Assembly (NCBI GenBank): GCA_026002875.1
Contig: BPGE01000001.1
Coordinates: 2,914,001-2,978,000 of the forward strand
Reading direction: 5' to 3'
Source: Bryobacteraceae bacterium
GTDB lineage: Bacteria; Acidobacteriota; Terriglobia; Bryobacterales; Bryobacteraceae
Length of the DNA: 64,000 nucleotides
Shown: piece by piece, positions 1 through 64,000 of the stretch
How the letters are laid out: each line of letters starts with the position of its first letter
Numbering within the stretch: position 1 is the stretch's first letter
Notes under the pieces: model-generated
Databases searched by the model: none
What the model saw: the letters and a program-made list of their open reading frames with translations, nothing else
What the model was told of the DNA's origin: nothing
Translations under genes and position numbers: made by a program

Positions 1-1
1 C

Positions 2-1387
2 ACCGCCGACGGCGAATTCCACGGCTTCGAAGGCGCCAACGACAAAAGCGGCTGCTGTTACGGCTCCTGCACCCACGTCTGGAACTACGAATCCACGACC
101 AACCATCTCTTCCCCTCCCTCGCCCGCAGCCTCCGCAACGCGTCATTCGGACACATGATGGACGAGCGCGGCGGCATTCATTTCCGCGAGATTCTCCCGA
201 AAGGGACGGGGCGTTTCGGGCTCGCTGCTGCCGATGGCCAGATGGGCCAGGTGATGAAAGCGTGGCTTGATTTCCGCCTTTCCGGAGACCGGAAATGGCT
301 GGCCGGCATCTGGCCGTCGGTGAAAAAAGCGGTGGAATTCTGCTGGATTCCTGGAGGCTGGGACGCTGACCGCGACGGCGTGATGGAAGGCGCCCAGCAC
401 AACACCTACGACATCGAGTTCTACGGACCGAATCCCCAGTGCGGCATCTACTACCTCGGCGGCTTGCGCGCCGCCGCCGAACTGGCCCGCGCCGCAGGCG
501 ATGCGGCCTTCGCCGAAACCTGCATGGATCTCTTCCGGCGCGGTTCGGCGTGGATCGATGCAAATCTCTTCAACGGCGAATATTACATCCAGAAAGTCCG
601 CGGCATTCCCAGGAAACAGATCGCTGAAACTCTGGTCTCCACCATGGGCTCGGACGACACCGAGAAGCCGGATTACCAGCTCGGAGAAGGCTGCCTGGCC
701 GATCAGCTCATTGGTCAATATCAGGCTGATTTATGCCGGATGGGGCCGCTGCTCAAAGAGGAAAACATCCGCCGCGCCCTGGTTTCCATCTACCGCTACA
801 ACCGCCGGACGTCCATGGACGATCACGAGAACATGCAGCGCACCTACGCGCTGAACGACGAGTCTGGCCTGCTGATCTGCGACTACGGCAAGGCGCCCCG
901 GCCGCGCATTCCCTTCCCTTATTTCGCCGAGGCCTGGACCGGCATCGAATACCCCGCCGCCGCCCAGATGATCGGCATGGGCATGGTGGAAGAAGGGCTC
1001 GCCATCCTCGAAGCCGTCCGGCTCCGGCACGACGGCGTCCGTCGCAATCCCTTCGACGAGCCGGAGTGCGGCCACCACTATGCGCGGGCTCTCTCCGCCT
1101 GGAGCGCCGTCGTGCTGTGCTGCGGCTTTTTTTACAACGCAGGGGACCAGTCCCTGGAAATCGCGCCTGCGCTCAGGACGCGCCCCTTCCGCGGCTTCTG
1201 GAGCACCGCTTCCGGATGGGGCGTGTTTGAGCTGGCGCGCGCCGCCCGCAGAGGTGCGCCGCCTGTCCTGCGGATTGAGGCCATGGAGGGCAGGCTGGAG
1301 TTTGCCTCGCTGAAAGTCGAGGGACAGACGATCGGACTGTCTGCGCCTGTGCAGGTCTCCCCGGACCGGCCATGGCGGCTTGGATAG
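2..1387 (+). CDS. GH116-family glycosidase, C-terminal part (truncated at window edge)
   Basis: The reading frame is open from base 2, so the gene begins outside the window and only about 460 C-terminal residues are seen. Near the left edge is the motif CTHVWNYE, which in GH116 (bile-acid glucosidase/glucosylceramidase-like, DUF608) carries the catalytic nucleophile Glu. About 85 residues after an internal GHMMDERGG stretch comes DGVMEGAQHNTYD, whose last Asp matches the acid/base of this family. The (alpha/alpha)6 barrel pattern continues to the end. An internal ATG at 155 is not the start, because conserved family sequence precedes it. Known GH116 enzymes cleave beta-glucosides or beta-xylosides; the substrate here cannot be told. 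It fits a window rich in glycoside hydrolases. Confidence 0.85.
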   Translation, partial: TADGEFHGFEGANDKSGCCYGSCTHVWNYESTTNHLFPSLARSLRNASFGHMMDERGGIHFREILPKGTGRFGLAAADGQMGQVMKAWLDFRLSGDRKWLAGIWPSVKKAVEFCWIPGGWDADRDGVMEGAQHNTYDIEFYGPNPQCGIYYLGGLRAAAELARAAGDAAFAETCMDLFRRGSAWIDANLFNGEYYIQKVRGIPRKQIAETLVSTMGSDDTEKPDYQLGEGCLADQLIGQYQADLCRMGPLLKEENIRRALVSIYRYNRRTSMDDHENMQRTYALNDESGLLICDYGKAPRPRIPFPYFAEAWTGIEYPAAAQMIGMGMVEEGLAILEAVRLRHDGVRRNPFDEPECGHHYARALSAWSAVVLCCGFFYNAGDQSLEIAPALRTRPFRGFWSTASGWGVFELARAARRGAPPVLRIEAMEGRLEFASLKVEGQTIGLSAPVQVSPDRPWRLG

Positions 1388-1493
1388 CGCCGCCCGGAGC
1401 CGCCGGCCTCCGCGCGCCGGCGCCTGAGCCAGAAGTGCGCTGGAATCCGGTTACCTGAGAAAGCTGGATTCTCTGCAGATTCAACGATCGGGG

Positions 1494-2945
1494 ATGAACC
1501 GCATGAATACACTCAGGACGGCCAGTGCGCCCTCTCGCCTCTTCACCCTTTCCATCCTGCTCTGCCTGCCCTCTGCCGTCCAGGCGCAGAGGCAGGCGTC
1601 GTCGGCGCACGTGAACCTCTACTTCGCCCAGATCGCCGACGGCCAGTTCAGCGGCGGCCGCTGGCAGACCGCGCTGACCCTCGTCAACACGAACGACACA
1701 GCCGCATCGGCTGAGCTCCGCCTGTTCGGTTCCGACGGAGGCCCGCTGACGGTCGATTTCGGCTCCGGCCAGGCGTCGCGATTCACCCTGACCGTTCCCG
1801 CAAAGAGCTCGCTTTCGATCGCCAGCCGCCCCACCACGCTGCCCGTCCGCTCCGGCTGGGCGCGCGTGTATTCCGACGCGCCCCTGGTGGGGAGCGCCTC
1901 TTTCCGGCTGTGGCTCGGCTCGCAAGCCGCGCAGGAGGTGACCGCTCCGCCTGTCCTGCCCGTGATCGATTACGTCTCCTACGCCAACCGGGAACTCGGC
2001 GTGGCGGTGGCGAACCCCAACAACCGCACGCTGCGCGTGGATGCCTATCTGAAGCTCTCGAGCGGCGCTGTCGCGGGCCCCTCGAGGATCACCCTGCCGC
2101 CGTTCGGCCACACGGCCTTCAACGTCCGCGACCGCTTCCCTTCGGCCGATTTGCGCGACTCCATGCTCTCGCTCGAAGCCGTGGACCGGCCGCAGGACGA
2201 GTTCCTCGCCTGGACCATGAACACGGACGCAAGCGGCACGTTTTCCAGCCTTCCGCCGGGCGGAATCACGCCGCCGATCTCCCATTGGGACCGCATCTGG
2301 AACACGTTCCAGCGCGTTCTCAACGCCGCCCGCGACCTCGGCATGCTCCGCACCGCGCCGGAGCTTGAAATCCTGTACGACAAGACCGTCAACGCCTACG
2401 CAGCCGACGGGCAGGAAGTGGGGATTTTCATGGGCCTCTCCGAGCTGCTGGGCGACAGCGACAGCGAACTGGCGTTTGTCGTCGGCCACGAAATCGGCCA
2501 CATTTATCAGCAGAGGACAGGGCGGCTCGAATTCCACAACAATCCCGAATTCGACGCCGATATCTGGGGGACATTTCTCGCTCTGATCTCCGGATATGAT
2601 GCCTACGCCGCGGCTGGCGCTCTGGCCAAGCTGGCCATGGCCACCGGTACGGCGGGGCTCGCCGAGCAGTTCGAGCAGCAGCTGGCCCCCGAGGCCCACA
2701 AATCCTTCAACACCCGCATCAGCACCGTGTTCGAGATGCTGCAGTTCGTCTGCAGCCTCCGCGAGGCGGCGCCCGCCTGCAGGGTGTACAAGGCCATCCT
2801 CCATCCCCACCTGCCCGACTCGGCGCCGCTCCGCTGGGAGGACCTCGCCGCCCGCGGCTACCGCAAGCCTGAATTCGTGAAGAGCGCTCTGTCCGAAGAC
2901 GATTCCCGCGAGTCCGCGCCGGCGCAGCGGCGCGAAAAGGATTGA
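1494..2945 (+). CDS. Secreted HExGH metalloprotease, M48-like (copy 1 of tandem pair)
   Basis: A 483-residue protein with a Sec signal peptide ending near AVQA. Residues about 40-250 form a beta-rich domain with the sequence IADGQF.GGRWQTALTLVN, probably Ig- or fibronectin-like and of unknown role. The C-terminal half has HEIGH at residue 332 and, 24 residues on, EFDAD, the arrangement of zinc ligands and catalytic Glu in M48-like peptidases. It likely acts in the periplasm or outside the cell. The next gene (3423-4901) is a close full-length paralogue, so this is a tandem duplication. A second ATG nine bases downstream is an alternative start; neither has a strong Shine-Dalgarno. Protease activity is inferred from the motif only. 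Confidence 0.8.
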   Translation: MNRMNTLRTASAPSRLFTLSILLCLPSAVQAQRQASSAHVNLYFAQIADGQFSGGRWQTALTLVNTNDTAASAELRLFGSDGGPLTVDFGSGQASRFTLTVPAKSSLSIASRPTTLPVRSGWARVYSDAPLVGSASFRLWLGSQAAQEVTAPPVLPVIDYVSYANRELGVAVANPNNRTLRVDAYLKLSSGAVAGPSRITLPPFGHTAFNVRDRFPSADLRDSMLSLEAVDRPQDEFLAWTMNTDASGTFSSLPPGGITPPISHWDRIWNTFQRVLNAARDLGMLRTAPELEILYDKTVNAYAADGQEVGIFMGLSELLGDSDSELAFVVGHEIGHIYQQRTGRLEFHNNPEFDADIWGTFLALISGYDAYAAAGALAKLAMATGTAGLAEQFEQQLAPEAHKSFNTRISTVFEMLQFVCSLREAAPACRVYKAILHPHLPDSAPLRWEDLAARGYRKPEFVKSALSEDDSRESAPAQRREKD

Positions 2946-3381
2946 CCGCGCGCTCTCGCAACGGGGCCTCGGCCCCTCGATTGACGACACGGCCGGGGCG
3001 GCGTTTTCCTGGGCGCGCCGCCTGGCCCGCGCCGTGGCGCCGGCCTGCCCGATCCTGGAGCTCCTGAAGGCCTGCCGCGGCAATCCCCGGCAGCGCCCGG
3101 CGGCTGCCAGACCGATGGTCACGGCGGGGTCCCGGGGCGCGGCAGAGTAGACTGGTCCGGTTCCGCGGATCCGGGCCAGGGCACGGAAAACCGGACTTCC
3201 CCGGCAGGACTCGGCGTCCCGGCGTTCCCCCGCACGGCGAAGCGCTCCTCACGCCATGCGACGCACAACCTCGGGGCTGCATCTCGCAGCGTGAAAAGGG
3301 GAAAGCCTTTCTGCGCCGGCATCCCCGCACGCGACGGGAATTTCCGGCGGAAAAACGCTGCATCTCCTCCGCCATGAAAGA
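2946..3381. other. Intergenic gap between tandem metalloprotease genes
   Basis: About 440 GC-rich bases with no convincing gene. Small open frames on the minus strand have no recognisable product and look like chance frames. The only structure I see is at its right end: an inverted repeat and a -10-like box described separately. Confidence 0.6.
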
Positions 3382-3398
3382 GGCTCATTCTCTGAGCC
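3382..3398 (+). promoter_or_regulatory. Inverted repeat upstream of metalloprotease copy 2
   Basis: GGCTCA, five bases, TGAGCC: a perfect six-base inverted repeat ending 11 bases before the candidate -10 box of the following gene. Its position over the expected -35 region would suit an operator, but no regulator is known. Confidence 0.35.
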
Positions 3399-3409
3399 AG
3401 TCCGCCCGA

Positions 3410-3415
3410 TATAAG
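3410..3415 (+). promoter_or_regulatory. Candidate -10 box (TATAAG), leaderless type
   Basis: TATAAG lies seven bases before the ATG at 3423, and no Shine-Dalgarno sequence lies between. Transcription would start at or next to the start codon. Six other genes in the window show the same spacing. Confidence 0.45.
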
Positions 3416-3422
3416 AATAGGC

Positions 3423-4901
3423 ATGAGGTTTTTGAAGAAACATTACCGTCCGGTTTTGTTCGTTTCTTTCCTGACTCTGCTGCTGTCGCCCGCGCGGCTG
3501 CCCGCCCAACGGCAGCCTGCATCTGCGCATGTCAATCTCTATTTCCCGCAGATCGCCGACGGACAGTTCGAAGGAGGCCGCTGGCAGACGGCCCTCACGC
3601 TGGTGAACGCAAACTCGGTGGACGTGACGGCGAACATCATCCTTTACGATGGCGACGGGGGCGGTCTGCAGGTGGATTTCGGCAGCGGCCTGCAATCCAG
3701 GCATACCGTCCGCGTGCCTGCGACGGGCTCCGTGACGCTCTCCAGCAGGCCTTCCAGTCTGCCGCTCCGCAGCGGCTGGGCGTGGGTCGATGCCAATGCT
3801 CCGCTCATGGGCAGCGCCTCGTACCGCCTCTGGCTGGGGGGCCGCGCGGTTCAGGAGATCACAGCGCCCTCGAGTCTGCCCGTCATCGACTATGTCTCGT
3901 ACGCCAACCGCGACCTGGGCGTCGCCGTGGCCAACCCGAACAACCGCGTGCTGCGCGTGGAGGCAGTCCTTGTGCTGAATGACGGCACGCGGCTGGGCCC
4001 TTCTTCGATCACGCTTCCGCCGCGCGGACATACGGCCTTCGTCGTGCGCGAAAGGTTTCCGGCGGCCGACGGCAGCGACGCCGTCCTCGTGATGTCCGGG
4101 GCCAGCAGGCCGGAAGACGAATTCCTCGCCTGGACGATGAACACGGATTCGAGCGGCACGTTCTCCAGCCTGCCGCCTGGAGGCGTCACGCCTCCCATCT
4201 CGCATTGGGACCGCATCTGGAACGTCTATCTGCGCGTGCTGAACGCGGCCCGTGCCACCGATCTCTTCGTGGGACCCGCGCCCCGTCTCGTCATCCGGTA
4301 TGAGAAGCAGGTGAACGCCTACGCCAAGGGCGGTAACGAGGTGGGTGTGTACGTGGGGCTGTCCGAGCTTCTCGGAGACAGCGACAGCGAACTGGCGCAC
4401 GTGATCGGCCACGAACTCGGCCATATCATCCAGCAGCGGACAGGCGATCTGCGCCTCTGGTATCCGCCCAATGCGGAGCAGGACGCCGACATCTGGGGCA
4501 CCCTGTTCTCCGTGGCCGCCGGCTATGACGCGTACGCCCTCGCTGGCGCTCTGGCCAAGCTCAGCATGGCGACGGGGCGCGCCGGGCTGATGAACCAGCT
4601 GTTTGAGGACATCATCCCGGTGGCGGATGCGCACAGATCGTTCAATACCCGCCTGGATCTGGTTTATGAATTCCTGACTGTCATCTGTTCATCGGATGCC
4701 GGCAAACCTTTCTGCCAGGAGTACAAGCGTATCCTGCACCCGCATCTGCCGGATTCGGCTCCGCTGGGGATTGACGAGCTTGTGAAGCTGGGTTTCCGCG
4801 CCCCTGCTGAAATCCGCCCCCTGGCGGAGAGCCTGCGGGCGCGGCTGGCTTCGTTTGAGGAAGCCCAAGCCGCCACCGTGGATGGCGGGAAACGGGATTA
4901 G
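3423..4901 (+). CDS. Secreted HExGH metalloprotease, M48-like (copy 2 of tandem pair)
   Basis: A 492-residue paralogue of the preceding gene with the same order: signal peptide ending near LPAQ, a beta-rich N-terminal domain with IADGQFEGGRWQTALTLVN, then HELGH at residue 330 and EQDADIWG as the likely third zinc ligand region. Long blocks are almost identical to copy 1 (for example the segment SGTFSSLPPGG and the following HWDRIWN), while the C-termini and the stretch around residues 215-240 have diverged. A strong hairpin follows the stop codon. Probably an extracytoplasmic protease; substrate unknown. The start is set by the -10 box seven bases upstream and the signal peptide. Confidence 0.8.
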   Translation: MRFLKKHYRPVLFVSFLTLLLSPARLPAQRQPASAHVNLYFPQIADGQFEGGRWQTALTLVNANSVDVTANIILYDGDGGGLQVDFGSGLQSRHTVRVPATGSVTLSSRPSSLPLRSGWAWVDANAPLMGSASYRLWLGGRAVQEITAPSSLPVIDYVSYANRDLGVAVANPNNRVLRVEAVLVLNDGTRLGPSSITLPPRGHTAFVVRERFPAADGSDAVLVMSGASRPEDEFLAWTMNTDSSGTFSSLPPGGVTPPISHWDRIWNVYLRVLNAARATDLFVGPAPRLVIRYEKQVNAYAKGGNEVGVYVGLSELLGDSDSELAHVIGHELGHIIQQRTGDLRLWYPPNAEQDADIWGTLFSVAAGYDAYALAGALAKLSMATGRAGLMNQLFEDIIPVADAHRSFNTRLDLVYEFLTVICSSDAGKPFCQEYKRILHPHLPDSAPLGIDELVKLGFRAPAEIRPLAESLRARLASFEEAQAATVDGGKRD

Positions 4902-4907
4902 GCTGCC

Positions 4908-4938
4908 GCGGCGGGAGGGCGTTCACGCCCCCCGCCGC
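4908..4938. terminator. Terminator-like hairpin between convergent genes
   Basis: Left arm GCGGCGGGAGGGCG, loop TTCA, right arm CGCCCCCCGCCGC; perfect except for one bulged A. It sits between two convergent stop codons (4901 and 4941), so it could end transcripts from both sides. There is no long T run. Confidence 0.55.
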
Positions 4939-4940
4939 TT

Positions 4941-6275
4941 CTACTGCTTGATGATCGTCCCGTCGCGGCGGCGGATCTCGCCCCAGCCTCCGTTGAGCCG
5001 CTGCCGCTCGCCGGTTTCCCCGTAACCGTAGGGGTATTTCTTCGCCGCGGCCTCGTTCACTTCAATGCCCCAGCCCGGCGACTCGTTGGCGTAGAAATAT
5101 CCGTCCTTCAGCACCGGGCAGCCCTGGAAGACTTCCCGGACCGCATCGGGGAAGAACACGCTCTCCTGGATGCCGAAGTTGTAGCAGGCCACGTCCAGCG
5201 TGATGTTGGCCATGTGGCCCACGGGCGAGACGTCGCCCGGTCCGTGCCACGCCGTCTTGACTCCCATCAGCTCCGCCATCGCCGCGATTTTGCGGCACGG
5301 CGTCAGCCCGCCTGCCTGCGAAACATGGATGCGGATGTAGTCGATCAGCCGGTCGCGGATCAGCGGCGTCCACTCGTGCGGGCTGTTGAACAGCTCGCCC
5401 ATCGCGATCGGCGTCGAGCACTGCTGCCGGATGATGCGGAACCACTCGATGTCCTCGGGCGACAGCGGATCTTCGAGGAAAAACAGCCGGAACCGCTCGC
5501 ACTCCTTGCAGAAACGCACCGCCTGGATCGGCGAGATGCGCTCATGCACGTCATGGAGCAGCTCGACCTCGTCGCCCAGCTCCTTTCGCGCCGTCTCCAG
5601 CAGCTTCAGCGCGCGCCGCAGGTAGTCCTCGGGCTCGAACATCGGCGCGTCGTGGAGCTTCTCCACCTTTCCGGCGCCCGCGCCGGCGCCATAGCCCGCC
5701 TGTCCGGGCACGCCCACCTGCACGCGGATATGGCGGAAGCCCTGCGCCATCAGCTTGCGCGCGTTGTCGATCACTTCCGGAATCTCGCGCCCGCTCGCGT
5801 GCGCATAGCAGTCGGCCGCTTCCCGGCACTTGCCGCCCAGCAGCTGATAGACCGGCATGCCCGCCATGCGGCCCTTGATGTCCCACAGCGCCTGATCAAC
5901 GCCGCTGATGGCGTTGTTGAGCACTGGCCCGTTGCGCCAGTACGAAGAGTTGTACATCGCCTGCCAGAGGTCGTCGATGCGGTCGGCGGGCTTGCCCGCA
6001 AGGAACGGCCGCAGGTATCGTTCCACCGCGGCCGCCACCAGCTCGGCGCGCTGCGTGTATGTGCCGCAGCCGTAGCCGTACAGCCCGTCCTGATCCGTGA
6101 TGACCTTGACCACCGTCAGCCTCAGCCCCTGCGGCGCGGTGGCGATCACCTGCACGTCGCGGATGCGCGGCGCGGGCATCCCGCGCATGGCGCGCGCGGC
6201 GGTTTCCTGCGCATTCGACTCGCGCGCCGCCAGCGGCGCGGCGGCCATGGCTCCCAGCAGGCTGCGGCGGTTCAT
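4941..6275 (-). CDS. Exported mannonate dehydratase (ManD/RspA)-like enolase-superfamily enzyme
   Basis: A 444-residue enolase-superfamily protein. The metal-binding acids are visible as HDVHER, FLEDPLSP and MGELF, followed by AWHGPGD, the pattern of the ManD/RspA branch, which dehydrates D-mannonate or D-gluconate. Unlike the cytoplasmic E. coli relatives, it starts MNRRSLLGAMAAAPLAA, a Tat-type signal with the twin arginines at residues 3-4, so it is probably exported. It follows the ccmD-like gene by four bases and may be read through from the ccm operon, though a functional link is not evident. Substrate is not fixed by sequence; acid-sugar dehydration is the best guess. Confidence 0.8.
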   Translation of the reverse strand: MNRRSLLGAMAAAPLAARESNAQETAARAMRGMPAPRIRDVQVIATAPQGLRLTVVKVITDQDGLYGYGCGTYTQRAELVAAAVERYLRPFLAGKPADRIDDLWQAMYNSSYWRNGPVLNNAISGVDQALWDIKGRMAGMPVYQLLGGKCREAADCYAHASGREIPEVIDNARKLMAQGFRHIRVQVGVPGQAGYGAGAGAGKVEKLHDAPMFEPEDYLRRALKLLETARKELGDEVELLHDVHERISPIQAVRFCKECERFRLFFLEDPLSPEDIEWFRIIRQQCSTPIAMGELFNSPHEWTPLIRDRLIDYIRIHVSQAGGLTPCRKIAAMAELMGVKTAWHGPGDVSPVGHMANITLDVACYNFGIQESVFFPDAVREVFQGCPVLKDGYFYANESPGWGIEVNEAAAKKYPYGYGETGERQRLNGGWGEIRRRDGTIIKQ

Positions 6276-6279
6276 GGCG

Positions 6280-6444
6280 TCACTTCCCTTCCCGGTCTTC
6301 GATCATCCGCTTCAGGCTTTCGATCTCCCGCTCGATCCGGCGTTCCCGGCTGACGAGCGTCAGCACATACACGGCGAGGATGGCCCAGACGGCGATCAGT
6401 CCGTAGGCCAGATACTGGAAATTCCGCGCAGCGGCGTCACCCAT
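6280..6444 (-). CDS. CcmD-like small membrane protein
   Basis: A 54-residue protein with one membrane helix (about residues 11-31, YLAYGLIAVWAILAVYVLTL) followed by a charged stretch rich in Arg, Glu and Lys (SRERRIEREIES). Size, single-helix topology and position directly after ccmC match CcmD, the small partner that helps release holo-CcmE from CcmC and the CcmAB transporter. The start codon lies 18 bases beyond the ccmC stop. Sequence conservation in this family is low, so the call rests mainly on topology and gene order. Confidence 0.7.
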   Translation of the reverse strand: MGDAAARNFQYLAYGLIAVWAILAVYVLTLVSRERRIEREIESLKRMIEDREGK

Positions 6445-6462
6445 ACTCGAAATCCTTTCCCG

Positions 6463-7140
6463 TCAGAATGCGTGGGCCTCGCGCCGCAGGGCGTCGATCT
6501 CCCGGGCGCGTTTCTCCTGCTGCATCCGCACCGCAATCAGGATCACCGCGATCATCAGCAGCGGAACCCAGTTGCCGTACAGCATGGCGCGGTAGGCCGC
6601 GTCCATCTTGCCCTCTCCGTAGAGCACCGGCTGCGGATGCTGCGTGCGGAACCACTTGATCGAGAAGAACACGAACGGCACCACCGTGAAGCTGAGGATC
6701 GAAAGCACGGCCGACAGCCGCGCCCGCTGCGCCGGCTCCTCCACCGCCCGCCGCAGCACCAGGTAGCCTGCATACAGCAGCCAGCACACCAGCATCGACG
6801 TCAGCCGCCAGTCCCACGTCCACCAGATGCCCCAGATGATCCGCGCCCAGATCATGCCGCTGATCAGGTTGGCCGCGCCGAAAGCGAGGCCCACTTCCGT
6901 GGTCGACACCGCCAGGGCGTCCCATTGCATGCGGCCTGTTTTCAGGTAGCTGATCGATGCGATCAGGGCCGCGAAAAAGCACAGAAAGCAGGTAAATGCC
7001 GCCGGCACATGGAAGAAAATGATGCGGAAAATGGCGCCCTGAAACGCCTCGTCCGGCAGACCGGTCAGCATCACCCAGATGTTGCGCCCCAGCAGCAGCG
7101 CTGCCACGGCGCCCAGTCCATACAGAATTTTCTCTCTCAT
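6463..7140 (-). CDS. ccmC: Heme exporter/handling protein CcmC
   Basis: A 225-residue membrane protein with six likely helices. The tryptophan-rich WWD motif, WGIWWTWDWRLTS, is at residues 103-115, and conserved His44 (in HVPAA) and His168 (in TQHPQP) flank it as the expected heme ligands. In Ccm system I, CcmC loads heme onto CcmE at the periplasmic face. It lies four bases downstream of ccmB. Because the CcmE here is the CxxxY variant, this CcmC should be the type adapted to it. Confidence 0.93.
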   Translation of the reverse strand: MREKILYGLGAVAALLLGRNIWVMLTGLPDEAFQGAIFRIIFFHVPAAFTCFLCFFAALIASISYLKTGRMQWDALAVSTTEVGLAFGAANLISGMIWARIIWGIWWTWDWRLTSMLVCWLLYAGYLVLRRAVEEPAQRARLSAVLSILSFTVVPFVFFSIKWFRTQHPQPVLYGEGKMDAAYRAMLYGNWVPLLMIAVILIAVRMQQEKRAREIDALRREAHAF

Positions 7141-7144
7141 CCGT

Positions 7145-7825
7145 TCACCCGATCAGCACGGTCTCCACCAGCGCCACCGACAGCGCCGTGAAGATGATAT
7201 CGAATCCCGCCAGCATCCGCAGCCACGCCAGCTGATCGCCCGCGGGCGCTTGCCCCGCCACCAGAGCCGTCGTCAGCTGCATCGCCGCCATCAGGCACGG
7301 GATCAGCATCGGATAGACGAGCATCGGCAGCATCAGCTCCCGCAGACGCAGGTTCACCGTCAGCGCCGAAAACATCGTCCCGATCACTGTGATGCCCCAC
7401 GTGGCCAGCAGGAGCACAACCGCAAGCCACGCCGGCTGCCGCGCCCAGTCCACGTTGTAAAACACTCCGAAGACCGGAAGGCACACGATTTCAATGCCGA
7501 GCAGCAGCAGCCAGTTGGCGACGGCTTTCCCCAGGAACAGCGCCGAAGGCGGCACCGGACTCGTCACCAGAACGTCGAGACAGTCGTTTTCCAGCTCGCG
7601 CGCGAAACTCCGGTTCAGCAACAGCGCGCCGGCGAAGGCGAACACCAGCCACAGCAGCCCGCCGCTGATCTCGCGCGTCATCTCGGCCGTGGGATCGAAC
7701 GCGAAGCTGAACAGCAGCAGAATCACCAGGGCGAACGACAGCGACGCGTTCAGCGCCTCTTTCGTGCGCAGTTCGCTGCGCAGATCCTTGGCTGCAACCG
7801 TCCAGACCTGCCGCAGGTACTGCAT
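7145..7825 (-). CDS. ccmB: Heme ABC transporter permease CcmB
   Basis: A 226-residue permease with six predicted helices and the CcmB signature around RSFARELENDCLDVLVTSP. The start (MQYLRQ) overlaps the ccmA stop as TGATG, showing translational coupling. A longer upstream frame to 8326 is only open by chance over ccmA. CcmB forms the membrane part of the CcmAB transporter, which uses ATP to release holo-CcmE from CcmC. Confidence 0.93.
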   Translation of the reverse strand: MQYLRQVWTVAAKDLRSELRTKEALNASLSFALVILLLFSFAFDPTAEMTREISGGLLWLVFAFAGALLLNRSFARELENDCLDVLVTSPVPPSALFLGKAVANWLLLLGIEIVCLPVFGVFYNVDWARQPAWLAVVLLLATWGITVIGTMFSALTVNLRLRELMLPMLVYPMLIPCLMAAMQLTTALVAGQAPAGDQLAWLRMLAGFDIIFTALSVALVETVLIG

Positions 7826-8523
7826 CAGGCCTCTCCATAAGTCCGGTACAGGTAGCCCGGATCGTCGAGCATCTCCGCCGTGCGCTCGCCCGCGTGCGCC
7901 AGTCTGCCTTTGACGATCAGCGCTACGTGCGTCGCCAGCTCGAGCGCCTCGCGCAGTTGGTGCGTCGACATGACGATCGTCGCGCCGGAAGCGAGCGACT
8001 CCCGCAGCAGCCCTTGCAGAAGCGCGATGGCGCGGTCGTCGAGAGCCGTGAACGGCTCGTCCAGCAGCAGCAGCGACGGCTTGTGCAGAAACGCGCGCGC
8101 CACCGCCAGCCGCTGCCTCATCCCCCGCGAGAACTCCCGCACCAGCCCGTCCCGCACGCGCTCGAGCCCCGTCCGCTCCAGCCACTCCATCGCCGCGCGG
8201 TGCGCGTCGGGCAACCCGTAAAGCGCGGCGAACAGGCGCAGGTTCTCGTACGCGGAGAGCTCGTCGTAGATGCCGATGCCGTGTCCCAGCATGCCGGTCG
8301 TGCGCCGGACCTCGGCTGAAAGGCAATCGCGTCCCAGCACCCGCACCGCGCCTTTGCTGGGCTTCGACAGCCCGGCCAGAATGCGCAGCAGCGTCGTCTT
8401 CCCCGCGCCGTTGCGGCCCAGCAGCGCCACGCAGGCGCCCTGGCGCGCTTCAAAAGTGATGCCGCGCAGGGCGGGAAAATCGCCGTAGTATTTCCAGACC
8501 TGTTCGACGGCCAGGGCGGTCAT
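7825..8523 (-). CDS. ccmA: Heme ABC transporter ATPase CcmA
   Basis: A 232-residue ABC ATPase: Walker A GRNGAGKTT, signature FSRGMRQRLAVARA, Walker B LLLLDEP and a switch His in STHQ. The ATG at 8523 overlaps the upstream stop as ATGA, which supports this start over the longer open frame to 8619. It pairs with CcmB in the same operon. Confidence 0.93.
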   Translation of the reverse strand: MTALAVEQVWKYYGDFPALRGITFEARQGACVALLGRNGAGKTTLLRILAGLSKPSKGAVRVLGRDCLSAEVRRTTGMLGHGIGIYDELSAYENLRLFAALYGLPDAHRAAMEWLERTGLERVRDGLVREFSRGMRQRLAVARAFLHKPSLLLLDEPFTALDDRAIALLQGLLRESLASGATIVMSTHQLREALELATHVALIVKGRLAHAGERTAEMLDDPGYLYRTYGEA

Positions 8524-9500
8524 CGGGCGCTGCGGTTGCCGGCCGAGCCGGACTTGATCCACTGGGCCCAGAAGCTCAGCGCCAGAAACGCGGCCAGCAG
8601 CGCCAGCGCGATTTTCCACCAGCGCTCGTAGCCGGGCGGCAGAATGCGCTCGATGCGCGGGCCGTCTTCTTCGCTCTCGCTGGCCACGGGCGTCTGCGGC
8701 AGAGCGCCGGCGCCCGAGAGCCGGATCTCGTACTCTTTCCCGGCGATGTCAAAGATGGCGGCGCGCGTGGTCGGCTCCTGGCCAAGGTCCTTCAGCGCCG
8801 CACCCTCGGCGCGGATCCCTTCCGGCACGACAAGCCGCACCGGCCCGGGCGGATGCAGAATCCTTCCCTGCAGGACCGTGTTGTCCTGCGCCGGAAACTT
8901 GTAGCTGATGTCGAACCGCGTCTCGCCGCCCGGCTTCACCGGAAAGTCGAGCGCAAACAGTCCGGCGCGCACGCGCCGCGGCTCGCGCTCCACCGGAACG
9001 CTGCCCGGCGACGTGGCGCGCACGCGCACGTTTTCGCCCGCGGAGGCAGGCGCCGTGAACTGCAGCGTCCCCTGCTCGGGATCGTTCCAGGCGACGTTGG
9101 TGGAGTTCTCGAACAGAATCGTCTCGTTGACCACCCACTCCTTGCCGTCGCCTTCCACCAGAATCATGTGCTGGGTGACGCGCACGTCAGGCACGCGCGG
9201 TGCGGCGTCGAACACGTCGATCTGCACGTTCGCCGCATTCGCCTCGACCGCGCGCGAATAGCTCACGCCCTTGTAGACGGCCTGCAGCAGCATCGCGCCT
9301 GCATTCGCCGTCTTGATCGTGAACCGGCCGTCCTCGCCCGTGCGGGCGCTGCCCCCGGGGGCCATGCCGCCCTGCCCCATCTGCGTGAGGTGAACGAACA
9401 CGCCCGGCTGCGGCTTGCCCGTGGTGCGGTTGATGACCGTGCCGCTGATGTCGGCCAGCGCGGGCAGCGCGGCGAACAGAAGAATCCATGCGCCCCTCAT
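8520..9500 (-). CDS. Membrane-anchored carboxypeptidase-regulatory-domain protein in ccm operon
   Basis: A 326-residue protein with a short signal peptide (WILLFAALPALA), an N-terminal beta domain beginning ISGTVINRTTGKP (CarboxypepD_reg fold), two further beta-rich segments and one C-terminal membrane helix (about residues 295-312) with a short basic tail. It is translationally coupled on both sides (ATGA overlaps with the upstream zinc-ribbon gene and with ccmA), so it very likely belongs to the cytochrome c maturation operon. It has no Cys pair and no TPR, so it is not CcmG or CcmH. A role as a periplasmic scaffold for apocytochrome or heme delivery is only a guess. The frame upstream of 9500 is spurious. 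Confidence 0.75.
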   Translation of the reverse strand: MRGAWILLFAALPALADISGTVINRTTGKPQPGVFVHLTQMGQGGMAPGGSARTGEDGRFTIKTANAGAMLLQAVYKGVSYSRAVEANAANVQIDVFDAAPRVPDVRVTQHMILVEGDGKEWVVNETILFENSTNVAWNDPEQGTLQFTAPASAGENVRVRATSPGSVPVEREPRRVRAGLFALDFPVKPGGETRFDISYKFPAQDNTVLQGRILHPPGPVRLVVPEGIRAEGAALKDLGQEPTTRAAIFDIAGKEYEIRLSGAGALPQTPVASESEEDGPRIERILPPGYERWWKIALALLAAFLALSFWAQWIKSGSAGNRSAR

Positions 9501-9919
9501 GCCGCCCCTCCCGCCATCGGCTTGCCGCACTCGCCGCAGAATTTCAGCGGCTTGTCGAACTTCGCTCCGCAATGCGGGCACACGGTGCCGGGCGCAGGTT
9601 GCGGCGCCGGTTCCGCCTTCGCCGCCGCAGCCTTCGCCCTTTTTCCTGAGACCTGCGCCTGCATCCGCTCCAGCTCTGCGTTCACCTGGGCGAGCTCCGC
9701 CTGCAGAGTGGCTTTCGCCTTCGCATAATCGTCGTCGGAGAGCTTGCCGAGGCCGTACTCGAAGTTCAGGTCGCGCAGGTTGTCGTACAGGATGTCCCGC
9801 TTCTCTTCCAGGTGCGCCCACGGCGGCGGCGCTTCCGCGGGCGGCAGATCTTCAGGCCGGATCAGAAACACGAACGCGAGCACGCCCGCGGTCAGCGCCA
9901 CAGCCACTGCAAGAATCAT
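9497..9919 (-). CDS. CcmI-like membrane zinc-ribbon protein
   Basis: A 140-residue protein: N-terminal membrane helix (residues 1-20), a short coiled-coil segment (about 37-95, with EEKRDILYDNLRDLNFEY, like the cytoplasmic loop of CcmI), an Ala/Lys-rich linker and a C-terminal zinc ribbon CPHCGAKF...CGECGKP. It sits between ccmF and the coupled regulatory-domain gene. The CcmI resemblance covers only the first part; the TPR domain of true CcmI, which holds apocytochrome, is missing. The zinc ribbon probably faces the cytoplasm. Confidence 0.7.
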   Translation of the reverse strand: MILAVAVALTAGVLAFVFLIRPEDLPPAEAPPPWAHLEEKRDILYDNLRDLNFEYGLGKLSDDDYAKAKATLQAELAQVNAELERMQAQVSGKRAKAAAAKAEPAPQPAPGTVCPHCGAKFDKPLKFCGECGKPMAGGAA

Positions 9920-9970
9920 CTCGGTAGAACCATCTTTCCAGCCGCGGGCGTTCGCACCCTGCCCGCGGCG

Positions 9971-11986
9971 TCACTGCGCAGGCTCGGGCTGGCGTTCATA
10001 CACGCCCACCACCTGCGTCTTCGGGTAAGCATATTTCACTTTGCTCGGGATCAGGCACACGATGGTGCCGAACAGCAGCACGTAAAAGCCGATCCAGATC
10101 CAGCTCACCAGCGGGAAGACATACGCCTGGATGATCGCCGCTTCGGGATCCGACTGGCTCATGCTGGCGAAGTTCAGGTACAGATCCTCGTTCAGCCGCC
10201 GGCGGATGGCCACTTCCGATGTCGGCTGCTGCGAGGCGGCGTAGACGCGCCGCTCCGGCTTCAGGTCGCCCACGTACTCGCCGTGCCGGTGCACGGCGAT
10301 CACCGCGCGCTGCCAGGAGTAGTTCGGATTCGAACCGTCAGTCACTTCCTTCACGTGCAGCTCGTAGGCGCCAATCCGGAAATGCGAGCCGATCTTCACT
10401 TCTTCGGTCGTGTCCTTGTTGAACGCCGACCCCGTGTAGCCGATGAACATCAGCACGATGCCCATGTGCACCAGGTAGCCGCCGTAGCGCCGCGTGTTGC
10501 GGTGCGTCAGCTCCACCATGGCGCGGAGGAAGTTCATCTGGCTGCGGGCGGCGATCGAACGCGCGCCTTTGTAAAACTCCATCACCACCGTCGCGGCGAC
10601 GAAGGCGCACAACCCCAGGCTGATCAGGGCGTAGAAATGCCGGACGCCGAAGGCGAGCAGCGCCGCCATGGTCAGCCCCATCACGAGCACCGGCCAGCGG
10701 AAGGCGCGCTTCAGGCTCTCCCACGAACTGCGACGCCACGCAATCAGCGGCCCCACGCCCGTCAGCAGCAGCAGCGCCAGCCCGATGGGGATGTTCACCT
10801 TGTTGAAGAACGGCGCCCCCACCGTGATCTTCTCTCCCATCAGGGCTTCCGTAATCACCGGGAACAGCGTCCCCCACAGCACGGCGAAGCAGGACGCCAG
10901 CAGCAGCAGGTTGTTGAACAGGAAGCTCGACTCCCGGCTCAGCACGCTCTCCAGATGCGCCTCGCTCTTCAGATAATCCAGCCGCCGCAGGATCAGGAAC
11001 ACGGTGATCGAGATGCTGATGGCGAGGAAGCCGACGAACCACGAGCCGAGCGACGACTGCGCGAAGGCGTGAACGCTGGAAACAATGCCGCTGCGCGTCA
11101 GAAAAGTGCCAAAAATGCACAGGAAATAGGTGGCTGAAATCAGCACCATATTCCAGACTTTCATCATGCCCTTTTTCTCCTGCATCATCACCGAATGCAG
11201 GAAAGCCGTGCCCGTGATCCAGGGCAGAAGCGAGGCGTTTTCCACCGGATCCCAGCCCCAGTAGCCGCCCCAGCCGAGCACCGCGTACGCCCACCCCTGC
11301 CCCAGCATGATGCCGATGGACAGGAAGCCCCACGTCACCAGCGACCAGCGCCGCGTCGTGGCGATCCACGCCTCCCCGGGCTCGCGCTTCAGCAGCGACG
11401 CGAAGGCGAACGCGAAAGGCACCACGAACCCCACGAAGCCGAGATACAGCGCCGGCGGGTGGATCGCCATCAGCCAGTACTGCAGCAGCGGATTCAGCCC
11501 GTTTCCATCCGCCACGCTCGTGACGCCGCGCCCCACGGCGAGCATCTGGAACGGCGGCTCGACGAACACGTTCAGCACGCAGAAGAACGTCTGCGTGAAC
11601 ATCAGCACCGCGACCACCCACGGCATCAGGTTGCGGTGCTTCGCCCGGTTCGTCCACACGACGATGGCGGAGTACAGCGACAGCATCCAGCTCCACAGCA
11701 GGAGCGATCCTTCCTGCCCGCCCCACCAGGCGGCGAACTTGTACACCGCCGGCATGGCGCGGTTGGAGCGTTCCGCCACGTAGGCGAAGCGGAAGTCGCT
11801 CGTCATCAGGGCGTAGACGAGAATCGCCGAAGCCGCCGTCAGCAGCAGGAAAACGCCATACACCGAGCGGCGGGCGCTCTCCACCAGGAAGGGTTTGTCC
11901 TTCCACCCTCCGATGGAAGAAGCCAGAAAGGCGTACGCTGCAAGGCAAAGCGCCAGCAGCAGGCTGAATGCGCCGAGAGTCTCCAT
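9971..11986 (-). CDS. ccmF: Cytochrome c heme lyase subunit CcmF
   Basis: A 671-residue polytopic membrane protein with the WWD motif WGGYWGWDPVENASLLPW near residues 240-257, the hallmark of CcmF. It attaches heme to CxxCH motifs of apocytochromes in system I. It lies 34 bases downstream of ccmE. No ccmH is found in the window; in variants with CxxxY-type CcmE, CcmH is typically absent, so CcmF may act without it here. Confidence 0.93.
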   Translation of the reverse strand: METLGAFSLLLALCLAAYAFLASSIGGWKDKPFLVESARRSVYGVFLLLTAASAILVYALMTSDFRFAYVAERSNRAMPAVYKFAAWWGGQEGSLLLWSWMLSLYSAIVVWTNRAKHRNLMPWVVAVLMFTQTFFCVLNVFVEPPFQMLAVGRGVTSVADGNGLNPLLQYWLMAIHPPALYLGFVGFVVPFAFAFASLLKREPGEAWIATTRRWSLVTWGFLSIGIMLGQGWAYAVLGWGGYWGWDPVENASLLPWITGTAFLHSVMMQEKKGMMKVWNMVLISATYFLCIFGTFLTRSGIVSSVHAFAQSSLGSWFVGFLAISISITVFLILRRLDYLKSEAHLESVLSRESSFLFNNLLLLASCFAVLWGTLFPVITEALMGEKITVGAPFFNKVNIPIGLALLLLTGVGPLIAWRRSSWESLKRAFRWPVLVMGLTMAALLAFGVRHFYALISLGLCAFVAATVVMEFYKGARSIAARSQMNFLRAMVELTHRNTRRYGGYLVHMGIVLMFIGYTGSAFNKDTTEEVKIGSHFRIGAYELHVKEVTDGSNPNYSWQRAVIAVHRHGEYVGDLKPERRVYAASQQPTSEVAIRRRLNEDLYLNFASMSQSDPEAAIIQAYVFPLVSWIWIGFYVLLFGTIVCLIPSKVKYAYPKTQVVGVYERQPEPAQ

Positions 11987-12019
11987 GGATTCCGCTCCAG
12001 GGCGTGGATTGGGACTGCT

Positions 12020-12466
12020 CTACAGCGAGGACCGCGTCGTGCCGGGGTTCAGAGGCTGCGGCGCAGCTTTGCCCGGCGCGGCTTCATATTTCGAGGGACA
12101 TTTGGCTGCGATCGAGCTGGCGTGGAAAGTGCCGTCCGGCGCCAGTTTGCCGTCCGCCATCGCCTGCGCTTCGTCCCGGAACGTGTCCGGCAGCGGATCC
12201 TTGCCCGTGTACACCACGTTCAGGGTCGCGCCGCGCTCCTTCTCGCAGATCTGGAAATGAACGGCGGTGCCTTCGCGGCGGATCGAGCCCGCCACCACAT
12301 CGCCCGTCACGCGCACGCGTTTGCCCGCCTCCGATTGCGGCATGGATTTCAGTTCGGAGATCGTCTTGTAGTACGTCTTCGACTCGCGGATGCCGCTCGC
12401 CGCCAGCCAGGCCAGGGTGCCAAGCACGGCGGCCACCAGGATGCCGAATCGCAGGTAGGTTTTCAT
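12020..12466 (-). CDS. ccmE: Heme chaperone CcmE, CxxxY variant
   Basis: A 148-residue protein with an N-terminal membrane anchor (about residues 7-24) and an OB-fold domain. The usual heme-attaching HxxxY motif is replaced: residues 123-127 are C-P-S-K-Y, so a cysteine takes the place of the conserved histidine. Such CxxxY CcmE proteins are known from some deltaproteobacteria and archaea with a modified Ccm system lacking CcmH. The gene starts the ccm cluster, has its own candidate -10 box (12484-12489) and a GA-rich ribosome site. It carries heme from CcmC to CcmF in the periplasm. Confidence 0.9.
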   Translation of the reverse strand: MKTYLRFGILVAAVLGTLAWLAASGIRESKTYYKTISELKSMPQSEAGKRVRVTGDVVAGSIRREGTAVHFQICEKERGATLNVVYTGKDPLPDTFRDEAQAMADGKLAPDGTFHASSIAAKCPSKYEAAPGKAAPQPLNPGTTRSSL

Positions 12467-12483
12467 ATGGGGCCCTCGCCTTC

Positions 12484-12489
12484 AGTATA
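12484..12489 (-). promoter_or_regulatory. Candidate -10 box (TATACT) for ccm operon
   Basis: On the minus strand TATACT lies 17 bases before the ccmE start, in the 37-base gap after the M23 peptidase gene; a GAAGGCGAGG ribosome-binding stretch lies between. The -35 would fall inside the upstream coding sequence. Confidence 0.45.
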
Positions 12490-12503
12490 GCCCCATGGCC
12501 CCA

Positions 12504-13907
12504 TCATGGACGGGAGAGTGTGATTTCCGGCTCCACCCGGAAACTCGCCTCCCCGCGCACGCTTTGAACGGCCACCCGCCACGTGCCCGGTTGCGGGCTC
12601 GCCACCTCCGCCCGCGCCCCCTCGGCGCGGATCCACTCGCCCGCCGGCGTCACCAGCCAGAGGTCCAGCTCCGCCCCCGCATCTTTCCATTCCAGCTTCA
12701 CTGCCAGCCGCCGCGCGTTCCGCGGAATCCGCAACGGACGCGTCCACCATTGCGCGAACGCCGCGGCTCCCTCCCACTCCGTCTTCGCCGGCGCGGAAGA
12801 GCTGATCACGGGTGCATCGGCCCGGTCTTCAAACCGGAAGGGGATGCTGGGCGCGGCGATCGAAGGCGAGCGCGTCACGTGCACGTGCACATGCCGCCCG
12901 AAGGAGTAGCCGCTGTTGCCCACCTCGGCCAGAATCTGCCCCGCCTCCACCCGCTGCCCTGTCCGGACGCGGAACGTGCGGGTCTTCAGGTGCGCGTAGT
13001 GAGACCAGGTGCCGTCGTCGTGCCGGATCGAGATGTAGTTGCCGAACAGGCGCTGATCCGGCGTCTGGCCCAGCCCGAAATCATACGCAGCCACGACGCC
13101 CGCCCGCATGGCCGCGACAAACCGCCCGTTCAGCGGCGCGAAGTCCCAGGCGTGCAGAGCCCGCCCGTAGTGCGAAAAGGCGCCATACGGCCGCTGCGTC
13201 ACCCGCCAGGTTTCTCCATCAGGAAATGGCTTCCGGAAGGATTCCCGGGAGGCCACCACGAAACGCGCGGGCGGGCTCTCGTCGCCGTTCGGATTGCGCA
13301 GGATCACCAGGTATTCGCCCGGCTCCAGCGGGCCGGGATCGGCGCGCAGCCGGTTGCCCTCGCGCTGGGCGGCCAGCACGACGGCCACGTAGTCCCAGCC
13401 CGCGCTCTCGCGGTAGCGGGCGATGTTGATCGTCGTGTCCGGCTCGGTTCCGAAGGTTTCCAGCAGCAGCCCGTCCGTCCCTGCCGAGATCACGCGTGCG
13501 GCCAGGGACGTGGGCTTGCCCGTGATTTCAAAATCCTTCTCGCGCAGGACCTGCCCGCCGGAGACCACCCGCACCCTCCACCGGCCAGGCTTGGTGGCCG
13601 GCGCAAAGCCGCCCACCTGCAGCGCGTTCACCACGCACACGGTCCTCCCCCGGGGCAGATCCGTGTAATCGGTCCGCTCAGCCACCTCTCCTGCCGGGTT
13701 CAGCCACTCAACGGCAAAAGCCTCCCCCGCCCCCGCCCGCGCCGTGAACTTCACCAGGATCTGCGGATCGCCGGCCCCGACAGAATCCGCCGCGCGCGAC
13801 AACTGGCACGCGCCTTCCACAGCTGCGGGACCGGTCTCCAGACGGCTGATGTCCACACCCCACGCCGCGGCGGCAGACAGGAACAGCAGAATGGCCGGAC
13901 GCGCCAC
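12504..13907 (-). CDS. Secreted M23-family (LytM) metallopeptidase-like protein
   Basis: A 467-residue protein with a signal peptide (AILLFLSAAAAWG). The LytM fold is at about residues 235-350: HAWDFAP supplies the first His and Asp, HYAHL and GRHVHVHV supply the other metal and catalytic His residues. It is flanked by beta-rich domains on both sides; the C-terminal one resembles a prepeptidase-like sandwich. M23 enzymes cut peptidoglycan cross-bridges. It is upstream of ccmE in the same direction but has no clear tie to heme. Start chosen for the signal peptide. Confidence 0.85.
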   Translation of the reverse strand: MARPAILLFLSAAAAWGVDISRLETGPAAVEGACQLSRAADSVGAGDPQILVKFTARAGAGEAFAVEWLNPAGEVAERTDYTDLPRGRTVCVVNALQVGGFAPATKPGRWRVRVVSGGQVLREKDFEITGKPTSLAARVISAGTDGLLLETFGTEPDTTINIARYRESAGWDYVAVVLAAQREGNRLRADPGPLEPGEYLVILRNPNGDESPPARFVVASRESFRKPFPDGETWRVTQRPYGAFSHYGRALHAWDFAPLNGRFVAAMRAGVVAAYDFGLGQTPDQRLFGNYISIRHDDGTWSHYAHLKTRTFRVRTGQRVEAGQILAEVGNSGYSFGRHVHVHVTRSPSIAAPSIPFRFEDRADAPVISSSAPAKTEWEGAAAFAQWWTRPLRIPRNARRLAVKLEWKDAGAELDLWLVTPAGEWIRAEGARAEVASPQPGTWRVAVQSVRGEASFRVEPEITLSRP

Positions 13908-14004
13908 AGTTCTTCATCGGCGTCCCCGGCAATGCGCTTTAGCGGTCCCCGCACCGGTCTCAAGTCTCCGCCCCGTCCGGCCGATCAGTCCTGCAGGAGT
14001 CTCC

Positions 14005-14574
14005 ATGGCCGGATCTCTTCCTTCGACCAAATTCCAGGACCATTACGCCGTTCTGGGCGTCCCCCGGAAAGCCTCGGCGGAGGAAATCCACCGCGCTTAC
14101 TCGGCGCTCGCCAACAAGCACCACCCGAAGAACGGGTCGGCCCCGGACGCCGAAAAGTATGAAGCCGTCACGCAGGCTTACGAGGTGCTGTCGAATCCCG
14201 TCACGCGCGAGGCGTTCAATTCCCTGCTGCCCAAAGAGGAGGAAGGCACGCCCACGCTGTCGCCGCGCAGCTTCTACGAGGCGGTCACCACGGAAGCCGC
14301 CCGCCGCATGGCCATTCTGGCGATTCTCTACGAGCGCCGCCGCGCCAACCCCGGCTCGCCCGGCACCCCGGTGCGCGTCATTGAGTCCATGGTCAACTTC
14401 CCCGCCGAGCCCATGTTCTTCGCCCTCTGGTACCTGAAACAGCGCGGCTGGGTCGGCGTCGACGACAAGAGCTGCCCCATCATCACCGCCGAGGGCATGG
14501 ACGTCATCGAACAGAACCCGCCCACGCCGGAGCAGCTCGCCGCTCTGCTGAAACCGCAGTGCGTCGCAGACTGA
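14005..14574 (+). CDS. J-domain-like protein with HPK in place of HPD
   Basis: A 189-residue protein. Residues about 11-60 align with the J-domain (DHYAVLGVPRKASAEEIHRAYSALA), but the tripeptide needed to stimulate DnaK is HPK (residues 40-42) and not HPD. The remainder, about 85-185, is a helical domain of unknown kind (VRVIESMVNFPAE, then a winged-helix-like LKQRGWVGVDD). The ATG at 14005 follows a CAGGAG ribosome site; the longer open frame from 13744 lacks one. Stimulation of Hsp70 is doubtful; it may be a structural J-like module. Confidence 0.75.
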   Translation: MAGSLPSTKFQDHYAVLGVPRKASAEEIHRAYSALANKHHPKNGSAPDAEKYEAVTQAYEVLSNPVTREAFNSLLPKEEEGTPTLSPRSFYEAVTTEAARRMAILAILYERRRANPGSPGTPVRVIESMVNFPAEPMFFALWYLKQRGWVGVDDKSCPIITAEGMDVIEQNPPTPEQLAALLKPQCVAD

Positions 14575-14695
14575 GCCGCAACCCGTTCAGGCCCTCGACC
14601 CCCGGCGTTCCCGCCGCCCTCCCCTCTCTCCACTGCCGCCGCATCGGGTCCCGGACCCGGGCATGGTAGCATCGGTGCTGTCAGGGAGGGCTTTG

Positions 14696-15586
14696 ATGGA
14701 ACGCAGAAAAGCGTCTGCTTTCCCGCAGGGGCTTCTGGATCTGTTCGACCTCTACGTCCATGGCGACATCGACCGGCGGTCGTTTCTCGAAGGCGCGCAG
14801 AAGTACGCCACGGGCGCCGTCACCGCGGCCATGCTCTGGGAGAGCCTGCGGCCCAACTACGCCTGGGCGCAGCAGGTGCCGCCGGATGATCCCCGCATCC
14901 GTGCGGAGCGCGTGGACGTGGAATCCCCTAAGGGCAACGGCAGGATCCGCTGCTATCTGGTGCGGCCCGCCAAAGCGCAGGGCAGACTGCCCGGCGTCGT
15001 GGTGATCCACGAAAACCGCGGACTGAACCCGTATATCGAAGACGTCGCCCGGCGCCTCGCGGCAGAGGGGTTCCTCGCGCTCGCGCCCGACGGGCTCACC
15101 AGCGCCGGCGGCTATCCCGGCGACGACGAAAAGGGCGTCCAGCTGTTCCGCGAAGTCGACCGCCAGAAACTGAACGAGGACTTCATCGCTGCTGCACGCT
15201 GGCTCAGGAAGCATCCCGAATGCACGGGCAGAATCGGGGCCGTCGGGTTCTGCTACGGCGGGGGCGTGGCCAACATGCTCGCCGTGCGGCTCGGCGAAGA
15301 ACTCGCCGCCGCCGTGCCTTTCTACGGAGGCCAGCCGCCTGCGGCGGAGGTGCCGAAGATCCGCGCCGCGCTCATGCTGCACTACGCCGGGCTCGACAAA
15401 CGCGTGAACGAAGGCTGGCCTGCATACGAAGCGGCGCTCAAAGAGCACGGCAAGCCCTACCAGGTGTTCTTCTACGAAAACACCAATCACGGCTTCCACA
15501 ACGACACGACCCCGCGCTACGACGAAGCCGCGGCGAAGCTCGCCTGGCAGAGAACCGTGGCGTTTTTCCGGGAAAAACTGCAGTAA
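14696..15586 (+). CDS. Dienelactone hydrolase family protein
   Basis: A 296-residue alpha/beta hydrolase. The dienelactone-hydrolase triad is visible as Cys186 (GFCYGGG), Asp234 (LDKR) and His265 (NHGF). The N-terminal 60 residues are an extension with DRRSFLEGA and an Ala-rich stretch, resembling an internal Tat-type signal, as in several exported members of this family. ATG at 14696 follows AGGGAGGG; the earlier ATG at 14663 lacks a ribosome site. Substrate unknown; members hydrolyse lactones or esters. Confidence 0.85.
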   Translation: MERRKASAFPQGLLDLFDLYVHGDIDRRSFLEGAQKYATGAVTAAMLWESLRPNYAWAQQVPPDDPRIRAERVDVESPKGNGRIRCYLVRPAKAQGRLPGVVVIHENRGLNPYIEDVARRLAAEGFLALAPDGLTSAGGYPGDDEKGVQLFREVDRQKLNEDFIAAARWLRKHPECTGRIGAVGFCYGGGVANMLAVRLGEELAAAVPFYGGQPPAAEVPKIRAALMLHYAGLDKRVNEGWPAYEAALKEHGKPYQVFFYENTNHGFHNDTTPRYDEAAAKLAWQRTVAFFREKLQ

Positions 15587-15670
15587 GCTCTGCGGAAGCT
15601 CGCCCTGTCCGGAACGGCTTCCCCAGGAAAAGCGGGCGCGCCAGCGGCCTCCGGCCCGGCCGGATCCCGT

Positions 15671-16561
15671 TCAGCTCAGCAGGCTCTGCCAGTCTTCGTA
15701 GCTCAGCCCGGCGCGCAGCCGCACCTCGCGCTCCGACGCTTCCAGGCTGGCTGCCGCGGCGATGCGCAGGGCGGGCGTTTCCGGCGCGCGCATCTTCGCC
15801 AGCTGCTGCATGGCCTCCAGCCCGCCGCGCACGGCCTGCGCGTCCTGCGCCGTGCGGAACACGCCGGTGACAGACAGATCGAGCGTCTCCGCCGCGCTCG
15901 CCGTGAGCCGCAGCTCTTCCAGCGCGTCGAACACGGGTCCCGCCTTCAGCGGCAGCATTTCGCCCGCCGCTGCGCGCAGCCCTTCCCCGCCCCGGGCTAC
16001 GAGCCACAGTTCGCAGATCGGCAGCCTTTCCACGGCGCGGATCAGCTCCAGCGGCGGCTGTTCGGATTCCCGGTCCCGGCTGTCGACGATGCGCTCCAGA
16101 TCCGCCGGCCGCCCCATCATGGCCGCGCCGGAGCCGAGGAACAGCACCGCCTGCCCGTCCTTCTCCAGCACGTAGTACGTCTTGTAGTTCCGTTTCACGA
16201 CGCCGGGAACGTCGAACCGGGGCTCCTGCCCGAAAGCGCCCCCGAACTTGCCCCTCAGAAACGCCACCGGGCTGTCGCCCGGCAGGCTCCAGACGACTTC
16301 CCAGACATCGCGGGCGAGATCCATGCCCGTGCGCTCTTCGAAACGGCGCAGCACGGCGGGTCTCCGCCCTTCGAGAAAAGGCTGGAACCAGCGAGTCTTC
16401 TTCAGCCGGTCGATCCGCAACCCGGCCAGCGCCAGGCTGGCGCCGGGCAGCAGCGGCGCAATCGCCGCATCGACGCGGGAATGGGTGGGCTGGCGGCGGC
16501 AGGCCGGAAGAGCCGCAAGGCATGAAAGCAGAAATCCCCGCCTCGTCGGCGGGGTCTTCAT
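15671..16561 (-). CDS. Hypothetical exported lipoprotein-like protein
   Basis: A 296-residue protein beginning MKTPPTRRGFLLSCLAALPAC, a twin-arginine signal that ends in a lipobox-like LPAC. The rest is a mixed alpha/beta protein with no recognised family; it contains repeated segments such as LARDVWEVVW and FDALEELRLTAS that suggest a two-lobed substrate-binding or pilus-independent assembly domain, but I cannot assign it. The open frame continues upstream through tRNA-Leu, which is not coding. The ATG is 12 bases after the CCA end of the tRNA on the same strand. Confidence 0.65.
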   Translation of the reverse strand: MKTPPTRRGFLLSCLAALPACRRQPTHSRVDAAIAPLLPGASLALAGLRIDRLKKTRWFQPFLEGRRPAVLRRFEERTGMDLARDVWEVVWSLPGDSPVAFLRGKFGGAFGQEPRFDVPGVVKRNYKTYYVLEKDGQAVLFLGSGAAMMGRPADLERIVDSRDRESEQPPLELIRAVERLPICELWLVARGGEGLRAAAGEMLPLKAGPVFDALEELRLTASAAETLDLSVTGVFRTAQDAQAVRGGLEAMQQLAKMRAPETPALRIAAAASLEASEREVRLRAGLSYEDWQSLLS

Positions 16562-16573
16562 CAAATCCCGGGT

Positions 16574-16660
16574 TGGTGCGGATGAGAGGACTTGAACCTC
16601 CACGGGGTTGCCCCCACTAGAACCTGAATCTAGCGCGTCTGCCAGTTCCGCCACATCCGC
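16574..16660 (-). tRNA. tRNA-Leu (anticodon CAG)
   Basis: An 87-base cloverleaf on the minus strand: acceptor GCGGATG pairs with CATCCGC, followed by A and an encoded CCA. The anticodon stem CTAGA/TCTAG encloses TTCAGGT, giving CAG. The long variable arm (GTGGGGGCAACCCC) and TTCAAGTCC T-loop are typical of leucine tRNA. Confidence 0.95.
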
Positions 16661-16806
16661 ACGGCTGGCTTGCCTGCCAAACTTCATTTTCGTAAAGGCT
16701 GCGGCGCGATGTCAATTCGGGCGCGGCAATCCGGCTGCAGACAACGCGCCGCAAGCGTCCGCCGCCAGCCGCCGGAGAGCGGCCGCAATGCGGCGGCTTC
16801 CTCCGC

Positions 16807-17328
16807 TCACTTCCTGTCCGAGTGCAGGAACTCGACGGTGACCCCCAGCAGCTTCTCGCTGTCGATATACACGTAATCCCCGTTGTCGCGGTCGTAGCGG
16901 CCGCGGTGCAGGACGGGCATCTTCAGGGCGGCGGCGCGGGCGATCGCCTCGTCCAGGTTTTCCACCTGGAAACCCAGATGTTGCACGCCCTCGCCGTGCT
17001 CGTCCAGAAACTGCCGCCACGAGGTCTCGCCGCCTACCGGTTCGATCAGCTCGAGCACCACCTGGCCAAGCCGGAAAAACGCGAGTTTGGCCCGGCCGGA
17101 AGAGGGCTTGCCTCTGTAAACGACCTTCACTTCTTCGCCCGGGCGCGTCGTCGTGATGGCGGGAACAGGCATCCCCAGCACGGCCGCCCATCGCCGGGCG
17201 GACGAGTCGATATCGCGGGTGACAATGGCCACCTGCACGATGGTTTTCATTCCCGGATCCAGTCCGGCGGGCTCCTGCGCAGGCAGCAGCCACGGCGCGA
17301 GAAGAAGCAGAGCAGTGGTTCGCAGCAT
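16807..17328 (-). CDS. Exported VOC (glyoxalase-fold) protein
   Basis: A 173-residue protein with a signal peptide (LLLLAPWLLPAQ) followed by a single vicinal-oxygen-chelate domain. VQVAIVTRDIDSSARRWAAVLG and HLGFQVENLDEAIARA are typical of the methylmalonyl-CoA epimerase/glyoxalase-like branch. Metal-binding residues expected near the start of each beta-alpha module are only partly kept (the first His is replaced by Gln/Ala), so activity is uncertain. A VOC domain with an export signal is unusual. Confidence 0.75.
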   Translation of the reverse strand: MLRTTALLLLAPWLLPAQEPAGLDPGMKTIVQVAIVTRDIDSSARRWAAVLGMPVPAITTTRPGEEVKVVYRGKPSSGRAKLAFFRLGQVVLELIEPVGGETSWRQFLDEHGEGVQHLGFQVENLDEAIARAAALKMPVLHRGRYDRDNGDYVYIDSEKLLGVTVEFLHSDRK

Positions 17329-17419
17329 GACTTCTGTTTACCACCGCAAAGCCGCGCGTGCAGCGCCGCCGGAAACAACCTGGCCGCAAGCGGACTGTTG
17401 GCGCGTCTGCGAAACGAAG

Positions 17420-20176
17420 CTAACGCTGGATTTCCTCAGCCCCGCCGCGCGCGGCAGGCCCCGGGAAGCGGAACACGGCATTTAAAAAAGCCACGTTCAG
17501 CCCGTCATGGAAAGCCCGGAAATTCGGATCGGCCGTGAAGCCCACCACCGAGCCTCGGCCCTGGTTCGACACGATGACGAACGGCTTATAGGCGAGCTGC
17601 TTGCGGTTCTCTTCCCAGAGATAGCCGGACAGCAGGAGCCTGTCGGCGGCCTCGTACACGATGGCGTTGACGCCGCGGTCCTTCTTGATGGGCGTGAAAA
17701 TCGCGCGGCCGTCGACCAGCACGTTCACCGTCTCCGGCAGGCCGGCGGTTACCCACGTTTCCGGATCGACCCGCGCCCGGACGATGACGCCGGCCACCTC
17801 GTAGGGAAGCGGAGATTCCGGTTCGATCGCATTCTGGAAGTCCTCTTCCTTCGTGAACAGCTTCCCGGGAACGGGGCCCGCTGCCTGCGCCGGGGGCTGC
17901 GCTCCGGCCGCTGCGCCGGGTTGCCCTGCCGCGGGTTTCGCTGCTTCCGGCTGACGGGCGCCGGAAGCAGGCGCGCCCTCCCGCGCCAGCTGCTCCTGCT
18001 GCACGGCCAGCAGGTTCGCCTGCGGGCTGGCCAGCCACGACACGGCGCCGCCGATGCCGATCAGCACGCCGCCCTCCCGCACCCACTGCTGGATGCGCGG
18101 CGCGGCGCTGTTCAGCGCTGCGCCGTACCCGCCGCCGAAACCTCCTGCGTTCGGCAGGATCAGGACGTGGAAGCGGTTCAGGTCCGCCGACGCGAGCGAG
18201 CTCGCGCGGATCACCGTCACCGGGTAGCCGTACTGACGCTCCAGCACGTATCGCGTCGCGCCAGCCGAGAGCGAAGACGTCGGGCTGTCCCACACCAGCG
18301 CGATGCGCGGTCTCCGCACGGCGCTCACGTAGTTGCTGCCGAAGTCGATGCCGTCTTCCACCCAGCTTGTATTGGTGGCGATCACTTCCGCTCCGCTGGA
18401 AGCGGCGAACCGCGCCACTTTGTCATGCACATCAGCGCTGTTCTGCCTGACGTGCACGATAAGCGTTCCGGAAGGATACCTCCGGCCGTTCTGCGTGAAC
18501 GGCTTGTTGGCCGTATGCACGCGCAGCCCGCCGCGCAAAGCCGCCGTCAGGAACCGCCCCGCCGCCTGCGTGCCCCACGGGACAAGATAGGCGACCTCGG
18601 CGCGCCCGCTGACAGCGCCTTTGGGCTGATACGGGGCGGCGACAGGCGTCGCAGCCACGTTCACCGGCGACTCCAGTCCGTCGCATTCGACGTTGTACAT
18701 CAGCGGCAGGCTCCAGCCCGTGACGTCGTAAATTTCATCCGGCAGCCCTTTCTTGCGCCGGCGCTCCTGCTCCTTGACGAACGCCTCCTCCATGGGAACG
18801 TTCCTGTCGAGGAGCACGCGGATCAGCCGCTTGCGCGGCTGCGCGGCGCTGATCAGGTACGAGCCCGCGGGATACTTCCTGCCGCCGGCTTCGAACTCGG
18901 CGTTCGCCCGCCGCACCTCGATGCCATGTTCGGCCAGCACGCCCGCCAGCTTGTCCACGGCGCTCGGATCGCCGCGCCTCGCGAGCACGTATTCCTTCAC
19001 CGGCTCCGATTTGCCCTCTTCCACCGCGGTCACCTGGTAGCGCCAGAAGCTTTCCAGCAGCCTCTCGCGCTGCTGCGCCGCGGTTTCGCACGTGGCGATC
19101 GAAGCGACGAAATGCTTTTTCACGCTTTCCTGGTACCCGTACAGCGTCTCGTCGGAGCGGCGCACCACCAGGCCGCGGACGCTCGCATTCTCATAGGTCA
19201 TCCCCATGCCGCCGTAAAACCACGGCCACGAGGCCCCGTAGCCGGGATAAAACTCGTCGAACACCTCCCGCGTGAAATACGGCCAGCCGAAACGGTCGAA
19301 ATATTTCGCATTATTCTGGCCGAACCACTGCATCTGTTTTTTCTGTTCGGCTGTTATATGCGGGTTGTAAGGGGGCGCTCCGGGCGTGAAAAAGTACGTG
19401 GAATTCGACCCCATCTCGTGCAGATCGACAACCACGTGCGGCAGCCATTCGCGCAGGTAGCGGACGCGGCCGAGCGTCTCGGGCTGCGTGAGCGCGAACC
19501 AGTCGCGGTTCATGTCGAACAGGTAGTGGTTCGAGCGGCCGCCCGGCCACGGCTCGGCCCGCTCTGCGGCGGTGGGCTCCTCGTCGGGCTCCAGCCCCAC
19601 GTTGGTCGTGAAATTGTGGATGAAGCGCGCCCGCCCGTCGGGATTCTGCAACGGATCGAGCAGCACGACGACATTCCTGCGGATCTGATCCGCCATCGGA
19701 TCCTGGCGCGCGGCCAGCAGGTGGTAGGCCGTCAGCAGCGCCGCGTCGGGCGAGGAGATCTCGTTGCCGTGCACGCCGTACATCAGCGCCAGCACTGACG
19801 GCCCCGTGGCGATCAGCTTTCGCGCTTCCCCTTCAGCCGTCTTCCGCGGATCCGCCAGCCGCTGCTGCGCAGCCTTGATTTCACTGATGCGGCGGACATT
19901 CTCTTCCGAGCCGATGACGGCGTAGATCAGCCGCCGCCCTTCCCACGTCCGCCCGTATTCGAACAGCCGGATGCGCGACGGCGCCGCCGCGGCGAGCGCC
20001 TCGAAATACCGCACAATCTCTTCCGGCGTCGCGTGGCGCGTCCCAGGCTCGAATCCGAGCACCTTCTCCACCGTGGGAATGCCCGGATCGTATTGCGCGC
20101 CCGGCCAGAACTCGAACTTCTGCGCAGAAACCGCGGCGGCAGCGGCAGCCGCCAGCAGGAACAGCCTTCGGTACAT
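17420..20176 (-). CDS. Secreted M14-family zinc carboxypeptidase-like protein
   Basis: A 918-residue protein with a signal peptide (YRRLFLLAAAAAAAVSAQ). The M14 zinc site is H136-G-N-E139 with the third ligand in DLHE (His253). DMNRDW and a later GMGMTYE segment match the family; residues 580-800 form a GATase1-like region (LPNAGGFGG...), a layout common in long M14 proteins of Acidobacteriota and Bacteroidota. Residues about 720-770 are a low-complexity Ala/Pro/Gln linker. The open frame extends upstream to 20587 through hairpin-repeat DNA, which is not coding; the start is fixed by the signal peptide and a -10 box seven bases upstream. Confidence 0.85.
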   Translation of the reverse strand: MYRRLFLLAAAAAAAVSAQKFEFWPGAQYDPGIPTVEKVLGFEPGTRHATPEEIVRYFEALAAAAPSRIRLFEYGRTWEGRRLIYAVIGSEENVRRISEIKAAQQRLADPRKTAEGEARKLIATGPSVLALMYGVHGNEISSPDAALLTAYHLLAARQDPMADQIRRNVVVLLDPLQNPDGRARFIHNFTTNVGLEPDEEPTAAERAEPWPGGRSNHYLFDMNRDWFALTQPETLGRVRYLREWLPHVVVDLHEMGSNSTYFFTPGAPPYNPHITAEQKKQMQWFGQNNAKYFDRFGWPYFTREVFDEFYPGYGASWPWFYGGMGMTYENASVRGLVVRRSDETLYGYQESVKKHFVASIATCETAAQQRERLLESFWRYQVTAVEEGKSEPVKEYVLARRGDPSAVDKLAGVLAEHGIEVRRANAEFEAGGRKYPAGSYLISAAQPRKRLIRVLLDRNVPMEEAFVKEQERRRKKGLPDEIYDVTGWSLPLMYNVECDGLESPVNVAATPVAAPYQPKGAVSGRAEVAYLVPWGTQAAGRFLTAALRGGLRVHTANKPFTQNGRRYPSGTLIVHVRQNSADVHDKVARFAASSGAEVIATNTSWVEDGIDFGSNYVSAVRRPRIALVWDSPTSSLSAGATRYVLERQYGYPVTVIRASSLASADLNRFHVLILPNAGGFGGGYGAALNSAAPRIQQWVREGGVLIGIGGAVSWLASPQANLLAVQQEQLAREGAPASGARQPEAAKPAAGQPGAAAGAQPPAQAAGPVPGKLFTKEEDFQNAIEPESPLPYEVAGVIVRARVDPETWVTAGLPETVNVLVDGRAIFTPIKKDRGVNAIVYEAADRLLLSGYLWEENRKQLAYKPFVIVSNQGRGSVVGFTADPNFRAFHDGLNVAFLNAVFRFPGPAARGGAEEIQR

Positions 20177-20183
20177 GTCTTCC

Positions 20184-20189
20184 AGAATA
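20184..20189 (-). promoter_or_regulatory. Candidate -10 box (TATTCT), leaderless type
   Basis: On the minus strand TATTCT lies seven bases before the ATG of the M14 peptidase, with no room for a ribosome-binding site. Confidence 0.45.
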
Positions 20190-20261
20190 CAATCCCGCCC
20201 CGGAGCAGCTGCCGCAGGAGCATCCCTGCCCCTGCGGACCATCAGCGGGAACGAAAATCCC

Positions 20262-20595
20262 CGCCCCTTCCCCAACGGGCTTCCTCTCGCGCTACGATTT
20301 CCCCTCGCGCTTGCCTCCAGACTTCCCCTCGCGCTTGCGCGAGGGCTGCATCCCAACCGTGCCCCCCTCGCCCTCTCCTGCGCACTTCCCCTCGCGCTTG
20401 CCTCCAGACTTCCCCTCGCGCTTGCGCGAGGGCTGCATCCCAACCGTGCCCCCCTCGCCCTCTCCTGCGGGCTTCCCCTCGCGCTTGCGCGAGGGCTGCA
20501 TCCCAACTGTACCCCCCGCGCCCTCTCCTGCGGGCTTCCCCTCGCGCTACGACTTCCCCTCGCACTCGCGCGCAGGCTGCATCCCAACCGTGCTT
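20262..20595 (-). repeat. Hairpin-repeat array 1 (four units, degenerate)
   Basis: Four copies of a unit read on the minus strand as GGTTGGGATGCAG, a nine-base hairpin (CCCTCGCGC, two bases, GCGCGAGGG) and GGAAGCCCGTTGGGG. The CAT of each unit is at 20349, 20436, 20499 and 20580. The 63-base step is the family norm; the 87- and 81-base steps contain extra partial copies of one hairpin arm (24 and 18 bases), suggesting slippage. The last unit has a mismatched stem. It fills the gap between two minus-strand genes. No ORF here is real. Confidence 0.9.
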
Positions 20596-20637
20596 CCCTG
20601 AGCCGCGAAATCGAACGGCCAGCCGCCCGCCCCCGGC

Positions 20638-22011
20638 TCAGCCGGATTTCACGACCGGCCAGAATTCGCTCTCCGTGCGCGCCTCGCGCATCAGGCGGGC
20701 GATCTCCTGCACAATGGCGGGCCGGGCCCCGGCCAGGTTGCGGCTCTCGTGCAGGTCCTCGTCGAGGTTGTACAACTCGATGGGTCCGTCAGGGCCCTTC
20801 CGGATTCCCTTCCACGGCCCCATGCGGACGGCCTGCGAAAAGCCGCCTTCGTGGAACTCCCAATAGAGATAATCATGGGGCTTCTGGGCCTGCCCGAGCA
20901 GCGTGGGAACAATGGACATGCCATCGAGACCCGAAGGCGCAGGCGCGCCGGCCAGTTCGGCGAACGTCGGCAGCACGTCCCAGAACGCCCAGGGAAAATC
21001 CACAGTGCGGCCGGCGCGGATGCGCGCGGGCCAGCGGGCGATGGCGGGCACGCGGATGCCGCCTTCGGTCAGATCGCGCTTGATGCCGCGCAGGGGACCG
21101 GAGGACTCGAAGAAGGACGGACTGTGGCCGCCCTCCTTGTGCGGACCGTTATCGGAGGTGAAGAGGACGAGCGTGTTGTCGTCGAGCCCCTTCCGCCGGA
21201 GAGCGGCCATGATCCGGCCGATGTCGGAGTCCATGCGGGTGATCATGGCCGCGAACCCCTTCTCGGGCCGAGGCCAGGGCCTGTTTTCGTAGGGCCCGTA
21301 GGAGGGCACTTCCATGCCGTCGCCGGAATCGCGGCCCATCTCGTTGTTGGCGTGCGGCGCCGTGTAGCAGAGGTGGAGGAAAAACGGATTCGAAGCGTTC
21401 TGTTTTTCAATGAACTGGATCGCCCGCCGAGTGAACAGGTCCGGAGCGTAATCCCCGCGCTGCAGCCCCATGTTGCCGCGGCAGAGGTAGGCGGTCTCGC
21501 CGTCCAGCAGATGCTCGGGGTAGTAGTTGTGCGCGTGCAGCTGCGAGAAGTAGCCGAACCACTCGTCGAAGCCCTTGCGCGTGGGATAGCCCGTCGAGCC
21601 GAGCTCGCCAAGGCTCCACTTGCCGAACAGCGCCGTGCGGTAGCCGGCCGACTTCAGAATCTCGGTCACGGTGATGTCCGTCGGCCGCAGGGGAAGGTCC
21701 GGCGAGCGGTTGCCGCGGGTCCGCGCATGGCCCGTGTGCAGCCCGGTCATCAGGGAACAGCGCGACGGCGCGCAGACGGTCGAGCCGGCGTAGGCGCTCG
21801 TGAAACGGATGCCCTCCGCGGCCATGCGGTCGAGATTCGGAGTATGGATGCGGGTCTGCCCGTAGCAGCCGAGATCGCCGTAGCCCAGATCGTCGGCGAG
21901 AATGAGAACGATGTTGGGGCGGGGGGCTGCAGGCGGGCGGGGCTGCGCGGCCGCGGCGGCGGCAACGGAAGCGGCGAGGAATTGTCTGCGGTTCACCATC
22001 GGCGTGCCCAT
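20638..22011 (-). CDS. Exported sulfatase (arylsulfatase family)
   Basis: A 457-residue sulfatase. The formylglycine motif is C80-A-P-S-R, metal-binding acids are in ILADDLGYGD, and HKEGGHSPSFF and SDNGPH are further family signatures. The N-terminus has twin arginines in NRRQFLAASVAAAAA, a Tat-type signal. The upstream gene ends inside this start, an overlap of 19 bases; ATG at 21999 is an alternative start. It would desulfate a sulfated sugar or steroid in the periplasm and needs an anaerobic or formylglycine-generating maturase, not found in this window. Confidence 0.9.
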   Translation of the reverse strand: MGTPMVNRRQFLAASVAAAAAAQPRPPAAPRPNIVLILADDLGYGDLGCYGQTRIHTPNLDRMAAEGIRFTSAYAGSTVCAPSRCSLMTGLHTGHARTRGNRSPDLPLRPTDITVTEILKSAGYRTALFGKWSLGELGSTGYPTRKGFDEWFGYFSQLHAHNYYPEHLLDGETAYLCRGNMGLQRGDYAPDLFTRRAIQFIEKQNASNPFFLHLCYTAPHANNEMGRDSGDGMEVPSYGPYENRPWPRPEKGFAAMITRMDSDIGRIMAALRRKGLDDNTLVLFTSDNGPHKEGGHSPSFFESSGPLRGIKRDLTEGGIRVPAIARWPARIRAGRTVDFPWAFWDVLPTFAELAGAPAPSGLDGMSIVPTLLGQAQKPHDYLYWEFHEGGFSQAVRMGPWKGIRKGPDGPIELYNLDEDLHESRNLAGARPAIVQEIARLMREARTESEFWPVVKSG

Positions 22012-22916
22012 TCTTTCATGCTTTCCTTCAGTGCAACCACCGTCTGGACGTGCAGGTCCACGGTGTCATCCGTGCGGCGCGCATATCCGCCGGCCAGAGT
22101 GACGACGACTGGCACGTGCTTGCGGAGCGCGAGGTCGAAAACCAGCCGGTCGCGCGCATACAGGCCCTCTTTCGTGAGAGAGAGGCCGCCGAGCTGATCG
22201 TCCTCGTAAGGATCGGCGCCGGCCACATAGAACAGAATCTCCGGCCGGAACCCGAGCACCGCCGCTTCGCATGCAGGGCGGAGCCGCGCCAGATATTCCG
22301 CGTCTCCAACGCCGTCTTCCAGGTGAATATCGATCGTCGAGGGCGGCTTCACGGCCGGATAGTTGTTGAAGTGGTGGATGGAGAGCGTAAAGACGCCCGG
22401 GTCCGGACCGAAAATCCCGGCCGTCCCGTTGCCGTGGTGCACGTCCACGTCGACGATGAGAGCTTTCCTCAGCAGCCCCTCGTTCTGCAGCGTGCGGACA
22501 GCCACCGCCACGTCGTGCACGGCGCAGAAGCCCTCGCCATGCGCGGCGAAAGCATGATGGAAGCCGCCGCCGATGTTGAAGCCCGCCCCGTCGGACAGCG
22601 CGCGGCGGGCTGCCAGCAGTGTTCCGCCGGCGGCGAGAAAGACGCCCTCCACCATCCGGCGCGAATACGGGATCTCCAGCTTCAGCACTTCCTGATAGCT
22701 GAGCTTGCCGCGTTCGAGTTTCCGGATCCATTCCTCCGTGTGAACCAGCAGCAGCTGCTCGCGCGAGACCGGCTGCGGCTCGATGAAGTCATCCGGCGAG
22801 GCGATCCCCTGATCGAGCAGCCGTTGACGGATCAGGCGGTACTTCTGGGCTGGAAAGATGTGCGCGCCCAGATGGAGGTCGTACTGTTCGTGGTAGACGA
22901 GCTTGAACGGCAGCAC
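21993..22916 (-). CDS. Histone-deacetylase-family protein (class IV-like)
   Basis: A 307-residue zinc amidohydrolase of the arginase/HDAC fold. The conserved His pair is at 120-121, the metal ligands are D158 and H160 in DVDVHHGNGT, and D235 in GADPYEDD. The sequence is nearest in pattern to class IV/bacterial HDAC-like proteins, including AcuC relatives that deacetylate acetyl-CoA synthetase. It follows the phosphate acyltransferase gene by nine bases, suggesting a shared transcript for acyl-phosphate or acetate metabolism. Substrate (protein lysine or polyamine) cannot be told. Confidence 0.85.
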   Translation of the reverse strand: MLPFKLVYHEQYDLHLGAHIFPAQKYRLIRQRLLDQGIASPDDFIEPQPVSREQLLLVHTEEWIRKLERGKLSYQEVLKLEIPYSRRMVEGVFLAAGGTLLAARRALSDGAGFNIGGGFHHAFAAHGEGFCAVHDVAVAVRTLQNEGLLRKALIVDVDVHHGNGTAGIFGPDPGVFTLSIHHFNNYPAVKPPSTIDIHLEDGVGDAEYLARLRPACEAAVLGFRPEILFYVAGADPYEDDQLGGLSLTKEGLYARDRLVFDLALRKHVPVVVTLAGGYARRTDDTVDLHVQTVVALKESMKEWARRW

Positions 22917-22925
22917 AGGGCGCTC

Positions 22926-23921
22926 CTAGGCGCCCGCCTGGAGAGCCGTGAGAATGCCCAGGCGGTAGATGTCCTCGGCCGAGCAGCCGCGCGAGAGATC
23001 GTTGGCAGGACGGGCGAAGCCCTGGAAGAGCGGTCCCGTGCAGACGGCGCCGCCGAGCCGCTCCACCAGCTTGACGCCGATGTTGGCGCTGCCGACGTCG
23101 GGGAAGATGAGCGTGTTGGCCCTGCCCGCGACCGTCGAGCCGGGCGCCTTCGAGCGGCCGACGCTTTCCACCAGCGCAGCGTCAGCCTGCAGTTCGCCGT
23201 CGACGTGGAGATCGGGGCGGCGCGCTTCCACAATGCGGCGGGCTTCGATCACCTTCGAAGCCAGCGGATGTCTGGCCGAGCCTTTGGTGGAAAAAGAAAG
23301 CAGGGCCACGATCGGCTCCACGCCAATGACGCTCGCCACCGTGTCCGCCGTGGCGATGGCGATGTCGGCCAGTTGCGAGGGCGTGGGATCGATGACCAGC
23401 GCGGGATCGGCCATGGCCAGCACGCCTCCTGCGCCGCATTGTTCCGCGTGCGTGCACACGATCATCACGCCCGAGGCGGTCTTGATGTCGGGCCGCATTC
23501 CGATGGTGCGGTGCGCGGCTCGGAACGTGTCGGCTGTTGTCGTGGCCGCGCCTCCGACGAAGCCGTCGGCATCGCCGGCGGCCACCATCAGACCGGCGAA
23601 GACAAGCGGATCGAGCGCCATGCGGCGCGCTTCCATCTCCGTGATTCCGCGCGACCGGCGCTTCTCGTGAAGCAGGCGCGCGTAATCGCCGAGCTTCGGG
23701 TTATTCTCCGGCTGCTCGACGACGACGCAGGAGGCCACCTGCCCGCTCGGCCGCCCCATCAGAATCGGAATGGCCAGCTCCTCCGTGCAGAGGCGGTTGG
23801 CGGCGGCGATGACGCGCGGGTCTTCCCCTTCCGGGAAGGCGATTCTCTTCTTCTTGATCTGCTGCCGCAGCCGCTCTTTCTGGCGTTCGAAAAATCGGCG
23901 GGCGGATTCCGGCTCCTGCAT
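22926..23921 (-). CDS. Phosphate acetyl/butyryltransferase family protein
   Basis: A 331-residue protein matching the Pta/Ptb catalytic domain: FPEGEDPRV near the start, ADTFRAAHRTIG, VDGELQADAALV and a NTLIFPDVGSANIG-type C-terminal motif. It converts acyl-CoA and phosphate to acyl phosphate. It stands alone as the short catalytic form without the N-terminal domains of long Pta. Close linkage to the HDAC-like gene hints at a role in acetate and protein-acetylation balance. Whether it prefers acetyl or longer acyl groups is unknown. Confidence 0.85.
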   Translation of the reverse strand: MQEPESARRFFERQKERLRQQIKKKRIAFPEGEDPRVIAAANRLCTEELAIPILMGRPSGQVASCVVVEQPENNPKLGDYARLLHEKRRSRGITEMEARRMALDPLVFAGLMVAAGDADGFVGGAATTTADTFRAAHRTIGMRPDIKTASGVMIVCTHAEQCGAGGVLAMADPALVIDPTPSQLADIAIATADTVASVIGVEPIVALLSFSTKGSARHPLASKVIEARRIVEARRPDLHVDGELQADAALVESVGRSKAPGSTVAGRANTLIFPDVGSANIGVKLVERLGGAVCTGPLFQGFARPANDLSRGCSAEDIYRLGILTALQAGA

Positions 23922-23956
23922 GAATCTCTCATTCTAACGCCCGCGGAGCGGCCCGA

Positions 23957-23985
23957 TTCACCGCCGCCGCCGCCGGGCTTACAAT
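23957..23985 (+). promoter_or_regulatory. Candidate sigma70-like promoter for mdh
   Basis: TTCACC (23957-23962), a 17-base spacer and TACAAT (23980-23985). It lies 73 bases before the mdh ATG, which has a good AAGGAAGGG ribosome site, in the gap between divergent genes. Confidence 0.4.
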
Positions 23986-24058
23986 CGAAGAGGACTGCCT
24001 GCCGAGGGGCGGGCCTGCCGCAATCTCGTTCAAGTTCTCGACAAGGAAGGGTCCTGAT

Positions 24059-24997
24059 ATGCGGAAAAAAGTCACGGTCGTGGGCGGCGGAAACGTCGGC
24101 GCCAACTGCGCGCTGCGGATCGCCGGCAAGGAACTGGCTGACGTCGTTCTCGTGGACATCGTCGAAGGCATGCCGCAGGGGAAGGCGTTGGACATCCTCC
24201 AGTCCGGACCGGTGGAAGGCTATGACGTGATGGTCACCGGCTCGAACGACTACGGGCCGACGGAAAACTCCGATATCGTCATCATCACCGCGGGATTCCC
24301 GCGCAAACCCGGCATGAGCCGGGACGATCTGCTGATGGCCAACTACGAAATCGTGAAGAAGGCCACGGAGGAGTCCGTCCGCTACTCCCCCAATGCGTTT
24401 CTCATCCTGGTGACCAACCCTCTGGACGCCATGTGCTGGGTGGCCTACCAGATTTCGAAGTTCAGCAAGAACCGCGTGATGGGAATGGCCGGCGTGCTGG
24501 ACACGGCGCGCTACCGGACATTCCTCGCGATGGAGCTGGGCGTCTCGGTGGAGAGCATCTCGGCGCTCGTTCTCGGCGGGCACGGCGACACGATGGTGCC
24601 CCTGCCGAGGCTGACGACCGTCGGCGGCATTCCGCTGCCGGAGCTGCTGCCCAAAGAGAGGATCGACGCCATCGTGCAGCGCACGCGCGACGGCGGTGCG
24701 GAGATCGTGAAGCTGCTCAAGACCGGCAGCGCCTACTACGCGCCCTCGGCAGCCGCTGTGGAAATGGCCGAATCGATCCTGAAGGACAAGAAGAAAGTGC
24801 TGCCCTGCGCCGCATATCTGGAAGGCGAGTACGGCCTGCACGGGCTCTTCGTCGGCGTCCCGGTGAAGATCGGGGCCAACGGCATCGAAAAGATCTACGA
24901 GCTCTCGCTCAACGAGGAAGAAAAAGCGCAGCTGCGGAAGAGCGCCGACGCCGTGAAAGAGCTGATCGACGTGCTGAAGGAGAAGGCGGGGCTCTGA
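24059..24997 (+). CDS. mdh: Malate dehydrogenase
   Basis: A 312-residue NAD-dependent dehydrogenase of the LDH-like MDH type. [11 protein letters not shown] is the dinucleotide site, [16 protein letters not shown] has the substrate Arg pair (83-loop), VTNPLD and the catalytic His in GGHGDTMVP are present. Interconverts malate and oxaloacetate in the TCA cycle. AAGGAAGGG seven bases upstream sets the start. A strong hairpin follows the stop. Confidence 0.95.
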
Positions 24998-25005
24998 GTC
25001 CGGGC

Positions 25006-25031
25006 GCAGCGGCGCCCCCGCGCGCCGCTGC
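25006..25031 (+). terminator. Terminator-like hairpin after mdh
   Basis: Ten-base perfect stem GCAGCGGCGC / GCGCCGCTGC with a six-base loop, nine bases after the mdh stop. No T run follows. Confidence 0.55.
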
Positions 25032-25079
25032 CTCCCCCGCGCCCGCCGCGCAGTGCCCGAGACAGGCGGACGGGCGCGG

Positions 25080-25085
25080 TACAAT
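25080..25085 (+). promoter_or_regulatory. Candidate -10 box (TACAAT) for small membrane protein
   Basis: TACAAT lies 24 bases before the ATG of the small gene at 25110, leaving room for the GAGGG ribosome site. The -35 region is not convincing. Confidence 0.35.
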
Positions 25086-25109
25086 ACAGACTCGCGCAGA
25101 GGGTGCGTG

Positions 25110-25220
25110 ATGGATGAGCAAACCATCCGGATCGCCAGCGGAATTCTGGCGGCCGTCTGTTTTCTGCTTCTGCTCCAGCGGCGCGCCCGGCGCAAGTCGA
25201 AACAGAACCCGGAGACCTGA
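25110..25220 (+). CDS. Small single-pass membrane protein (36 residues)
   Basis: MDEQTIRIASGILAAVCFLL, then LLQRRARRKSKQ: one hydrophobic helix (about residues 6-22) with an acidic front and a strongly basic tail, so the N-terminus should face outward. A purine-rich AGAGGG lies seven bases before the ATG and a TACAAT box precedes it. It sits just before the SET-domain gene. Too short for family assignment; the call rests on composition, ribosome site and promoter. Confidence 0.5.
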   Translation: MDEQTIRIASGILAAVCFLLLLQRRARRKSKQNPET

Positions 25221-25276
25221 AACCTTCCCGCGTCCGGACGGACGAAGCGCCTTCCGGGACCCGCGGCCAGACCCCT

Positions 25277-25825
25277 ATGCCCAGAAGTCGGACATCCTCT
25301 GATAAAACCCCGCAAATTTCCGAAAAACACTGCTGCTTCCGGTTGTCCATCCGCCCGTCGCAGATTCACCGCTGGGGGGTCTTTGCGGATGAGTTCATCC
25401 CGAAAGGGCGGAAAATCATCGAATATACGGGGGAAAAAATCAGCCGTGTCGAGACGGCGCGCCGCGCCCGCCGCCGGTACAATTACCTCTTCACGCTCGA
25501 CAGCTACTGGACGGTCGACGGCAGCGTGGGCGGAAGCGGCGCCGAGTTCATCAATCACTGCTGCGAACCCAACTGCGTGGCGCGGATCGTGAAGGGCCAC
25601 ATTCTCTACTTCGCCGCCCGGGACATCCAGCCTGGCGAAGAGCTGACCGTGGACTACCGCTTCGATGCCGACGTGGAAGAGGTGAAATGCCGCTGCGGCG
25701 CGCCGAACTGCCGCGGCACGATCAACCTCAAAAAGGAAGTCCGGAAGCGCTCCCGGCGCAGGGTGCAGCAGAAACGGCGCCGTCGCGCCAAGAGCGCCAG
25801 AAGTGCCAGCGGCGCCCCTGCCTGA
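25277..25825 (+). CDS. SET-domain lysine methyltransferase
   Basis: A 182-residue SET-domain protein. GVFADEFIPKGRKIIEYTGE opens the fold, NHCCEPNC (93-100) resembles the eukaryotic NHSCDPNC AdoMet/zinc motif, and the Tyr in VDYRF (127) is the expected catalytic Tyr. A post-SET-like Cys cluster (C138, C140, C145, with C96 or C100 as fourth) is present. The C-terminal 30 residues are very basic, fit for nucleic-acid or chromatin binding. Such SET proteins in bacteria methylate histone-like or ribosomal proteins; target unknown. It is 2.4 kb from a HDAC-like gene. Confidence 0.8.
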   Translation: MPRSRTSSDKTPQISEKHCCFRLSIRPSQIHRWGVFADEFIPKGRKIIEYTGEKISRVETARRARRRYNYLFTLDSYWTVDGSVGGSGAEFINHCCEPNCVARIVKGHILYFAARDIQPGEELTVDYRFDADVEEVKCRCGAPNCRGTINLKKEVRKRSRRRVQQKRRRRAKSARSASGAPA

Positions 25826-26164
25826 GAGCAGCCGCGCAGAGAAACCGACACCCGAAAGAGAAAAACCCGCCCGGCGGCCCACTGTCTTGACGAGGCACGG
25901 CTGAACTTCCGGAGGGCGCGCGGCCGCCGCCCACGGGTCCACTCCACTGGGGCGCTGCACGGGCTGCAGCCGCGCCACGGGAGCCAGCCGGGCTGTCTGT
26001 CATCGGCCGATCGTCCCTGCCGGAGATGCGGCGCGGCGCTCCTCACCCGCCGCGCCGCTGCCGGAGGGCGGTGCGCCCCAGCCTCTTGTCCGTTTGAAGA
26101 AGCATGGCTCCGTCGCCGGGCTGCGCCCCCGAAAACTGCCCGTTTCCGGCAGCTGACGCGACCC
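25826..26164. other. Intergenic gap before repeat array 2
   Basis: About 340 bases between the SET gene and the repeat array with no gene that I can support. Open frames here run on from the repeat region and match nothing recognisable. Confidence 0.5.
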
Positions 26165-26720
26165 TCCCCCGCGGGTTTCCCGCCGCCCTTGGGCGGCGGC
26201 TCCATCCCAACCGTGCCGCCCGCGCCGTCCCCCACGGGTTTCCCCTCGCGCTTGCGCGAGGGCTGCATCCCAACCGTGCCCCCGCCGCCTTCCCCCACGG
26301 GTTTCCCCTCGCGCTTGCGCGAGGGCTGCATCCCAACCATGCCTCCCGCGCGCTCTCCTGCGGGTTTCCCCTCGGCCTTGGCCGAGGGCTGCATCCCAAC
26401 CGTGCCGCCCGCACCCTCCCCAACGGGTTTCCCCTCGCGCTTGCGCGAGGGCTGCATCCCAACCATGCCTCCCGCGCGCTCTCCTGCGGGTTTCCCCTCG
26501 GCCTTGGCCGAGGGCTGCATCCCAACCGTGCCGCCCGCACCCTCCCCAACGGGTTTCCCCTCGCGCTCGCGCGAGGGCTGCATCCCAACCGTGCCGCCGC
26601 GCCCTCCCCAACGCGTTCCCCCCCGCGCTTGCGCGAGGGCTGCATCCCAACCGTGCCGCCCGCGCCGTCCCCCACGGGTTTCCCCTCGCGCTCGCGCGAG
26701 GGCTGCATCCGAACCGTGTT
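26165..26720 (-). repeat. Hairpin-repeat array 2 (nine units, 63-base period, covarying stems)
   Basis: Nine units read on the minus strand. The CAT of each unit falls at 26203, 26266, 26329, 26392, 26455, 26518, 26581, 26643 and 26706, so the step is 63 bases except for one of 62. Stem sequences change but stay paired: plus-strand arms are CCGCCGCCC/GGGCGGCGG in unit 1, CCCTCGGCC/GGCCGAGGG in units 4 and 6 and CCCTCGCGC/GCGCGAGGG in most others, always around TT or TC. Units 3-4 and 5-6 form a 126-base higher-order repeat. It lies between two convergent genes. Confidence 0.92.
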
Positions 26721-26893
26721 CGCCCGGCACGCAGGAGCGAGCGGTCCCAAAGCGGCCTCAACTCAGGCCCCCGGCAGCACCCCTGAAAACCACCCTCAGA
26801 GCGTCGCGGGTCCGGACAAAACACCCGGTCCTGACTGCCGTCCTTCATGCGTGGCAGCCGGCATGCGGGCGGAGGCGGACAACGAATCAGGGG

Positions 26894-28096
26894 CTACTTG
26901 CGGAAGATGGAGAGGATGCCCGACAGCCCGCCTGCCTTGGGCTGCGCGGCAGCCGGTTCCATCGATTTTCCGGCGAGTTTCTCCGCCAGCTGCAGGAAGC
27001 CCTTGCCGGCGGGCGAATTGACCGGCACCGGCTTGCCCTCCACCACCGCCTGTTGCACGTCCACCGGAGAGTTGGGGATGACGTGGAACACCTCCAGGTG
27101 CAGAGCGGCCTCGACAAGCTCTTTCTGAAGGCCGACTTCCTTGCGGAAGCGGTTGACGACAAGCCGGATCTTGGAAAGCTCGACGCGTTGGTTCTCCAGG
27201 TTGGCCAGCGCTCTCTGGGCTGCGTGCAGGGCGGGCAGCTCGTTGGACGTGACGAGGATCAGCTCGTCGCAGAGCCGGGCGAGACCGATATTCCAGGCGC
27301 CATATGGTCCGCCCATGTCGATGAGGATCGCGTCATAGCTGGCGCGCATGAACTGGAACAGGGCGGCAGGGTTGGCGTCGCCGTTGATGCCGTGCACGGG
27401 CTGCTCCGGCGCTGCCAGGACGTCGACTCCGTTCTTGGTGGACACCAGTCCTTTCCAGATGTCCTCGTCCAGTTCTCCTCCCCGCGACAGGGCGTCCAGA
27501 AAGGAGTAATTCTGCTTGACTTTCGCCAGGAAAGCCACGGTGCCGGCCAGGGGGTCGAGGTCTGCCAGCAGAACCCTCCCCTGGGTCAGCTTCCGCCAGT
27601 GCCAGGCGGCATTGCAGGCGAGCGTGGACGCTCCGCAAGCCCCTTTGACGGGCATGAAGCAGAAGACCCGTCCCTCCGCCCCCCCGCGCGCCCGGTGGAC
27701 GGAGGCAATCCGCTCCATCACGGTGCAGAACTGATCCTCGGTCAGCGGCGCGCAGAGGAACTCGGTGGCGCCCTGGCGCAGGGTTTTCAGGATCAGTTCC
27801 GGGTCATTGGTGGCATGGAGCGCCACCACCGGCAGTTTCGGGTTCAGCAGAGACAGGTCGCTGAGCAGAGCCAGTGCCCACTCGTCCCGTGAAGTAGCAT
27901 CCACGAAGCACAGGTTGATGCCGTGGCCGCCGAGCGCGTCTTCCAGCATGGCCCGTGTCGGGTATTCCGGCAGGGCGATGATGGGCGAGAAAGGAAGGTA
28001 GTCCGCCAGAAGCCCTTCCATCGCCGTCCGCATGCCGGGATCGGGGCATATCAGGAGGATCTTCCACTGACCGAAATTGCGGCGTGTCATGGACAT
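26894..28096 (-). CDS. CpaE-like ParA/MinD-family ATPase with receiver-like N-terminus
   Basis: A 400-residue protein. Residues 1-130 resemble a response-regulator receiver (LCFVDATSRDEWALALLSDL, then KTLRQGATEFLCAPL). Residues 140-370 form a P-loop ATPase with a deviant Walker A, KGACGAST (151-158), and LLADLDPLAG. This is the layout of CpaE, which positions or assembles Tad/Flp pili. No other tad genes are in the window. The start at 28096 (MSMTRR) is chosen over the longer frame to 28261, which would run into the divergent regulator; the exact start is uncertain. Confidence 0.8.
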   Translation of the reverse strand: MSMTRRNFGQWKILLICPDPGMRTAMEGLLADYLPFSPIIALPEYPTRAMLEDALGGHGINLCFVDATSRDEWALALLSDLSLLNPKLPVVALHATNDPELILKTLRQGATEFLCAPLTEDQFCTVMERIASVHRARGGAEGRVFCFMPVKGACGASTLACNAAWHWRKLTQGRVLLADLDPLAGTVAFLAKVKQNYSFLDALSRGGELDEDIWKGLVSTKNGVDVLAAPEQPVHGINGDANPAALFQFMRASYDAILIDMGGPYGAWNIGLARLCDELILVTSNELPALHAAQRALANLENQRVELSKIRLVVNRFRKEVGLQKELVEAALHLEVFHVIPNSPVDVQQAVVEGKPVPVNSPAGKGFLQLAEKLAGKSMEPAAAQPKAGGLSGILSIFRK

Positions 28097-28251
28097 GAGC
28101 GCTCGGCAAGGGGCTCTCGGCCCGCAGGCCCATCTACTAGCGCTATCGACTTTCTGAGCGAAAAACTTGAGAGTCTTGAGCCGCTGCGCCAACTTTTCCA
28201 GAGAGGGCAGGCCCGGCCGGGTCTGCCGCCCGTTCAGCTCGGAACAAGACC

Positions 28252-28923
28252 ATGGATTCACCGAAAACGCCTCAATCCACTCCGCTCCAGGTCGGCATCT
28301 GCGAAACCCAGCCGGCCACGGCAGAAGGGCTCCGGTCTCTTCTGGAAAAGAGCAGCGAGCTTGAATGCGCGTGGGTGGTGCCTCACCTGCCGGTCGTTGT
28401 CCAGCTCACGCACCAGGCAAGACCCGACGTCGTGCTGCTCGACCGCCAGTTCGGCCAGCAGCTCGTGCTCCGCGTCCTGGAGGAGATTCTCCGGCATCAC
28501 CCAACCGCCGGGGTGGTCATTTGGGGGACGGCCATCAGCGAGGCGGAAGCGCTGCGCTATCTCCAGGCGGGCGCCAGGGGCCTGCTGAAGAAAACCGCCA
28601 GCCTCTCCGCGATCGAACGCTGCCTGGTCGCCGTCGGCCAGGGTGCGTTGTGGGTCGAGGAGGCGCTGACGGCGCTTCCCCAGGACACCGCACGGGCCAC
28701 GTTTCCGCAGCTCACGCCCAGGGAGTCCCAGGTGCTGGACCTCGTCCGCCGGGGGATGCGGAACCGGGAAATCGCCGCGGCTCTGGGCATCCGGCCGGGA
28801 ACCGTCAAGATCCACCTCCGCCACATCTTTGAAAAGACCGGAATCCACGGGCGCTTCAGTCTGGCGCTCAACCTCATGGCAACCCGGCCCTTTGCCGAAA
28901 AAAGGCGCGCGGAGGTCGCCTGA
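28252..28923 (+). CDS. LuxR/NarL-family response regulator, atypical receiver
   Basis: A 223-residue regulator: receiver domain about 12-125 with a possible phospho-acceptor Asp64 (VVLLDRQF) and a LuxR-type HTH about 150-210 (LTPRESQVLDLVRRGMRNREIAAALGI). The acidic pair that normally binds magnesium at the start of the receiver is missing (CETQPATAEG has only one Glu), so phosphorylation is doubtful. It is divergent from the CpaE-like gene across a 155-base gap and may control it. Confidence 0.85.
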   Translation: MDSPKTPQSTPLQVGICETQPATAEGLRSLLEKSSELECAWVVPHLPVVVQLTHQARPDVVLLDRQFGQQLVLRVLEEILRHHPTAGVVIWGTAISEAEALRYLQAGARGLLKKTASLSAIERCLVAVGQGALWVEEALTALPQDTARATFPQLTPRESQVLDLVRRGMRNREIAAALGIRPGTVKIHLRHIFEKTGIHGRFSLALNLMATRPFAEKRRAEVA

Positions 28924-29011
28924 TCCGGGCCGGCGGCACAGGGTTCGGGGCGCCGCTTCCCGTCAGGCGTGCCGGGGCCGGCCCCGGGGAGGCCGCCGGG
29001 ACGCCGTCTGA

Positions 29012-29017
29012 TATTCT
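29012..29017 (+). promoter_or_regulatory. Candidate -10 box (TATTCT), leaderless type
   Basis: TATTCT lies six bases before the GTG start at 29024, with no ribosome-binding site. Confidence 0.45.
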
Positions 29018-29023
29018 GGCAGG

Positions 29024-30739
29024 GTGCGAAGGCGCATTCAGCCAGGCCTCTTGATGGTTCTGCTCGCCGCTGCGGGCCTCCAGTCAGGAAGTCACGCCTC
29101 CGGCCTCCAGCAGGGGCCGGCGCCGGCTCTGGTCGGCATCCTGGCGGACGAACTCGACCGCAACTTCCGGATCCTCGGCGAAAAAGCCGAGCCGAAGCCC
29201 TATTCCATCTGCTACCGCGCCGTGGAAATCGAAGGCGGAACGCTGGCAGCCGCGCTCGGCAGCGTGGCCCAGCGGAACATCAGCCGGCGGCGGAATCTCG
29301 ACGTAACGGTGCGCGTCGGATCCCCGAAAATGGACAACTTCCATCTGCTGAAGGGAGAGCGTCCCCGCTTCACGGCTTCCGCCGCGTTGCCGGTCGAGGA
29401 TGTCCGCCCGGCGATCGCCCGAATCGCATGGCGGGAGACCGACCGCGCCTGGCGGGCGGCGGCGCAGCGGCTCATGCAGGTCGAATCCGCGGTGAAAATG
29501 CGCACGGATTCTCCCGAAACCGCCGATCTCCCCGATTTTTCCGAAGAGCCCCCGGCCGTCTCCTTCCTCGAGGTTCCGCCGCAGAAATTCTCGCCCGACG
29601 AATGGGCCGGAAAACTGCGGAAATGGTCGGCCATTTTCGCCGAATATCCGTTGCTGGTTTCCTCCAGCATCACCCTGCAGTGGCAGCGCGAGACCCGCAC
29701 CTTCGTCAGCAGCGAAGGCGCCCGCCTGCAGCACGGCCGCCACTTCTACCGCATCACGATCAGCGCCGCCGCCAAAGGATACGACGGCAACGATCTGACC
29801 CTGTTCGAAAGCTTCGACGCCGACGATGCGTCGCGCCTGCCCCGCGACGCCGCCGTCGAGCAGGCGGTCAGAAAGGTCGGCGCGCAGCTCACCGCCCTGC
29901 TGCGGGCCAAGCCTGCGGAACCTTGGGTGGGACCGGCGATCCTCTCCGGTCCTGCCGCGGGCGTGTTTTTCCATGAAATCTTCGGCCACCGCATCGAAGG
30001 ACACCGTCTGCGGGACGAGACCGAGGGGCAGACGTTCGCCGATTCGGTCGGCAAGCCCGTCCTGCCCGAGTTCCTCACGGTGGTCTCCGACCCGACGCTG
30101 CGCCGCGCGGCTGGCGTCGATCTCAACGGATGGTACGCATTCGACGACGAAGGCGTGCCCGCGCAGCGCGTCACCGTGGTGGAAAACGGGATTTTGCGGA
30201 ATTTCCTGATGTCCCGGCTCCCGGTGCCCGGCTTCCCCAAATCCAATGGCCACGGGCGGGCGCAGCCCGGCTTCGAACCCCTGTCGCGGCAGTCCAACCT
30301 GGTGGTCGAGTCGGCCAAACGCGTCAGCCGCGCCGAACTGCGGCGGCTGCTCGAAGCCGAAATCCGCAGACAGAACAAGCCCTACGGACTGTTCTTCGAG
30401 CGGGTCACCGGCGGCTTTACGCGCACCCGGCGCGGCGGCTTGCAGGCTTTCACCGTCATTCCCCTGCTGGTCTATCGCGTCTACGCCGACGGCCGTCCCG
30501 ACGAACTGATCCGCGGCGCCGATATCGTCGGCACGCCTCTGGCCAGCTTCTCGAAGATTCTGGCCACGGGAGACGAGCCGGAAGTCTTCAACGGCTATTG
30601 CGGCGCCGAGTCCGGCAACGTTCCGGTATCCGTGGTGGCCCCGGCGCTCCTGGTCGCCGAAATCGAGATTCAGCGGCAGCCGGAATCCAAGGACATTCCG
30701 CCCATCCTTCCGCGTCCGCAGGGGGAGGTGCGGCCATGA
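29024..30739 (+). CDS. Secreted TldD-like metallopeptidase with intact zinc motif
   Basis: A 571-residue TldD/PmbA-fold protein. FFHEIFGHRIEGH carries the TldD-type HExxxH (H317, E318, H322) and a further conserved Glu/His; C-terminal TGGFTRT and PLLVYRVYADG also match the family. Unlike E. coli TldD it has an N-terminal signal peptide (PGLLMVLLAAAGLQS), so it is probably exported. It overlaps the next gene, a TldE-like partner with a broken zinc site, as ATGA. TldD/TldE complexes cleave small peptides; here the substrate is unknown. GTG start is six bases after a -10 box. Confidence 0.85.
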   Translation: MRRRIQPGLLMVLLAAAGLQSGSHASGLQQGPAPALVGILADELDRNFRILGEKAEPKPYSICYRAVEIEGGTLAAALGSVAQRNISRRRNLDVTVRVGSPKMDNFHLLKGERPRFTASAALPVEDVRPAIARIAWRETDRAWRAAAQRLMQVESAVKMRTDSPETADLPDFSEEPPAVSFLEVPPQKFSPDEWAGKLRKWSAIFAEYPLLVSSSITLQWQRETRTFVSSEGARLQHGRHFYRITISAAAKGYDGNDLTLFESFDADDASRLPRDAAVEQAVRKVGAQLTALLRAKPAEPWVGPAILSGPAAGVFFHEIFGHRIEGHRLRDETEGQTFADSVGKPVLPEFLTVVSDPTLRRAAGVDLNGWYAFDDEGVPAQRVTVVENGILRNFLMSRLPVPGFPKSNGHGRAQPGFEPLSRQSNLVVESAKRVSRAELRRLLEAEIRRQNKPYGLFFERVTGGFTRTRRGGLQAFTVIPLLVYRVYADGRPDELIRGADIVGTPLASFSKILATGDEPEVFNGYCGAESGNVPVSVVAPALLVAEIEIQRQPESKDIPPILPRPQGEVRP

Positions 30740-32511
30740 AACGGATTCTTCTCCTTCTGTTTCTGACCGCCGGCACAGCCGCGCCCCAGAAGCCGGACCC
30801 CGCCGTTCAGGCGAAAATCCAGGCGGCGTTCGTCAGCGACCCCATCCTGCGGGCGATGGCCGAAGAATTGGGCCGCGCCCGCCAGCTGCGGTCGTTGGGC
30901 GAAGCGGTCTATTTCGGCGAAGTCTCGGCGGACGACGCCGAAAGCTTCTCCGTCTCCGCCACGCTCGGCGCCGTGTTCGCTCCGCAGCGCGCCTCGCTGC
31001 GCCCGGTGCGTCCGCTGCTGCGCGTGGGCGCGCCGAATTTCGATAACACGGGATCCGTCTTCTCGGATTTCTTCCCCGGAACGCGCTTTGACAGCGGTCT
31101 TCTGCCCCTCGACAATTCGCTGCTCGCGCTGCGCCACGCCCTGTGGCTGGCGTTCGACCGCGCCTACAAGACGGCTTACGGCGCTCTCGGCCGCAAAGCG
31201 GCCGCGCTGCGCGGCGTGACCCAGAGCGAGGTCCTGCCCGATTTCTGGCCTGCCTCCCCCGTCGTCGTGCTGGAAACGCCGGCGCGGGTCAGGGTGGATG
31301 ACGCCGCCTGGACGCAGCGCGTCAGGCAGCTCTCCGCCATCTTCGCCGCATATCCGTCCATCGCCTCCTCCGGCGCGGAGTTCCAGGTGTCGCAGGGCAT
31401 GACCTATTACCTGAACACCGAAGGAACCGTCGTCCGGGTGAACGACCGTGTCGCCTACCTGCGCGTGCGCGCCGCCACGCAGGCGCCGGATGGCATGGTC
31501 CTTTATGACGGGGATTCGCTGGAAACGCTGGATCCGGGGCGGATGCCTCCGGAGCCGGAGTTGCGGCAGGCGGTCGAGGCGGTGGCGAAGAACGTCGACG
31601 CGTTGGCCGCGGCGCCGATGGGGCAGAGCTATTCGGGACCGGTGCTGCTGGAGGGCATCGCCGCGGCGCAGGCGTTCGGCGAAGTGTTCGGCTCGAACCT
31701 CGGCGTCACCCGGCGTCCGGTCGCCGAGCCGGGCCGCCAGGTTCCGGTGATGGCCAGCGAACTGGAAGGACGGCTCGGTCTGCGCGTCCTGCCGGACTGG
31801 ATGGATCTCATCGACGATCCCGGACAGAGGGAGTTCAGCGGCCGTCCCCTGCTGGGCTTCTATCTCGTCGATCTCGACGGCGTGCGCCCGCAACGGCTGA
31901 CCGTGGTCGAAAAAGGCGTGCTGAAGGCGCTGCTGACCACGCGCCAGCCCGTCAAAGGCATGGACGGGCCCAACGGCAGGTCGCGGCTGCCGGGGGCGTT
32001 CGGGCTCAAGATCCCGAGAATCTCGAATCTCTTCGTCCAGGCGGCCGTAACAGAGAGCGAAGCAGCCCTGAAAAAGCGCCTGGTGGATCTGGCCGTGCAG
32101 ATGGGGCGGGAATATGGCATCGTCATCCGCAAGCTGGACTTCCCCTCTTTCGGCTCGATCGACGACCTGCGGCAGAGCGCCGTGCAGGCCGGCAGGGGCG
32201 GAGGCGCAGCGCGTCCCGCGCCCACGCCCGTCCTCGTTTACCGCGTCTATCCCAACGGGCGTGAAGAGCTGGTGCGGGGCCTCAGGCTGCGTTCCTTCGG
32301 GACGCGCCAGTTCCGCGATATCCTCGCCGCGGGCGAACGCCTGCACCAGTTCGACTATCTCGACAACGGAGCGCCGCTCGCCCTCACAGGAGCAGGCAAT
32401 TTCGTGGTTGGCTGCTCGGTCGTCTCCCCGTCGCTGCTCTTCGAGGAACTCGATCTCGAGCCGGCCACGGCGGATCTGCCCAAGCCCCCGCTCGTCCCCC
32501 CTCCGCAGTGA
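30736..32511 (+). CDS. Secreted TldE/PmbA-like partner lacking the zinc site
   Basis: A 591-residue paralogue of the upstream gene, with a signal peptide (ILLLLFLTAGTAAPQ). At the place of HEIFGH it reads GEVFGS (residues 315-320): both zinc His are lost while Glu is kept. The remaining domain order is the same. In E. coli, PmbA/TldE is likewise inactive and works only in a heterodimer with TldD. The ATGA overlap with the TldD-like gene supports a co-translated pair. The open frame upstream of 30736 is a chance frame in the first gene. Confidence 0.82.
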   Translation: MKRILLLLFLTAGTAAPQKPDPAVQAKIQAAFVSDPILRAMAEELGRARQLRSLGEAVYFGEVSADDAESFSVSATLGAVFAPQRASLRPVRPLLRVGAPNFDNTGSVFSDFFPGTRFDSGLLPLDNSLLALRHALWLAFDRAYKTAYGALGRKAAALRGVTQSEVLPDFWPASPVVVLETPARVRVDDAAWTQRVRQLSAIFAAYPSIASSGAEFQVSQGMTYYLNTEGTVVRVNDRVAYLRVRAATQAPDGMVLYDGDSLETLDPGRMPPEPELRQAVEAVAKNVDALAAAPMGQSYSGPVLLEGIAAAQAFGEVFGSNLGVTRRPVAEPGRQVPVMASELEGRLGLRVLPDWMDLIDDPGQREFSGRPLLGFYLVDLDGVRPQRLTVVEKGVLKALLTTRQPVKGMDGPNGRSRLPGAFGLKIPRISNLFVQAAVTESEAALKKRLVDLAVQMGREYGIVIRKLDFPSFGSIDDLRQSAVQAGRGGGAARPAPTPVLVYRVYPNGREELVRGLRLRSFGTRQFRDILAAGERLHQFDYLDNGAPLALTGAGNFVVGCSVVSPSLLFEELDLEPATADLPKPPLVPPPQ

Positions 32512-32548
32512 CAGGCCGCCGGGTTGCTAAGCTCGAATCGGAAGCCCT

Positions 32549-34882
32549 GTGGGACTGCTGACGCGCGCCATCCTGGCCGAGATCGCCGCCAGCGCGCTGC
32601 TGGGAACCGCGCTCTTCGTCTTCGTGCTGTTCCTCCAGCGGGCGGCCCAGCTGTTCTCCATCCTGGTCACGACTTCGGCCACGCCGGGAACGGTCGGCTT
32701 TCTGTTCCTTCTCCTTCTGCCGTCCACGATGCCGCTCACGATTCCGCTGGGAGTGCTGGCTGGCATCCTGATCACTCTCAGCCGGATGTCCGGCGACGGG
32801 GAAGTGACGGCGCTGCGCGCCGCGGGACTGCCGGCGTGGCGGCTGCTGGCGCCCGTCGCGACCTTCTCTCTGTTGGCGGCATCGGCGGCAGGTTTCTGTT
32901 CGCTTTACCTGACGCCTCTCAGCAATCAGCGGCTCATCCGCGTCATCAACGGTCTGGGCGCGGCTCAATTGTCCTCCGAAATCCAGCCGCGGGTGTTTGA
33001 AGAAAGTTTTCCCAACAAGGTCCTTTACGTCGGCGATCTGATCCCCGGCTCGCCCGTCACGTGGCGCCGCGTCTTCATCGCCGATCTGACGCCCCCGTCC
33101 GAGCGGCAGAGCGCGGCGCCGCGCAAGGGCGACTGGCCTGTGATCACGCTCGCGGCGGAGGCCATTGTTCTCCCGGACCCGGCGCGCAACCGCCTCCAGC
33201 TTTCCCTGAAAGACGGAGCCACCTACGAAGCAGCCCCCGATCCATCCGAATACCACCGGATCCAGTTCCCGCGCGGCGAGCAGGCGCTCGAGGCGAAGCC
33301 GCGCACCGAGATGCGGGCCAAGAACTACACCGCCACCCCCACCCGGGACTTGCTGCCGGAACTCCGCCACAGCGTAGAAGCGCGCATCGAGTTCCACCAG
33401 CGGCTCGCTCTGCCCATGGCGTGCCTTCTGCTGGGATTGGCCGCTTTCCCCATGGGCGTGGCCTCGCGGCGGGGCGGCAAGAGCGGCGCCTTCGTCATCA
33501 CCGTGGGCTTCGCCCTCTTCTACTACACGGCGCTCGTCAGCCTCATCGGGCTCGCCCGCGAGGGGCGGATCCCGGCGGAACTGGCCTCCTGGCTGCCGAA
33601 CGCCCTGTTCGCCCTGCTCGCCGCCGTGCTGCTGCTGCGGCTGGAAAGGCCGGGCGACAGGGATTGGCTCGCCGCCGCGCGGACCGCAGCCGGGGATCTC
33701 CTGCCCCGCCTCCGCTCCCTGGTCCGCTTCCCTCCCCCGCTGCCCGCCTCAAGGAGCTTCAGCGCCGGCAGGATGCGGATCTTCGTCCTGCCACAGGTCC
33801 TGGATTATTACATCATCTCCAGCTTCTTTTTCTACTTTTTCGTGCTGCTGTTCACGTTCGTCACATTGACAGAAGTTTTCAACTTTTTCGAATTGCTGGG
33901 AGATGTTTTCCGCAATCAGATCCCGATCTCGGATCTTTTCCGCTATCTTTTCTTCCTTGCCCCCAAGCTGATTTACGACGCGGCGCCGCTCAGCGTCCTT
34001 GTTGCGACCCTCGTGACGTTCGGCATTCTCTCCAAACACAACGAGATCACGGCCATGAAAGCCTGCGGCGTCAGCCTCCACCGGCTCAGCCTCCCGGTGC
34101 TGACGGCCGGAGCGCTTCTGAGCGCGGCTCTGTTCGCCTTCGATCATTACGTCGCCACCGGGGCCAACGTGATCCAGGAGCGCCTGCGCAACCAGATCAA
34201 GGGCCGCCCCGCCCAGACCTATCTGCGTCCGCAGAGCCCGTGGATCTTCGGCCAGGGGCCGAGGATCTTTTACTACCGCTACCTGAACGAAGCGGAGGGC
34301 GTGCTCGGCGGCGTCAGCGTCTACGAACTTGAAGAGAACAGTTTCGGCCTGGCCCGCCATATCTACGCCGACCGCGCCCGCTGGGAGCCGGCGCTCCGCA
34401 CCTGGGTCTTCCAGAACGGCTGGGTGCGCGACCTCGGCCGCGGACGCGACAGTTTCCGCAAGTTCGAGGGAGAGGCGGCGGCATTTCCCGAAATCGACGA
34501 GCCGCCTTCCTGGTTCGTCAAGGAAGTCAAAACGTATAAACAGATGACCTTCGAGCAGCTCGGCGAGTACATCGCGGAAATGCGGCAGTCGGGCTTCAAC
34601 ACCATCCCGCTTCAGGTGCAGTTCCACAAGAAATTCTCCACCCCGCTGTTCGCCTTCGTGATGGCGCTGCTGAGCGTGCCGTTCGCCTTCCTCACCGGCA
34701 CGCGCGGCGCGCTCACAGGCGTGGGCGTCAGCCTGGGCATCGCCGTCGCCTACTTCGCGCTGAACTATCTGTTTGAACAGCTGGGCAACGCGGGCCAGCT
34801 CCCTCCCCATCTGGCCGCCTGGTCGCCCAATGCCCTGTTCACGCTCGCCGGGCTGTATCTCATGTCGAGGATGAGGACCTGA
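32549..34882 (+). CDS. lptFG: LptF-LptG fusion, LPS export permease
   Basis: A 777-residue protein made of two LptF/LptG (YjgP/YjgQ)-type permease halves: residues 1-365 with six helices around a periplasmic jellyroll, and 410-777 with another set beginning RIFVLPQVLDYYIISSFFFYF. In most bacteria these are two proteins that form the membrane part of the LptB2FG exporter. The fusion implies a fixed 1:1 dimer. GTG start at 32549. LptB and LptC are not in the window. The downstream gene is eight bases away. Confidence 0.87.
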   Translation: MGLLTRAILAEIAASALLGTALFVFVLFLQRAAQLFSILVTTSATPGTVGFLFLLLLPSTMPLTIPLGVLAGILITLSRMSGDGEVTALRAAGLPAWRLLAPVATFSLLAASAAGFCSLYLTPLSNQRLIRVINGLGAAQLSSEIQPRVFEESFPNKVLYVGDLIPGSPVTWRRVFIADLTPPSERQSAAPRKGDWPVITLAAEAIVLPDPARNRLQLSLKDGATYEAAPDPSEYHRIQFPRGEQALEAKPRTEMRAKNYTATPTRDLLPELRHSVEARIEFHQRLALPMACLLLGLAAFPMGVASRRGGKSGAFVITVGFALFYYTALVSLIGLAREGRIPAELASWLPNALFALLAAVLLLRLERPGDRDWLAAARTAAGDLLPRLRSLVRFPPPLPASRSFSAGRMRIFVLPQVLDYYIISSFFFYFFVLLFTFVTLTEVFNFFELLGDVFRNQIPISDLFRYLFFLAPKLIYDAAPLSVLVATLVTFGILSKHNEITAMKACGVSLHRLSLPVLTAGALLSAALFAFDHYVATGANVIQERLRNQIKGRPAQTYLRPQSPWIFGQGPRIFYYRYLNEAEGVLGGVSVYELEENSFGLARHIYADRARWEPALRTWVFQNGWVRDLGRGRDSFRKFEGEAAAFPEIDEPPSWFVKEVKTYKQMTFEQLGEYIAEMRQSGFNTIPLQVQFHKKFSTPLFAFVMALLSVPFAFLTGTRGALTGVGVSLGIAVAYFALNYLFEQLGNAGQLPPHLAAWSPNALFTLAGLYLMSRMRT

Positions 34883-34890
34883 CCGTTGCC

Positions 34891-35592
34891 ATGAAGCGAA
34901 GGAATCTGCTGCTGGCCTGGATCCCCGCCGCCCTGCGCGGAGCCGCCGCGGAAGACTGGTCCCGCTGGAACGACAGAAAGGTGCTCCAGATCCTCACGGA
35001 TTCCCCCTGGGCGCACCGCCGGCGGGTGCGGCTGGAGTGGTTCCGCCGCGATCCGGAACCGCCGCGCGCGGAGCAGATGCCGGGCGCCACCGGCCCCAAC
35101 ATGCGCAGACCCGACGGCGGCAATCCCATCGGCGGCATCGGCGTGCCCCGCACCTCCCTGCCGCTCGAGGCGGATCTGATCATCCGCTGGGCTTCCGCTC
35201 TCCCCGTGCGGCAGGCGCGGGCGTTGTACATTCACCGCTCCCACGCCGCATCGGGACGGACCCTGGCCGAACTGCTCGAGGACGAACCCGAACACGCCAT
35301 TCTCGAGATCCATGGACTGCCCGCGCAGATCGCCCACAAGGGCGCAGGCTCGGTGGAACTCGCCGCCATGCAGGGCGTCCGGCTGCGCGTCGGACGCGGA
35401 ACGGTTCTGGCGCCGGTGAAAACGCGCGCCGACGTCGCCGGGCTCACGCTCGATCTCTACGCGCATTTCGACCGGGCTTCGCTCAATCCCCCCAGAGGCG
35501 AGATCGAAGTGTCCGTGGACCTGCAGATCGCGCGCTTCCGCGAGCGTTTCCGCCCCTCCCGGATGGTCCACGAGGGCCGGTTCGAGATCTGA
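34891..35592 (+). CDS. Hypothetical secreted protein downstream of lptFG
   Basis: A 233-residue protein with a twin-arginine-like start (MKRRNLLLAWIPAALRGAAA) and a body rich in Arg, Pro and Gly with beta-strand patterns (LEADLIIRWASALPVRQARAL). It has no family I recognise; similar GWxTD-like sequences (DWSRWNDRKVLQILTDSPW) are seen in Acidobacteria. Eight bases separate it from lptFG, so it is probably cotranscribed and may be an envelope protein. Confidence 0.6.
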   Translation: MKRRNLLLAWIPAALRGAAAEDWSRWNDRKVLQILTDSPWAHRRRVRLEWFRRDPEPPRAEQMPGATGPNMRRPDGGNPIGGIGVPRTSLPLEADLIIRWASALPVRQARALYIHRSHAASGRTLAELLEDEPEHAILEIHGLPAQIAHKGAGSVELAAMQGVRLRVGRGTVLAPVKTRADVAGLTLDLYAHFDRASLNPPRGEIEVSVDLQIARFRERFRPSRMVHEGRFEI

Positions 35593-35677
35593 GCTGCATC
35601 GCGCCGCCCGCCGCGGATGCGGTAGTCTCTCAGAGAAACGGTCCCGCCGGACCGGAACACTCGAGGAGGCTTCCCGC

Positions 35678-37561
35678 ATGAGACTGGCCGCACTGATCGC
35701 TGTCTTGAGCCTGCTGCCCGCGCCCGCCCCGGCTCAGACGCCGAACCGTTTCCGCACGGTCATCTTCGGCCGCTATTCGGATTCGATCTCGAGTTTCGAG
35801 GCGTTCGCCAGACGGGCCAAACAGTCCGGCGCCACTCATATCGTCATCACCGCAGAAGACCTGCCCTGGGCGCTGTGGATGCTGGACACGCCCGGCGATC
35901 CCTACCCGGCGTGGGCCATGTCCAATATCGGCGTCTTCAAGGTCGCCACGCCGGACGCGCTGAAAAAGTATCTGCCGCAGGACTACGCGGACCGCGTGAT
36001 GGGCATCCTGAAAGAGCGCTGCGAGGTGCTGCGCAGGCTCGGCCTCAAAGCCGCCTACACGACGTTCGAGCCGCAGATCCTGCCCGAGCAGGTCTACCTC
36101 GATCACCCCCTGTGGCGCGGTCCGCAGGTCGATCATCCGCTGCGCTCCCGCGTCCCGCGCTTCGCCCCGAACATCGACAACCCCGAGGTGCTGGCCCTGT
36201 ACCGCGAGTCGATGAAGAAATTCTGCACGCTGTGCCCTGAAGTGGAGGTCGTCTCCCTGCACACCAACGACTCCGGTTCGGGCATGAGCTGGAGCCCGGG
36301 GCTGTATCAGGGCCCCAATGGCAGCTCCCTGTCGCGCGACAAAAAAATGTACGAGCGCTACCGGGACTTCTTCGGAGCGCTGCGGCAGGGGGCGCAGGAC
36401 GCGCGCCCCGGACCGCTCGAAATCGACGCCGAGTGGGTGCGCGAGGCCGTTCCGGAACTGTTCGCCACGCGCCTGGAAGCCGGCATGGCGCTGGCCAACA
36501 TCGAAGGGCCCAAGGCGACGCCCTACAAGGCGGTGGCCGGTTTCCTGCTCGACTATTTCTATCCCTTTTATCCCGCGTTGGGCATTCCGCTCCCCGTCCG
36601 CTATGTGGAGGAGCTCGAAAAAGCCTCCCGCAGCAATGCTCCGCGGCTCTTCTACCTGATCGGAGACCGCTATAACACGGACATCTATTTCGACATCTAC
36701 GACCGGTTCTGGAAAACCCCCACCTCGGACGATGTCTCCCGCATGCAGCTGCTGCGCTCCATCGCCGCGGCGCGTGTCGGCGAAGCCAACGCCGGCGCGC
36801 TCGTCAGCGCCTGGAACGCCATCCACAGGACAGGCCGCGATGCGGACATCCTGAACTTCGGCGGCACGCTGTTCTACATCGGCGGCGTGCACCAGCGCTG
36901 GATCACGCGGCCTTTTGTGCCGTTTCCCGAAGAATTGCTGCCCGAAGAACGCGATTATTACCGAAAATTCCAGTTCCAGGCGCGCGGCGAGGACCGCGCC
37001 CGCGACCTCGGCGACATCCAGGGCACCCGCCAGTATCAGGGTCTCGGCGGCGCGGCCGTCTCCGGCCAGCTCCTTGTCCGCATGAAGCAGGACATCGCCG
37101 AAGCGCGCAGCCTCGCCGCCCGCATCGCCGCCTCCCCGGCGGCGGCTGCGCAGAAGGCGGAACTCGAACTGCTCGACAGGCGCCTCCGCGTCTTCGACAT
37201 CCTGATCGACAACTGCCGCGACGGGCTCGAGTATCAGTATCTGCTCGACTTCATGAAGGGCGGCCGGCTCCGCAGGCCCATCGAGTTCCAGGAGCACCTG
37301 ACCGACATCACCGAGTGGCGCCAGATCAGGGACATCGCCCGCCGCCAGATGGACAACAGCATCGTGCTCGCCGAAATGCTGGAATCGACCCGGGACGTCC
37401 TCATCGACATGGCGAAGACGAAAGAGGAAGAAAACATCCGCGTGCTCGGTCCCGATCTCGCGCAGCAGCTCCGCCTGCGCGCGAAAATCATGGCCAAATA
37501 CTGGGAAGACTACGAGCGGCTGTTCGATCAGGAGAAGCCGCTGCCTGCACCGGCCCGCTGA
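35678..37561 (+). CDS. Secreted glycosidase-like protein of unknown function
   Basis: A 627-residue protein with a signal peptide (AALIAVLSLLPAPAPAQ). Residues 25-350 show a TIM-barrel-like alternation (GATHIVITAED, KAAYTTFEPQ, VEVVSLHTNDSGSGMSWSPG, GPLEIDAEWV), with possible acidic residues at strand ends, as in glycoside hydrolases of the GH20/GH67 type, but I cannot name a family. The C-terminal 250 residues are helical, partly coiled coil. GAGGAGG precedes the ATG. Its stop is two bases from the stop of the convergent neighbour. Confidence 0.6.
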   Translation: MRLAALIAVLSLLPAPAPAQTPNRFRTVIFGRYSDSISSFEAFARRAKQSGATHIVITAEDLPWALWMLDTPGDPYPAWAMSNIGVFKVATPDALKKYLPQDYADRVMGILKERCEVLRRLGLKAAYTTFEPQILPEQVYLDHPLWRGPQVDHPLRSRVPRFAPNIDNPEVLALYRESMKKFCTLCPEVEVVSLHTNDSGSGMSWSPGLYQGPNGSSLSRDKKMYERYRDFFGALRQGAQDARPGPLEIDAEWVREAVPELFATRLEAGMALANIEGPKATPYKAVAGFLLDYFYPFYPALGIPLPVRYVEELEKASRSNAPRLFYLIGDRYNTDIYFDIYDRFWKTPTSDDVSRMQLLRSIAAARVGEANAGALVSAWNAIHRTGRDADILNFGGTLFYIGGVHQRWITRPFVPFPEELLPEERDYYRKFQFQARGEDRARDLGDIQGTRQYQGLGGAAVSGQLLVRMKQDIAEARSLAARIAASPAAAAQKAELELLDRRLRVFDILIDNCRDGLEYQYLLDFMKGGRLRRPIEFQEHLTDITEWRQIRDIARRQMDNSIVLAEMLESTRDVLIDMAKTKEEENIRVLGPDLAQQLRLRAKIMAKYWEDYERLFDQEKPLPAPAR

Positions 37562-37562
37562 C

Positions 37563-39989
37563 TCAGCGCGTCAGGCGCTGCGCCATTCCGGCAAGCCTTG
37601 CCGCCAGAGCTTCGTCGCCTTTGACGCGGGCGGATTCTTCGCCTCGCCTTGCGGCGGCGAGAGCGTCGGCGCGCCGCCCGGCCGATTCATACAGCTCCGC
37701 CAGGCGCTCCAGAATCAGGGGCTCCGCGCCGCCGCTCAATTGCGCCGCTTTTTCGACATGGGCCAGACCGGACTTCACGTCCCCGCCAGCGGCCAGCGCA
37801 CGGCCGTAGTTGAAGTGCAGTTCGGCGGAATTCGGCTCGAATTCAAGCGCCTTCCGGAAATACGGCAGTGAATCCTGGTAGCGGCCGGCGCGGGCGAGCG
37901 CCGCAGCGTAATTGTTGAGGGCGTCCGGGCTGTCGGGCGTCAGCTCCAGCGCCACGCGGAGGTGCGCCAGGGCTTTTTCCAGATCGCCCGTTTCCACCAG
38001 CATCCCGCCGTAGGCGCTGCGCGCCTGCGCGTCGCCGGGGCGCAGCTCGAGAGCCCGCTCGAAGTGGCGCGCTGCATCCCCGTATTTCTTCGAGCGCGCC
38101 AGCGCGATGCCGATGTTCGTGTGCGCGCGGACGTTGTCCGGATCCAGCTCCAGCGCGCGGGCGAACTCCCGCGCAGCGTCTTCCAGGCGCCCCGCGCCGT
38201 GCAGAGCCGCGCCCAGATTGCTGATCGCCGCAGCGTCCTGCGGGTCGACTTCCAGCGCCTTTTTCCATTCGGCGATGGCCTCCTCGAACCGCCCCTGCCG
38301 GTACAGCGCGAGCGCTCTGTCCGAGATGCGGTAAAACTCCGTCGCCGGCGCGTCGATCTTCAGCCACTCGTCCACGCCGATGTTGACGAACTCGGGGATG
38401 TTGACCGCGCGGTTGGCCGCCGTGGCGTTCTCAATCAGGATCGGCGGGCTGTCGTTGCCCTGCTCGTCGATGTGCGTCAGGAACATCTGCGTATAGGGCG
38501 AGCGGCTCTTGGACGAGAAGACCAGCCACCGGCCGTTCGGCGAGAAACTGTGCCACGAATTCATCAGCGGCGTGTTGCAGTTCATCCGCCGCGGCGTGCC
38601 GCCCTCGAACGGCACGATGTACAGCTGGCTGTCCGGACGCATCAGCAGCCCGTTGCGCGCCTGCACGAACACGATCCATCTGCCGTCGGGCGAGACCTTG
38701 GGGAAGCTGTTGCTCATGCCGTTGGCCGAGGCGCCCGCAATGGGTTCCGCCTTGCCTCCGCGTCCGCCGTTGAACGGGATGCGGTACAGGTCGTACTGGA
38801 TCTGCGTCTCGTTGGGATCGTTGGCGCGCTCGGCCAGTTGCGCGCCGGGCGGATAAGCGTCCCGGGCGCGGGCGCGCGCAAAGACGATCCACTTTCCGTC
38901 CGGACTCCACGTTGCGTTCGTGTGGACGTAGCCGGGATCATCCGCTCCGGGCAGCGGCTTCAGCTGCCGGCTTTCGCGGTCGTACCACGCCAGAATGCCG
39001 CGCGTCGGATAGAACACCTGCAGAAACCGGTAGTCGCGGAAATTCGCCACGTAGAAATTGCCCTGCACGTCCTGCGGCAGTTCCGGCGCGATGCCCGCCC
39101 CTTTCACCGGCTGCGAACGGTCGAACTCCGAGCCGTTCACCATCGTGATCACCGTCTGACCGTCGGGCGAGACCTGCGACATGAACCCGACGCGGATCTT
39201 TCCGCCCAGCTTGCCGCGGTAATTGCTCCACGCAATGACGTCCCGGTTGTGGATCACCGTCTCTTTCCGGATGGGGACCAGCGCATACAGCCCCTTGTCG
39301 TTCTGCGGTCCGTCGACATCGAGGCCGAGCGTCTTGCCATCCCGCGAGAACGAGTGGCAGTTCATGCAGACCGGAAGATCGTCGATCAGCAGGCGGCTCT
39401 CGTCTTCATGCACATAGCGCAGCCGCCACGCCACCAGCGGCAGGGCGGACGGCGGCAGCGGCTTGATGACGCCGCGTTCGAGCTGCGCCGGCATCAGCGG
39501 AACGTCGCGGAAGAAGATCGGGGCGCCTGCGGGATCTCTCGATGTGCGGATCGTGACGCTGCCCGTCGAAACGATCCTGTCCGGCTCGAGAGAACTGAAA
39601 CCTTCCAGCACGACTGTGGCGGGCTTCTCCACGGAACGCCGCTTGATCTCCTCCCATTGCTCGCGGGACGGACGCCACGTCCGCAGGGAGGCTTTCTCGG
39701 GCGGCGCTTTCGGCATCTCGTTCGTATCCGCCACGGCGCGGTAGTCGATCGGGCCGGGCTCGAACCACCGGGCCTGCACCTCCAGCCGCAGCGGCGCGCC
39801 CCCATCGGAAAAGCGCACTTCCGCGCGCCAGGCCGTATTCGACGGAGAGGAATCCCGGAACAGGAAAGTGGGCGCCGCAAAGTCGGGCGGGAACAGCGAG
39901 TCCTCGAGCGGATACTCGATCGTGATGCGCCCCTGCGGCTGCGCAGCCGCCAGAAACGGAACGAGAACCACCAGCAGCGGCAGTTTCAT
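37563..39989 (-). CDS. Secreted beta-propeller/TPR protein with one CxxCH heme motif
   Basis: An 808-residue protein. A signal peptide (LPLLVVLVPFLAAAQ) is followed by a beta-sandwich, then C-M-N-C-H (C208-H212), a c-type heme site, in a PVCMNCHSFSRDGKTL context. Residues 250-590 contain PD40/TolB-like propeller strands (VSPDGRWIVFV, ATWSPDGKWIVFA). Residues about 610-800 hold six or more TPR repeats. The start at 39989 is set by the signal peptide; upstream frame is spurious. The heme motif makes it a possible client of the ccm genes 25 kb away. Function unknown. Confidence 0.75.
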   Translation of the reverse strand: MKLPLLVVLVPFLAAAQPQGRITIEYPLEDSLFPPDFAAPTFLFRDSSPSNTAWRAEVRFSDGGAPLRLEVQARWFEPGPIDYRAVADTNEMPKAPPEKASLRTWRPSREQWEEIKRRSVEKPATVVLEGFSSLEPDRIVSTGSVTIRTSRDPAGAPIFFRDVPLMPAQLERGVIKPLPPSALPLVAWRLRYVHEDESRLLIDDLPVCMNCHSFSRDGKTLGLDVDGPQNDKGLYALVPIRKETVIHNRDVIAWSNYRGKLGGKIRVGFMSQVSPDGQTVITMVNGSEFDRSQPVKGAGIAPELPQDVQGNFYVANFRDYRFLQVFYPTRGILAWYDRESRQLKPLPGADDPGYVHTNATWSPDGKWIVFARARARDAYPPGAQLAERANDPNETQIQYDLYRIPFNGGRGGKAEPIAGASANGMSNSFPKVSPDGRWIVFVQARNGLLMRPDSQLYIVPFEGGTPRRMNCNTPLMNSWHSFSPNGRWLVFSSKSRSPYTQMFLTHIDEQGNDSPPILIENATAANRAVNIPEFVNIGVDEWLKIDAPATEFYRISDRALALYRQGRFEEAIAEWKKALEVDPQDAAAISNLGAALHGAGRLEDAAREFARALELDPDNVRAHTNIGIALARSKKYGDAARHFERALELRPGDAQARSAYGGMLVETGDLEKALAHLRVALELTPDSPDALNNYAAALARAGRYQDSLPYFRKALEFEPNSAELHFNYGRALAAGGDVKSGLAHVEKAAQLSGGAEPLILERLAELYESAGRRADALAAARRGEESARVKGDEALAARLAGMAQRLTR

Positions 39990-40122
39990 GAAGGCCCCGT
40001 GTCCATGATGATACCCGACGCCACGACGGACAGGGCGCGGAGATCCTGCTAGGCTGAATGCTTTAACCATGCAGCCAGCCGCGCGCGATGCGGCGCGGCC
40101 GGCGCCTGAGGGACAGAACGCC

Positions 40123-41547
40123 ATGAACCAACCGCAGGAACGCATGTTCGTCACCACGGACGGACGCAACGTCGCTTTCGTTTTCGCCCTTGTCAGCTCG
40201 CTCTTTCTCCTGTGGGGCTTCCTGAACGGGATGATCGACGTCATGGACAAGCACTTCCAGGACGAGCTCGGGCTTACGAAAGCCCAATCCGCCTGGGTGC
40301 AGTTCGCGCATTACCTCGGCTACTTCCTGATGGCCGTCCCGGCGGGCTGGCTGGCGTCGAAGCACGGCTACAAGGCTGGCATCATCGCGGGACTTGTCAT
40401 CGTGGCCATCGGCGGATTCTGGTTCCTGCCGGCGACGGAAGTGCACTTCATGGCCAAGGATGGCCGCGTGGGACCGAACGTGGCGTTCCTCGCGTTTCTG
40501 ATTGGCGTCTGCACCATTGCGGGCGGGCTCACGTTTCTCGAAACGGTCGCCAACCCGTACACCACCGTGCTCGGCCATCCGCGCTTCGCCGCCACGCGCA
40601 TCAACCTCGCGCAGTCGATGAACGGCTTCGGCTGGATCTTCGGACCCATGGTTGGCAGCGTGTATTTTTACTCGAAAGACGCCGCCGGGCGCAGCACGGG
40701 CAGCGAAACGCTCTACATCCCTTACGTCGCCAGCGCCGTGGGCGTGCTCGTGCTGGCCATCGTCTTCTACCTGACGAAGATGCCCGACATCAAGACCACG
40801 GACGAGTACCACATGGACAACGGCACGCCGGGCGTGTCGCACTCCATCTGGACGCATCCCCATTTCACGCTGGCCGTAGTGGCGCAGTTCCTGTACGTCG
40901 CCGCGCAGGCGGGCATCTTCAGCTTCTTCATCAACTACATGGTGGAGGAGCCGCCCTCGCTGCCCGCCTCGTGGCTTCAGACGATGGACGGCATCGCCGC
41001 GCGGGGCGGCATCCTGCGCGACTGGCTCAGCGGCTGGCTCGAGCCGGTCGACGGCGGCGCGGCATGCAGGATCACCGAGAAAGGCGCCGCCAATCTGGCC
41101 AGCGTCGCCTTCGTCTTCTTCCTGACGGGCCGTTTCTCCGGCGCGGCCATCCTCAGGCGCTTCAACGCCCACCGGGTGCTGGGAACATACGGCCTGATGA
41201 ACGTTCTGGCCACCTTTCTCGTGTTCCTCAAGCTCGGCTGGTTTTCCGTGGCCTGCGTGTTCCTGAGCTACTTCTTCATGTCCATCATGTTCCCCACGAT
41301 CTTCGCCCTGGGCATCCACGGCCTCGGAAGCCGCGCCAAGAAGGCGTCGTCGTTCATCGTCATGGCCATCATGGGCGGCGCGCTGCTGCCGAAACTGATG
41401 GGCTTCATCGCCGACAAATCGGACATGTCGCGCGGCTTCATCGTGCCGATGTTCTGCTTCCTGTTCGTCGCGTTCTACGGCTTCCGCTGGCCGCAGTTCA
41501 GCAAGGCGGAGTCGCTCACCGCAGCGCCGTCGGTGCGCGGCCACTGA
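40123..41547 (+). CDS. FucP-like sugar MFS permease
   Basis: A 474-residue transporter with 12 predicted helices. LLWGFLNGMIDVMDKHF and FLETVANPYTTVLG are close to FucP/GluP signatures of the fucose:H+ symporter branch. ATG at 40123 follows GAGGGA. A longer open frame begins at 40069 but lacks a ribosome site. The neighbouring GH140-like enzyme and the GH95 fucosidase elsewhere in the window suggest uptake of fucose or related monosaccharides; sugar choice is inferred. Confidence 0.85.
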   Translation: MNQPQERMFVTTDGRNVAFVFALVSSLFLLWGFLNGMIDVMDKHFQDELGLTKAQSAWVQFAHYLGYFLMAVPAGWLASKHGYKAGIIAGLVIVAIGGFWFLPATEVHFMAKDGRVGPNVAFLAFLIGVCTIAGGLTFLETVANPYTTVLGHPRFAATRINLAQSMNGFGWIFGPMVGSVYFYSKDAAGRSTGSETLYIPYVASAVGVLVLAIVFYLTKMPDIKTTDEYHMDNGTPGVSHSIWTHPHFTLAVVAQFLYVAAQAGIFSFFINYMVEEPPSLPASWLQTMDGIAARGGILRDWLSGWLEPVDGGAACRITEKGAANLASVAFVFFLTGRFSGAAILRRFNAHRVLGTYGLMNVLATFLVFLKLGWFSVACVFLSYFFMSIMFPTIFALGIHGLGSRAKKASSFIVMAIMGGALLPKLMGFIADKSDMSRGFIVPMFCFLFVAFYGFRWPQFSKAESLTAAPSVRGH

Positions 41548-41574
41548 GGCCCTTTCGCGGACATCCGCGGCGGA

Positions 41575-41580
41575 TATGAT
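41575..41580 (+). promoter_or_regulatory. Candidate -10 box (TATGAT), leaderless type
   Basis: TATGAT lies seven bases before the ATG at 41588. A GTGAGG sequence between could serve weakly as a ribosome site. Confidence 0.4.
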
Positions 41581-41587
41581 GTGAGGC

Positions 41588-42973
41588 ATGCATGCGCCTC
41601 GCTGGTCCTCCGCGTTTCTTCTTGCGGCATTTCTCGCGGGCGCTGCGGAGGCGCAGGCGCCCGCCCGGCTCCGGGTTTCGGACAACCGCCGCTTCCTCGA
41701 GGACGCCTCTGGCAGGCCTTTCTTCTACCTCGGCGATACGGCCTGGCAGCTGTTCCACCGGTTGAACCGCGAGGAAGCGGATCTCTACCTGCGCAACCGC
41801 GCGGCCAAGGGCTTCACCGTCATTCAGGCCGTGCTTCTGGCCGAGCTCGGCGGTCTTGACGAACCCAACGCCTACGGCGACCTGGCGTTGCAGAACAGAG
41901 ACCCGGACCGTCCCAACGAAGCCTATTTCCGGCACGCGGACTGGATCGTGAAACGCGCCAACGAACTGGGCCTCGCCGTGGGCCTGCTGCCCACGTGGGG
42001 CAGTTACTGGAAGCAGGGCGCGGGACAGATTTTCAACCCGGAGAAAGCCTACCGCTACGGGCTCTTTCTGGGCAGGCGCTACCGTGAAGCCTCGCTGATC
42101 TGGATCCTCGGCGGGGATCAGAACGTCGAAACGGCGGAAGAGCGCGCCATCATCGACGCCATGGCGCGCGGTCTGCGCGAGGGCGACGGAGGCGCGCACC
42201 TGATCACCTTCCATCCGCGCGGACCGGGGCAATCATCGCTGGCGCTGCAGGACGCGCCGTGGCTCGACTTCCACATGAACCAGACGTCGCACGGCGCGCG
42301 CGATCACGATACTGGGCTCTTCATTGAACGCGATCTCGGGCTCCAGCCGCTGCGCCCCACGCTCGATGGCGAGCCGCGCTATGAACTGATCCCTGTCGGC
42401 TTCTACATGGCCAACTACAGCCGGCTGGACCGTTTCGACGATTTCGACGTGCGCCAGGCGGCGTATTGGGCGATCCTCGCCGGCGCCTGCGGCCACACGT
42501 ACGGTCACAACAGCGTGTGGCAGATGTGGCAGCCGGGACGGAAGCCGATCCTGTGGCCCTCGGTTCCGTGGCGTGAAGCCCTGGACCACCCGGGCGCGTT
42601 TCAGATGGGCCACGTGCGCAGGCTGTTCGAATCGCGCTCGTTCGCGAAGCTCGTTTCCGACCAGACGCTGGTGCTGAACGCTCCCCTGACAGGCGGAGCA
42701 AAAATTCGCGCCGCCCGCGCCTCGGACGGATCGTTCGTCATCGTGTACAGCCCGTTCGGCGAACCGGTCACAATCGAAAAAAGCCGCCTGCCTGCGAAGC
42801 GGCTGAAAGAAATCTGGTACGACCCGCGCTATGGCGTCGCGCACCTCGTGCACCGCACCGACAATCAGGGCTTCCAGACCTATACGCCGCCCACGCGCGG
42901 CCGCGGCCAGGATTGGGTGCTGATTCTGGAAGACGAATCCGCCAGGCTTCCCGCGCTGCCGGGAATGGAGTAA
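41588..42973 (+). CDS. Secreted GH140-like (DUF4038) glycosidase
   Basis: A 461-residue protein with a signal peptide (SAFLLAAFLAGAAEAQ). DASGRPFFYLGDTAWQLFHR is the DUF4038 start; WILGGDQN and LDGEPRYE carry the likely catalytic Asp and Glu of GH140, whose founding enzyme is an apiosidase acting on rhamnogalacturonan II. A C-terminal beta domain (DUF5060-like/collagen-binding type) follows. It is 40 bases after the sugar permease gene. Apiosidase activity is a family-level inference. Confidence 0.8.
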   Translation: MHAPRWSSAFLLAAFLAGAAEAQAPARLRVSDNRRFLEDASGRPFFYLGDTAWQLFHRLNREEADLYLRNRAAKGFTVIQAVLLAELGGLDEPNAYGDLALQNRDPDRPNEAYFRHADWIVKRANELGLAVGLLPTWGSYWKQGAGQIFNPEKAYRYGLFLGRRYREASLIWILGGDQNVETAEERAIIDAMARGLREGDGGAHLITFHPRGPGQSSLALQDAPWLDFHMNQTSHGARDHDTGLFIERDLGLQPLRPTLDGEPRYELIPVGFYMANYSRLDRFDDFDVRQAAYWAILAGACGHTYGHNSVWQMWQPGRKPILWPSVPWREALDHPGAFQMGHVRRLFESRSFAKLVSDQTLVLNAPLTGGAKIRAARASDGSFVIVYSPFGEPVTIEKSRLPAKRLKEIWYDPRYGVAHLVHRTDNQGFQTYTPPTRGRGQDWVLILEDESARLPALPGME

Positions 42974-43069
42974 GGCCCGCAGCGGCAGCCGGTCCTGCGC
43001 CCGTCCGGATCTGAGGCCGGATCACGAAGAGACGTTCCGCAGAAGAAGGAACAACGCCCGGATATCCCC

Positions 43070-43099
43070 TTGCGGAATCCGGTCTTTCTGCACTATATT
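43070..43099 (+). promoter_or_regulatory. Candidate sigma70-like promoter for Oar-like receptor
   Basis: TTGCGG (43070-43075), an 18-base spacer and TATATT (43094-43099). A leader of about 100 bases would follow before the ATG at 43209, which has CAGGAG upstream. Confidence 0.5.
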
Positions 43100-43208
43100 C
43101 TGTCCACATTAGCTGCCTCGTCGGCAGCCATCTCGTATCAGGGGTATGGCCCGGACTCGCCACGCTCCACGGCTTGACTCTTCTCAACACAAGGATCAGG
43201 AGTTCTGC

Positions 43209-46200
43209 ATGCCATTGATTGCACGGTTTCTCGCCTGTCTGATCGCTGGGGCATTGACGGTCATCGCGCAGTCGACGGACGCTTCCGTTTCCGGAACGGC
43301 GGTCGATCCGACGGGCGCCAGCGTGCCTGGAGTTTCCATCGTGATCACGAACGCGCGGACTGGCGTCGCCTTCCGCACCATGTCCAACGACGTCGGAGCA
43401 TACAGCTTTCCCACGCTGCCGGCGGGAGAGTACCGGCTGGAGGCGGAAAAGCAGGGTTTCCGCAGGCTGACGCTCGGCGGCATCCGGCTGGAAGTCGGAG
43501 CCCGCGTCAACATCGATCTTCGCCTCGAGCTCGGCGCCACCACGGAAATCGTGGAAGTCTCGGCTGACGCTGACAACCCTGTCTCCTACGTCACTGCCAG
43601 CATGTCGGGCGTCATCACGGAGCGGAAGGTGCTGGACCTGCCCGTCAGCTCCCGCAACGTGCTCAACCTGACGACAACAATGGCGGGAACTCTGGGATCG
43701 AATTTCAACGGCACGCGCCGCGGCAATCTCAACATCCAGATGGACGGCATCAACGTCCAGGACGCGCGGATCAACGTCGGCGTCAGCTCCACCATCTTCG
43801 CCAGCGTGGACCGCGTGGCGGAATTCCGCGTGGTCACCCAGCCCGTCGACGCAGAGCTCGGCCGCGGCTCAGGCAACGTGCAGATGATCACCCGCTCCGG
43901 CACGAACGAGTTCCACGGCTCGCTGTTCAACTTCCACCGCAATACGGCGCTGAACGCCAACACCTGGTTCAACAACGCGAACGGGCGCGACCCGCGCACG
44001 GGCGCGCCGGTCAGCCCCCGCGAAAACCTGATCCGCAACCAGTTCGGCGGACGCGTCGGCGGCCCTGTGATCCGCAACCGGACGTTCTTCCATTTCCTGT
44101 ATGAAGGACAGAAAATCCGGCAGCGCGATACGGTCACCGCAACGGTGTGGACGGCTCCGATGCGGCAGGGATTATTCCGGTTTTTCCCCGGCGTTCAGAA
44201 CGGCAACCTGAACGCCTCCCGTCCCACGGTGGACGAGAACGGCAATCCTGTCAGCCCCACCGGCGCGGCTCTGACCACATTTAACATCTTCCAGGTCGAT
44301 CCGGCGCGGCCGGGAATGGATTCCACCGGGCTGGTCAAACGCTACATCGACGCCATGCCGCTGCCCAACAACTACCGTGCCGGCGACGGCCTGAACACGG
44401 CGGGCTACACCTGGCAGCGCCCCTACCGCTTCGACGAGAACAACTTCAACGTGAAATTCGACCACCTTCTGTCGGACCGGCACCGGCTGAGCTTCTCGTT
44501 CTCCAGCGAGCGGAGCGACGACATCAACGGCTTCATGGCGCAGCCGTTCCCGGCAGTCACGGGCGGCTCCGTGCGCCAGAGAGATTACCTGTATCAGCTC
44601 ACTTTGACCTCGACGCTGTCGTCATCGACGGTGAACGAATTCCGCGCCGGCGCTTTGCGACCGCTGTACCGCTTCTTCTCGCCCTGGGAAGTCGACCCCT
44701 CCATCCTGCCGAAAGCCGGCGCCACGCCGTTCGCCGTGGATTTCGTCACGATCACCGATCCCGTCAACATCTCGAATGATCCGCAGGGCCGAATTTCTCC
44801 CAATTACCAGTTGTTCAACAAAGTGTCGATGATCCGCGGCCGCCACAATTACAAGTTCGGCGGCCAGTTCTGGTCCGTCTCCACAAACGGGTTCAATTCC
44901 TTCACCGTCCTGCCCCGGGCCATCATCGGCGCGGGCGGCGTGCCGGTGGCCAACATGGGCGCCGTGCCCGGCATCGGCGCCAACCAGACTTTCGCGCAGA
45001 ATGTTCTGAACGACCTCAACGGCAGCCTCTCGCAACTGCAGCAGGCGATGAACTCGCCCGGCGGCAGGAATCCTGTCTTCCTCCCCGGCGAGGTCAAGCA
45101 GCGCACCTGGCGCGAGCGCGAGTTCGCGCTCTTCTTCCAGGACGACTGGAAGGTGAACCAGTCCCTCACGCTGAATCTCGGCATCCGCTACGAGTTCTAC
45201 GGCGTGCCCTATGACATCAACGGCAAGACCGCGGCGCTCGCCGGCGGCTCGCAATCCATCTTCGGAATCTCCGGCACCACCTGGAGCGATCTGTTCCAGC
45301 CCGGCGCCAACCGCGGCCAGATGACGGACGTCATTCTGGTGGGCCCGAAAACCTCCAACCCCGGCCAGCGCGTCTATAACAACGACTGGAACAACTGGAG
45401 CCCCGCCATCGGGCTCGCGTGGAACATCCCCTGGTTCGGCAGGAACCGCACGGTGTTCCGCGCCGGCTACTCCGTGGCTTACGAACGTCTCTCCCTGCGC
45501 CTGCTGGACGTCGTCAGCGGCGATCAGCCCGGGCTGCGGCAGGTGATCAATTTCCTCAGCGCCAACAAGCTGGAACTGGCCAACGCGCAACTCCCGCTGC
45601 AGCCGAGCGGCGCGCCTTTGTCCCGCATCCCCTTCACGGACCGCACGCAGACCGTGCGCACCTACGATACCGGCCTGCGCATCCCGCATGTGCACAACTA
45701 CAACGCGGGCATTTACCGTTCGATCGGCCGCAATGGGACGGTGAGCGTCGCCTATGTCGCCAGCAAGGGCACCCGCCTGCTGCGCGGCGCCGATGTCAAC
45801 GAGCACAACATCTTCGAAAACGGCATCCTCGAGGCCTTCATGATCACCCGCAACGGCGGCAACGCGCCGCTGTTTGATCAGATGCTGCGCGGCCTCAACG
45901 TGCCCGGCCGCGGCGTCGTCAACGGCACGACGCTCACCGGCTCGCAGGTGCTGCGCGACATCAACACCACCACGCAGGGCTATTTCGCCTCCGGCAGCGT
46001 CGGCACGCTGGCCTCGTTCCTGAGCAACAACAACTATCTCACGGGCGTCAACGGCGGCCTCCTCCGCAACGGCGGCCTGCCCGAGAACTTCGTCAGCGCC
46101 AATCCGCAGTTCGCCAGCGCCCGCCTGTTCGGCAACCTGTCGAACTCCACCTACCACTCGCTCCAGATCGAATACCTGCACCGCGCCCGCGATCTCAGCG

Positions 46201-46973
46201 TGCAGTGGAACTACACCTTCGCCAAAGGCATCGGCGACGAGGACGGCGACGGGCAGGAGCAGGTCGACAGCTTCCGCACGCAGCGCAACCGCCGGCTCGA
46301 CAAACGCCTGCTGGCGCTGTCCGTGCACCATGTGATGCGTTCCAATGTCATTTACGACCTGCCCTTCGGCCCCGGCAGGCGCTGGGCCGGCGGCAACCGC
46401 TGGTGGAAGCACATCATCGGCGGCTGGCAGGTGGGCAGCATCTTCAACATCTTCTCCGGCGACCCGCTCGGCGTGTTCGCGGGCGGCGCCCTCACGTTCA
46501 ACAACTATGACGACAACACGGCCGTCAGCCACGGCGACGTCAAGCGCCACCTCGGCAAGCCGACGCGCACGGGCCAGGGCGTGATCTTCTTCCCGAACCT
46601 CGTCCAGACGTTCGACCCGATCAACGACACGATCCCCGTGGCGGGCGTGCGCAACCGCGCCACCCTGCGCGCCATCCGCGTGGGCAGCGAGACCGGCCCG
46701 CTGCTGTTCAGCAATCCCGCCCCCGGCACGCTCGGCACGATGAACCAGCGCTTCCTCTACGGCCCGATGACGTTCCGCTTCGACGCCAACGTCATCAAGA
46801 CCGTGCGCCTCACCGAACAGATGAACATTCAGTTCAACGCCATCTTCGAGAACGCGACCAACTCCCCGCAGTGGGGCAACCCCAACCTCAACATCAACGA
46901 CCTGAACTTCGGCCGCATCACCTCCGCCAGCGGCAACCGCATCATCGTCATCGGCGGCCGGTTCAACTTCTGA
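43209..46973 (+). CDS. Oar-like TonB-dependent receptor with carboxypeptidase-regulatory domain
   Basis: A 1254-residue outer-membrane receptor. A signal peptide (LACLIAGALTVIAQ) is followed by a CarboxypepD_reg domain (residues 20-100, VSGTAVDPTGASVPG), a plug (about 120-240) and a 22-strand barrel that ends in IIVIGGRFNF with a terminal Phe. This type (OmpA-related, Oar-like) is strongly expanded in Acidobacteriota and imports large oligosaccharides or peptides. No SusD gene is adjacent. The start at 43209 is chosen for the ribosome site; the upstream frame to 43146 is open but unlikely. Confidence 0.9.
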   Translation: MPLIARFLACLIAGALTVIAQSTDASVSGTAVDPTGASVPGVSIVITNARTGVAFRTMSNDVGAYSFPTLPAGEYRLEAEKQGFRRLTLGGIRLEVGARVNIDLRLELGATTEIVEVSADADNPVSYVTASMSGVITERKVLDLPVSSRNVLNLTTTMAGTLGSNFNGTRRGNLNIQMDGINVQDARINVGVSSTIFASVDRVAEFRVVTQPVDAELGRGSGNVQMITRSGTNEFHGSLFNFHRNTALNANTWFNNANGRDPRTGAPVSPRENLIRNQFGGRVGGPVIRNRTFFHFLYEGQKIRQRDTVTATVWTAPMRQGLFRFFPGVQNGNLNASRPTVDENGNPVSPTGAALTTFNIFQVDPARPGMDSTGLVKRYIDAMPLPNNYRAGDGLNTAGYTWQRPYRFDENNFNVKFDHLLSDRHRLSFSFSSERSDDINGFMAQPFPAVTGGSVRQRDYLYQLTLTSTLSSSTVNEFRAGALRPLYRFFSPWEVDPSILPKAGATPFAVDFVTITDPVNISNDPQGRISPNYQLFNKVSMIRGRHNYKFGGQFWSVSTNGFNSFTVLPRAIIGAGGVPVANMGAVPGIGANQTFAQNVLNDLNGSLSQLQQAMNSPGGRNPVFLPGEVKQRTWREREFALFFQDDWKVNQSLTLNLGIRYEFYGVPYDINGKTAALAGGSQSIFGISGTTWSDLFQPGANRGQMTDVILVGPKTSNPGQRVYNNDWNNWSPAIGLAWNIPWFGRNRTVFRAGYSVAYERLSLRLLDVVSGDQPGLRQVINFLSANKLELANAQLPLQPSGAPLSRIPFTDRTQTVRTYDTGLRIPHVHNYNAGIYRSIGRNGTVSVAYVASKGTRLLRGADVNEHNIFENGILEAFMITRNGGNAPLFDQMLRGLNVPGRGVVNGTTLTGSQVLRDINTTTQGYFASGSVGTLASFLSNNNYLTGVNGGLLRNGGLPENFVSANPQFASARLFGNLSNSTYHSLQIEYLHRARDLSVQWNYTFAKGIGDEDGDGQEQVDSFRTQRNRRLDKRLLALSVHHVMRSNVIYDLPFGPGRRWAGGNRWWKHIIGGWQVGSIFNIFSGDPLGVFAGGALTFNNYDDNTAVSHGDVKRHLGKPTRTGQGVIFFPNLVQTFDPINDTIPVAGVRNRATLRAIRVGSETGPLLFSNPAPGTLGTMNQRFLYGPMTFRFDANVIKTVRLTEQMNIQFNAIFENATNSPQWGNPNLNINDLNFGRITSASGNRIIVIGGRFNF

Positions 46974-46992
46974 TCCGGATCGGAATCCCGGC

Positions 46993-47025
46993 GCTGCCCC
47001 GCGGCAGGCGTTCCCGCGGGGCAGC
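46993..47025 (+). terminator. Terminator-like hairpin after Oar-like receptor
   Basis: Twelve-base perfect stem GCTGCCCCGCGG / CCGCGGGGCAGC with a nine-base loop, 19 bases after the stop codon. No clear T run. Confidence 0.65.
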
Positions 47026-47074
47026 CTTCCGGCCGCGCAGGCGCGCGGCACGATCTTCCGGCTGGCGCCAGATG

Positions 47075-47090
47075 GTGTAACCTTTTACAC
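47075..47090 (+). promoter_or_regulatory. Operator-like inverted repeat overlapping a -10 box
   Basis: GTGTAA, CCTT, TTACAC: a perfect six-base inverted repeat ending seven bases before the GTG start of the Y-family polymerase gene. It overlaps TACACT (47086-47091), which lies six bases before the start codon and would be the -10 box. A repressor on this site would block transcription. A LexA-like control is possible but unproven. Confidence 0.5.
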
Positions 47091-47097
47091 TGTAGAT

Positions 47098-48294
47098 GTG
47101 ACGGCCCGCGCCATTGCCCACTGGGACGGCGACCGCTTCTTCGCCTCGATCGAACAGGCGGCCGACCGGCGCCTGCGCGGGCGCGCCGTGGTGGTCGGAG
47201 GCGAGCGGCGGGGCGTGGTGCTGTCGGCGAGCCCCGAGGCAAGGCGGTTCGGCATCCGCCCCGGATGGCCCGTCGGGCGCGCCCGCCGCGCCGTGCCGGA
47301 CCTGGTGGTCGTCCCGGCGCATTTCGAGCTGTACGAACGCTTCTTTGACGAGATTCTCTGGCTCTGCCAGGAAACGACGCCGCTGGTCGAGCCGGCGTCG
47401 GTGGGCGCCGCGTGGCTCGACCTGACAGGAACCGAGCGCGTGCACGCGCGGGGACCGGGCGCCGTGATGGAAAAAATCCAGCAGACCGTGCGGCAATGGC
47501 TGCGCGTGTCCATCTCGACGGGGCTCGCCTCCAGCAAGCTGGTTTCGCGGCTCGCGGCGCGGGCGGGCAAACCGGGCGGCCGCATCGCCGTGCCGCCGGG
47601 GCACGAGCGCGCTTTTCTGGCGCCGCTGCCCGTGTCGGCGCTGCCGGGTCTGAACCGCGAGGCGCTGGAGGCGCTCGAACTGGCCGGCATTCACCGCATC
47701 GGCCAGGTGGCGCAGATGCCCGTGGATGCCCTGGGGGCCGTGCTCGGCCGCCGCGCCCTGCCGCTGATCCGGCAGGCGCAGGGCGTCGCCGACGAGCCCG
47801 TGGGCGCGCGCCGCAAGAGCCCTGAGGAAGGCTGGGCCGAGCGGATCGAATTTCCCGAAGACGCCTGGCAGGAGCCGCTGCTGCTGGCCGCGCTGCGCGG
47901 GATGCTGGAGCGGGTGATGGCCCGGGTGCGCGCCGCGGGCGTCGAGGTGCGGCGGCTGACGCTCGAGCTGCGCTATACGGACCGCGCCGAATCGCGGTAT
48001 TCGCTGGACCTGCCCGAGCCCTCCTGCACGGAGGACGACGCACTGCCGCGCCTGCCCGCGATGCTCGAGGGCGCCTGGACGCGCCGCGTCCGCATCCGCG
48101 CCATGACACTGCGCGCCGGGCGCGTCTACCAGCCCGGAACGCAGCTGGCGCTGTTCGAGATGAACGCAGAGGAGCGCGAGCGGCGCCGGCGCGCGGCGGC
48201 GGTGCTGGACGCGGTGCGGAAGCGGTTCGGCGCGGGCGCGCTGGTGCGGGGCGCGGATCTGCTGGACAAAGCGCTGGCGCTCGCCCGGGACTGA
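47098..48294 (+). CDS. Y-family DNA polymerase-like protein with incomplete catalytic site
   Basis: A 398-residue protein with the Y-family palm, fingers, thumb and little-finger order. HWDGDRFFASIEQ keeps the first metal-binding Asp (D10 or D12), but at the usual S-[IV]-D-E site it reads S-V-G-A (101-104), so two catalytic acids are lost. This is the pattern of ImuB, an inactive Y-family hub that binds the clamp and the true mutasome polymerase. A clamp-binding motif QLALF is near residue 350. No imuA or dnaE2 is adjacent. GTG start overlaps no ribosome site. Confidence 0.8.
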   Translation: MTARAIAHWDGDRFFASIEQAADRRLRGRAVVVGGERRGVVLSASPEARRFGIRPGWPVGRARRAVPDLVVVPAHFELYERFFDEILWLCQETTPLVEPASVGAAWLDLTGTERVHARGPGAVMEKIQQTVRQWLRVSISTGLASSKLVSRLAARAGKPGGRIAVPPGHERAFLAPLPVSALPGLNREALEALELAGIHRIGQVAQMPVDALGAVLGRRALPLIRQAQGVADEPVGARRKSPEEGWAERIEFPEDAWQEPLLLAALRGMLERVMARVRAAGVEVRRLTLELRYTDRAESRYSLDLPEPSCTEDDALPRLPAMLEGAWTRRVRIRAMTLRAGRVYQPGTQLALFEMNAEERERRRRAAAVLDAVRKRFGAGALVRGADLLDKALALARD

Positions 48295-48361
48295 AACCTG
48301 TTTCTCCGACCGATCCGGCCCTTCGGACCGCGGGCGGCGCGGCGCCGGGCCGGAGGTGCGG

Positions 48362-49207
48362 CTACCGCCGGACAAACACGGCTCTGTGCAGGGGAAGCGC
48401 CGCGAGCGCCATGCCGAAGCCGGCGATCGTGTCGATGGCGAAGTGGTAGCGGCCGTACACGGTGGCGGTGGCGATGAGCACGGCAAGCACGAGAAACGCG
48501 CGTCCGGTCCAGCGGTAGTCAGGCAACAGGCGCCGCACGGCGAACGCGCAGGAGAACGCCGCCGCCGCGTGGCCGCTGGGAAACACGCTCATGTGAATGC
48601 CGTATGCACCCACGATTTTCAGGTTGACCGCGCGCAGCGCGCTCATCACCGGCAGATCCTCCTGCGGAAACACCGTGCGCGGCGGCTCGCTGGGGAAATA
48701 CGGATAGAGTGCGTAGGTTGTCAGAGTCGCGGAAAGAATGATCCAGTACGCTCCGTCCAGGCGCTCGCGCCCGCTGCGCGCATAAAACACGGCTACAGCC
48801 AGCACCGGCATGACGTAGACGAGCAGGTAGGAAAGCTCGAGCAGGTTGGGCAGCAGCGGTCCGAGGGATTCGATGGCGCGTTTCAGTCCCCAATCGTGCA
48901 GCAGCGCGCGGTCCAGCCCGATCCAGCGGTTCTCGAAATTCCGGTTTTCGTGCGGCAGCGCCATCCAGCCCATCTGGCGGTAGGCGAGCAGAATGAGCGC
49001 CAGCGGAAACCAGTCCCGAAGGACGCGTAGCGTCCGGCTCTGCGCGGCGCGGGGCGAAGCGAGAAACCCCAGCGCGGCGCATACGGCCAGATCGGCAGTC
49101 CAGACTTGCCAACGCACCGGCGCATCCACGGGCCGCAGCGCAGCCACGAGAGCCGTGTACGCGAAGTAGGCGAGGCAGATCCACTCGCTCCTGCGGAAAG
49201 CCGGCAT
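48362..49207 (-). CDS. PAP2-family membrane phosphatase
   Basis: A 281-residue protein with six or seven helices. PSEPPRTVFP, FPSGHAAAAFS and YGRYHFAIDTIAG are the three PAP2 motifs (the first degenerate; His of PSGH and of YHFAID are the catalytic pair). This fits the AUR1/PAP2 branch that handles lipid phosphates or inositol-phosphoryl groups. It is divergent from the next gene. Substrate unknown. Confidence 0.8.
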   Translation of the reverse strand: MPAFRRSEWICLAYFAYTALVAALRPVDAPVRWQVWTADLAVCAALGFLASPRAAQSRTLRVLRDWFPLALILLAYRQMGWMALPHENRNFENRWIGLDRALLHDWGLKRAIESLGPLLPNLLELSYLLVYVMPVLAVAVFYARSGRERLDGAYWIILSATLTTYALYPYFPSEPPRTVFPQEDLPVMSALRAVNLKIVGAYGIHMSVFPSGHAAAAFSCAFAVRRLLPDYRWTGRAFLVLAVLIATATVYGRYHFAIDTIAGFGMALAALPLHRAVFVRR

Positions 49208-49232
49208 GAAATCACCCGTGCACAGCCGCCGC

Positions 49233-49238
49233 TAGAAT
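49233..49238 (+). promoter_or_regulatory. Candidate -10 box (TAGAAT), leaderless type
   Basis: TAGAAT lies six bases before the ATG at 49245; the gap GGAGTC is too close to act as a normal ribosome site. Confidence 0.45.
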
Positions 49239-49244
49239 GGAGTC

Positions 49245-50585
49245 ATGCCATCCACGCGGCGTCATTTTCTGAAGACCACGGCTGTCACCGCATCGGCCCT
49301 GCCTGCCGCGGCGTCGCAGCAGGGCGGCCGGTCTCCGAACGACCGTATTCAGTTTGCCACGATCGGCCTGGGCATCATGGGCTACGGCGACACGCAGACC
49401 GCCGTCAGCGTGCCGGGCACGAAGCTCGTCGCGGTATGCGACATCTACCAGGGGCGGCTGACGCGGGCGCAGGAGGTTTGGGGCAAGGACATTTTCGTCA
49501 CGCGCGACTACCGCGAGGTGATCGCGCGCAAGGACATCGACGCGGTGATCATCGCCACGCCCGATCACTGGCATGCGCGCATGGCCATCGACGCGATGGA
49601 GGCGGGCAAGGACGTCTACATCCAGAAGCCGATGATCCAGCGCGTGGAAGAAGGCCTGCCGCTGATCGACACGGCGCGGCGGACGAAGCGCATCGTGCAG
49701 GTGGGCAGCCAGCGGGTGTCAAGCGCCGTGTACGCAAAGGCGCGCGAGCTCTATCTGGCGGGCGCGATCGGCGAGCTGAACATGGTGGAGGCGTGGTGGG
49801 ACCGCAACTCGTCGCTCGGCGCGTGGCAGTATCCGATTCCGCCGGACGCTTCGCCGCAGACGGTCGACTGGGACCGTTTCCTCGGACACGCTCCCAAACG
49901 GCCGTTTGACGCGGTGCGCGTGTTCCGCTGGCGGAATTACCAGGACTACGGCACGGGCGTGGCGGGCGACCTGTTCGTCCACCTGTTCAGCGGGCTGCAC
50001 TTCGTGCTTGATTCGATCGGTCCCGTGCGGATCTTCGCCGCGGGCGGGCTGCGCTACTGGAAGGACGGGCGCGACGTGCCCGACGTGATGGTCGGGCTGT
50101 ACGACTACGAGAAAGCCAAAACGCATCCGGCGTTCAATCTCGCGCTGCGGGTGAATTTCGCCAACGGCGCGGGCGAGAATTCCGGCTTCCGTTTCACGGG
50201 CAGCGAGGGCATTCTGGTGATCGACCGCGGCGTGACGCTGATTCAGCCGCCGCCCGAGCGCGATCCGGGCACCAGCGCAGGCGCGTTCGACAGCGAGACG
50301 CAGAAGAAGATCCTGGCCGAGCACCGGAAGAAGTATCCGCCGCGCGAGGCGACGACGGCGAACATGGACGCCGCGAAAGAAGAGCGCTGGCTGCCCCCGC
50401 GCGGCTACAGCGACCAGTACGAGCACCACGTGAATTTCTTCGAAGCTGTGCGCACGCGCAAGCCGCTGGTGGAAGACGCGGTGTTCGGCTTCCGCGCCGC
50501 CGCGCCCGCCGTGCTCAGCAACACGAGCTACTTCGGCGGCAAGACGGTGCACTGGGATCCGGAAAAGATGACGGTGAAGTCCTGA
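49245..50585 (+). CDS. Tat-exported Gfo/Idh/MocA oxidoreductase (copy 1)
   Basis: A 446-residue NAD(P)-dependent sugar oxidoreductase. The start TRRHFLKTTAVTASALPAAAS is a Tat signal, so cofactor is probably loaded before export. The Rossmann motif is TIGLGIMGYG. At the family's EKP motif it reads Q-K-P (in YIQKPM), keeping the Lys. The substrate domain DRNSSLGAWQY matches the second copy. Known relatives act on sugars, inositols or amino sugars. The next gene, ten bases downstream, is a paralogue without signal. Confidence 0.85.
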   Translation: MPSTRRHFLKTTAVTASALPAAASQQGGRSPNDRIQFATIGLGIMGYGDTQTAVSVPGTKLVAVCDIYQGRLTRAQEVWGKDIFVTRDYREVIARKDIDAVIIATPDHWHARMAIDAMEAGKDVYIQKPMIQRVEEGLPLIDTARRTKRIVQVGSQRVSSAVYAKARELYLAGAIGELNMVEAWWDRNSSLGAWQYPIPPDASPQTVDWDRFLGHAPKRPFDAVRVFRWRNYQDYGTGVAGDLFVHLFSGLHFVLDSIGPVRIFAAGGLRYWKDGRDVPDVMVGLYDYEKAKTHPAFNLALRVNFANGAGENSGFRFTGSEGILVIDRGVTLIQPPPERDPGTSAGAFDSETQKKILAEHRKKYPPREATTANMDAAKEERWLPPRGYSDQYEHHVNFFEAVRTRKPLVEDAVFGFRAAAPAVLSNTSYFGGKTVHWDPEKMTVKS

Positions 50586-50595
50586 GGAGGCGGCC

Positions 50596-51852
50596 ATGGC
50601 ATACGCGGCGAACGACACGATCCAGATTGCATTGATCGGCTCCGGCGGCATGGGCCAGGGCGACGTGCGCGATGCGCTGCTGAACGAAGGCGTGCGCGTG
50701 GTGGCGGCGGCGGACGTCTACGATTCGCGCCTCAAGAAGATGCAAGAGACGTATCCGGGCATCTTCACGACGCGCGATTACCGCGAAGTGCTGGCGCGGA
50801 AGGACGTGGACGCGGTGATCATCGCCACGCCCGATCACTGGCACGCGCGGATCTCGATCGACGCGCTCGAGGCGGGCAAGGACGTTTACTGCGAGAAGCC
50901 GATGGTGCAGAAGATCGAGGAAGGCAAGCAGGTGATCGAAGCCCACCGGAAGAGCGGGCGGATTTTCATGGTGGGCAGCCAGTATGCCTCGGCGCTCAGC
51001 TTCCACAAGATCGGCGAGCTGATCCGCTCGGGCGCCATCGGCGAGCTGAACATGGTGGAGGCGTGGCTCGACCGCAACACGGCGATGGGCGCGTGGCAGT
51101 ATTCGATTCCGCCCGACGCTTCGCCAGTGAATATTGATTGGGACCGTTTTCTCGGGCATGCGCCCAAGCGTCCGTTCGAGCCGATCCGGCTGTTCCGGTG
51201 GCGGAATTATCTCGATTACGGGACGGCGATCGCGGGCGACCTGTACGTGCACCTCCTCACGGGGCTGCACACGGCGACCGGCGCGCTGGGACCGGCTCGG
51301 ATCTACTCGACGGGCGGCATCCGCTACTGGCGGGACGGGCGTGAATCCCCCGATGCGCAGTACGCCGTGATCGATTATCCGAAGAGCGACAGGCATCCCG
51401 AGTTCACGTTCCTGCTGCGGGTGAATTTCAAGAGCTCGAAGCCGCAGGAGGATTTCGGGTTCCGTTTCATCGGCAACGAGGGGACGCTGACGACGGACGT
51501 GCGCACGGTGACGCTGGCGCGGCATCCGAAGGAGCGCGAGCCGGGCTACATCATCGACACGTTCCCGAAGGCGGTGCAGGAGCAGTACGTGCGCGAGTAC
51601 CGCAAGAATTATCCGCCGGTGAAGGTGACCGCGCAGACGCTCGACGCGGCGGGCGAGACGCGGTTCGTCTCCGGCGAAGACGCGCACCGGCGCCACATGG
51701 CGAATTTCATCCAGGCGGTGCGCACGCGCAAGCCGCATTTCGAGGACGCCGTGTTCGGCTTCCGCGCCGCCGGTCCGGCGCTGCTGTGCAACACGAGTTA
51801 TTACGAGAGCCGCATCTGCACGTGGAATGCGGAGACGATGACGGCGGGGTGA
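50596..51852 (+). CDS. Cytoplasmic Gfo/Idh/MocA oxidoreductase (copy 2)
   Basis: A 418-residue paralogue of the preceding gene, sharing TPDHWHAR, GELNMVEAW and HAPKRPF blocks. It has no signal peptide and keeps the full EKP motif (YCEKPM). Rossmann motif LIGSGGMGQG. GAGGAGG precedes the ATG. Together the two could act on related substrates on different sides of the inner membrane, or form a mixed system; this is inference. Confidence 0.85.
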   Translation: MAYAANDTIQIALIGSGGMGQGDVRDALLNEGVRVVAAADVYDSRLKKMQETYPGIFTTRDYREVLARKDVDAVIIATPDHWHARISIDALEAGKDVYCEKPMVQKIEEGKQVIEAHRKSGRIFMVGSQYASALSFHKIGELIRSGAIGELNMVEAWLDRNTAMGAWQYSIPPDASPVNIDWDRFLGHAPKRPFEPIRLFRWRNYLDYGTAIAGDLYVHLLTGLHTATGALGPARIYSTGGIRYWRDGRESPDAQYAVIDYPKSDRHPEFTFLLRVNFKSSKPQEDFGFRFIGNEGTLTTDVRTVTLARHPKEREPGYIIDTFPKAVQEQYVREYRKNYPPVKVTAQTLDAAGETRFVSGEDAHRRHMANFIQAVRTRKPHFEDAVFGFRAAGPALLCNTSYYESRICTWNAETMTAG

Positions 51853-51859
51853 GGCGGCG

Positions 51860-52600
51860 ATGCGGCGTGCGGCGCTGTACGTCGACGGCTTCAACTTCTA
51901 TTACGGCGTCCGCAACCACTTCAAGCCGGAGAAGGAGAAGCGCGGGTTTTCGCTGTCGGGGCTCGTGTGGTGCGACTTCCGCGCGCTGATCGAGCGGCAT
52001 TTCCTCGAGGCGGAGACGCGGCTCGCGCTGATCCGCTATTTCACCGCGCCAGTCACCGAAGGGGTGGAAGCAACCCGCGACGAGCACGAGCGCTACAGGC
52101 TGTGGCTGCGCGCGGCAACGACGATTCCGGGACTGAAGCCCGTGTTCGGCTACTACCGCACCGGGGCGAACACGTTGCGGGAGGAAAAAGAGACGGACGT
52201 GAACATCGCCGTGGAGATGCTGCTCGACGGCATGGCGGGCAACTTCGACACGGCGTACGTGTTGAGCGGCGACACCGACCAGATTCCGGCTGTGGCGGCG
52301 GCGGCGTTCCGGCTGAGAGGGCAGAGGCGCGTGCGCGTGCTGGTACCGCCGCTGCAATCGACGGAGAGCTGGCAGCGGCATTACCTGAACTACATGCAGC
52401 AGCTCAAGAAGCGGTTCGATTTCCAGCAGCAGGAGCCGCGGCAGGTGGACGTGAAGCCGCTGACGGAAGAGATCCTGGCCAACAGCCTGCTGCGGTACGA
52501 CCTGCCGGACGCCGAGTGTCCGCACTACTGGCGTCTGCCGGCGGAATACCTGGAAAAGATGTGCCGCCCGGAATGGCGCCCGGACCGCGCGGCGGGCTGA
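51860..52600 (+). CDS. NYN-domain (LabA/DUF88) putative ribonuclease
   Basis: A 246-residue PIN-like NYN protein. The acidic residues of the metal site are visible in YVDGFNFYYG, KETDVNIAVEML and SGDTDQIP. Such proteins cut RNA; some are linked to toxin-like or RNA-processing roles. Seven bases separate it from the oxidoreductase gene, so it is cotranscribed, but no link to sugar metabolism is obvious. The C-terminal 60 residues are outside the NYN fold. Confidence 0.85.
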   Translation: MRRAALYVDGFNFYYGVRNHFKPEKEKRGFSLSGLVWCDFRALIERHFLEAETRLALIRYFTAPVTEGVEATRDEHERYRLWLRAATTIPGLKPVFGYYRTGANTLREEKETDVNIAVEMLLDGMAGNFDTAYVLSGDTDQIPAVAAAAFRLRGQRRVRVLVPPLQSTESWQRHYLNYMQQLKKRFDFQQQEPRQVDVKPLTEEILANSLLRYDLPDAECPHYWRLPAEYLEKMCRPEWRPDRAAG

Positions 52601-52610
52601 GCGCATCGCC

Positions 52611-52616
52611 TATACT
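52611..52616 (+). promoter_or_regulatory. Candidate -10 box (TATACT), leaderless type
   Basis: TATACT lies six bases before the GTG start at 52623, inside a 22-base gap between genes. Confidence 0.45.
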
Positions 52617-52622
52617 CGTGCC

Positions 52623-53885
52623 GTGAGGCGGCGCGAGTTTTTCACCGTTTCCGCGGCGTTGCCGGCGGCGGCGCAGGCGATTCTCGAAGAAACAGAAGCG
52701 CTGGAAATCGTTTCCTCGCACGAACATCTGCTGAACGAGGAAGAGCGGTACGCGCTGAAGGCGGACGCGTTCACGCTGCTGAGCCACTACGCGGCCGACG
52801 ATCTGCGCAGCGCCGGCCTGAAGGGAGAGCCGAAGTCGTGGGAAGATCTCGAGCCGTGGTGGCGCCACGTGCGCGGCACGGGATACGGACAGGCGGTGCG
52901 GATCGCCATCCGCGACATCTACGGCGTGGACGACCTGAGCGCGAGGACCCTGCCGCTGCTGAACGAGCGGATTGCGGCGGCGAACCGGCCTGGCCTGTAC
53001 GAGCGGGTGCTGAAGAAGATGGCCCGCATCCGCTACGCCGTGCTCGACGACTACTGGCGCGGCGAGCCCGTGCGTCCGGATCCCCGCTATTTCGCGCTGG
53101 CGCGGAAGCTGGACTGGTTCTGCTCCGTACGGCAGGCATCGGACGTGCGGCGGATGGAAGAAGTGACGGGGGTGGCGATCCACGGCGTCGCGGATCTCAA
53201 GAGGGCGATGGAGAAGCGGCTCGAGCAGTCGCTCGAGGCGGGGCTCGTGGCGATCAAGACGACGCTGGCGTATTCGCGTCCGCTGGAATTCGCAATGGAG
53301 GACGAGAGCGCGGCGCAGGCGGACTTTGATCTGGCGATGAAGACGCCGCAGGCCGAGCCGCCGAGGCGTCTTTCGGACCACATGTTCCATCACGCGCTGG
53401 GTCTGGCGTCCGAGCGCGGGCTGCCGGTGCAGGTGCACACGGGCACGCTGGCAGGCAACCGCGGAATGATCGGCCATACGCGGCCGGGGCTGCTCAATCC
53501 GCTGTTCATCCGGTACCCGCGGGTGACGTTCGATCTGTTCCATACGGGCTGGCCGTGGACCGGCGAAGTGACGGCGCTGGCCAAGATGTTTCCCAACGTC
53601 ACGGCGGACTTCTGCTGGATGTGGGTGTTGAGCCCGGCGGGAGCGCGGCGGACGTTGGACGAGATGCTGGAGACCGTGCCGGCGAACAAGATTCTCGGCT
53701 TCGGGGGCGATTACCGCTACGCCGAGCTGACGTACGCGCACGCGCGGATGGCGCGGCGGGGCATTGCGGAAGTTCTGGCGGAGAAAGTGGCGCGAGGCTG
53801 GTGCACGCGGGCGGAGGCCGTGGAAACAGCCCGGCTGCTGCTGGCGGAGAACGCCGCGAGGCTGTTTCCGCAGAGGCGCGCCTGA
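52623..53885 (+). CDS. Amidohydrolase-superfamily protein (uronate-isomerase-like)
   Basis: A 420-residue TIM-barrel protein. The metal-binding SSHEHL, a Lys in VAIKTT, VQVHTG, DLFHTGW and the Asp in FGGDYRYAE match the amidohydrolase superfamily, nearest in pattern to uronate isomerase/amidohydrolase_2 members. A short N-terminal RRREFFTVSAALPAAAQA looks like a Tat-type signal. GTG start, -10 box six bases before. Substrate unknown. Confidence 0.75.
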   Translation: MRRREFFTVSAALPAAAQAILEETEALEIVSSHEHLLNEEERYALKADAFTLLSHYAADDLRSAGLKGEPKSWEDLEPWWRHVRGTGYGQAVRIAIRDIYGVDDLSARTLPLLNERIAAANRPGLYERVLKKMARIRYAVLDDYWRGEPVRPDPRYFALARKLDWFCSVRQASDVRRMEEVTGVAIHGVADLKRAMEKRLEQSLEAGLVAIKTTLAYSRPLEFAMEDESAAQADFDLAMKTPQAEPPRRLSDHMFHHALGLASERGLPVQVHTGTLAGNRGMIGHTRPGLLNPLFIRYPRVTFDLFHTGWPWTGEVTALAKMFPNVTADFCWMWVLSPAGARRTLDEMLETVPANKILGFGGDYRYAELTYAHARMARRGIAEVLAEKVARGWCTRAEAVETARLLLAENAARLFPQRRA

Positions 53886-53889
53886 GCAG

Positions 53890-54615
53890 TCAGGCGCGGC
53901 GGGTCCAGTACAGGACGCACTCGTGGGGCATTTCGACGAAGCCGCCGGAGTTGTGTTTTTCGAAGAGAGCCTGGAGCTCGGCGGCCATTTCGGCGTGGCC
54001 GGGCGCGCCGGGACGGGGCATCCACGAGAGCGAGGAGATGCGGGCGAGAAACGCTTCGAGGCCGACGCGGTGGACGTTGGGGAACACGGCTTCCTGCATG
54101 CCGGGCCAGCGGCGTTTCTCCATGCGCTCGGCCCAGGCCATGTCCTCGACGGCGTGGCGGTGCAGAAGGGCCTCGAGTTCCTCGAGGAACGGCGAACCCG
54201 AGCGGACGCGGTTGTTCCACAGCAGGGCGATGAAGCCGCCGGGGCGGGCGATGCGGTTGAACTCCGCCCAGGCGCGGGGCTGGTCCATCCAGTGGAAGGC
54301 CTGGGCGCAGAGAACGAGATCGACGGATGAATCCGGAAGGCCGGTATCTTCGCCCGTGCCGGGGCGGACGTCGACGCCCGAGGCGAGCGCGGCGGCGCGC
54401 ATCTCGTCATTGGGCTCGATGGCGATGACACGGTAGCCGCGGCGGAGGAAGAGCAGCGCCGCTGCGCCCGTGCCGGCGCCGATGTCGGCTGCGAGAGCGC
54501 CGGGGGCAAGTCCGTGGCGCTCGAGTTCATCGACGACGGCTTCAGGGTAGGGCGGCCGGCCTTTGAGGTAGTTTTCCGTTCGTCCTGAAAAGCGGTTGAC
54601 GTGCATGGAACTCAT
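53890..54615 (-). CDS. SAM-dependent methyltransferase (class I)
   Basis: A 241-residue methyltransferase: DIGAGTGAAALLFL is the AdoMet-binding motif I, VIAIEPNDEMRAAA motif II, DLVLCAQAFHWMD motif IV/V. Similar to small-molecule or ubiquinone/menaquinone-type enzymes of the methyltransf_11 family. Start at 54615; ATG at 54606 is an alternative. Eleven bases upstream is a palindromic operator-like site. Substrate unknown. Confidence 0.85.
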   Translation of the reverse strand: MSSMHVNRFSGRTENYLKGRPPYPEAVVDELERHGLAPGALAADIGAGTGAAALLFLRRGYRVIAIEPNDEMRAAALASGVDVRPGTGEDTGLPDSSVDLVLCAQAFHWMDQPRAWAEFNRIARPGGFIALLWNNRVRSGSPFLEELEALLHRHAVEDMAWAERMEKRRWPGMQEAVFPNVHRVGLEAFLARISSLSWMPRPGAPGHAEMAAELQALFEKHNSGGFVEMPHECVLYWTRRA

Positions 54616-54621
54616 ACCAAC

Positions 54622-54656
54622 GTTTGATTCAAACGATCGTTTGAATCGCTGTTTGA
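54622..54656. promoter_or_regulatory. Operator-like cluster of GTTTGA half-sites
   Basis: Four copies of GTTTGA or its complement: 54622 (+), 54629 (-), 54639 (+) and 54651 (+). Two form a perfect palindrome, core TTCAAACGATCGTTTGAA (54628-54645; symmetry reaches 54626-54647), and the first two form GTTTGA-T-TCAAAC. The AT-rich composition stands out in this GC-rich DNA. It lies 11 bases before the methyltransferase start and covers the last codons and stop of thiE. Spacing is like TetR-type operators. Confidence 0.6.
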
Positions 54657-55213
54657 GATGACTGAAACAGGGTGATGCCGGCGACGCCGGCGGCGCCGGC
54701 GGCGAGGCACAGCGGGGCGTTTTCCGGGGTGATGCCGCCGAGGGCGAGCACGGGGATGCGGACGGCGGAGCAGGCGCGGCGGAGCCCTTCGAGTCCGTGG
54801 ACCGGGCGGGGGTCGTCTTTCGACAGCGGGCGGAAGACGGGGGAGAAGAAGGCGTAATCGGCGCCGCGCCGTTCGGCTTCGATCAGGTCATCGATGCCGT
54901 GGCAGGAGACGCCGATGAGGAAGCCGGGCGGGCAGATGGGGCGCCAGACGGAAGGGGGAGGCGCATCCGCGGGCAGGTGGAGCCCGGCGGCGCCGCAGGC
55001 GAGGGCGACATCGGCGCGGGAGTTGACGAGGATTCTGGTGCGGCCGGCGCGGAGAAGAGCCTGTTCGACGAGGGCGGCGAGGGAGCGGGCATCGAGGTCT
55101 TTCTCGCGGATCTGGATCCACTCGATGCCGGAGCGGGCGTTGCGCTCGATGATGGAAAGAAGAGATTCGATGCCGCCGGCGGCGCGGCGGTCAGTGATGT
55201 GGCAGCGGATCAT
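54629..55213 (-). CDS. thiE: Thiamine-phosphate synthase (ThiE/TenI family)
   Basis: A 194-residue TIM barrel. WIQIREKDLDAR is the ThiE start motif, ILVNSRADVALACGAAGLHLP the second, and FFSPVF...SKDDP, LALGGI the phosphate-binding part. ThiE joins the thiazole and pyrimidine phosphates; TenI relatives act as aromatases. The start at 55213 overlaps the upstream FmdE-like gene by 23 bases. The call between ThiE and TenI is not settled. Confidence 0.75.
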   Translation of the reverse strand: MIRCHITDRRAAGGIESLLSIIERNARSGIEWIQIREKDLDARSLAALVEQALLRAGRTRILVNSRADVALACGAAGLHLPADAPPPSVWRPICPPGFLIGVSCHGIDDLIEAERRGADYAFFSPVFRPLSKDDPRPVHGLEGLRRACSAVRIPVLALGGITPENAPLCLAAGAAGVAGITLFQSSQTAIQTIV

Positions 55214-55784
55214 AGTAGCGGTCGCCGGCGCACGGCCGGCAGAGGGTGCGGCCGTCCCGGAGGACCTCGCGGCCGAAGTTGATGCGCTCGCCGCAGGCGG
55301 AGCAGAAGACGCGCGGACCTTTGAAGCCGGGCAGGTCCTGGGGAAGGATGCGGACATCGACCCACTGGACGGAGAAGAGCTCTTCAGGCGGCAGGACGCG
55401 GTAGGCTTCCATCTGCTGGAGGGAGGGTTTCTCGAGGTGCGGGAAGAGCTCGGCGGCGCGCTCTTTGCTGGATTCGAGAGCGGAAACGCGGACGGCCTTT
55501 CCGGTTTCGAGATCGCAAAAGGTGGCCGCCATTTTGCCGTAGTCGAGGAATTTGAGGGCGCGTTTTCCGAGCCGGCAGCCGGTGACGACGCCGATGGCGT
55601 CGGTGGCGCAGCGGTCGATTTCGACGAAGGTAACGAGGCGTTTGCGGTGGACGCCTTTGGGGTCGTCCAAGCCCAGGAGGGCCAGGCCGTGGAGGGCCAT
55701 GCGGATGCCGAGGATCTGACCGGCGCAGAGGTGGCCGTGGGCCTGGCGGGCAAGCTCTTCATATTCGGCGAGAGATTTCAGCAA
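55191..55784 (-). CDS. FmdE-family protein with C-terminal zinc ribbon
   Basis: A 197-residue protein. HGHLCAGQILGIRM, IDRCATDAIGVVTGCRLGKRAL fit the FmdE (formylmethanofuran dehydrogenase subunit E-like) fold; a zinc ribbon CSACGERI...CRPCAG ends it. FmdE-like proteins occur with molybdenum/tungsten enzymes or alone. The gene starts with TTG at 55784, preceded by AGAGGAG. It overlaps thiE by 23 bases, so the two are probably coupled. Confidence 0.78.
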   Translation of the reverse strand: MLKSLAEYEELARQAHGHLCAGQILGIRMALHGLALLGLDDPKGVHRKRLVTFVEIDRCATDAIGVVTGCRLGKRALKFLDYGKMAATFCDLETGKAVRVSALESSKERAAELFPHLEKPSLQQMEAYRVLPPEELFSVQWVDVRILPQDLPGFKGPRVFCSACGERINFGREVLRDGRTLCRPCAGDRYYDPLPHH

Positions 55785-55857
55785 GGCGGAGCGCTCCTCT
55801 GACGGTTGCCTCTGCTATTGTGAGGCTTCCGGGGAGGCGGCGGCAAGAGGGGAGAAG

Positions 55858-58344
55858 TCAGGCGAAGCTGGCGGCGGAGAGGGTGGCGGGAGCCTGCACT
55901 TCGATGGTGCGGCCGTTGTAGCGGACGAGGCATGAGCGCGGCGCCGAGGAGCGGATTCGGGCTTCCGCGAGGCGGCCGTCGCGCCAGAAGATGTCGACTT
56001 CAAAGCCGCCGCGGGCCAGCAGGCCGTGGGCCTCGCCCGAGGGCAAGGCGGAAGGCAGGGCGGGCAGGAGATGGATGAGAGGGAGGGGCGGAGGAGGCGG
56101 CGCAGAGGGAGCGGAAGGACCTGCAACGGCGCGGAAGCGGGACTGCAGGAGCATTTCGAGAATGCCGGCGGCGCCGCCGAAGTTGCCGTCGATCTGGAAG
56201 GGCGGATGGGAACAGAGGAGGTTGGGCATGACGCCGCCGCTGCGGTACTGGCCGGGAGCGGTGCGGGCGGGCTCGAAGAGGCGGGCGAGGAGCCGCCATG
56301 CGCGTTCGCCGTCGTGGAGGCGCGCCCAGAGGCAGACCTTCCAGGCGCGGGACCAGCCCGTGCCGCCGTCGCCGCGGAGTTCGAGGGAACGGCGGGCGGC
56401 GGCGCACCACTCGGGCGTTTCGTCCGGCGTCCACTCGGCGCCCGGATGGAGGGGATAGAGGTGCGAGAGATGCCGGTGCTGGGGGTCGCGTTCTTCGAAA
56501 TCTTCCGGCCACTCCTGGACCTGGCCGCGCGCGCCGATGCGGTACGGCAGGAGGCGGGAGCGGGCGGCGGCGAGGCGAGCCCGGAACTCTTCATCGAGGC
56601 CGAGGACCTCCGCCGCGGCGATGCAGTTGGCGAAGAGATCGCGGGCGAGCGCGATGTCCATCGTCGGGGCCATGCAGACACCGGCAACCTGTTTCCGGCC
56701 TTTCTGATCGGTGTAGACGAAGAGATTTTCGGGAGAATTCCCGGCCGGCGTGACAAGAAATCCCTCGTCATTTTCCGCCAACCAGGCCAGAAGAAACTCG
56801 GCCGCCCCTTTCATGACCGGATAGATTCTGGCGAGGAATTGCCTGTCCAGCGTGAATTCGAACTGTTCCCAGAGGTGGCGGCAGAGCCAGGGCGCGGCCA
56901 TGGGCCAGAAGGAGGGCATGGCGTCGTTGTCGACGGGGAAGGCGCCGCGCCAGAGGGTGGTGTTGTGGTGGGCGACCCAGCCGGGGCGCGAGTACATGGA
57001 GCGGGCGACGCGGGCGCCGGAGACGCTGAGTTCCTCGATCATGCGCACAAGCGGCTCGGCGCACTCGAGCAGGTTGCCGGCAGTGGCGGGCCAGTAATTC
57101 ATTTCCGCATTGATGTTGAGCGTGTACCCGCTGGCCCATGGAGGAATGATTTCCGCGTTCCAGATGCCCTGGAGATTGAGCGGTTCCGAGCCGGGACGCG
57201 AGCCGGAGATCATGAGGTAGCGGGCGTAATGAACATAGAGGGCGGGCAGGGCGGGATCGCTGCCGGAGGAGAACTTCTCGATGCGCTCATCGGTGGGCAG
57301 ATCGGACTGGGGCGTGGCGCCGAAACTGACGGTCGAGCGGCGGAAGAGACGCTGGTAGTCCTCGGCGTGGCGGTGGACGAGAGTGTCGTAGGAGCAGCGG
57401 AGGGCTTCGCGCATCTCGGCGTCGAGGTCGTTGTTGCGGACCGAAGACCAGGAACCGATAACGAAAACGGCTTCCGAAGCGCCGTCGACGGCGAGCGCGT
57501 CTTTTTCAACGCCCGCCATGCCGTTGTGGAAAAGCAGGGCGAGGCGGAGTTCGAACCGGACGCCGCGGGAGCCGGCTTCGCCTTCATAGAGAACCTGTGC
57601 GGCGCCGGGACGGCGCGTGCCGTCGGCGAGCCAGAGTTCGGGGTATTTCCACTGTTCGCCGCGCTTTTCGACCCAGTCGAGAGTGCGGCGGAGGATGAAG
57701 CCGGGGACGCGGCCGCGGAGACGGAGCGCGGTGCGGCCGAGGGGCTCGACGCGGGCGGTTGGATGGGGGCTGCGGAGGCGGGCGCGGAGAGAGAGGCCGG
57801 CAAAGGTAGAAGACAGGAAGCGGACAACGAGAACCTTGTGCGGGAATGAGGCGAAACATTCCCGCGTGAATATGGTTTCGCCCCGCTGGTAGCGGGTGCG
57901 TGCGAGGGCGGTGTTCAGGTCGAGCTCGCGCTCGTACTGGAGAGCCGGACCGGCACCGGAGACGGTGAAGAGGGCGTCGCCGGCAGGCTGATAGCACTGC
58001 CAGGAGCGGCCGGTCCAGTTGCGGGTGATGATTTCAGAGGCTTCGGCATACTGCCGGTTTTTCAGCAGCGAGACGACCTCGCCGAGGCGGCGGGTGACGT
58101 CGAGAGGAAGGTCGTCGATGCCCGGGGCGCCGGAGACGAGGGTGTCGTCGTTGATCTGGAGGAGCTCTTCATCGACGCCGCCGAAGACCATGGCGCCGAG
58201 GCGGCCGTTGCCGACGGGAAGGGCCTCGTTCCAGTGGGCGGCGGGCTCGTCGAACCAGAGGCGGAAGGCTGGGTCCGGGCGCGGCGCGGACGACGGCGCA
58301 AGGCCGGCAGCGGCGGAGAGGAGGAACTCGCGGCGCGAGGGCAT
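55858..58344 (-). CDS. Exported GH95-family alpha-L-fucosidase-like enzyme
   Basis: An 828-residue protein with the GH95 layout: beta-sandwich N-terminus (FDEPAAHWNEALPVGNGRLGAMVFGG), (alpha/alpha)6 barrel with NLQGIWN, EWPEDFEERDPQHRHLSHL and WKVCLWARLHDG, and a C-terminal beta domain. GH95 enzymes release alpha-1,2-fucose or galactose by inversion. The signal SRREFLLSAAAG is Tat-type. The start at 58344 is chosen for the signal; the open frame to 58392 is longer by chance. A TAAAAT box lies about 24 bases upstream. Confidence 0.88.
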   Translation of the reverse strand: MPSRREFLLSAAAGLAPSSAPRPDPAFRLWFDEPAAHWNEALPVGNGRLGAMVFGGVDEELLQINDDTLVSGAPGIDDLPLDVTRRLGEVVSLLKNRQYAEASEIITRNWTGRSWQCYQPAGDALFTVSGAGPALQYERELDLNTALARTRYQRGETIFTRECFASFPHKVLVVRFLSSTFAGLSLRARLRSPHPTARVEPLGRTALRLRGRVPGFILRRTLDWVEKRGEQWKYPELWLADGTRRPGAAQVLYEGEAGSRGVRFELRLALLFHNGMAGVEKDALAVDGASEAVFVIGSWSSVRNNDLDAEMREALRCSYDTLVHRHAEDYQRLFRRSTVSFGATPQSDLPTDERIEKFSSGSDPALPALYVHYARYLMISGSRPGSEPLNLQGIWNAEIIPPWASGYTLNINAEMNYWPATAGNLLECAEPLVRMIEELSVSGARVARSMYSRPGWVAHHNTTLWRGAFPVDNDAMPSFWPMAAPWLCRHLWEQFEFTLDRQFLARIYPVMKGAAEFLLAWLAENDEGFLVTPAGNSPENLFVYTDQKGRKQVAGVCMAPTMDIALARDLFANCIAAAEVLGLDEEFRARLAAARSRLLPYRIGARGQVQEWPEDFEERDPQHRHLSHLYPLHPGAEWTPDETPEWCAAARRSLELRGDGGTGWSRAWKVCLWARLHDGERAWRLLARLFEPARTAPGQYRSGGVMPNLLCSHPPFQIDGNFGGAAGILEMLLQSRFRAVAGPSAPSAPPPPPLPLIHLLPALPSALPSGEAHGLLARGGFEVDIFWRDGRLAEARIRSSAPRSCLVRYNGRTIEVQAPATLSAASFA

Positions 58345-58400
58345 GAAACAAAAGGGCCGAAATCTGATTTTATCCGCTGCGGCCGCCGGCAAAGGGAATC

Positions 58401-59549
58401 TCAGGGCAGGCAGAGCTTGCCGAGGACGGCGGGGCGGCGGGCGCCGGTGGCCGAGGGCAGGTTGGCCGGACGGCCTTCGAGGGTTTCGCGGGCGAGAATG
58501 GCGAAGGCGATGGCCTCCTTGGCGTCGGGGTCGATGCCGAAGACTTCGCTGCGGGCGACGTCGGAATCGGGCAGTTCGGCGCGGAGAAATCTGAGAAGCG
58601 TCTTGTTGTGGACGCCGCCGCCGCTGACGATGATCTGGTCCGGGGGATTGTCTTCGGCGCCGGCGAAGCGGGCGAGGCCTTCCGCAATGGCGGCGGCAGT
58701 GAAGTAGGTTGCGGTGGCGACGGTATCTTCGGGGCTGAGGCGGAATTCCAGCAGACGCTGGACGAAAGCGGCGCCGAACTGCTCGCGGCCGCAGGACTTG
58801 GGCGGCCTGAGGCGGAAATATTCGTCTTCGAGAAGCTGCTGGACGACGGAGGGGCAGACCTGGCCCGAGGCGGCGAAAGCGCCGTCGCGGTCCAAAGTGC
58901 GGCGGCCGGCGGTGAAGTGCGCCATGAGCTGATCGATGACCATGTTGCCGGGGCCGGTGTCGAAGGCGAGAACTTCTTCCGGTTTGCAGGCCGGAGGGAG
59001 GCAGGTGACATTGGCGATGCCTCCAATGTTGAGCGCGACGCGGCGGAGTCTGGGGTCTTTGAACAGGAGGTAATCAACGTAAGGAACGAGCGGCGCGCCC
59101 TGACCGCCGGCGGCGATGTCGGCGGGGCGGAAGTCGCAGACCACAGGCACGCCGGTGCGGGCGGCGAGAACGCTGCCGTCGCCGATCTGGAGGGTGGAGG
59201 CGATGCGGCGGCCAAGAAAGGACGCGGGGCGGCCCTCGTGATAGATGGTCTGGCCGTGGCAGCCGAGGACGGCGACCTGAGAGGGTTTGACGCGGGCTTT
59301 GCGGCAGGCTTCGAGGAAAGCCTCGGCGTAGAGCTCGGGGAGAAGGAAATGGAGGCGGGCGATGTCGCGGGTGTGGGTGTCCGTGTTCGAGACGGCAAGC
59401 AGGGCTTCGCGCAGAGTCGCGGGGTACGGGACGGTGTGGAAGGCGAGCGTCTGAACGCGGGCGCCGGAGAGTTCGACGAGGACGGCGTCGATGCCGTCGA
59501 GCGAAGTGCCGGACATGATGCCGCCGGCGAGGAGGGGTTTGCGGGGCAT
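58401..59549 (-). CDS. anmK: Anhydro-N-acetylmuramic acid kinase
   Basis: A 382-residue ASKHA-fold kinase: GIMSGTSLDGID at the start, CHGQTIYHE, NIGGIANVT and FDTGPGNMVID are diagnostic of AnmK. It phosphorylates and hydrolyses 1,6-anhydro-MurNAc for peptidoglycan recycling. The stop is about 57 bases from the GH95 start. A -10-like TATCCT and AGGA lie upstream of the ATG. Confidence 0.93.
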   Translation of the reverse strand: MPRKPLLAGGIMSGTSLDGIDAVLVELSGARVQTLAFHTVPYPATLREALLAVSNTDTHTRDIARLHFLLPELYAEAFLEACRKARVKPSQVAVLGCHGQTIYHEGRPASFLGRRIASTLQIGDGSVLAARTGVPVVCDFRPADIAAGGQGAPLVPYVDYLLFKDPRLRRVALNIGGIANVTCLPPACKPEEVLAFDTGPGNMVIDQLMAHFTAGRRTLDRDGAFAASGQVCPSVVQQLLEDEYFRLRPPKSCGREQFGAAFVQRLLEFRLSPEDTVATATYFTAAAIAEGLARFAGAEDNPPDQIIVSGGGVHNKTLLRFLRAELPDSDVARSEVFGIDPDAKEAIAFAILARETLEGRPANLPSATGARRPAVLGKLCLP

Positions 59550-59627
59550 GGGCTTTCCTAGGATAGCGGGGCGGGGTCATCGTTGTGAGATGGGATCCGG
59601 TACGGGAGCGGTCCTGGAGGCAGGGGG

Positions 59628-60858
59628 CACGGTTGGGATGCAGCCCTCGCGCGAGCGCGAGGGGAAGCCCGTTGGGGCACGGTTGGGATGCAGCCCTCGC
59701 GCAAGCGCGAGGGGAGGCCCGTTGGGGAGGGCTCGGGCAACACGGTTGGGATGCAGCCCTCGCGCAAGCGCGAGGGGAAACCCGTGGGGGCACGGTTGGG
59801 ATGCAGCCCTCGCGCGAGCGCGAGGGGAAGCCCGTTGGGGCACGGTTGGGATGCAGCCCTCGCGCGAGCGCGAGGGGAAGCCCGTTGGGGAGGGCTCGGG
59901 CAACACGGTTGGGATGCAGCCCTCGCGCGAGCGCGAGGGGAAGCCCGTTGGGGAGGGCTCGGGCAACACGGTTGGGATGCAGCCCTCGCGCAAGCGCGAG
60001 GGGAAGCCCGTTGGGGAGGGCTCGGGCAACACGGTTGGGATGCAGCCCTCGCGCGAGCGCGAGGGGAAGCCCGTTGGGGCACGGTTGGGATGCAGCCCTC
60101 GCGCAAGCGCGAGGGGAGGCCCGTTGGGGAGGGCTCGGGCAACACGGTTGGGATGCAGCCCTCGCGCGAGCGCGAGGGGAAGCCCGTTGGGGCACGGTTG
60201 GGATGCAGCCCTCGCGCAAGCGCGAGGGGAGGCCCGTTGGGGAGGGCTCGGGCAACACGGTTGGGATGCAGCCCTCGCGCGAGCGCGAGGGGAAGCCCGT
60301 TGGGGCACGGTTGGAATGCAGCCCTCGCGCAAGCGCGAGGGGAGGCCCGTTGGGGAGGGCTCGGGCAACACGGTTGGGATGCAGCCCTCGCGCGAGCGCG
60401 AGGGGAGGCCCGTTGGGGCACGGTTGGGATGCAGCCCTCGCGCAAGCGCGAGGGGAGGCCCGTTGGGGAGGGCTCGGGCAACACGGTTGGGATGCAGCCT
60501 TCGCGCAAGCGCGAGGGGAAACCCGTGGGGGCACGGTTGGGATGCAGCCCTCGCGCAAGCGCGAGGGGAAGCCCGTTGGGGCACGGTTGGGATGCAGCCC
60601 TCGCGCGAGCGCGAGGGGAGGCCCGTTGGGGCACGGTTGGGATGCAGCCCTCGCGCAAGCGCGAGGGGAAATCCGTTGGGGAGGGCTCGGGCAACACGGT
60701 TGGGATGCAGTCCTCGCGCAAGCGCGAGGGGAAACCCGTTGGGGCACGGTTGGGATGCAGCCCTCGCGCAAGCGCGAGGGGAGGCCCGTTGGGGAGGGCT
60801 CGGGCAACACGGTTGGGATGCAGCCCTCGCGCAAGCGCGAGGGCAAGCCCGTGGGCGG
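59628..60858 (+). repeat. Hairpin-repeat array 3 (22 units, 50/63-base periods)
   Basis: Twenty-two units beginning GGTTGGGATGCAG at 59631, 59681, 59744, 59794, 59844, 59907, 59970, 60033, 60083, 60146, 60196, 60259, 60309, 60372, 60422, 60485, 60535, 60585, 60635, 60698, 60748 and 60811. Every step is exactly 50 or 63 bases; the long form adds AGGGCTCGGGCAA before CACGG. Each unit has arms CCCTCGCGC and GCGCGAGGG around AA or GA, then GGAAGCCCGTTGGGG or a close variant. From 60033 to 60485 a 113-base dimer (GA-short, AA-long) repeats four times. It lies between anmK and the TolC-like gene, both on the minus strand, and is opposite in orientation to arrays 1 and 2. Confidence 0.95.
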
Positions 60859-60897
60859 ACGGCGGCAAACCGCGGGGCAGGAGGGAAGCCGCGGGGG

Positions 60898-62184
60898 TCA
60901 GCGGAGGGCGGCTTCGAGGGTGTGGGTGCGGCGGAGGAGCTCGAGGCGCGCGAGCTCGAGATCGTGGACGGCGTTATAAAACAGAATCCACCGTTCCTGT
61001 TCCTGGAAGCGGGCCTGTTCGAGGTCGCGGAGAGAGGCGCGGCCTTCTTCCATGCGGGCGAGGGCGAGGGAGACCTGTTCCCGGCTGAGGTCGAGGTCCA
61101 TGCGGGCGAGCTCGCGGGCGGCTTCGGCGTCGCGGAGTCTCTGCCAGGCCTGGCGGATTTCGGTTTCGGCGCGGCGGCGGTGCTGCTGGATCTGCGCCTG
61201 GAGGCGGCGGGCTTCGATTTCGGCCTGGGCGGCGCGCGCCTCGTCCTGGCTGCTGGAGAAGAGCGGGATCTGGATCGAAGCGCCGAGCTGGCCGTTGTGG
61301 CGCTCGAAGCGGTTGAAGAATTTCTCGTAGTTGTTGAACTTGGCCAGCAGGCCGTATTGAGCCACCAGATCGATGCGGGGCAGGCGCATGGCGCGGAAGG
61401 AACGGGCCTGGAGATTTTTGGCGGCGACTTCGGCTTCGAGGCGGCGGATTTCGGGATCCTCGCGCAGGGCGGCGGCGACAGAGGCTTCTTCTTCGAGGGG
61501 GATTTCGGGAGCCGGGCGGTCTTCGGGGGCGGGGAGGATTTCTTCGGCAGGCTCGAGTCCGAGGGCGGAGGCGAGGGCGAGGGAAGCGGCCTTGCGCTGC
61601 GAGTCGAGCTGCTGGAGGCGGAGGCGGGCGCGGGCGGTTTCGAGCGCGGCGCGGCGGGCTTCGATGGGGGTTTCGCGGCCTTCCCCGGCGCGGAGGCGGG
61701 TGGCGGCTTCAATGCGCTGCGCGTGTTCGAGCTGGCGCCGGGCGGCTTCCGACTGGCGGGCGAGGCGTTCGAGATCGAGGAACAGCGCGGCGACGCGGAG
61801 GGTGGCGTCTTCGCGGACGACGGCGGAGGCGGCGGTGGCGGCGCGGGCGGTTTCGCGGGCGGAGGCGACCTGGTAGCCCTGGGGCCGGTTCCAGAGGGTG
61901 CGGACGCCTTTGGCCTGGACGACGGCGGGGGTGGCACCTTCGATGGACATGGGCATGCCGCTGGAATAGGCGAGTCCGCTTCCGGTGAAGACGCGCGGCA
62001 GGAGGGGTTCGCGCACGGCCTGGACTTCGAGCGCGGCGCGCTGTTCGTCCAGGCGGGCGAGAACGACCTCGGGGCTCTGGCGCGAGGCGAGCTCGACCGC
62101 CTGCTTCAGAGTGAGCACGCGGGGTTCGGCCAGAGAAGGCGAAAGACAAACGAGGAAGGCGAGTAGGGTCCGCATGGCTGACAT
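60898..62184 (-). CDS. TolC-family outer-membrane efflux protein
   Basis: A 428-residue protein with a signal peptide (LLAFLVCLSPSLA) and two long coiled-coil halves typical of TolC/OMF (LTLKQAVELASRQSPEV at the start; the second half near DPEIRRLEAEVAAKNLQARS). These form trimeric outer-membrane channels for efflux or type I secretion. The start at 62184 (MSAMRTLL) is chosen for the signal; a shorter start is at 62175. Open frame to 62526 upstream is spurious. No partner membrane-fusion protein is in the window. Confidence 0.82.
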   Translation of the reverse strand: MSAMRTLLAFLVCLSPSLAEPRVLTLKQAVELASRQSPEVVLARLDEQRAALEVQAVREPLLPRVFTGSGLAYSSGMPMSIEGATPAVVQAKGVRTLWNRPQGYQVASARETARAATAASAVVREDATLRVAALFLDLERLARQSEAARRQLEHAQRIEAATRLRAGEGRETPIEARRAALETARARLRLQQLDSQRKAASLALASALGLEPAEEILPAPEDRPAPEIPLEEEASVAAALREDPEIRRLEAEVAAKNLQARSFRAMRLPRIDLVAQYGLLAKFNNYEKFFNRFERHNGQLGASIQIPLFSSSQDEARAAQAEIEARRLQAQIQQHRRRAETEIRQAWQRLRDAEAARELARMDLDLSREQVSLALARMEEGRASLRDLEQARFQEQERWILFYNAVHDLELARLELLRRTHTLEAALR

Positions 62185-62241
62185 ACACAGGGTAGCCTGC
62201 GGAGGAAGCGCCGGGCGCTTGGACGCGGCGGGAGATGCCGG

Positions 62242-62247
62242 TAGAAT
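62242..62247 (+). promoter_or_regulatory. Candidate -10 box (TAGAAT) for M48 peptidase gene
   Basis: TAGAAT lies 37 bases before the ATG at 62285, and an AGGAGG ribosome site lies between. Unlike the leaderless cases, this promoter leaves a normal leader of about 30 bases. Confidence 0.45.
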
Positions 62248-62284
62248 ACACGGATGGAAGCCCGGGACAGGAGGCAAGACGCAG

Positions 62285-63751
62285 ATGGAGAAGGCAAACC
62301 GGCTGCGGGAAGGGATGGCGATTCTACTCTGCATCAGTTTGAGTGCCGGACCCGCGGCGGCGCAGCGGGCGCCCGCGCCGCTGGCGCCCGAGGTGCGGAA
62401 GGCGTTCGACGAGGCGCTGCAGAAGTCGTACAACGACCTGTTTGAAGAGGCGGTGCGGCTGGAGTTCAGCCGGGCGCAGATCGAGGCGATGCGGGAGATC
62501 CTCGAGAACCGCCAGAAGAACTGCACGGCGGAGTTCAGGCGGCGGGCGGAGGATCATGCGAAGGATCTGAGAAAGGAGCAGGAGTCGCTGCGGGCGGCGA
62601 CTGCGCGCATCGACGATACGGAGCGCAAGCAGAGGCACTGCCGGATCCAGAATCTGCGGGCGCTGGAGTCGCAGGCGCGGGTGCTGGCGGAGCATGCGAT
62701 TCCGGTGGCGTACGAGAACCGCAAGGCGAAGCTGGAGCTGATCGAAAAGTGGCCGGAGGAGCTGAAGAAGATCCGCGAGGAGATCGCCGCCGGGCGTCAT
62801 GTGAACCGGAAATGGGGGGACGTGAAAGACATCGGCTTCCGCGAGCTGGTGCCGGACCAGGAAAAGGACATCAAGATCGGGCAGGAGACGGTCCGGGAGA
62901 TGAAGATGGCAGGGCTGATGCCGCCCGAAGTGGACAACCCGGTAGTGAAGAAGTACGTGACGAACCTGGCGCAGCGGGTGGCGAAGCACTCCGACATGCG
63001 CGTGCCGCTGTACATCACGGTGCTGAATTCGAAGGAGGTGAACGCGTTTGCGCTGCCGGGAGGATTCCTGTTCATTCAGCGGGGGCTGCTGGAGGCGGCG
63101 GAGAACGAGGCGCAGCTGGCGGGCGTGATCGCGCACGAGATCGCGCACGTGACCGGAAGGCACGGGCACCGGCTGATGAAGCGGGCGACGATCTCCTCGA
63201 TCATCTATCAGGCGGCGCAGGTGGCGGCGCTGATCCTGACGGGCGGGGCGGCGACGATCGGCACGTATTATGCCCTGCAGTACGGGTTTTACGGGCTGGG
63301 GCTGGTGCTGAGCCTGGATCTGCTGGGCGTGAGCCGGGAAATGGAGCTGGAGGCGGACCAGCTGGGCGTGCAATATGCCTGGAATGCCGGATTTGATCCG
63401 AATGGATTTATCCACTTTTTCGACAAAATGGCGACGCGGGAAGGGTATGTGAACGGGCTGAGCTGGTTCCGGACGCATCCGCCTTTTTACGCCCGGATGG
63501 TGCAGAGCAAGAGGGAAATCATGTACCTGCCGCCGAAGGAAGGCCTGGTGGTGAACAGCACCGGATTCGACGAAATGAAGCGGGAGCTGAAGAAGGTGAC
63601 CGAGCAGGCGGAGCAGGAAGAGAAGGACCGGCCCAGCCTGCTGGCGCCGGTGCAGGGGTGCCCCGCTCCGGAGAAGATCGAGTTCAAGCCGGGAGATCCA
63701 ATCGAAAAGCTATGTCCGGAACCCGCCGCCGTTTCCTCCGGCAGGCGCTAG
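62285..63751 (+). CDS. Secreted M48-family metallopeptidase (BepA-like)
   Basis: A 488-residue protein with a signal peptide (LCISLSAGPAAAQ), a charged helical segment (60-150) and an M48 domain: HEIAH near residue 283, ELEAD about 75 residues on. Similar to BepA/YfgC-type periplasmic peptidases that help outer-membrane protein quality control, but it has no clear TPR tail. ATG at 62285 follows AGGAGG. The next gene starts inside its last 40 bases. Confidence 0.85.
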   Translation: MEKANRLREGMAILLCISLSAGPAAAQRAPAPLAPEVRKAFDEALQKSYNDLFEEAVRLEFSRAQIEAMREILENRQKNCTAEFRRRAEDHAKDLRKEQESLRAATARIDDTERKQRHCRIQNLRALESQARVLAEHAIPVAYENRKAKLELIEKWPEELKKIREEIAAGRHVNRKWGDVKDIGFRELVPDQEKDIKIGQETVREMKMAGLMPPEVDNPVVKKYVTNLAQRVAKHSDMRVPLYITVLNSKEVNAFALPGGFLFIQRGLLEAAENEAQLAGVIAHEIAHVTGRHGHRLMKRATISSIIYQAAQVAALILTGGAATIGTYYALQYGFYGLGLVLSLDLLGVSREMELEADQLGVQYAWNAGFDPNGFIHFFDKMATREGYVNGLSWFRTHPPFYARMVQSKREIMYLPPKEGLVVNSTGFDEMKRELKKVTEQAEQEEKDRPSLLAPVQGCPAPEKIEFKPGDPIEKLCPEPAAVSSGRR

Positions 63752-64000
63752 GAGCGCTGCCGCTGCTGCCATGGGCCCGGGCGCAGACGCTGGGCCGGAG
63801 ATCGCTGTATTTCACGGTGGAGGAGGGCGACCGCCTGATCACGGGCCTGGGCGAGGGGCAGTTCCGGGTGTACGAAGACGGGCAACCCGTGCCGTTCCGG
63901 CTGCTGGAGCCGGAAAAGCCGGTGCTGATGACGGTGCTGGCGGAATACAGCCAGGCTTCGGGGCTGTACCTGAACGATATTCTTGTGGCAGCCCGCGAAC
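63712..64000 (+). CDS. VWFA-related Acidobacterial domain protein, N-terminal part (truncated at window edge)
   Basis: The frame from 63712 is open to the window end (about 96 residues). It begins GTRRRFLRQALGALPLLP, a Tat-type signal, then FTVEEGDRLITGLGEGQF and VYEDGQPVPF, matching the start of the VWFA-related Acidobacterial domain family. These proteins carry a von Willebrand A fold. It overlaps the M48 gene by 40 bases. The VWA fold itself lies beyond the window, so the call rests on the N-terminal pattern. Confidence 0.7.
   Translation, partial: MSGTRRRFLRQALGALPLLPWARAQTLGRRSLYFTVEEGDRLITGLGEGQFRVYEDGQPVPFRLLEPEKPVLMTVLAEYSQASGLYLNDILVAARE

Follow-up and report, generated by a model that had tools for sequence, protein, structure and literature searches.

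A head-to-tail hairpin array in a Bryobacteraceae genome belongs to a dispersed REP-like family that was probably spread by a class-3-type Y1 transposase

The window analysed here, a stretch of 64,000 nucleotides, comes from the genome of a member of the Bryobacteraceae, a family of Acidobacteria; the genome is a single contig of 4,863,736 bp. Towards its right end the window carries an array of hairpins between two genes that lie on the same strand, so placed that the array is upstream of the start of the AnmK gene and downstream of the end of the TolC-like gene. Two smaller clusters of the same unit family lie elsewhere in the window:

58401..59549, minus strand: left neighbour, gene for AnmK (anhydro-N-acetylmuramic acid kinase; PF03702, 1.1e-109)
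59628..60858, plus strand: hairpin array of 22 head-to-tail units with periods of 50 and 63 bp
59627..59680, plus strand: stretch with one unit of the 50-bp form, consisting of flank GCACGGTTGGGATGCAG, stem CCCTCGCGC, loop GA and GCGCGAGGG, then GGAAGCCCGTTGGGG
59677..59740, plus strand: stretch with one unit of the 63-bp (general) form, with tail AGGGCTCGGGCAA
60898..62118, minus strand: right neighbour, gene for a TolC-like outer-membrane efflux protein (PF02321, 7.9e-35)
20299..20548, minus strand: second cluster, 3 units, with steps of 63 and 87 bp
26157..26726, minus strand: third cluster, 9 units, with steps of 62–63 bp; some stems are CCCTCGGCC

Units of the main array start at 59628, 59678, 59741 and so on to 60808. 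A recount reproduced exactly the 22 units and 21 steps of the first-pass annotation, with 11 steps of 50 bp and 10 of 63 bp in the order SLSSLLLSLSLSLSLSSSLSL; the 63-bp form differs from the 50-bp form by AGGGCTCGGGCAA. Short and long steps alternate at 15 of 20 neighbouring positions, a value reached by 341 of 10,000 shuffles, and the longest exact internal repeat, 196 bp, has an offset of 113 bp, the length of one short plus one long step. Between 59400 and 61000 an Rfam scan gave no match at E values up to 1, and neither sigma-70 promoters nor T-run terminators were found. Folding energies of single units were no better than those of shuffled sequence (z of −0.5 to −0.9), while a two-unit stretch gave a z of −1.6. 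The interval 59550–60897 is also a synteny junction, at which homology with four same-genus genomes stops near the AnmK start; in those genomes the TolC-like gene is found at a different place or on a different contig. The edges of any insertion are consequently unreadable at this locus, and comparison with the four relatives demonstrates no empty site.

The unit consensus, GCACGGTTGGGATGCAG-CCCTCGCGC-AA-GCGCGAGGG-GAAACCCGnTGGGGAGG, describes a unit of ∼63 bp that is made up of a conserved 5′ flank, a 9-bp hairpin with a 2-nt loop, a conserved 3′ flank and a GC-rich tail. Stems of the types CCCTCGCGC, CCCTCGGCC, CCGCCGCCC and CCATCGCGC are accompanied by their exact partners in 284, 63, 21 and 18 units, respectively. 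Pairing was assessed in 68 of 99 listed units, taken for an exact GATGCAGCC flank and no more than one stem mismatch, a choice that itself favours pairing; 98.0% of the 612 stem cells were paired, as compared with at most 62.4% in slid versions, and 69 cells were doubly changed, reflecting few events, as compared with 20.1 ± 3.3 in shuffles. When units were found through the 5′ flank alone, 435 of 529 matches carried a 9-bp stem with two mismatches or fewer, 386 of them perfect, so that the units are short palindromes of the kind that defines REP elements. The stem sequence thus changes while its pairing is kept, by compensating change. The remaining 94 flank matches, which include units broken by an insertion element as well as chance matches, were dropped.

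The family extends throughout the genome. A 24-base unit pattern (two mismatches or fewer) has 384 matches and none when read backwards, and an 18-mer (one mismatch or none) occurs in 370 places. The stretches fetched for analysis, which with the window amount to 539,038 bases or 11% of the genome, were chosen for holding units or transposases; they cover 340 of the 370 18-mer matches and leave 30 outside. A covariance model scored 150 of 8,791 first-look candidates, a list that served only to find more clusters and does not enter the census. Within the fetched stretches the 435 units form 62 clusters, of which 12 are single units, 30 have at least five units and 17 at least 10. All 373 neighbouring pairs (within 400 bp of one another) are on the same strand, head to tail, and none is inverted. 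Steps of 60–66 bp account for 258 of these 373 and are found in 40 of the 50 multi-unit clusters; other periods (102/103, 40/43 and 50/63 bp) characterize certain loci. At one of these (L027:5073-7200) the unit of 102/103 bp contains, besides the hairpin, a second motif, AACCGCTTGCTCTCGCGGGT, and similar motifs close some other arrays.

None of the 435 units lies inside a called gene, as compared with 76% of random positions, the calls coming from a simple codon model made for this analysis; with 370 18-mer matches the family is thus both high-copy and extragenic, as REP elements are. That the arrays might code for a repeat protein is suggested by the open frames, several hundred codons long, that run across the window array, and is hardly credible given that steps of 50, 43, 40 and 64 bp shift the frame and that no unit falls within a called gene. 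Neighbouring genes were examined for 61 of the 62 clusters. Units occupy 21 of 28 gaps of at least 100 bp between convergent genes and 33 of 130 other gaps (Fisher p 1.3e-6, in stretches chosen for units or transposases), which, with the conserved stem pairing, could be read as selection at 3′ ends for a functional RNA or a protein-binding array, such as a terminator, an mRNA stabilizer, or a nucleoid-protein or gyrase site. We give this reading only a slim chance. The location is explained just as well if units avoid genes and promoters, the array in the window sits between two genes of the same strand, and its surroundings returned neither an Rfam match nor a T-run terminator or sigma-70 site (59400–61000). 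In addition, the unit is nearly absent from same-genus relatives, which argues that it meets no ancestral need. A functional RNA or protein-binding activity could be a secondary role of the units.

Palindromic repeats at near-regular spacing also recall a CRISPR array. The first-pass annotation had set this aside, and the wider census bears it out: the apparent spacers are parts of the unit, shared within and partly between loci instead of being unique, and the family occupies dozens of loci, with single units making up 12 of the 62 clusters. We regard a CRISPR origin as practically discounted.

The relation between the two step lengths has to be turned round. The long form had been described as the short form plus a 13-base insert, a polarity that finds no support in the family as a whole, since the 50-bp step is confined to one of the 50 multi-unit clusters, the window array, whereas 60–66-bp steps occur in 40 of the 50. 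The 13-base tail absent from the 50-bp form also recurs, in five exact copies, in another array (L088). Most simply, therefore, the short form arose when the general 63-bp form lost 13 bp at this locus. Tails from one locus resemble each other more closely than tails from different loci (identity 0.84 and 0.68, respectively, for 258 units at 40 loci; 0 of 1000 permutations).

We found three candidate Y1 transposase genes in the genome, two by a Pfam Y1_Tnp search and one more by protein search. They are listed below together with an insertion element that adjoins one of them:

L025:5326-7047 (G000:C1:2165825-2167546): IS1182-family element with a 500-aa transposase (NCBIfam, 9.6e-111)
G000:C1:2167718-2168164 (L025:7219-7668), outside the window: RAYT1, Y1/HUH transposase gene, 149 aa (Pfam Y1_Tnp, 2.5e-6)
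L080: RAYT2, class-3-like transposase gene
L005:1432-2160: RAYT3 (NCBIfam REP-associated transposase, 78.6 bits, just below the cut-off of 80)

RAYT1 has a reading frame without internal stop. It is flanked on both sides by units of the family, at 2165681 and 2165761 before the gene and at 2168260 and 2168328 after it, as is usual for the transposases of REP elements; the intact upstream units are separated from it by the 1.7-kb IS1182-family element. Against the NCBIfam REP-transposase profile RAYT1 scores 19 bits (cut-off 80), and a search of solved structures with its sequence returned two matches of no significance (E values of 0.16 and 0.25). Class 3 of the TnpA-Y1 superfamily is characterized by the motifs NHVH, W[TA] and YV[VI][AENY]EQ and occurs mainly in Planctomycetes, Acidobacteria and Proteobacteria, according to PMC6006769. 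RAYT1 carries the corresponding HUH, W[TA] and Y----Q motifs as THVHLI, WADY and EYVVEKQG. Among RAYT1-like proteins, 37 of 38 rows of an alignment keep the H-h-H, Y and Q positions of the signature; the alignment includes RAYT1 twice and one gene of genome G059 twice, and one row aligned no motif. By these motifs RAYT1 looks like a member of class 3. RAYT2 fits the H-h-H and Y----Q pattern and, in this alignment, fits less well at the W motif, where it has WSRH in place of WADY.

The other two genes have repeats of their own. RAYT2 is flanked on both sides by a different palindromic repeat (126 bp at 90% identity). This second repeat, AACGGAGCCGCGCGGGAGCAGCCCGAAGGGCTGCGACCAAGCGGTT, lies in direct orientation around RAYT2 (L080, G000:C1:2182253-2182627), occurs in 20 other stretches and has 56 copies in the stretches searched, at four mismatches or fewer of a 29-base core. 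RAYT3 is flanked by an inverted repeat. Matching sequence was present on both sides of the gene at 22 of 33 RAYT1-like loci, as compared with 10 of 99 mismatched controls. The notion that direct copies invariably flank class 3 genes had to be given up, because the 33 loci comprised 12 with direct copies, 10 with inverted copies and 11 with none; the controls comprised 1, 9 and 89, respectively. Around several RAYT1-like genes (L048-L069) lies, mostly in inverted orientation, a motif resembling CCGAGCCGCGACCGTAAGGGAGCGGT; with its CCGA foot, it may represent the hairpin typical of class 3.

The family has close counterparts among described systems. In the accessible parts of PMC6006769, class 3 genes are flanked by atypical hairpins (‘atypical secondary structures’) with the foot CnGA, and ∼600 copies of such hairpins are reported in Solibacter usitatus. 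The present system resembles this description in the H-h-H, W and Y----Q motifs of its enzyme, in an acidobacterial host, in a gene flanked by genome-abundant hairpins and in having more than one class-3-like gene in the genome (RAYT1 and RAYT2). It differs from class 3 as described there in the strict head-to-tail arrays, and may differ in the foot of the unit, which is CnGA at the expected side in 104 of 435 units and CGGG in 299. With REP elements, BIMEs and REPINs and their RAYTs, as far as the consulted portions of PMC2817692, PMC3733652 and PMC8266576 describe them, it shares short extragenic palindromes in hundreds of copies, complementary stem changes, a cognate Y1 transposase flanked by copies and common clustering; unlike them, it has no GTAG or CGTC tag, neither type standing beside the stem in the consensus GCACGGTTGGGATGCAG...GGGGAAACCCG of 68 units. 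Published REPs also occur mostly as inverted pairs, whereas inverted neighbours number 0 of 373 here. The family is thus neither a GTAG/CGTC REP nor a BIME or REPIN. The best reading is that it works like a REP system with a transposase of class 3 type and is unusual in being strictly head to tail.

The first-pass annotation had proposed a search of related genomes, and among 150 genomes of the order, copies being counted in each, the unit was present in seven besides its own, six of which hold one match each and one of which (G040) holds six. Four same-genus genomes had 0, 1, 1 and 6 matches. A pattern scan of GTDB-based contigs, from which the record of the own genome was possibly left out, found only CAKZUE01 (uncultured Bryobacteraceae bacterium), at the match positions of G040. 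No close RAYT1 was found in any of the four same-genus genomes at an E value of 1e-12; three had none, and the best in G040 was 35% identical.

Where arrays can be compared between the two genomes, their lengths differ. At one locus CAKZUE01 has a single unit (L008) and the own genome 24 (L033), between flanks that are 87% and 85% identical; at another it has four (L007) and the own genome 23 (L026). The low counts for CAKZUE01 were read from an assembly in 90 contigs, in which arrays may be partly collapsed. Around the second array ∼5.3 kb (L007:454-5840) are mostly 98–100% identical, falling to 96–97% in three windows at the array, and identity drops to ∼88% to the right of the segment, which has the appearance of a recent transfer or recombination patch containing the array. 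Unless that assembly collapsed the array, a segment so alike with 23 and 4 units indicates that it was shared recently and that the array has changed length since. Together with the likeness of tails within loci, such differences in copy number point to expansion that is local and fast, in agreement with the recent local expansion proposed at first pass.

In the genus of the nearest RAYT1 homologues (g11), at least two tandem hairpins of other sequence lie beside the gene at four of eight loci (L042, L043, L044 and L082); by the same test L041 has a single hairpin and three loci (L047, L057 and L084) have none. At L082 (G059:C1:4697841-4699880) three tandem RAYT1-like genes lie 810 bp apart, and hairpins spaced 178–181 bp apart lie between and after them. 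The one g11 hairpin pattern that was tried had five exact copies in one genome, seven in another and none in the remaining four, which leaves hairpin abundance in g11 unsupported.

Minisatellite or VNTR arrays expand locally in tandem and differ in length between relatives, and the window-array family is like them in this. One could therefore suppose a plain minisatellite, made by slippage or recombination alone, among whose units RAYT1 landed by chance; homogenization within loci, locus-specific periods and copies of short-plus-long dimers need nothing further. We think this unlikely. Slippage is unable to carry one unit to ∼60 intergenic clusters, and the family differs from a minisatellite precisely in its dispersal and in its tie to a transposase: units lie on both sides of RAYT1, matching flanks were found at 22 of 33 RAYT1-like loci against 10 of 99 controls, and tandem hairpins of different sequence stand beside the gene at four of eight loci in another genus.

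We consider it probable that a REP-like family was dispersed by RAYT1 and subsequently expanded in tandem at individual loci; what ties RAYT1 to the arrays is its flanking position and the one genome that holds both. RAYT1 would cut and rejoin single-stranded hairpin DNA, so that single units reach new intergenic sites. Once two units lie adjacent, replication slippage at hairpins, unequal recombination or both would make and homogenize the arrays, giving each locus its own period. In the window array a 13-bp deletion would have produced the 50-bp unit, after which dimers of 50 + 63 bp (113 bp) would have been copied repeatedly. The first-pass reading of the array thus held for its recent local expansion and for its not being a CRISPR, failed in the polarity of the insert, and missed the two further clusters in the window, the genome-wide family, its dispersal and the transposase. 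A more radical proposal, which we think possible though doubtful, makes enzymes of the RAYT1 branch of class 3 tandem amplifiers: instead of forming inverted pairs they would copy the hairpin head to tail, for example by cutting and rejoining its foot again and again while the lagging strand is synthesized, and would thereby build and resize arrays very fast in evolutionary terms.

The spread of REP-type palindromes still awaits an explanation, and class 3, according to PMC6006769, still needs experimental work. In this genome one open transposase gene is found together with more than 400 similar sequences that are candidate substrates, array lengths vary between loci, and relatives lack a close enzyme; the strict head-to-tail order provides a clean contrast to BIMEs and REPINs. 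With 23 and four units inside a mostly near-identical ∼5.3-kb segment, arrays may grow quickly enough for the process to be followed directly. We found no paper on tandem repeats in Bryobacteraceae genomes.

Inverted repeats have been reported as targets of IS1272 (PMC5678879). The ends of the IS1182-family element beside RAYT1, GGTYTGTGAARAAAT, are also borne by other, shorter stretches, and occur in L009, L016, L022, L039 and L092 as well. In the whole genome all 12 exact GGTYTGTGAARAAAT ends abut one half of a unit-family hairpin (11 identified by script and the twelfth, at a degenerate unit, by eye), and the element therefore seems to target the hairpin loop of the unit family.
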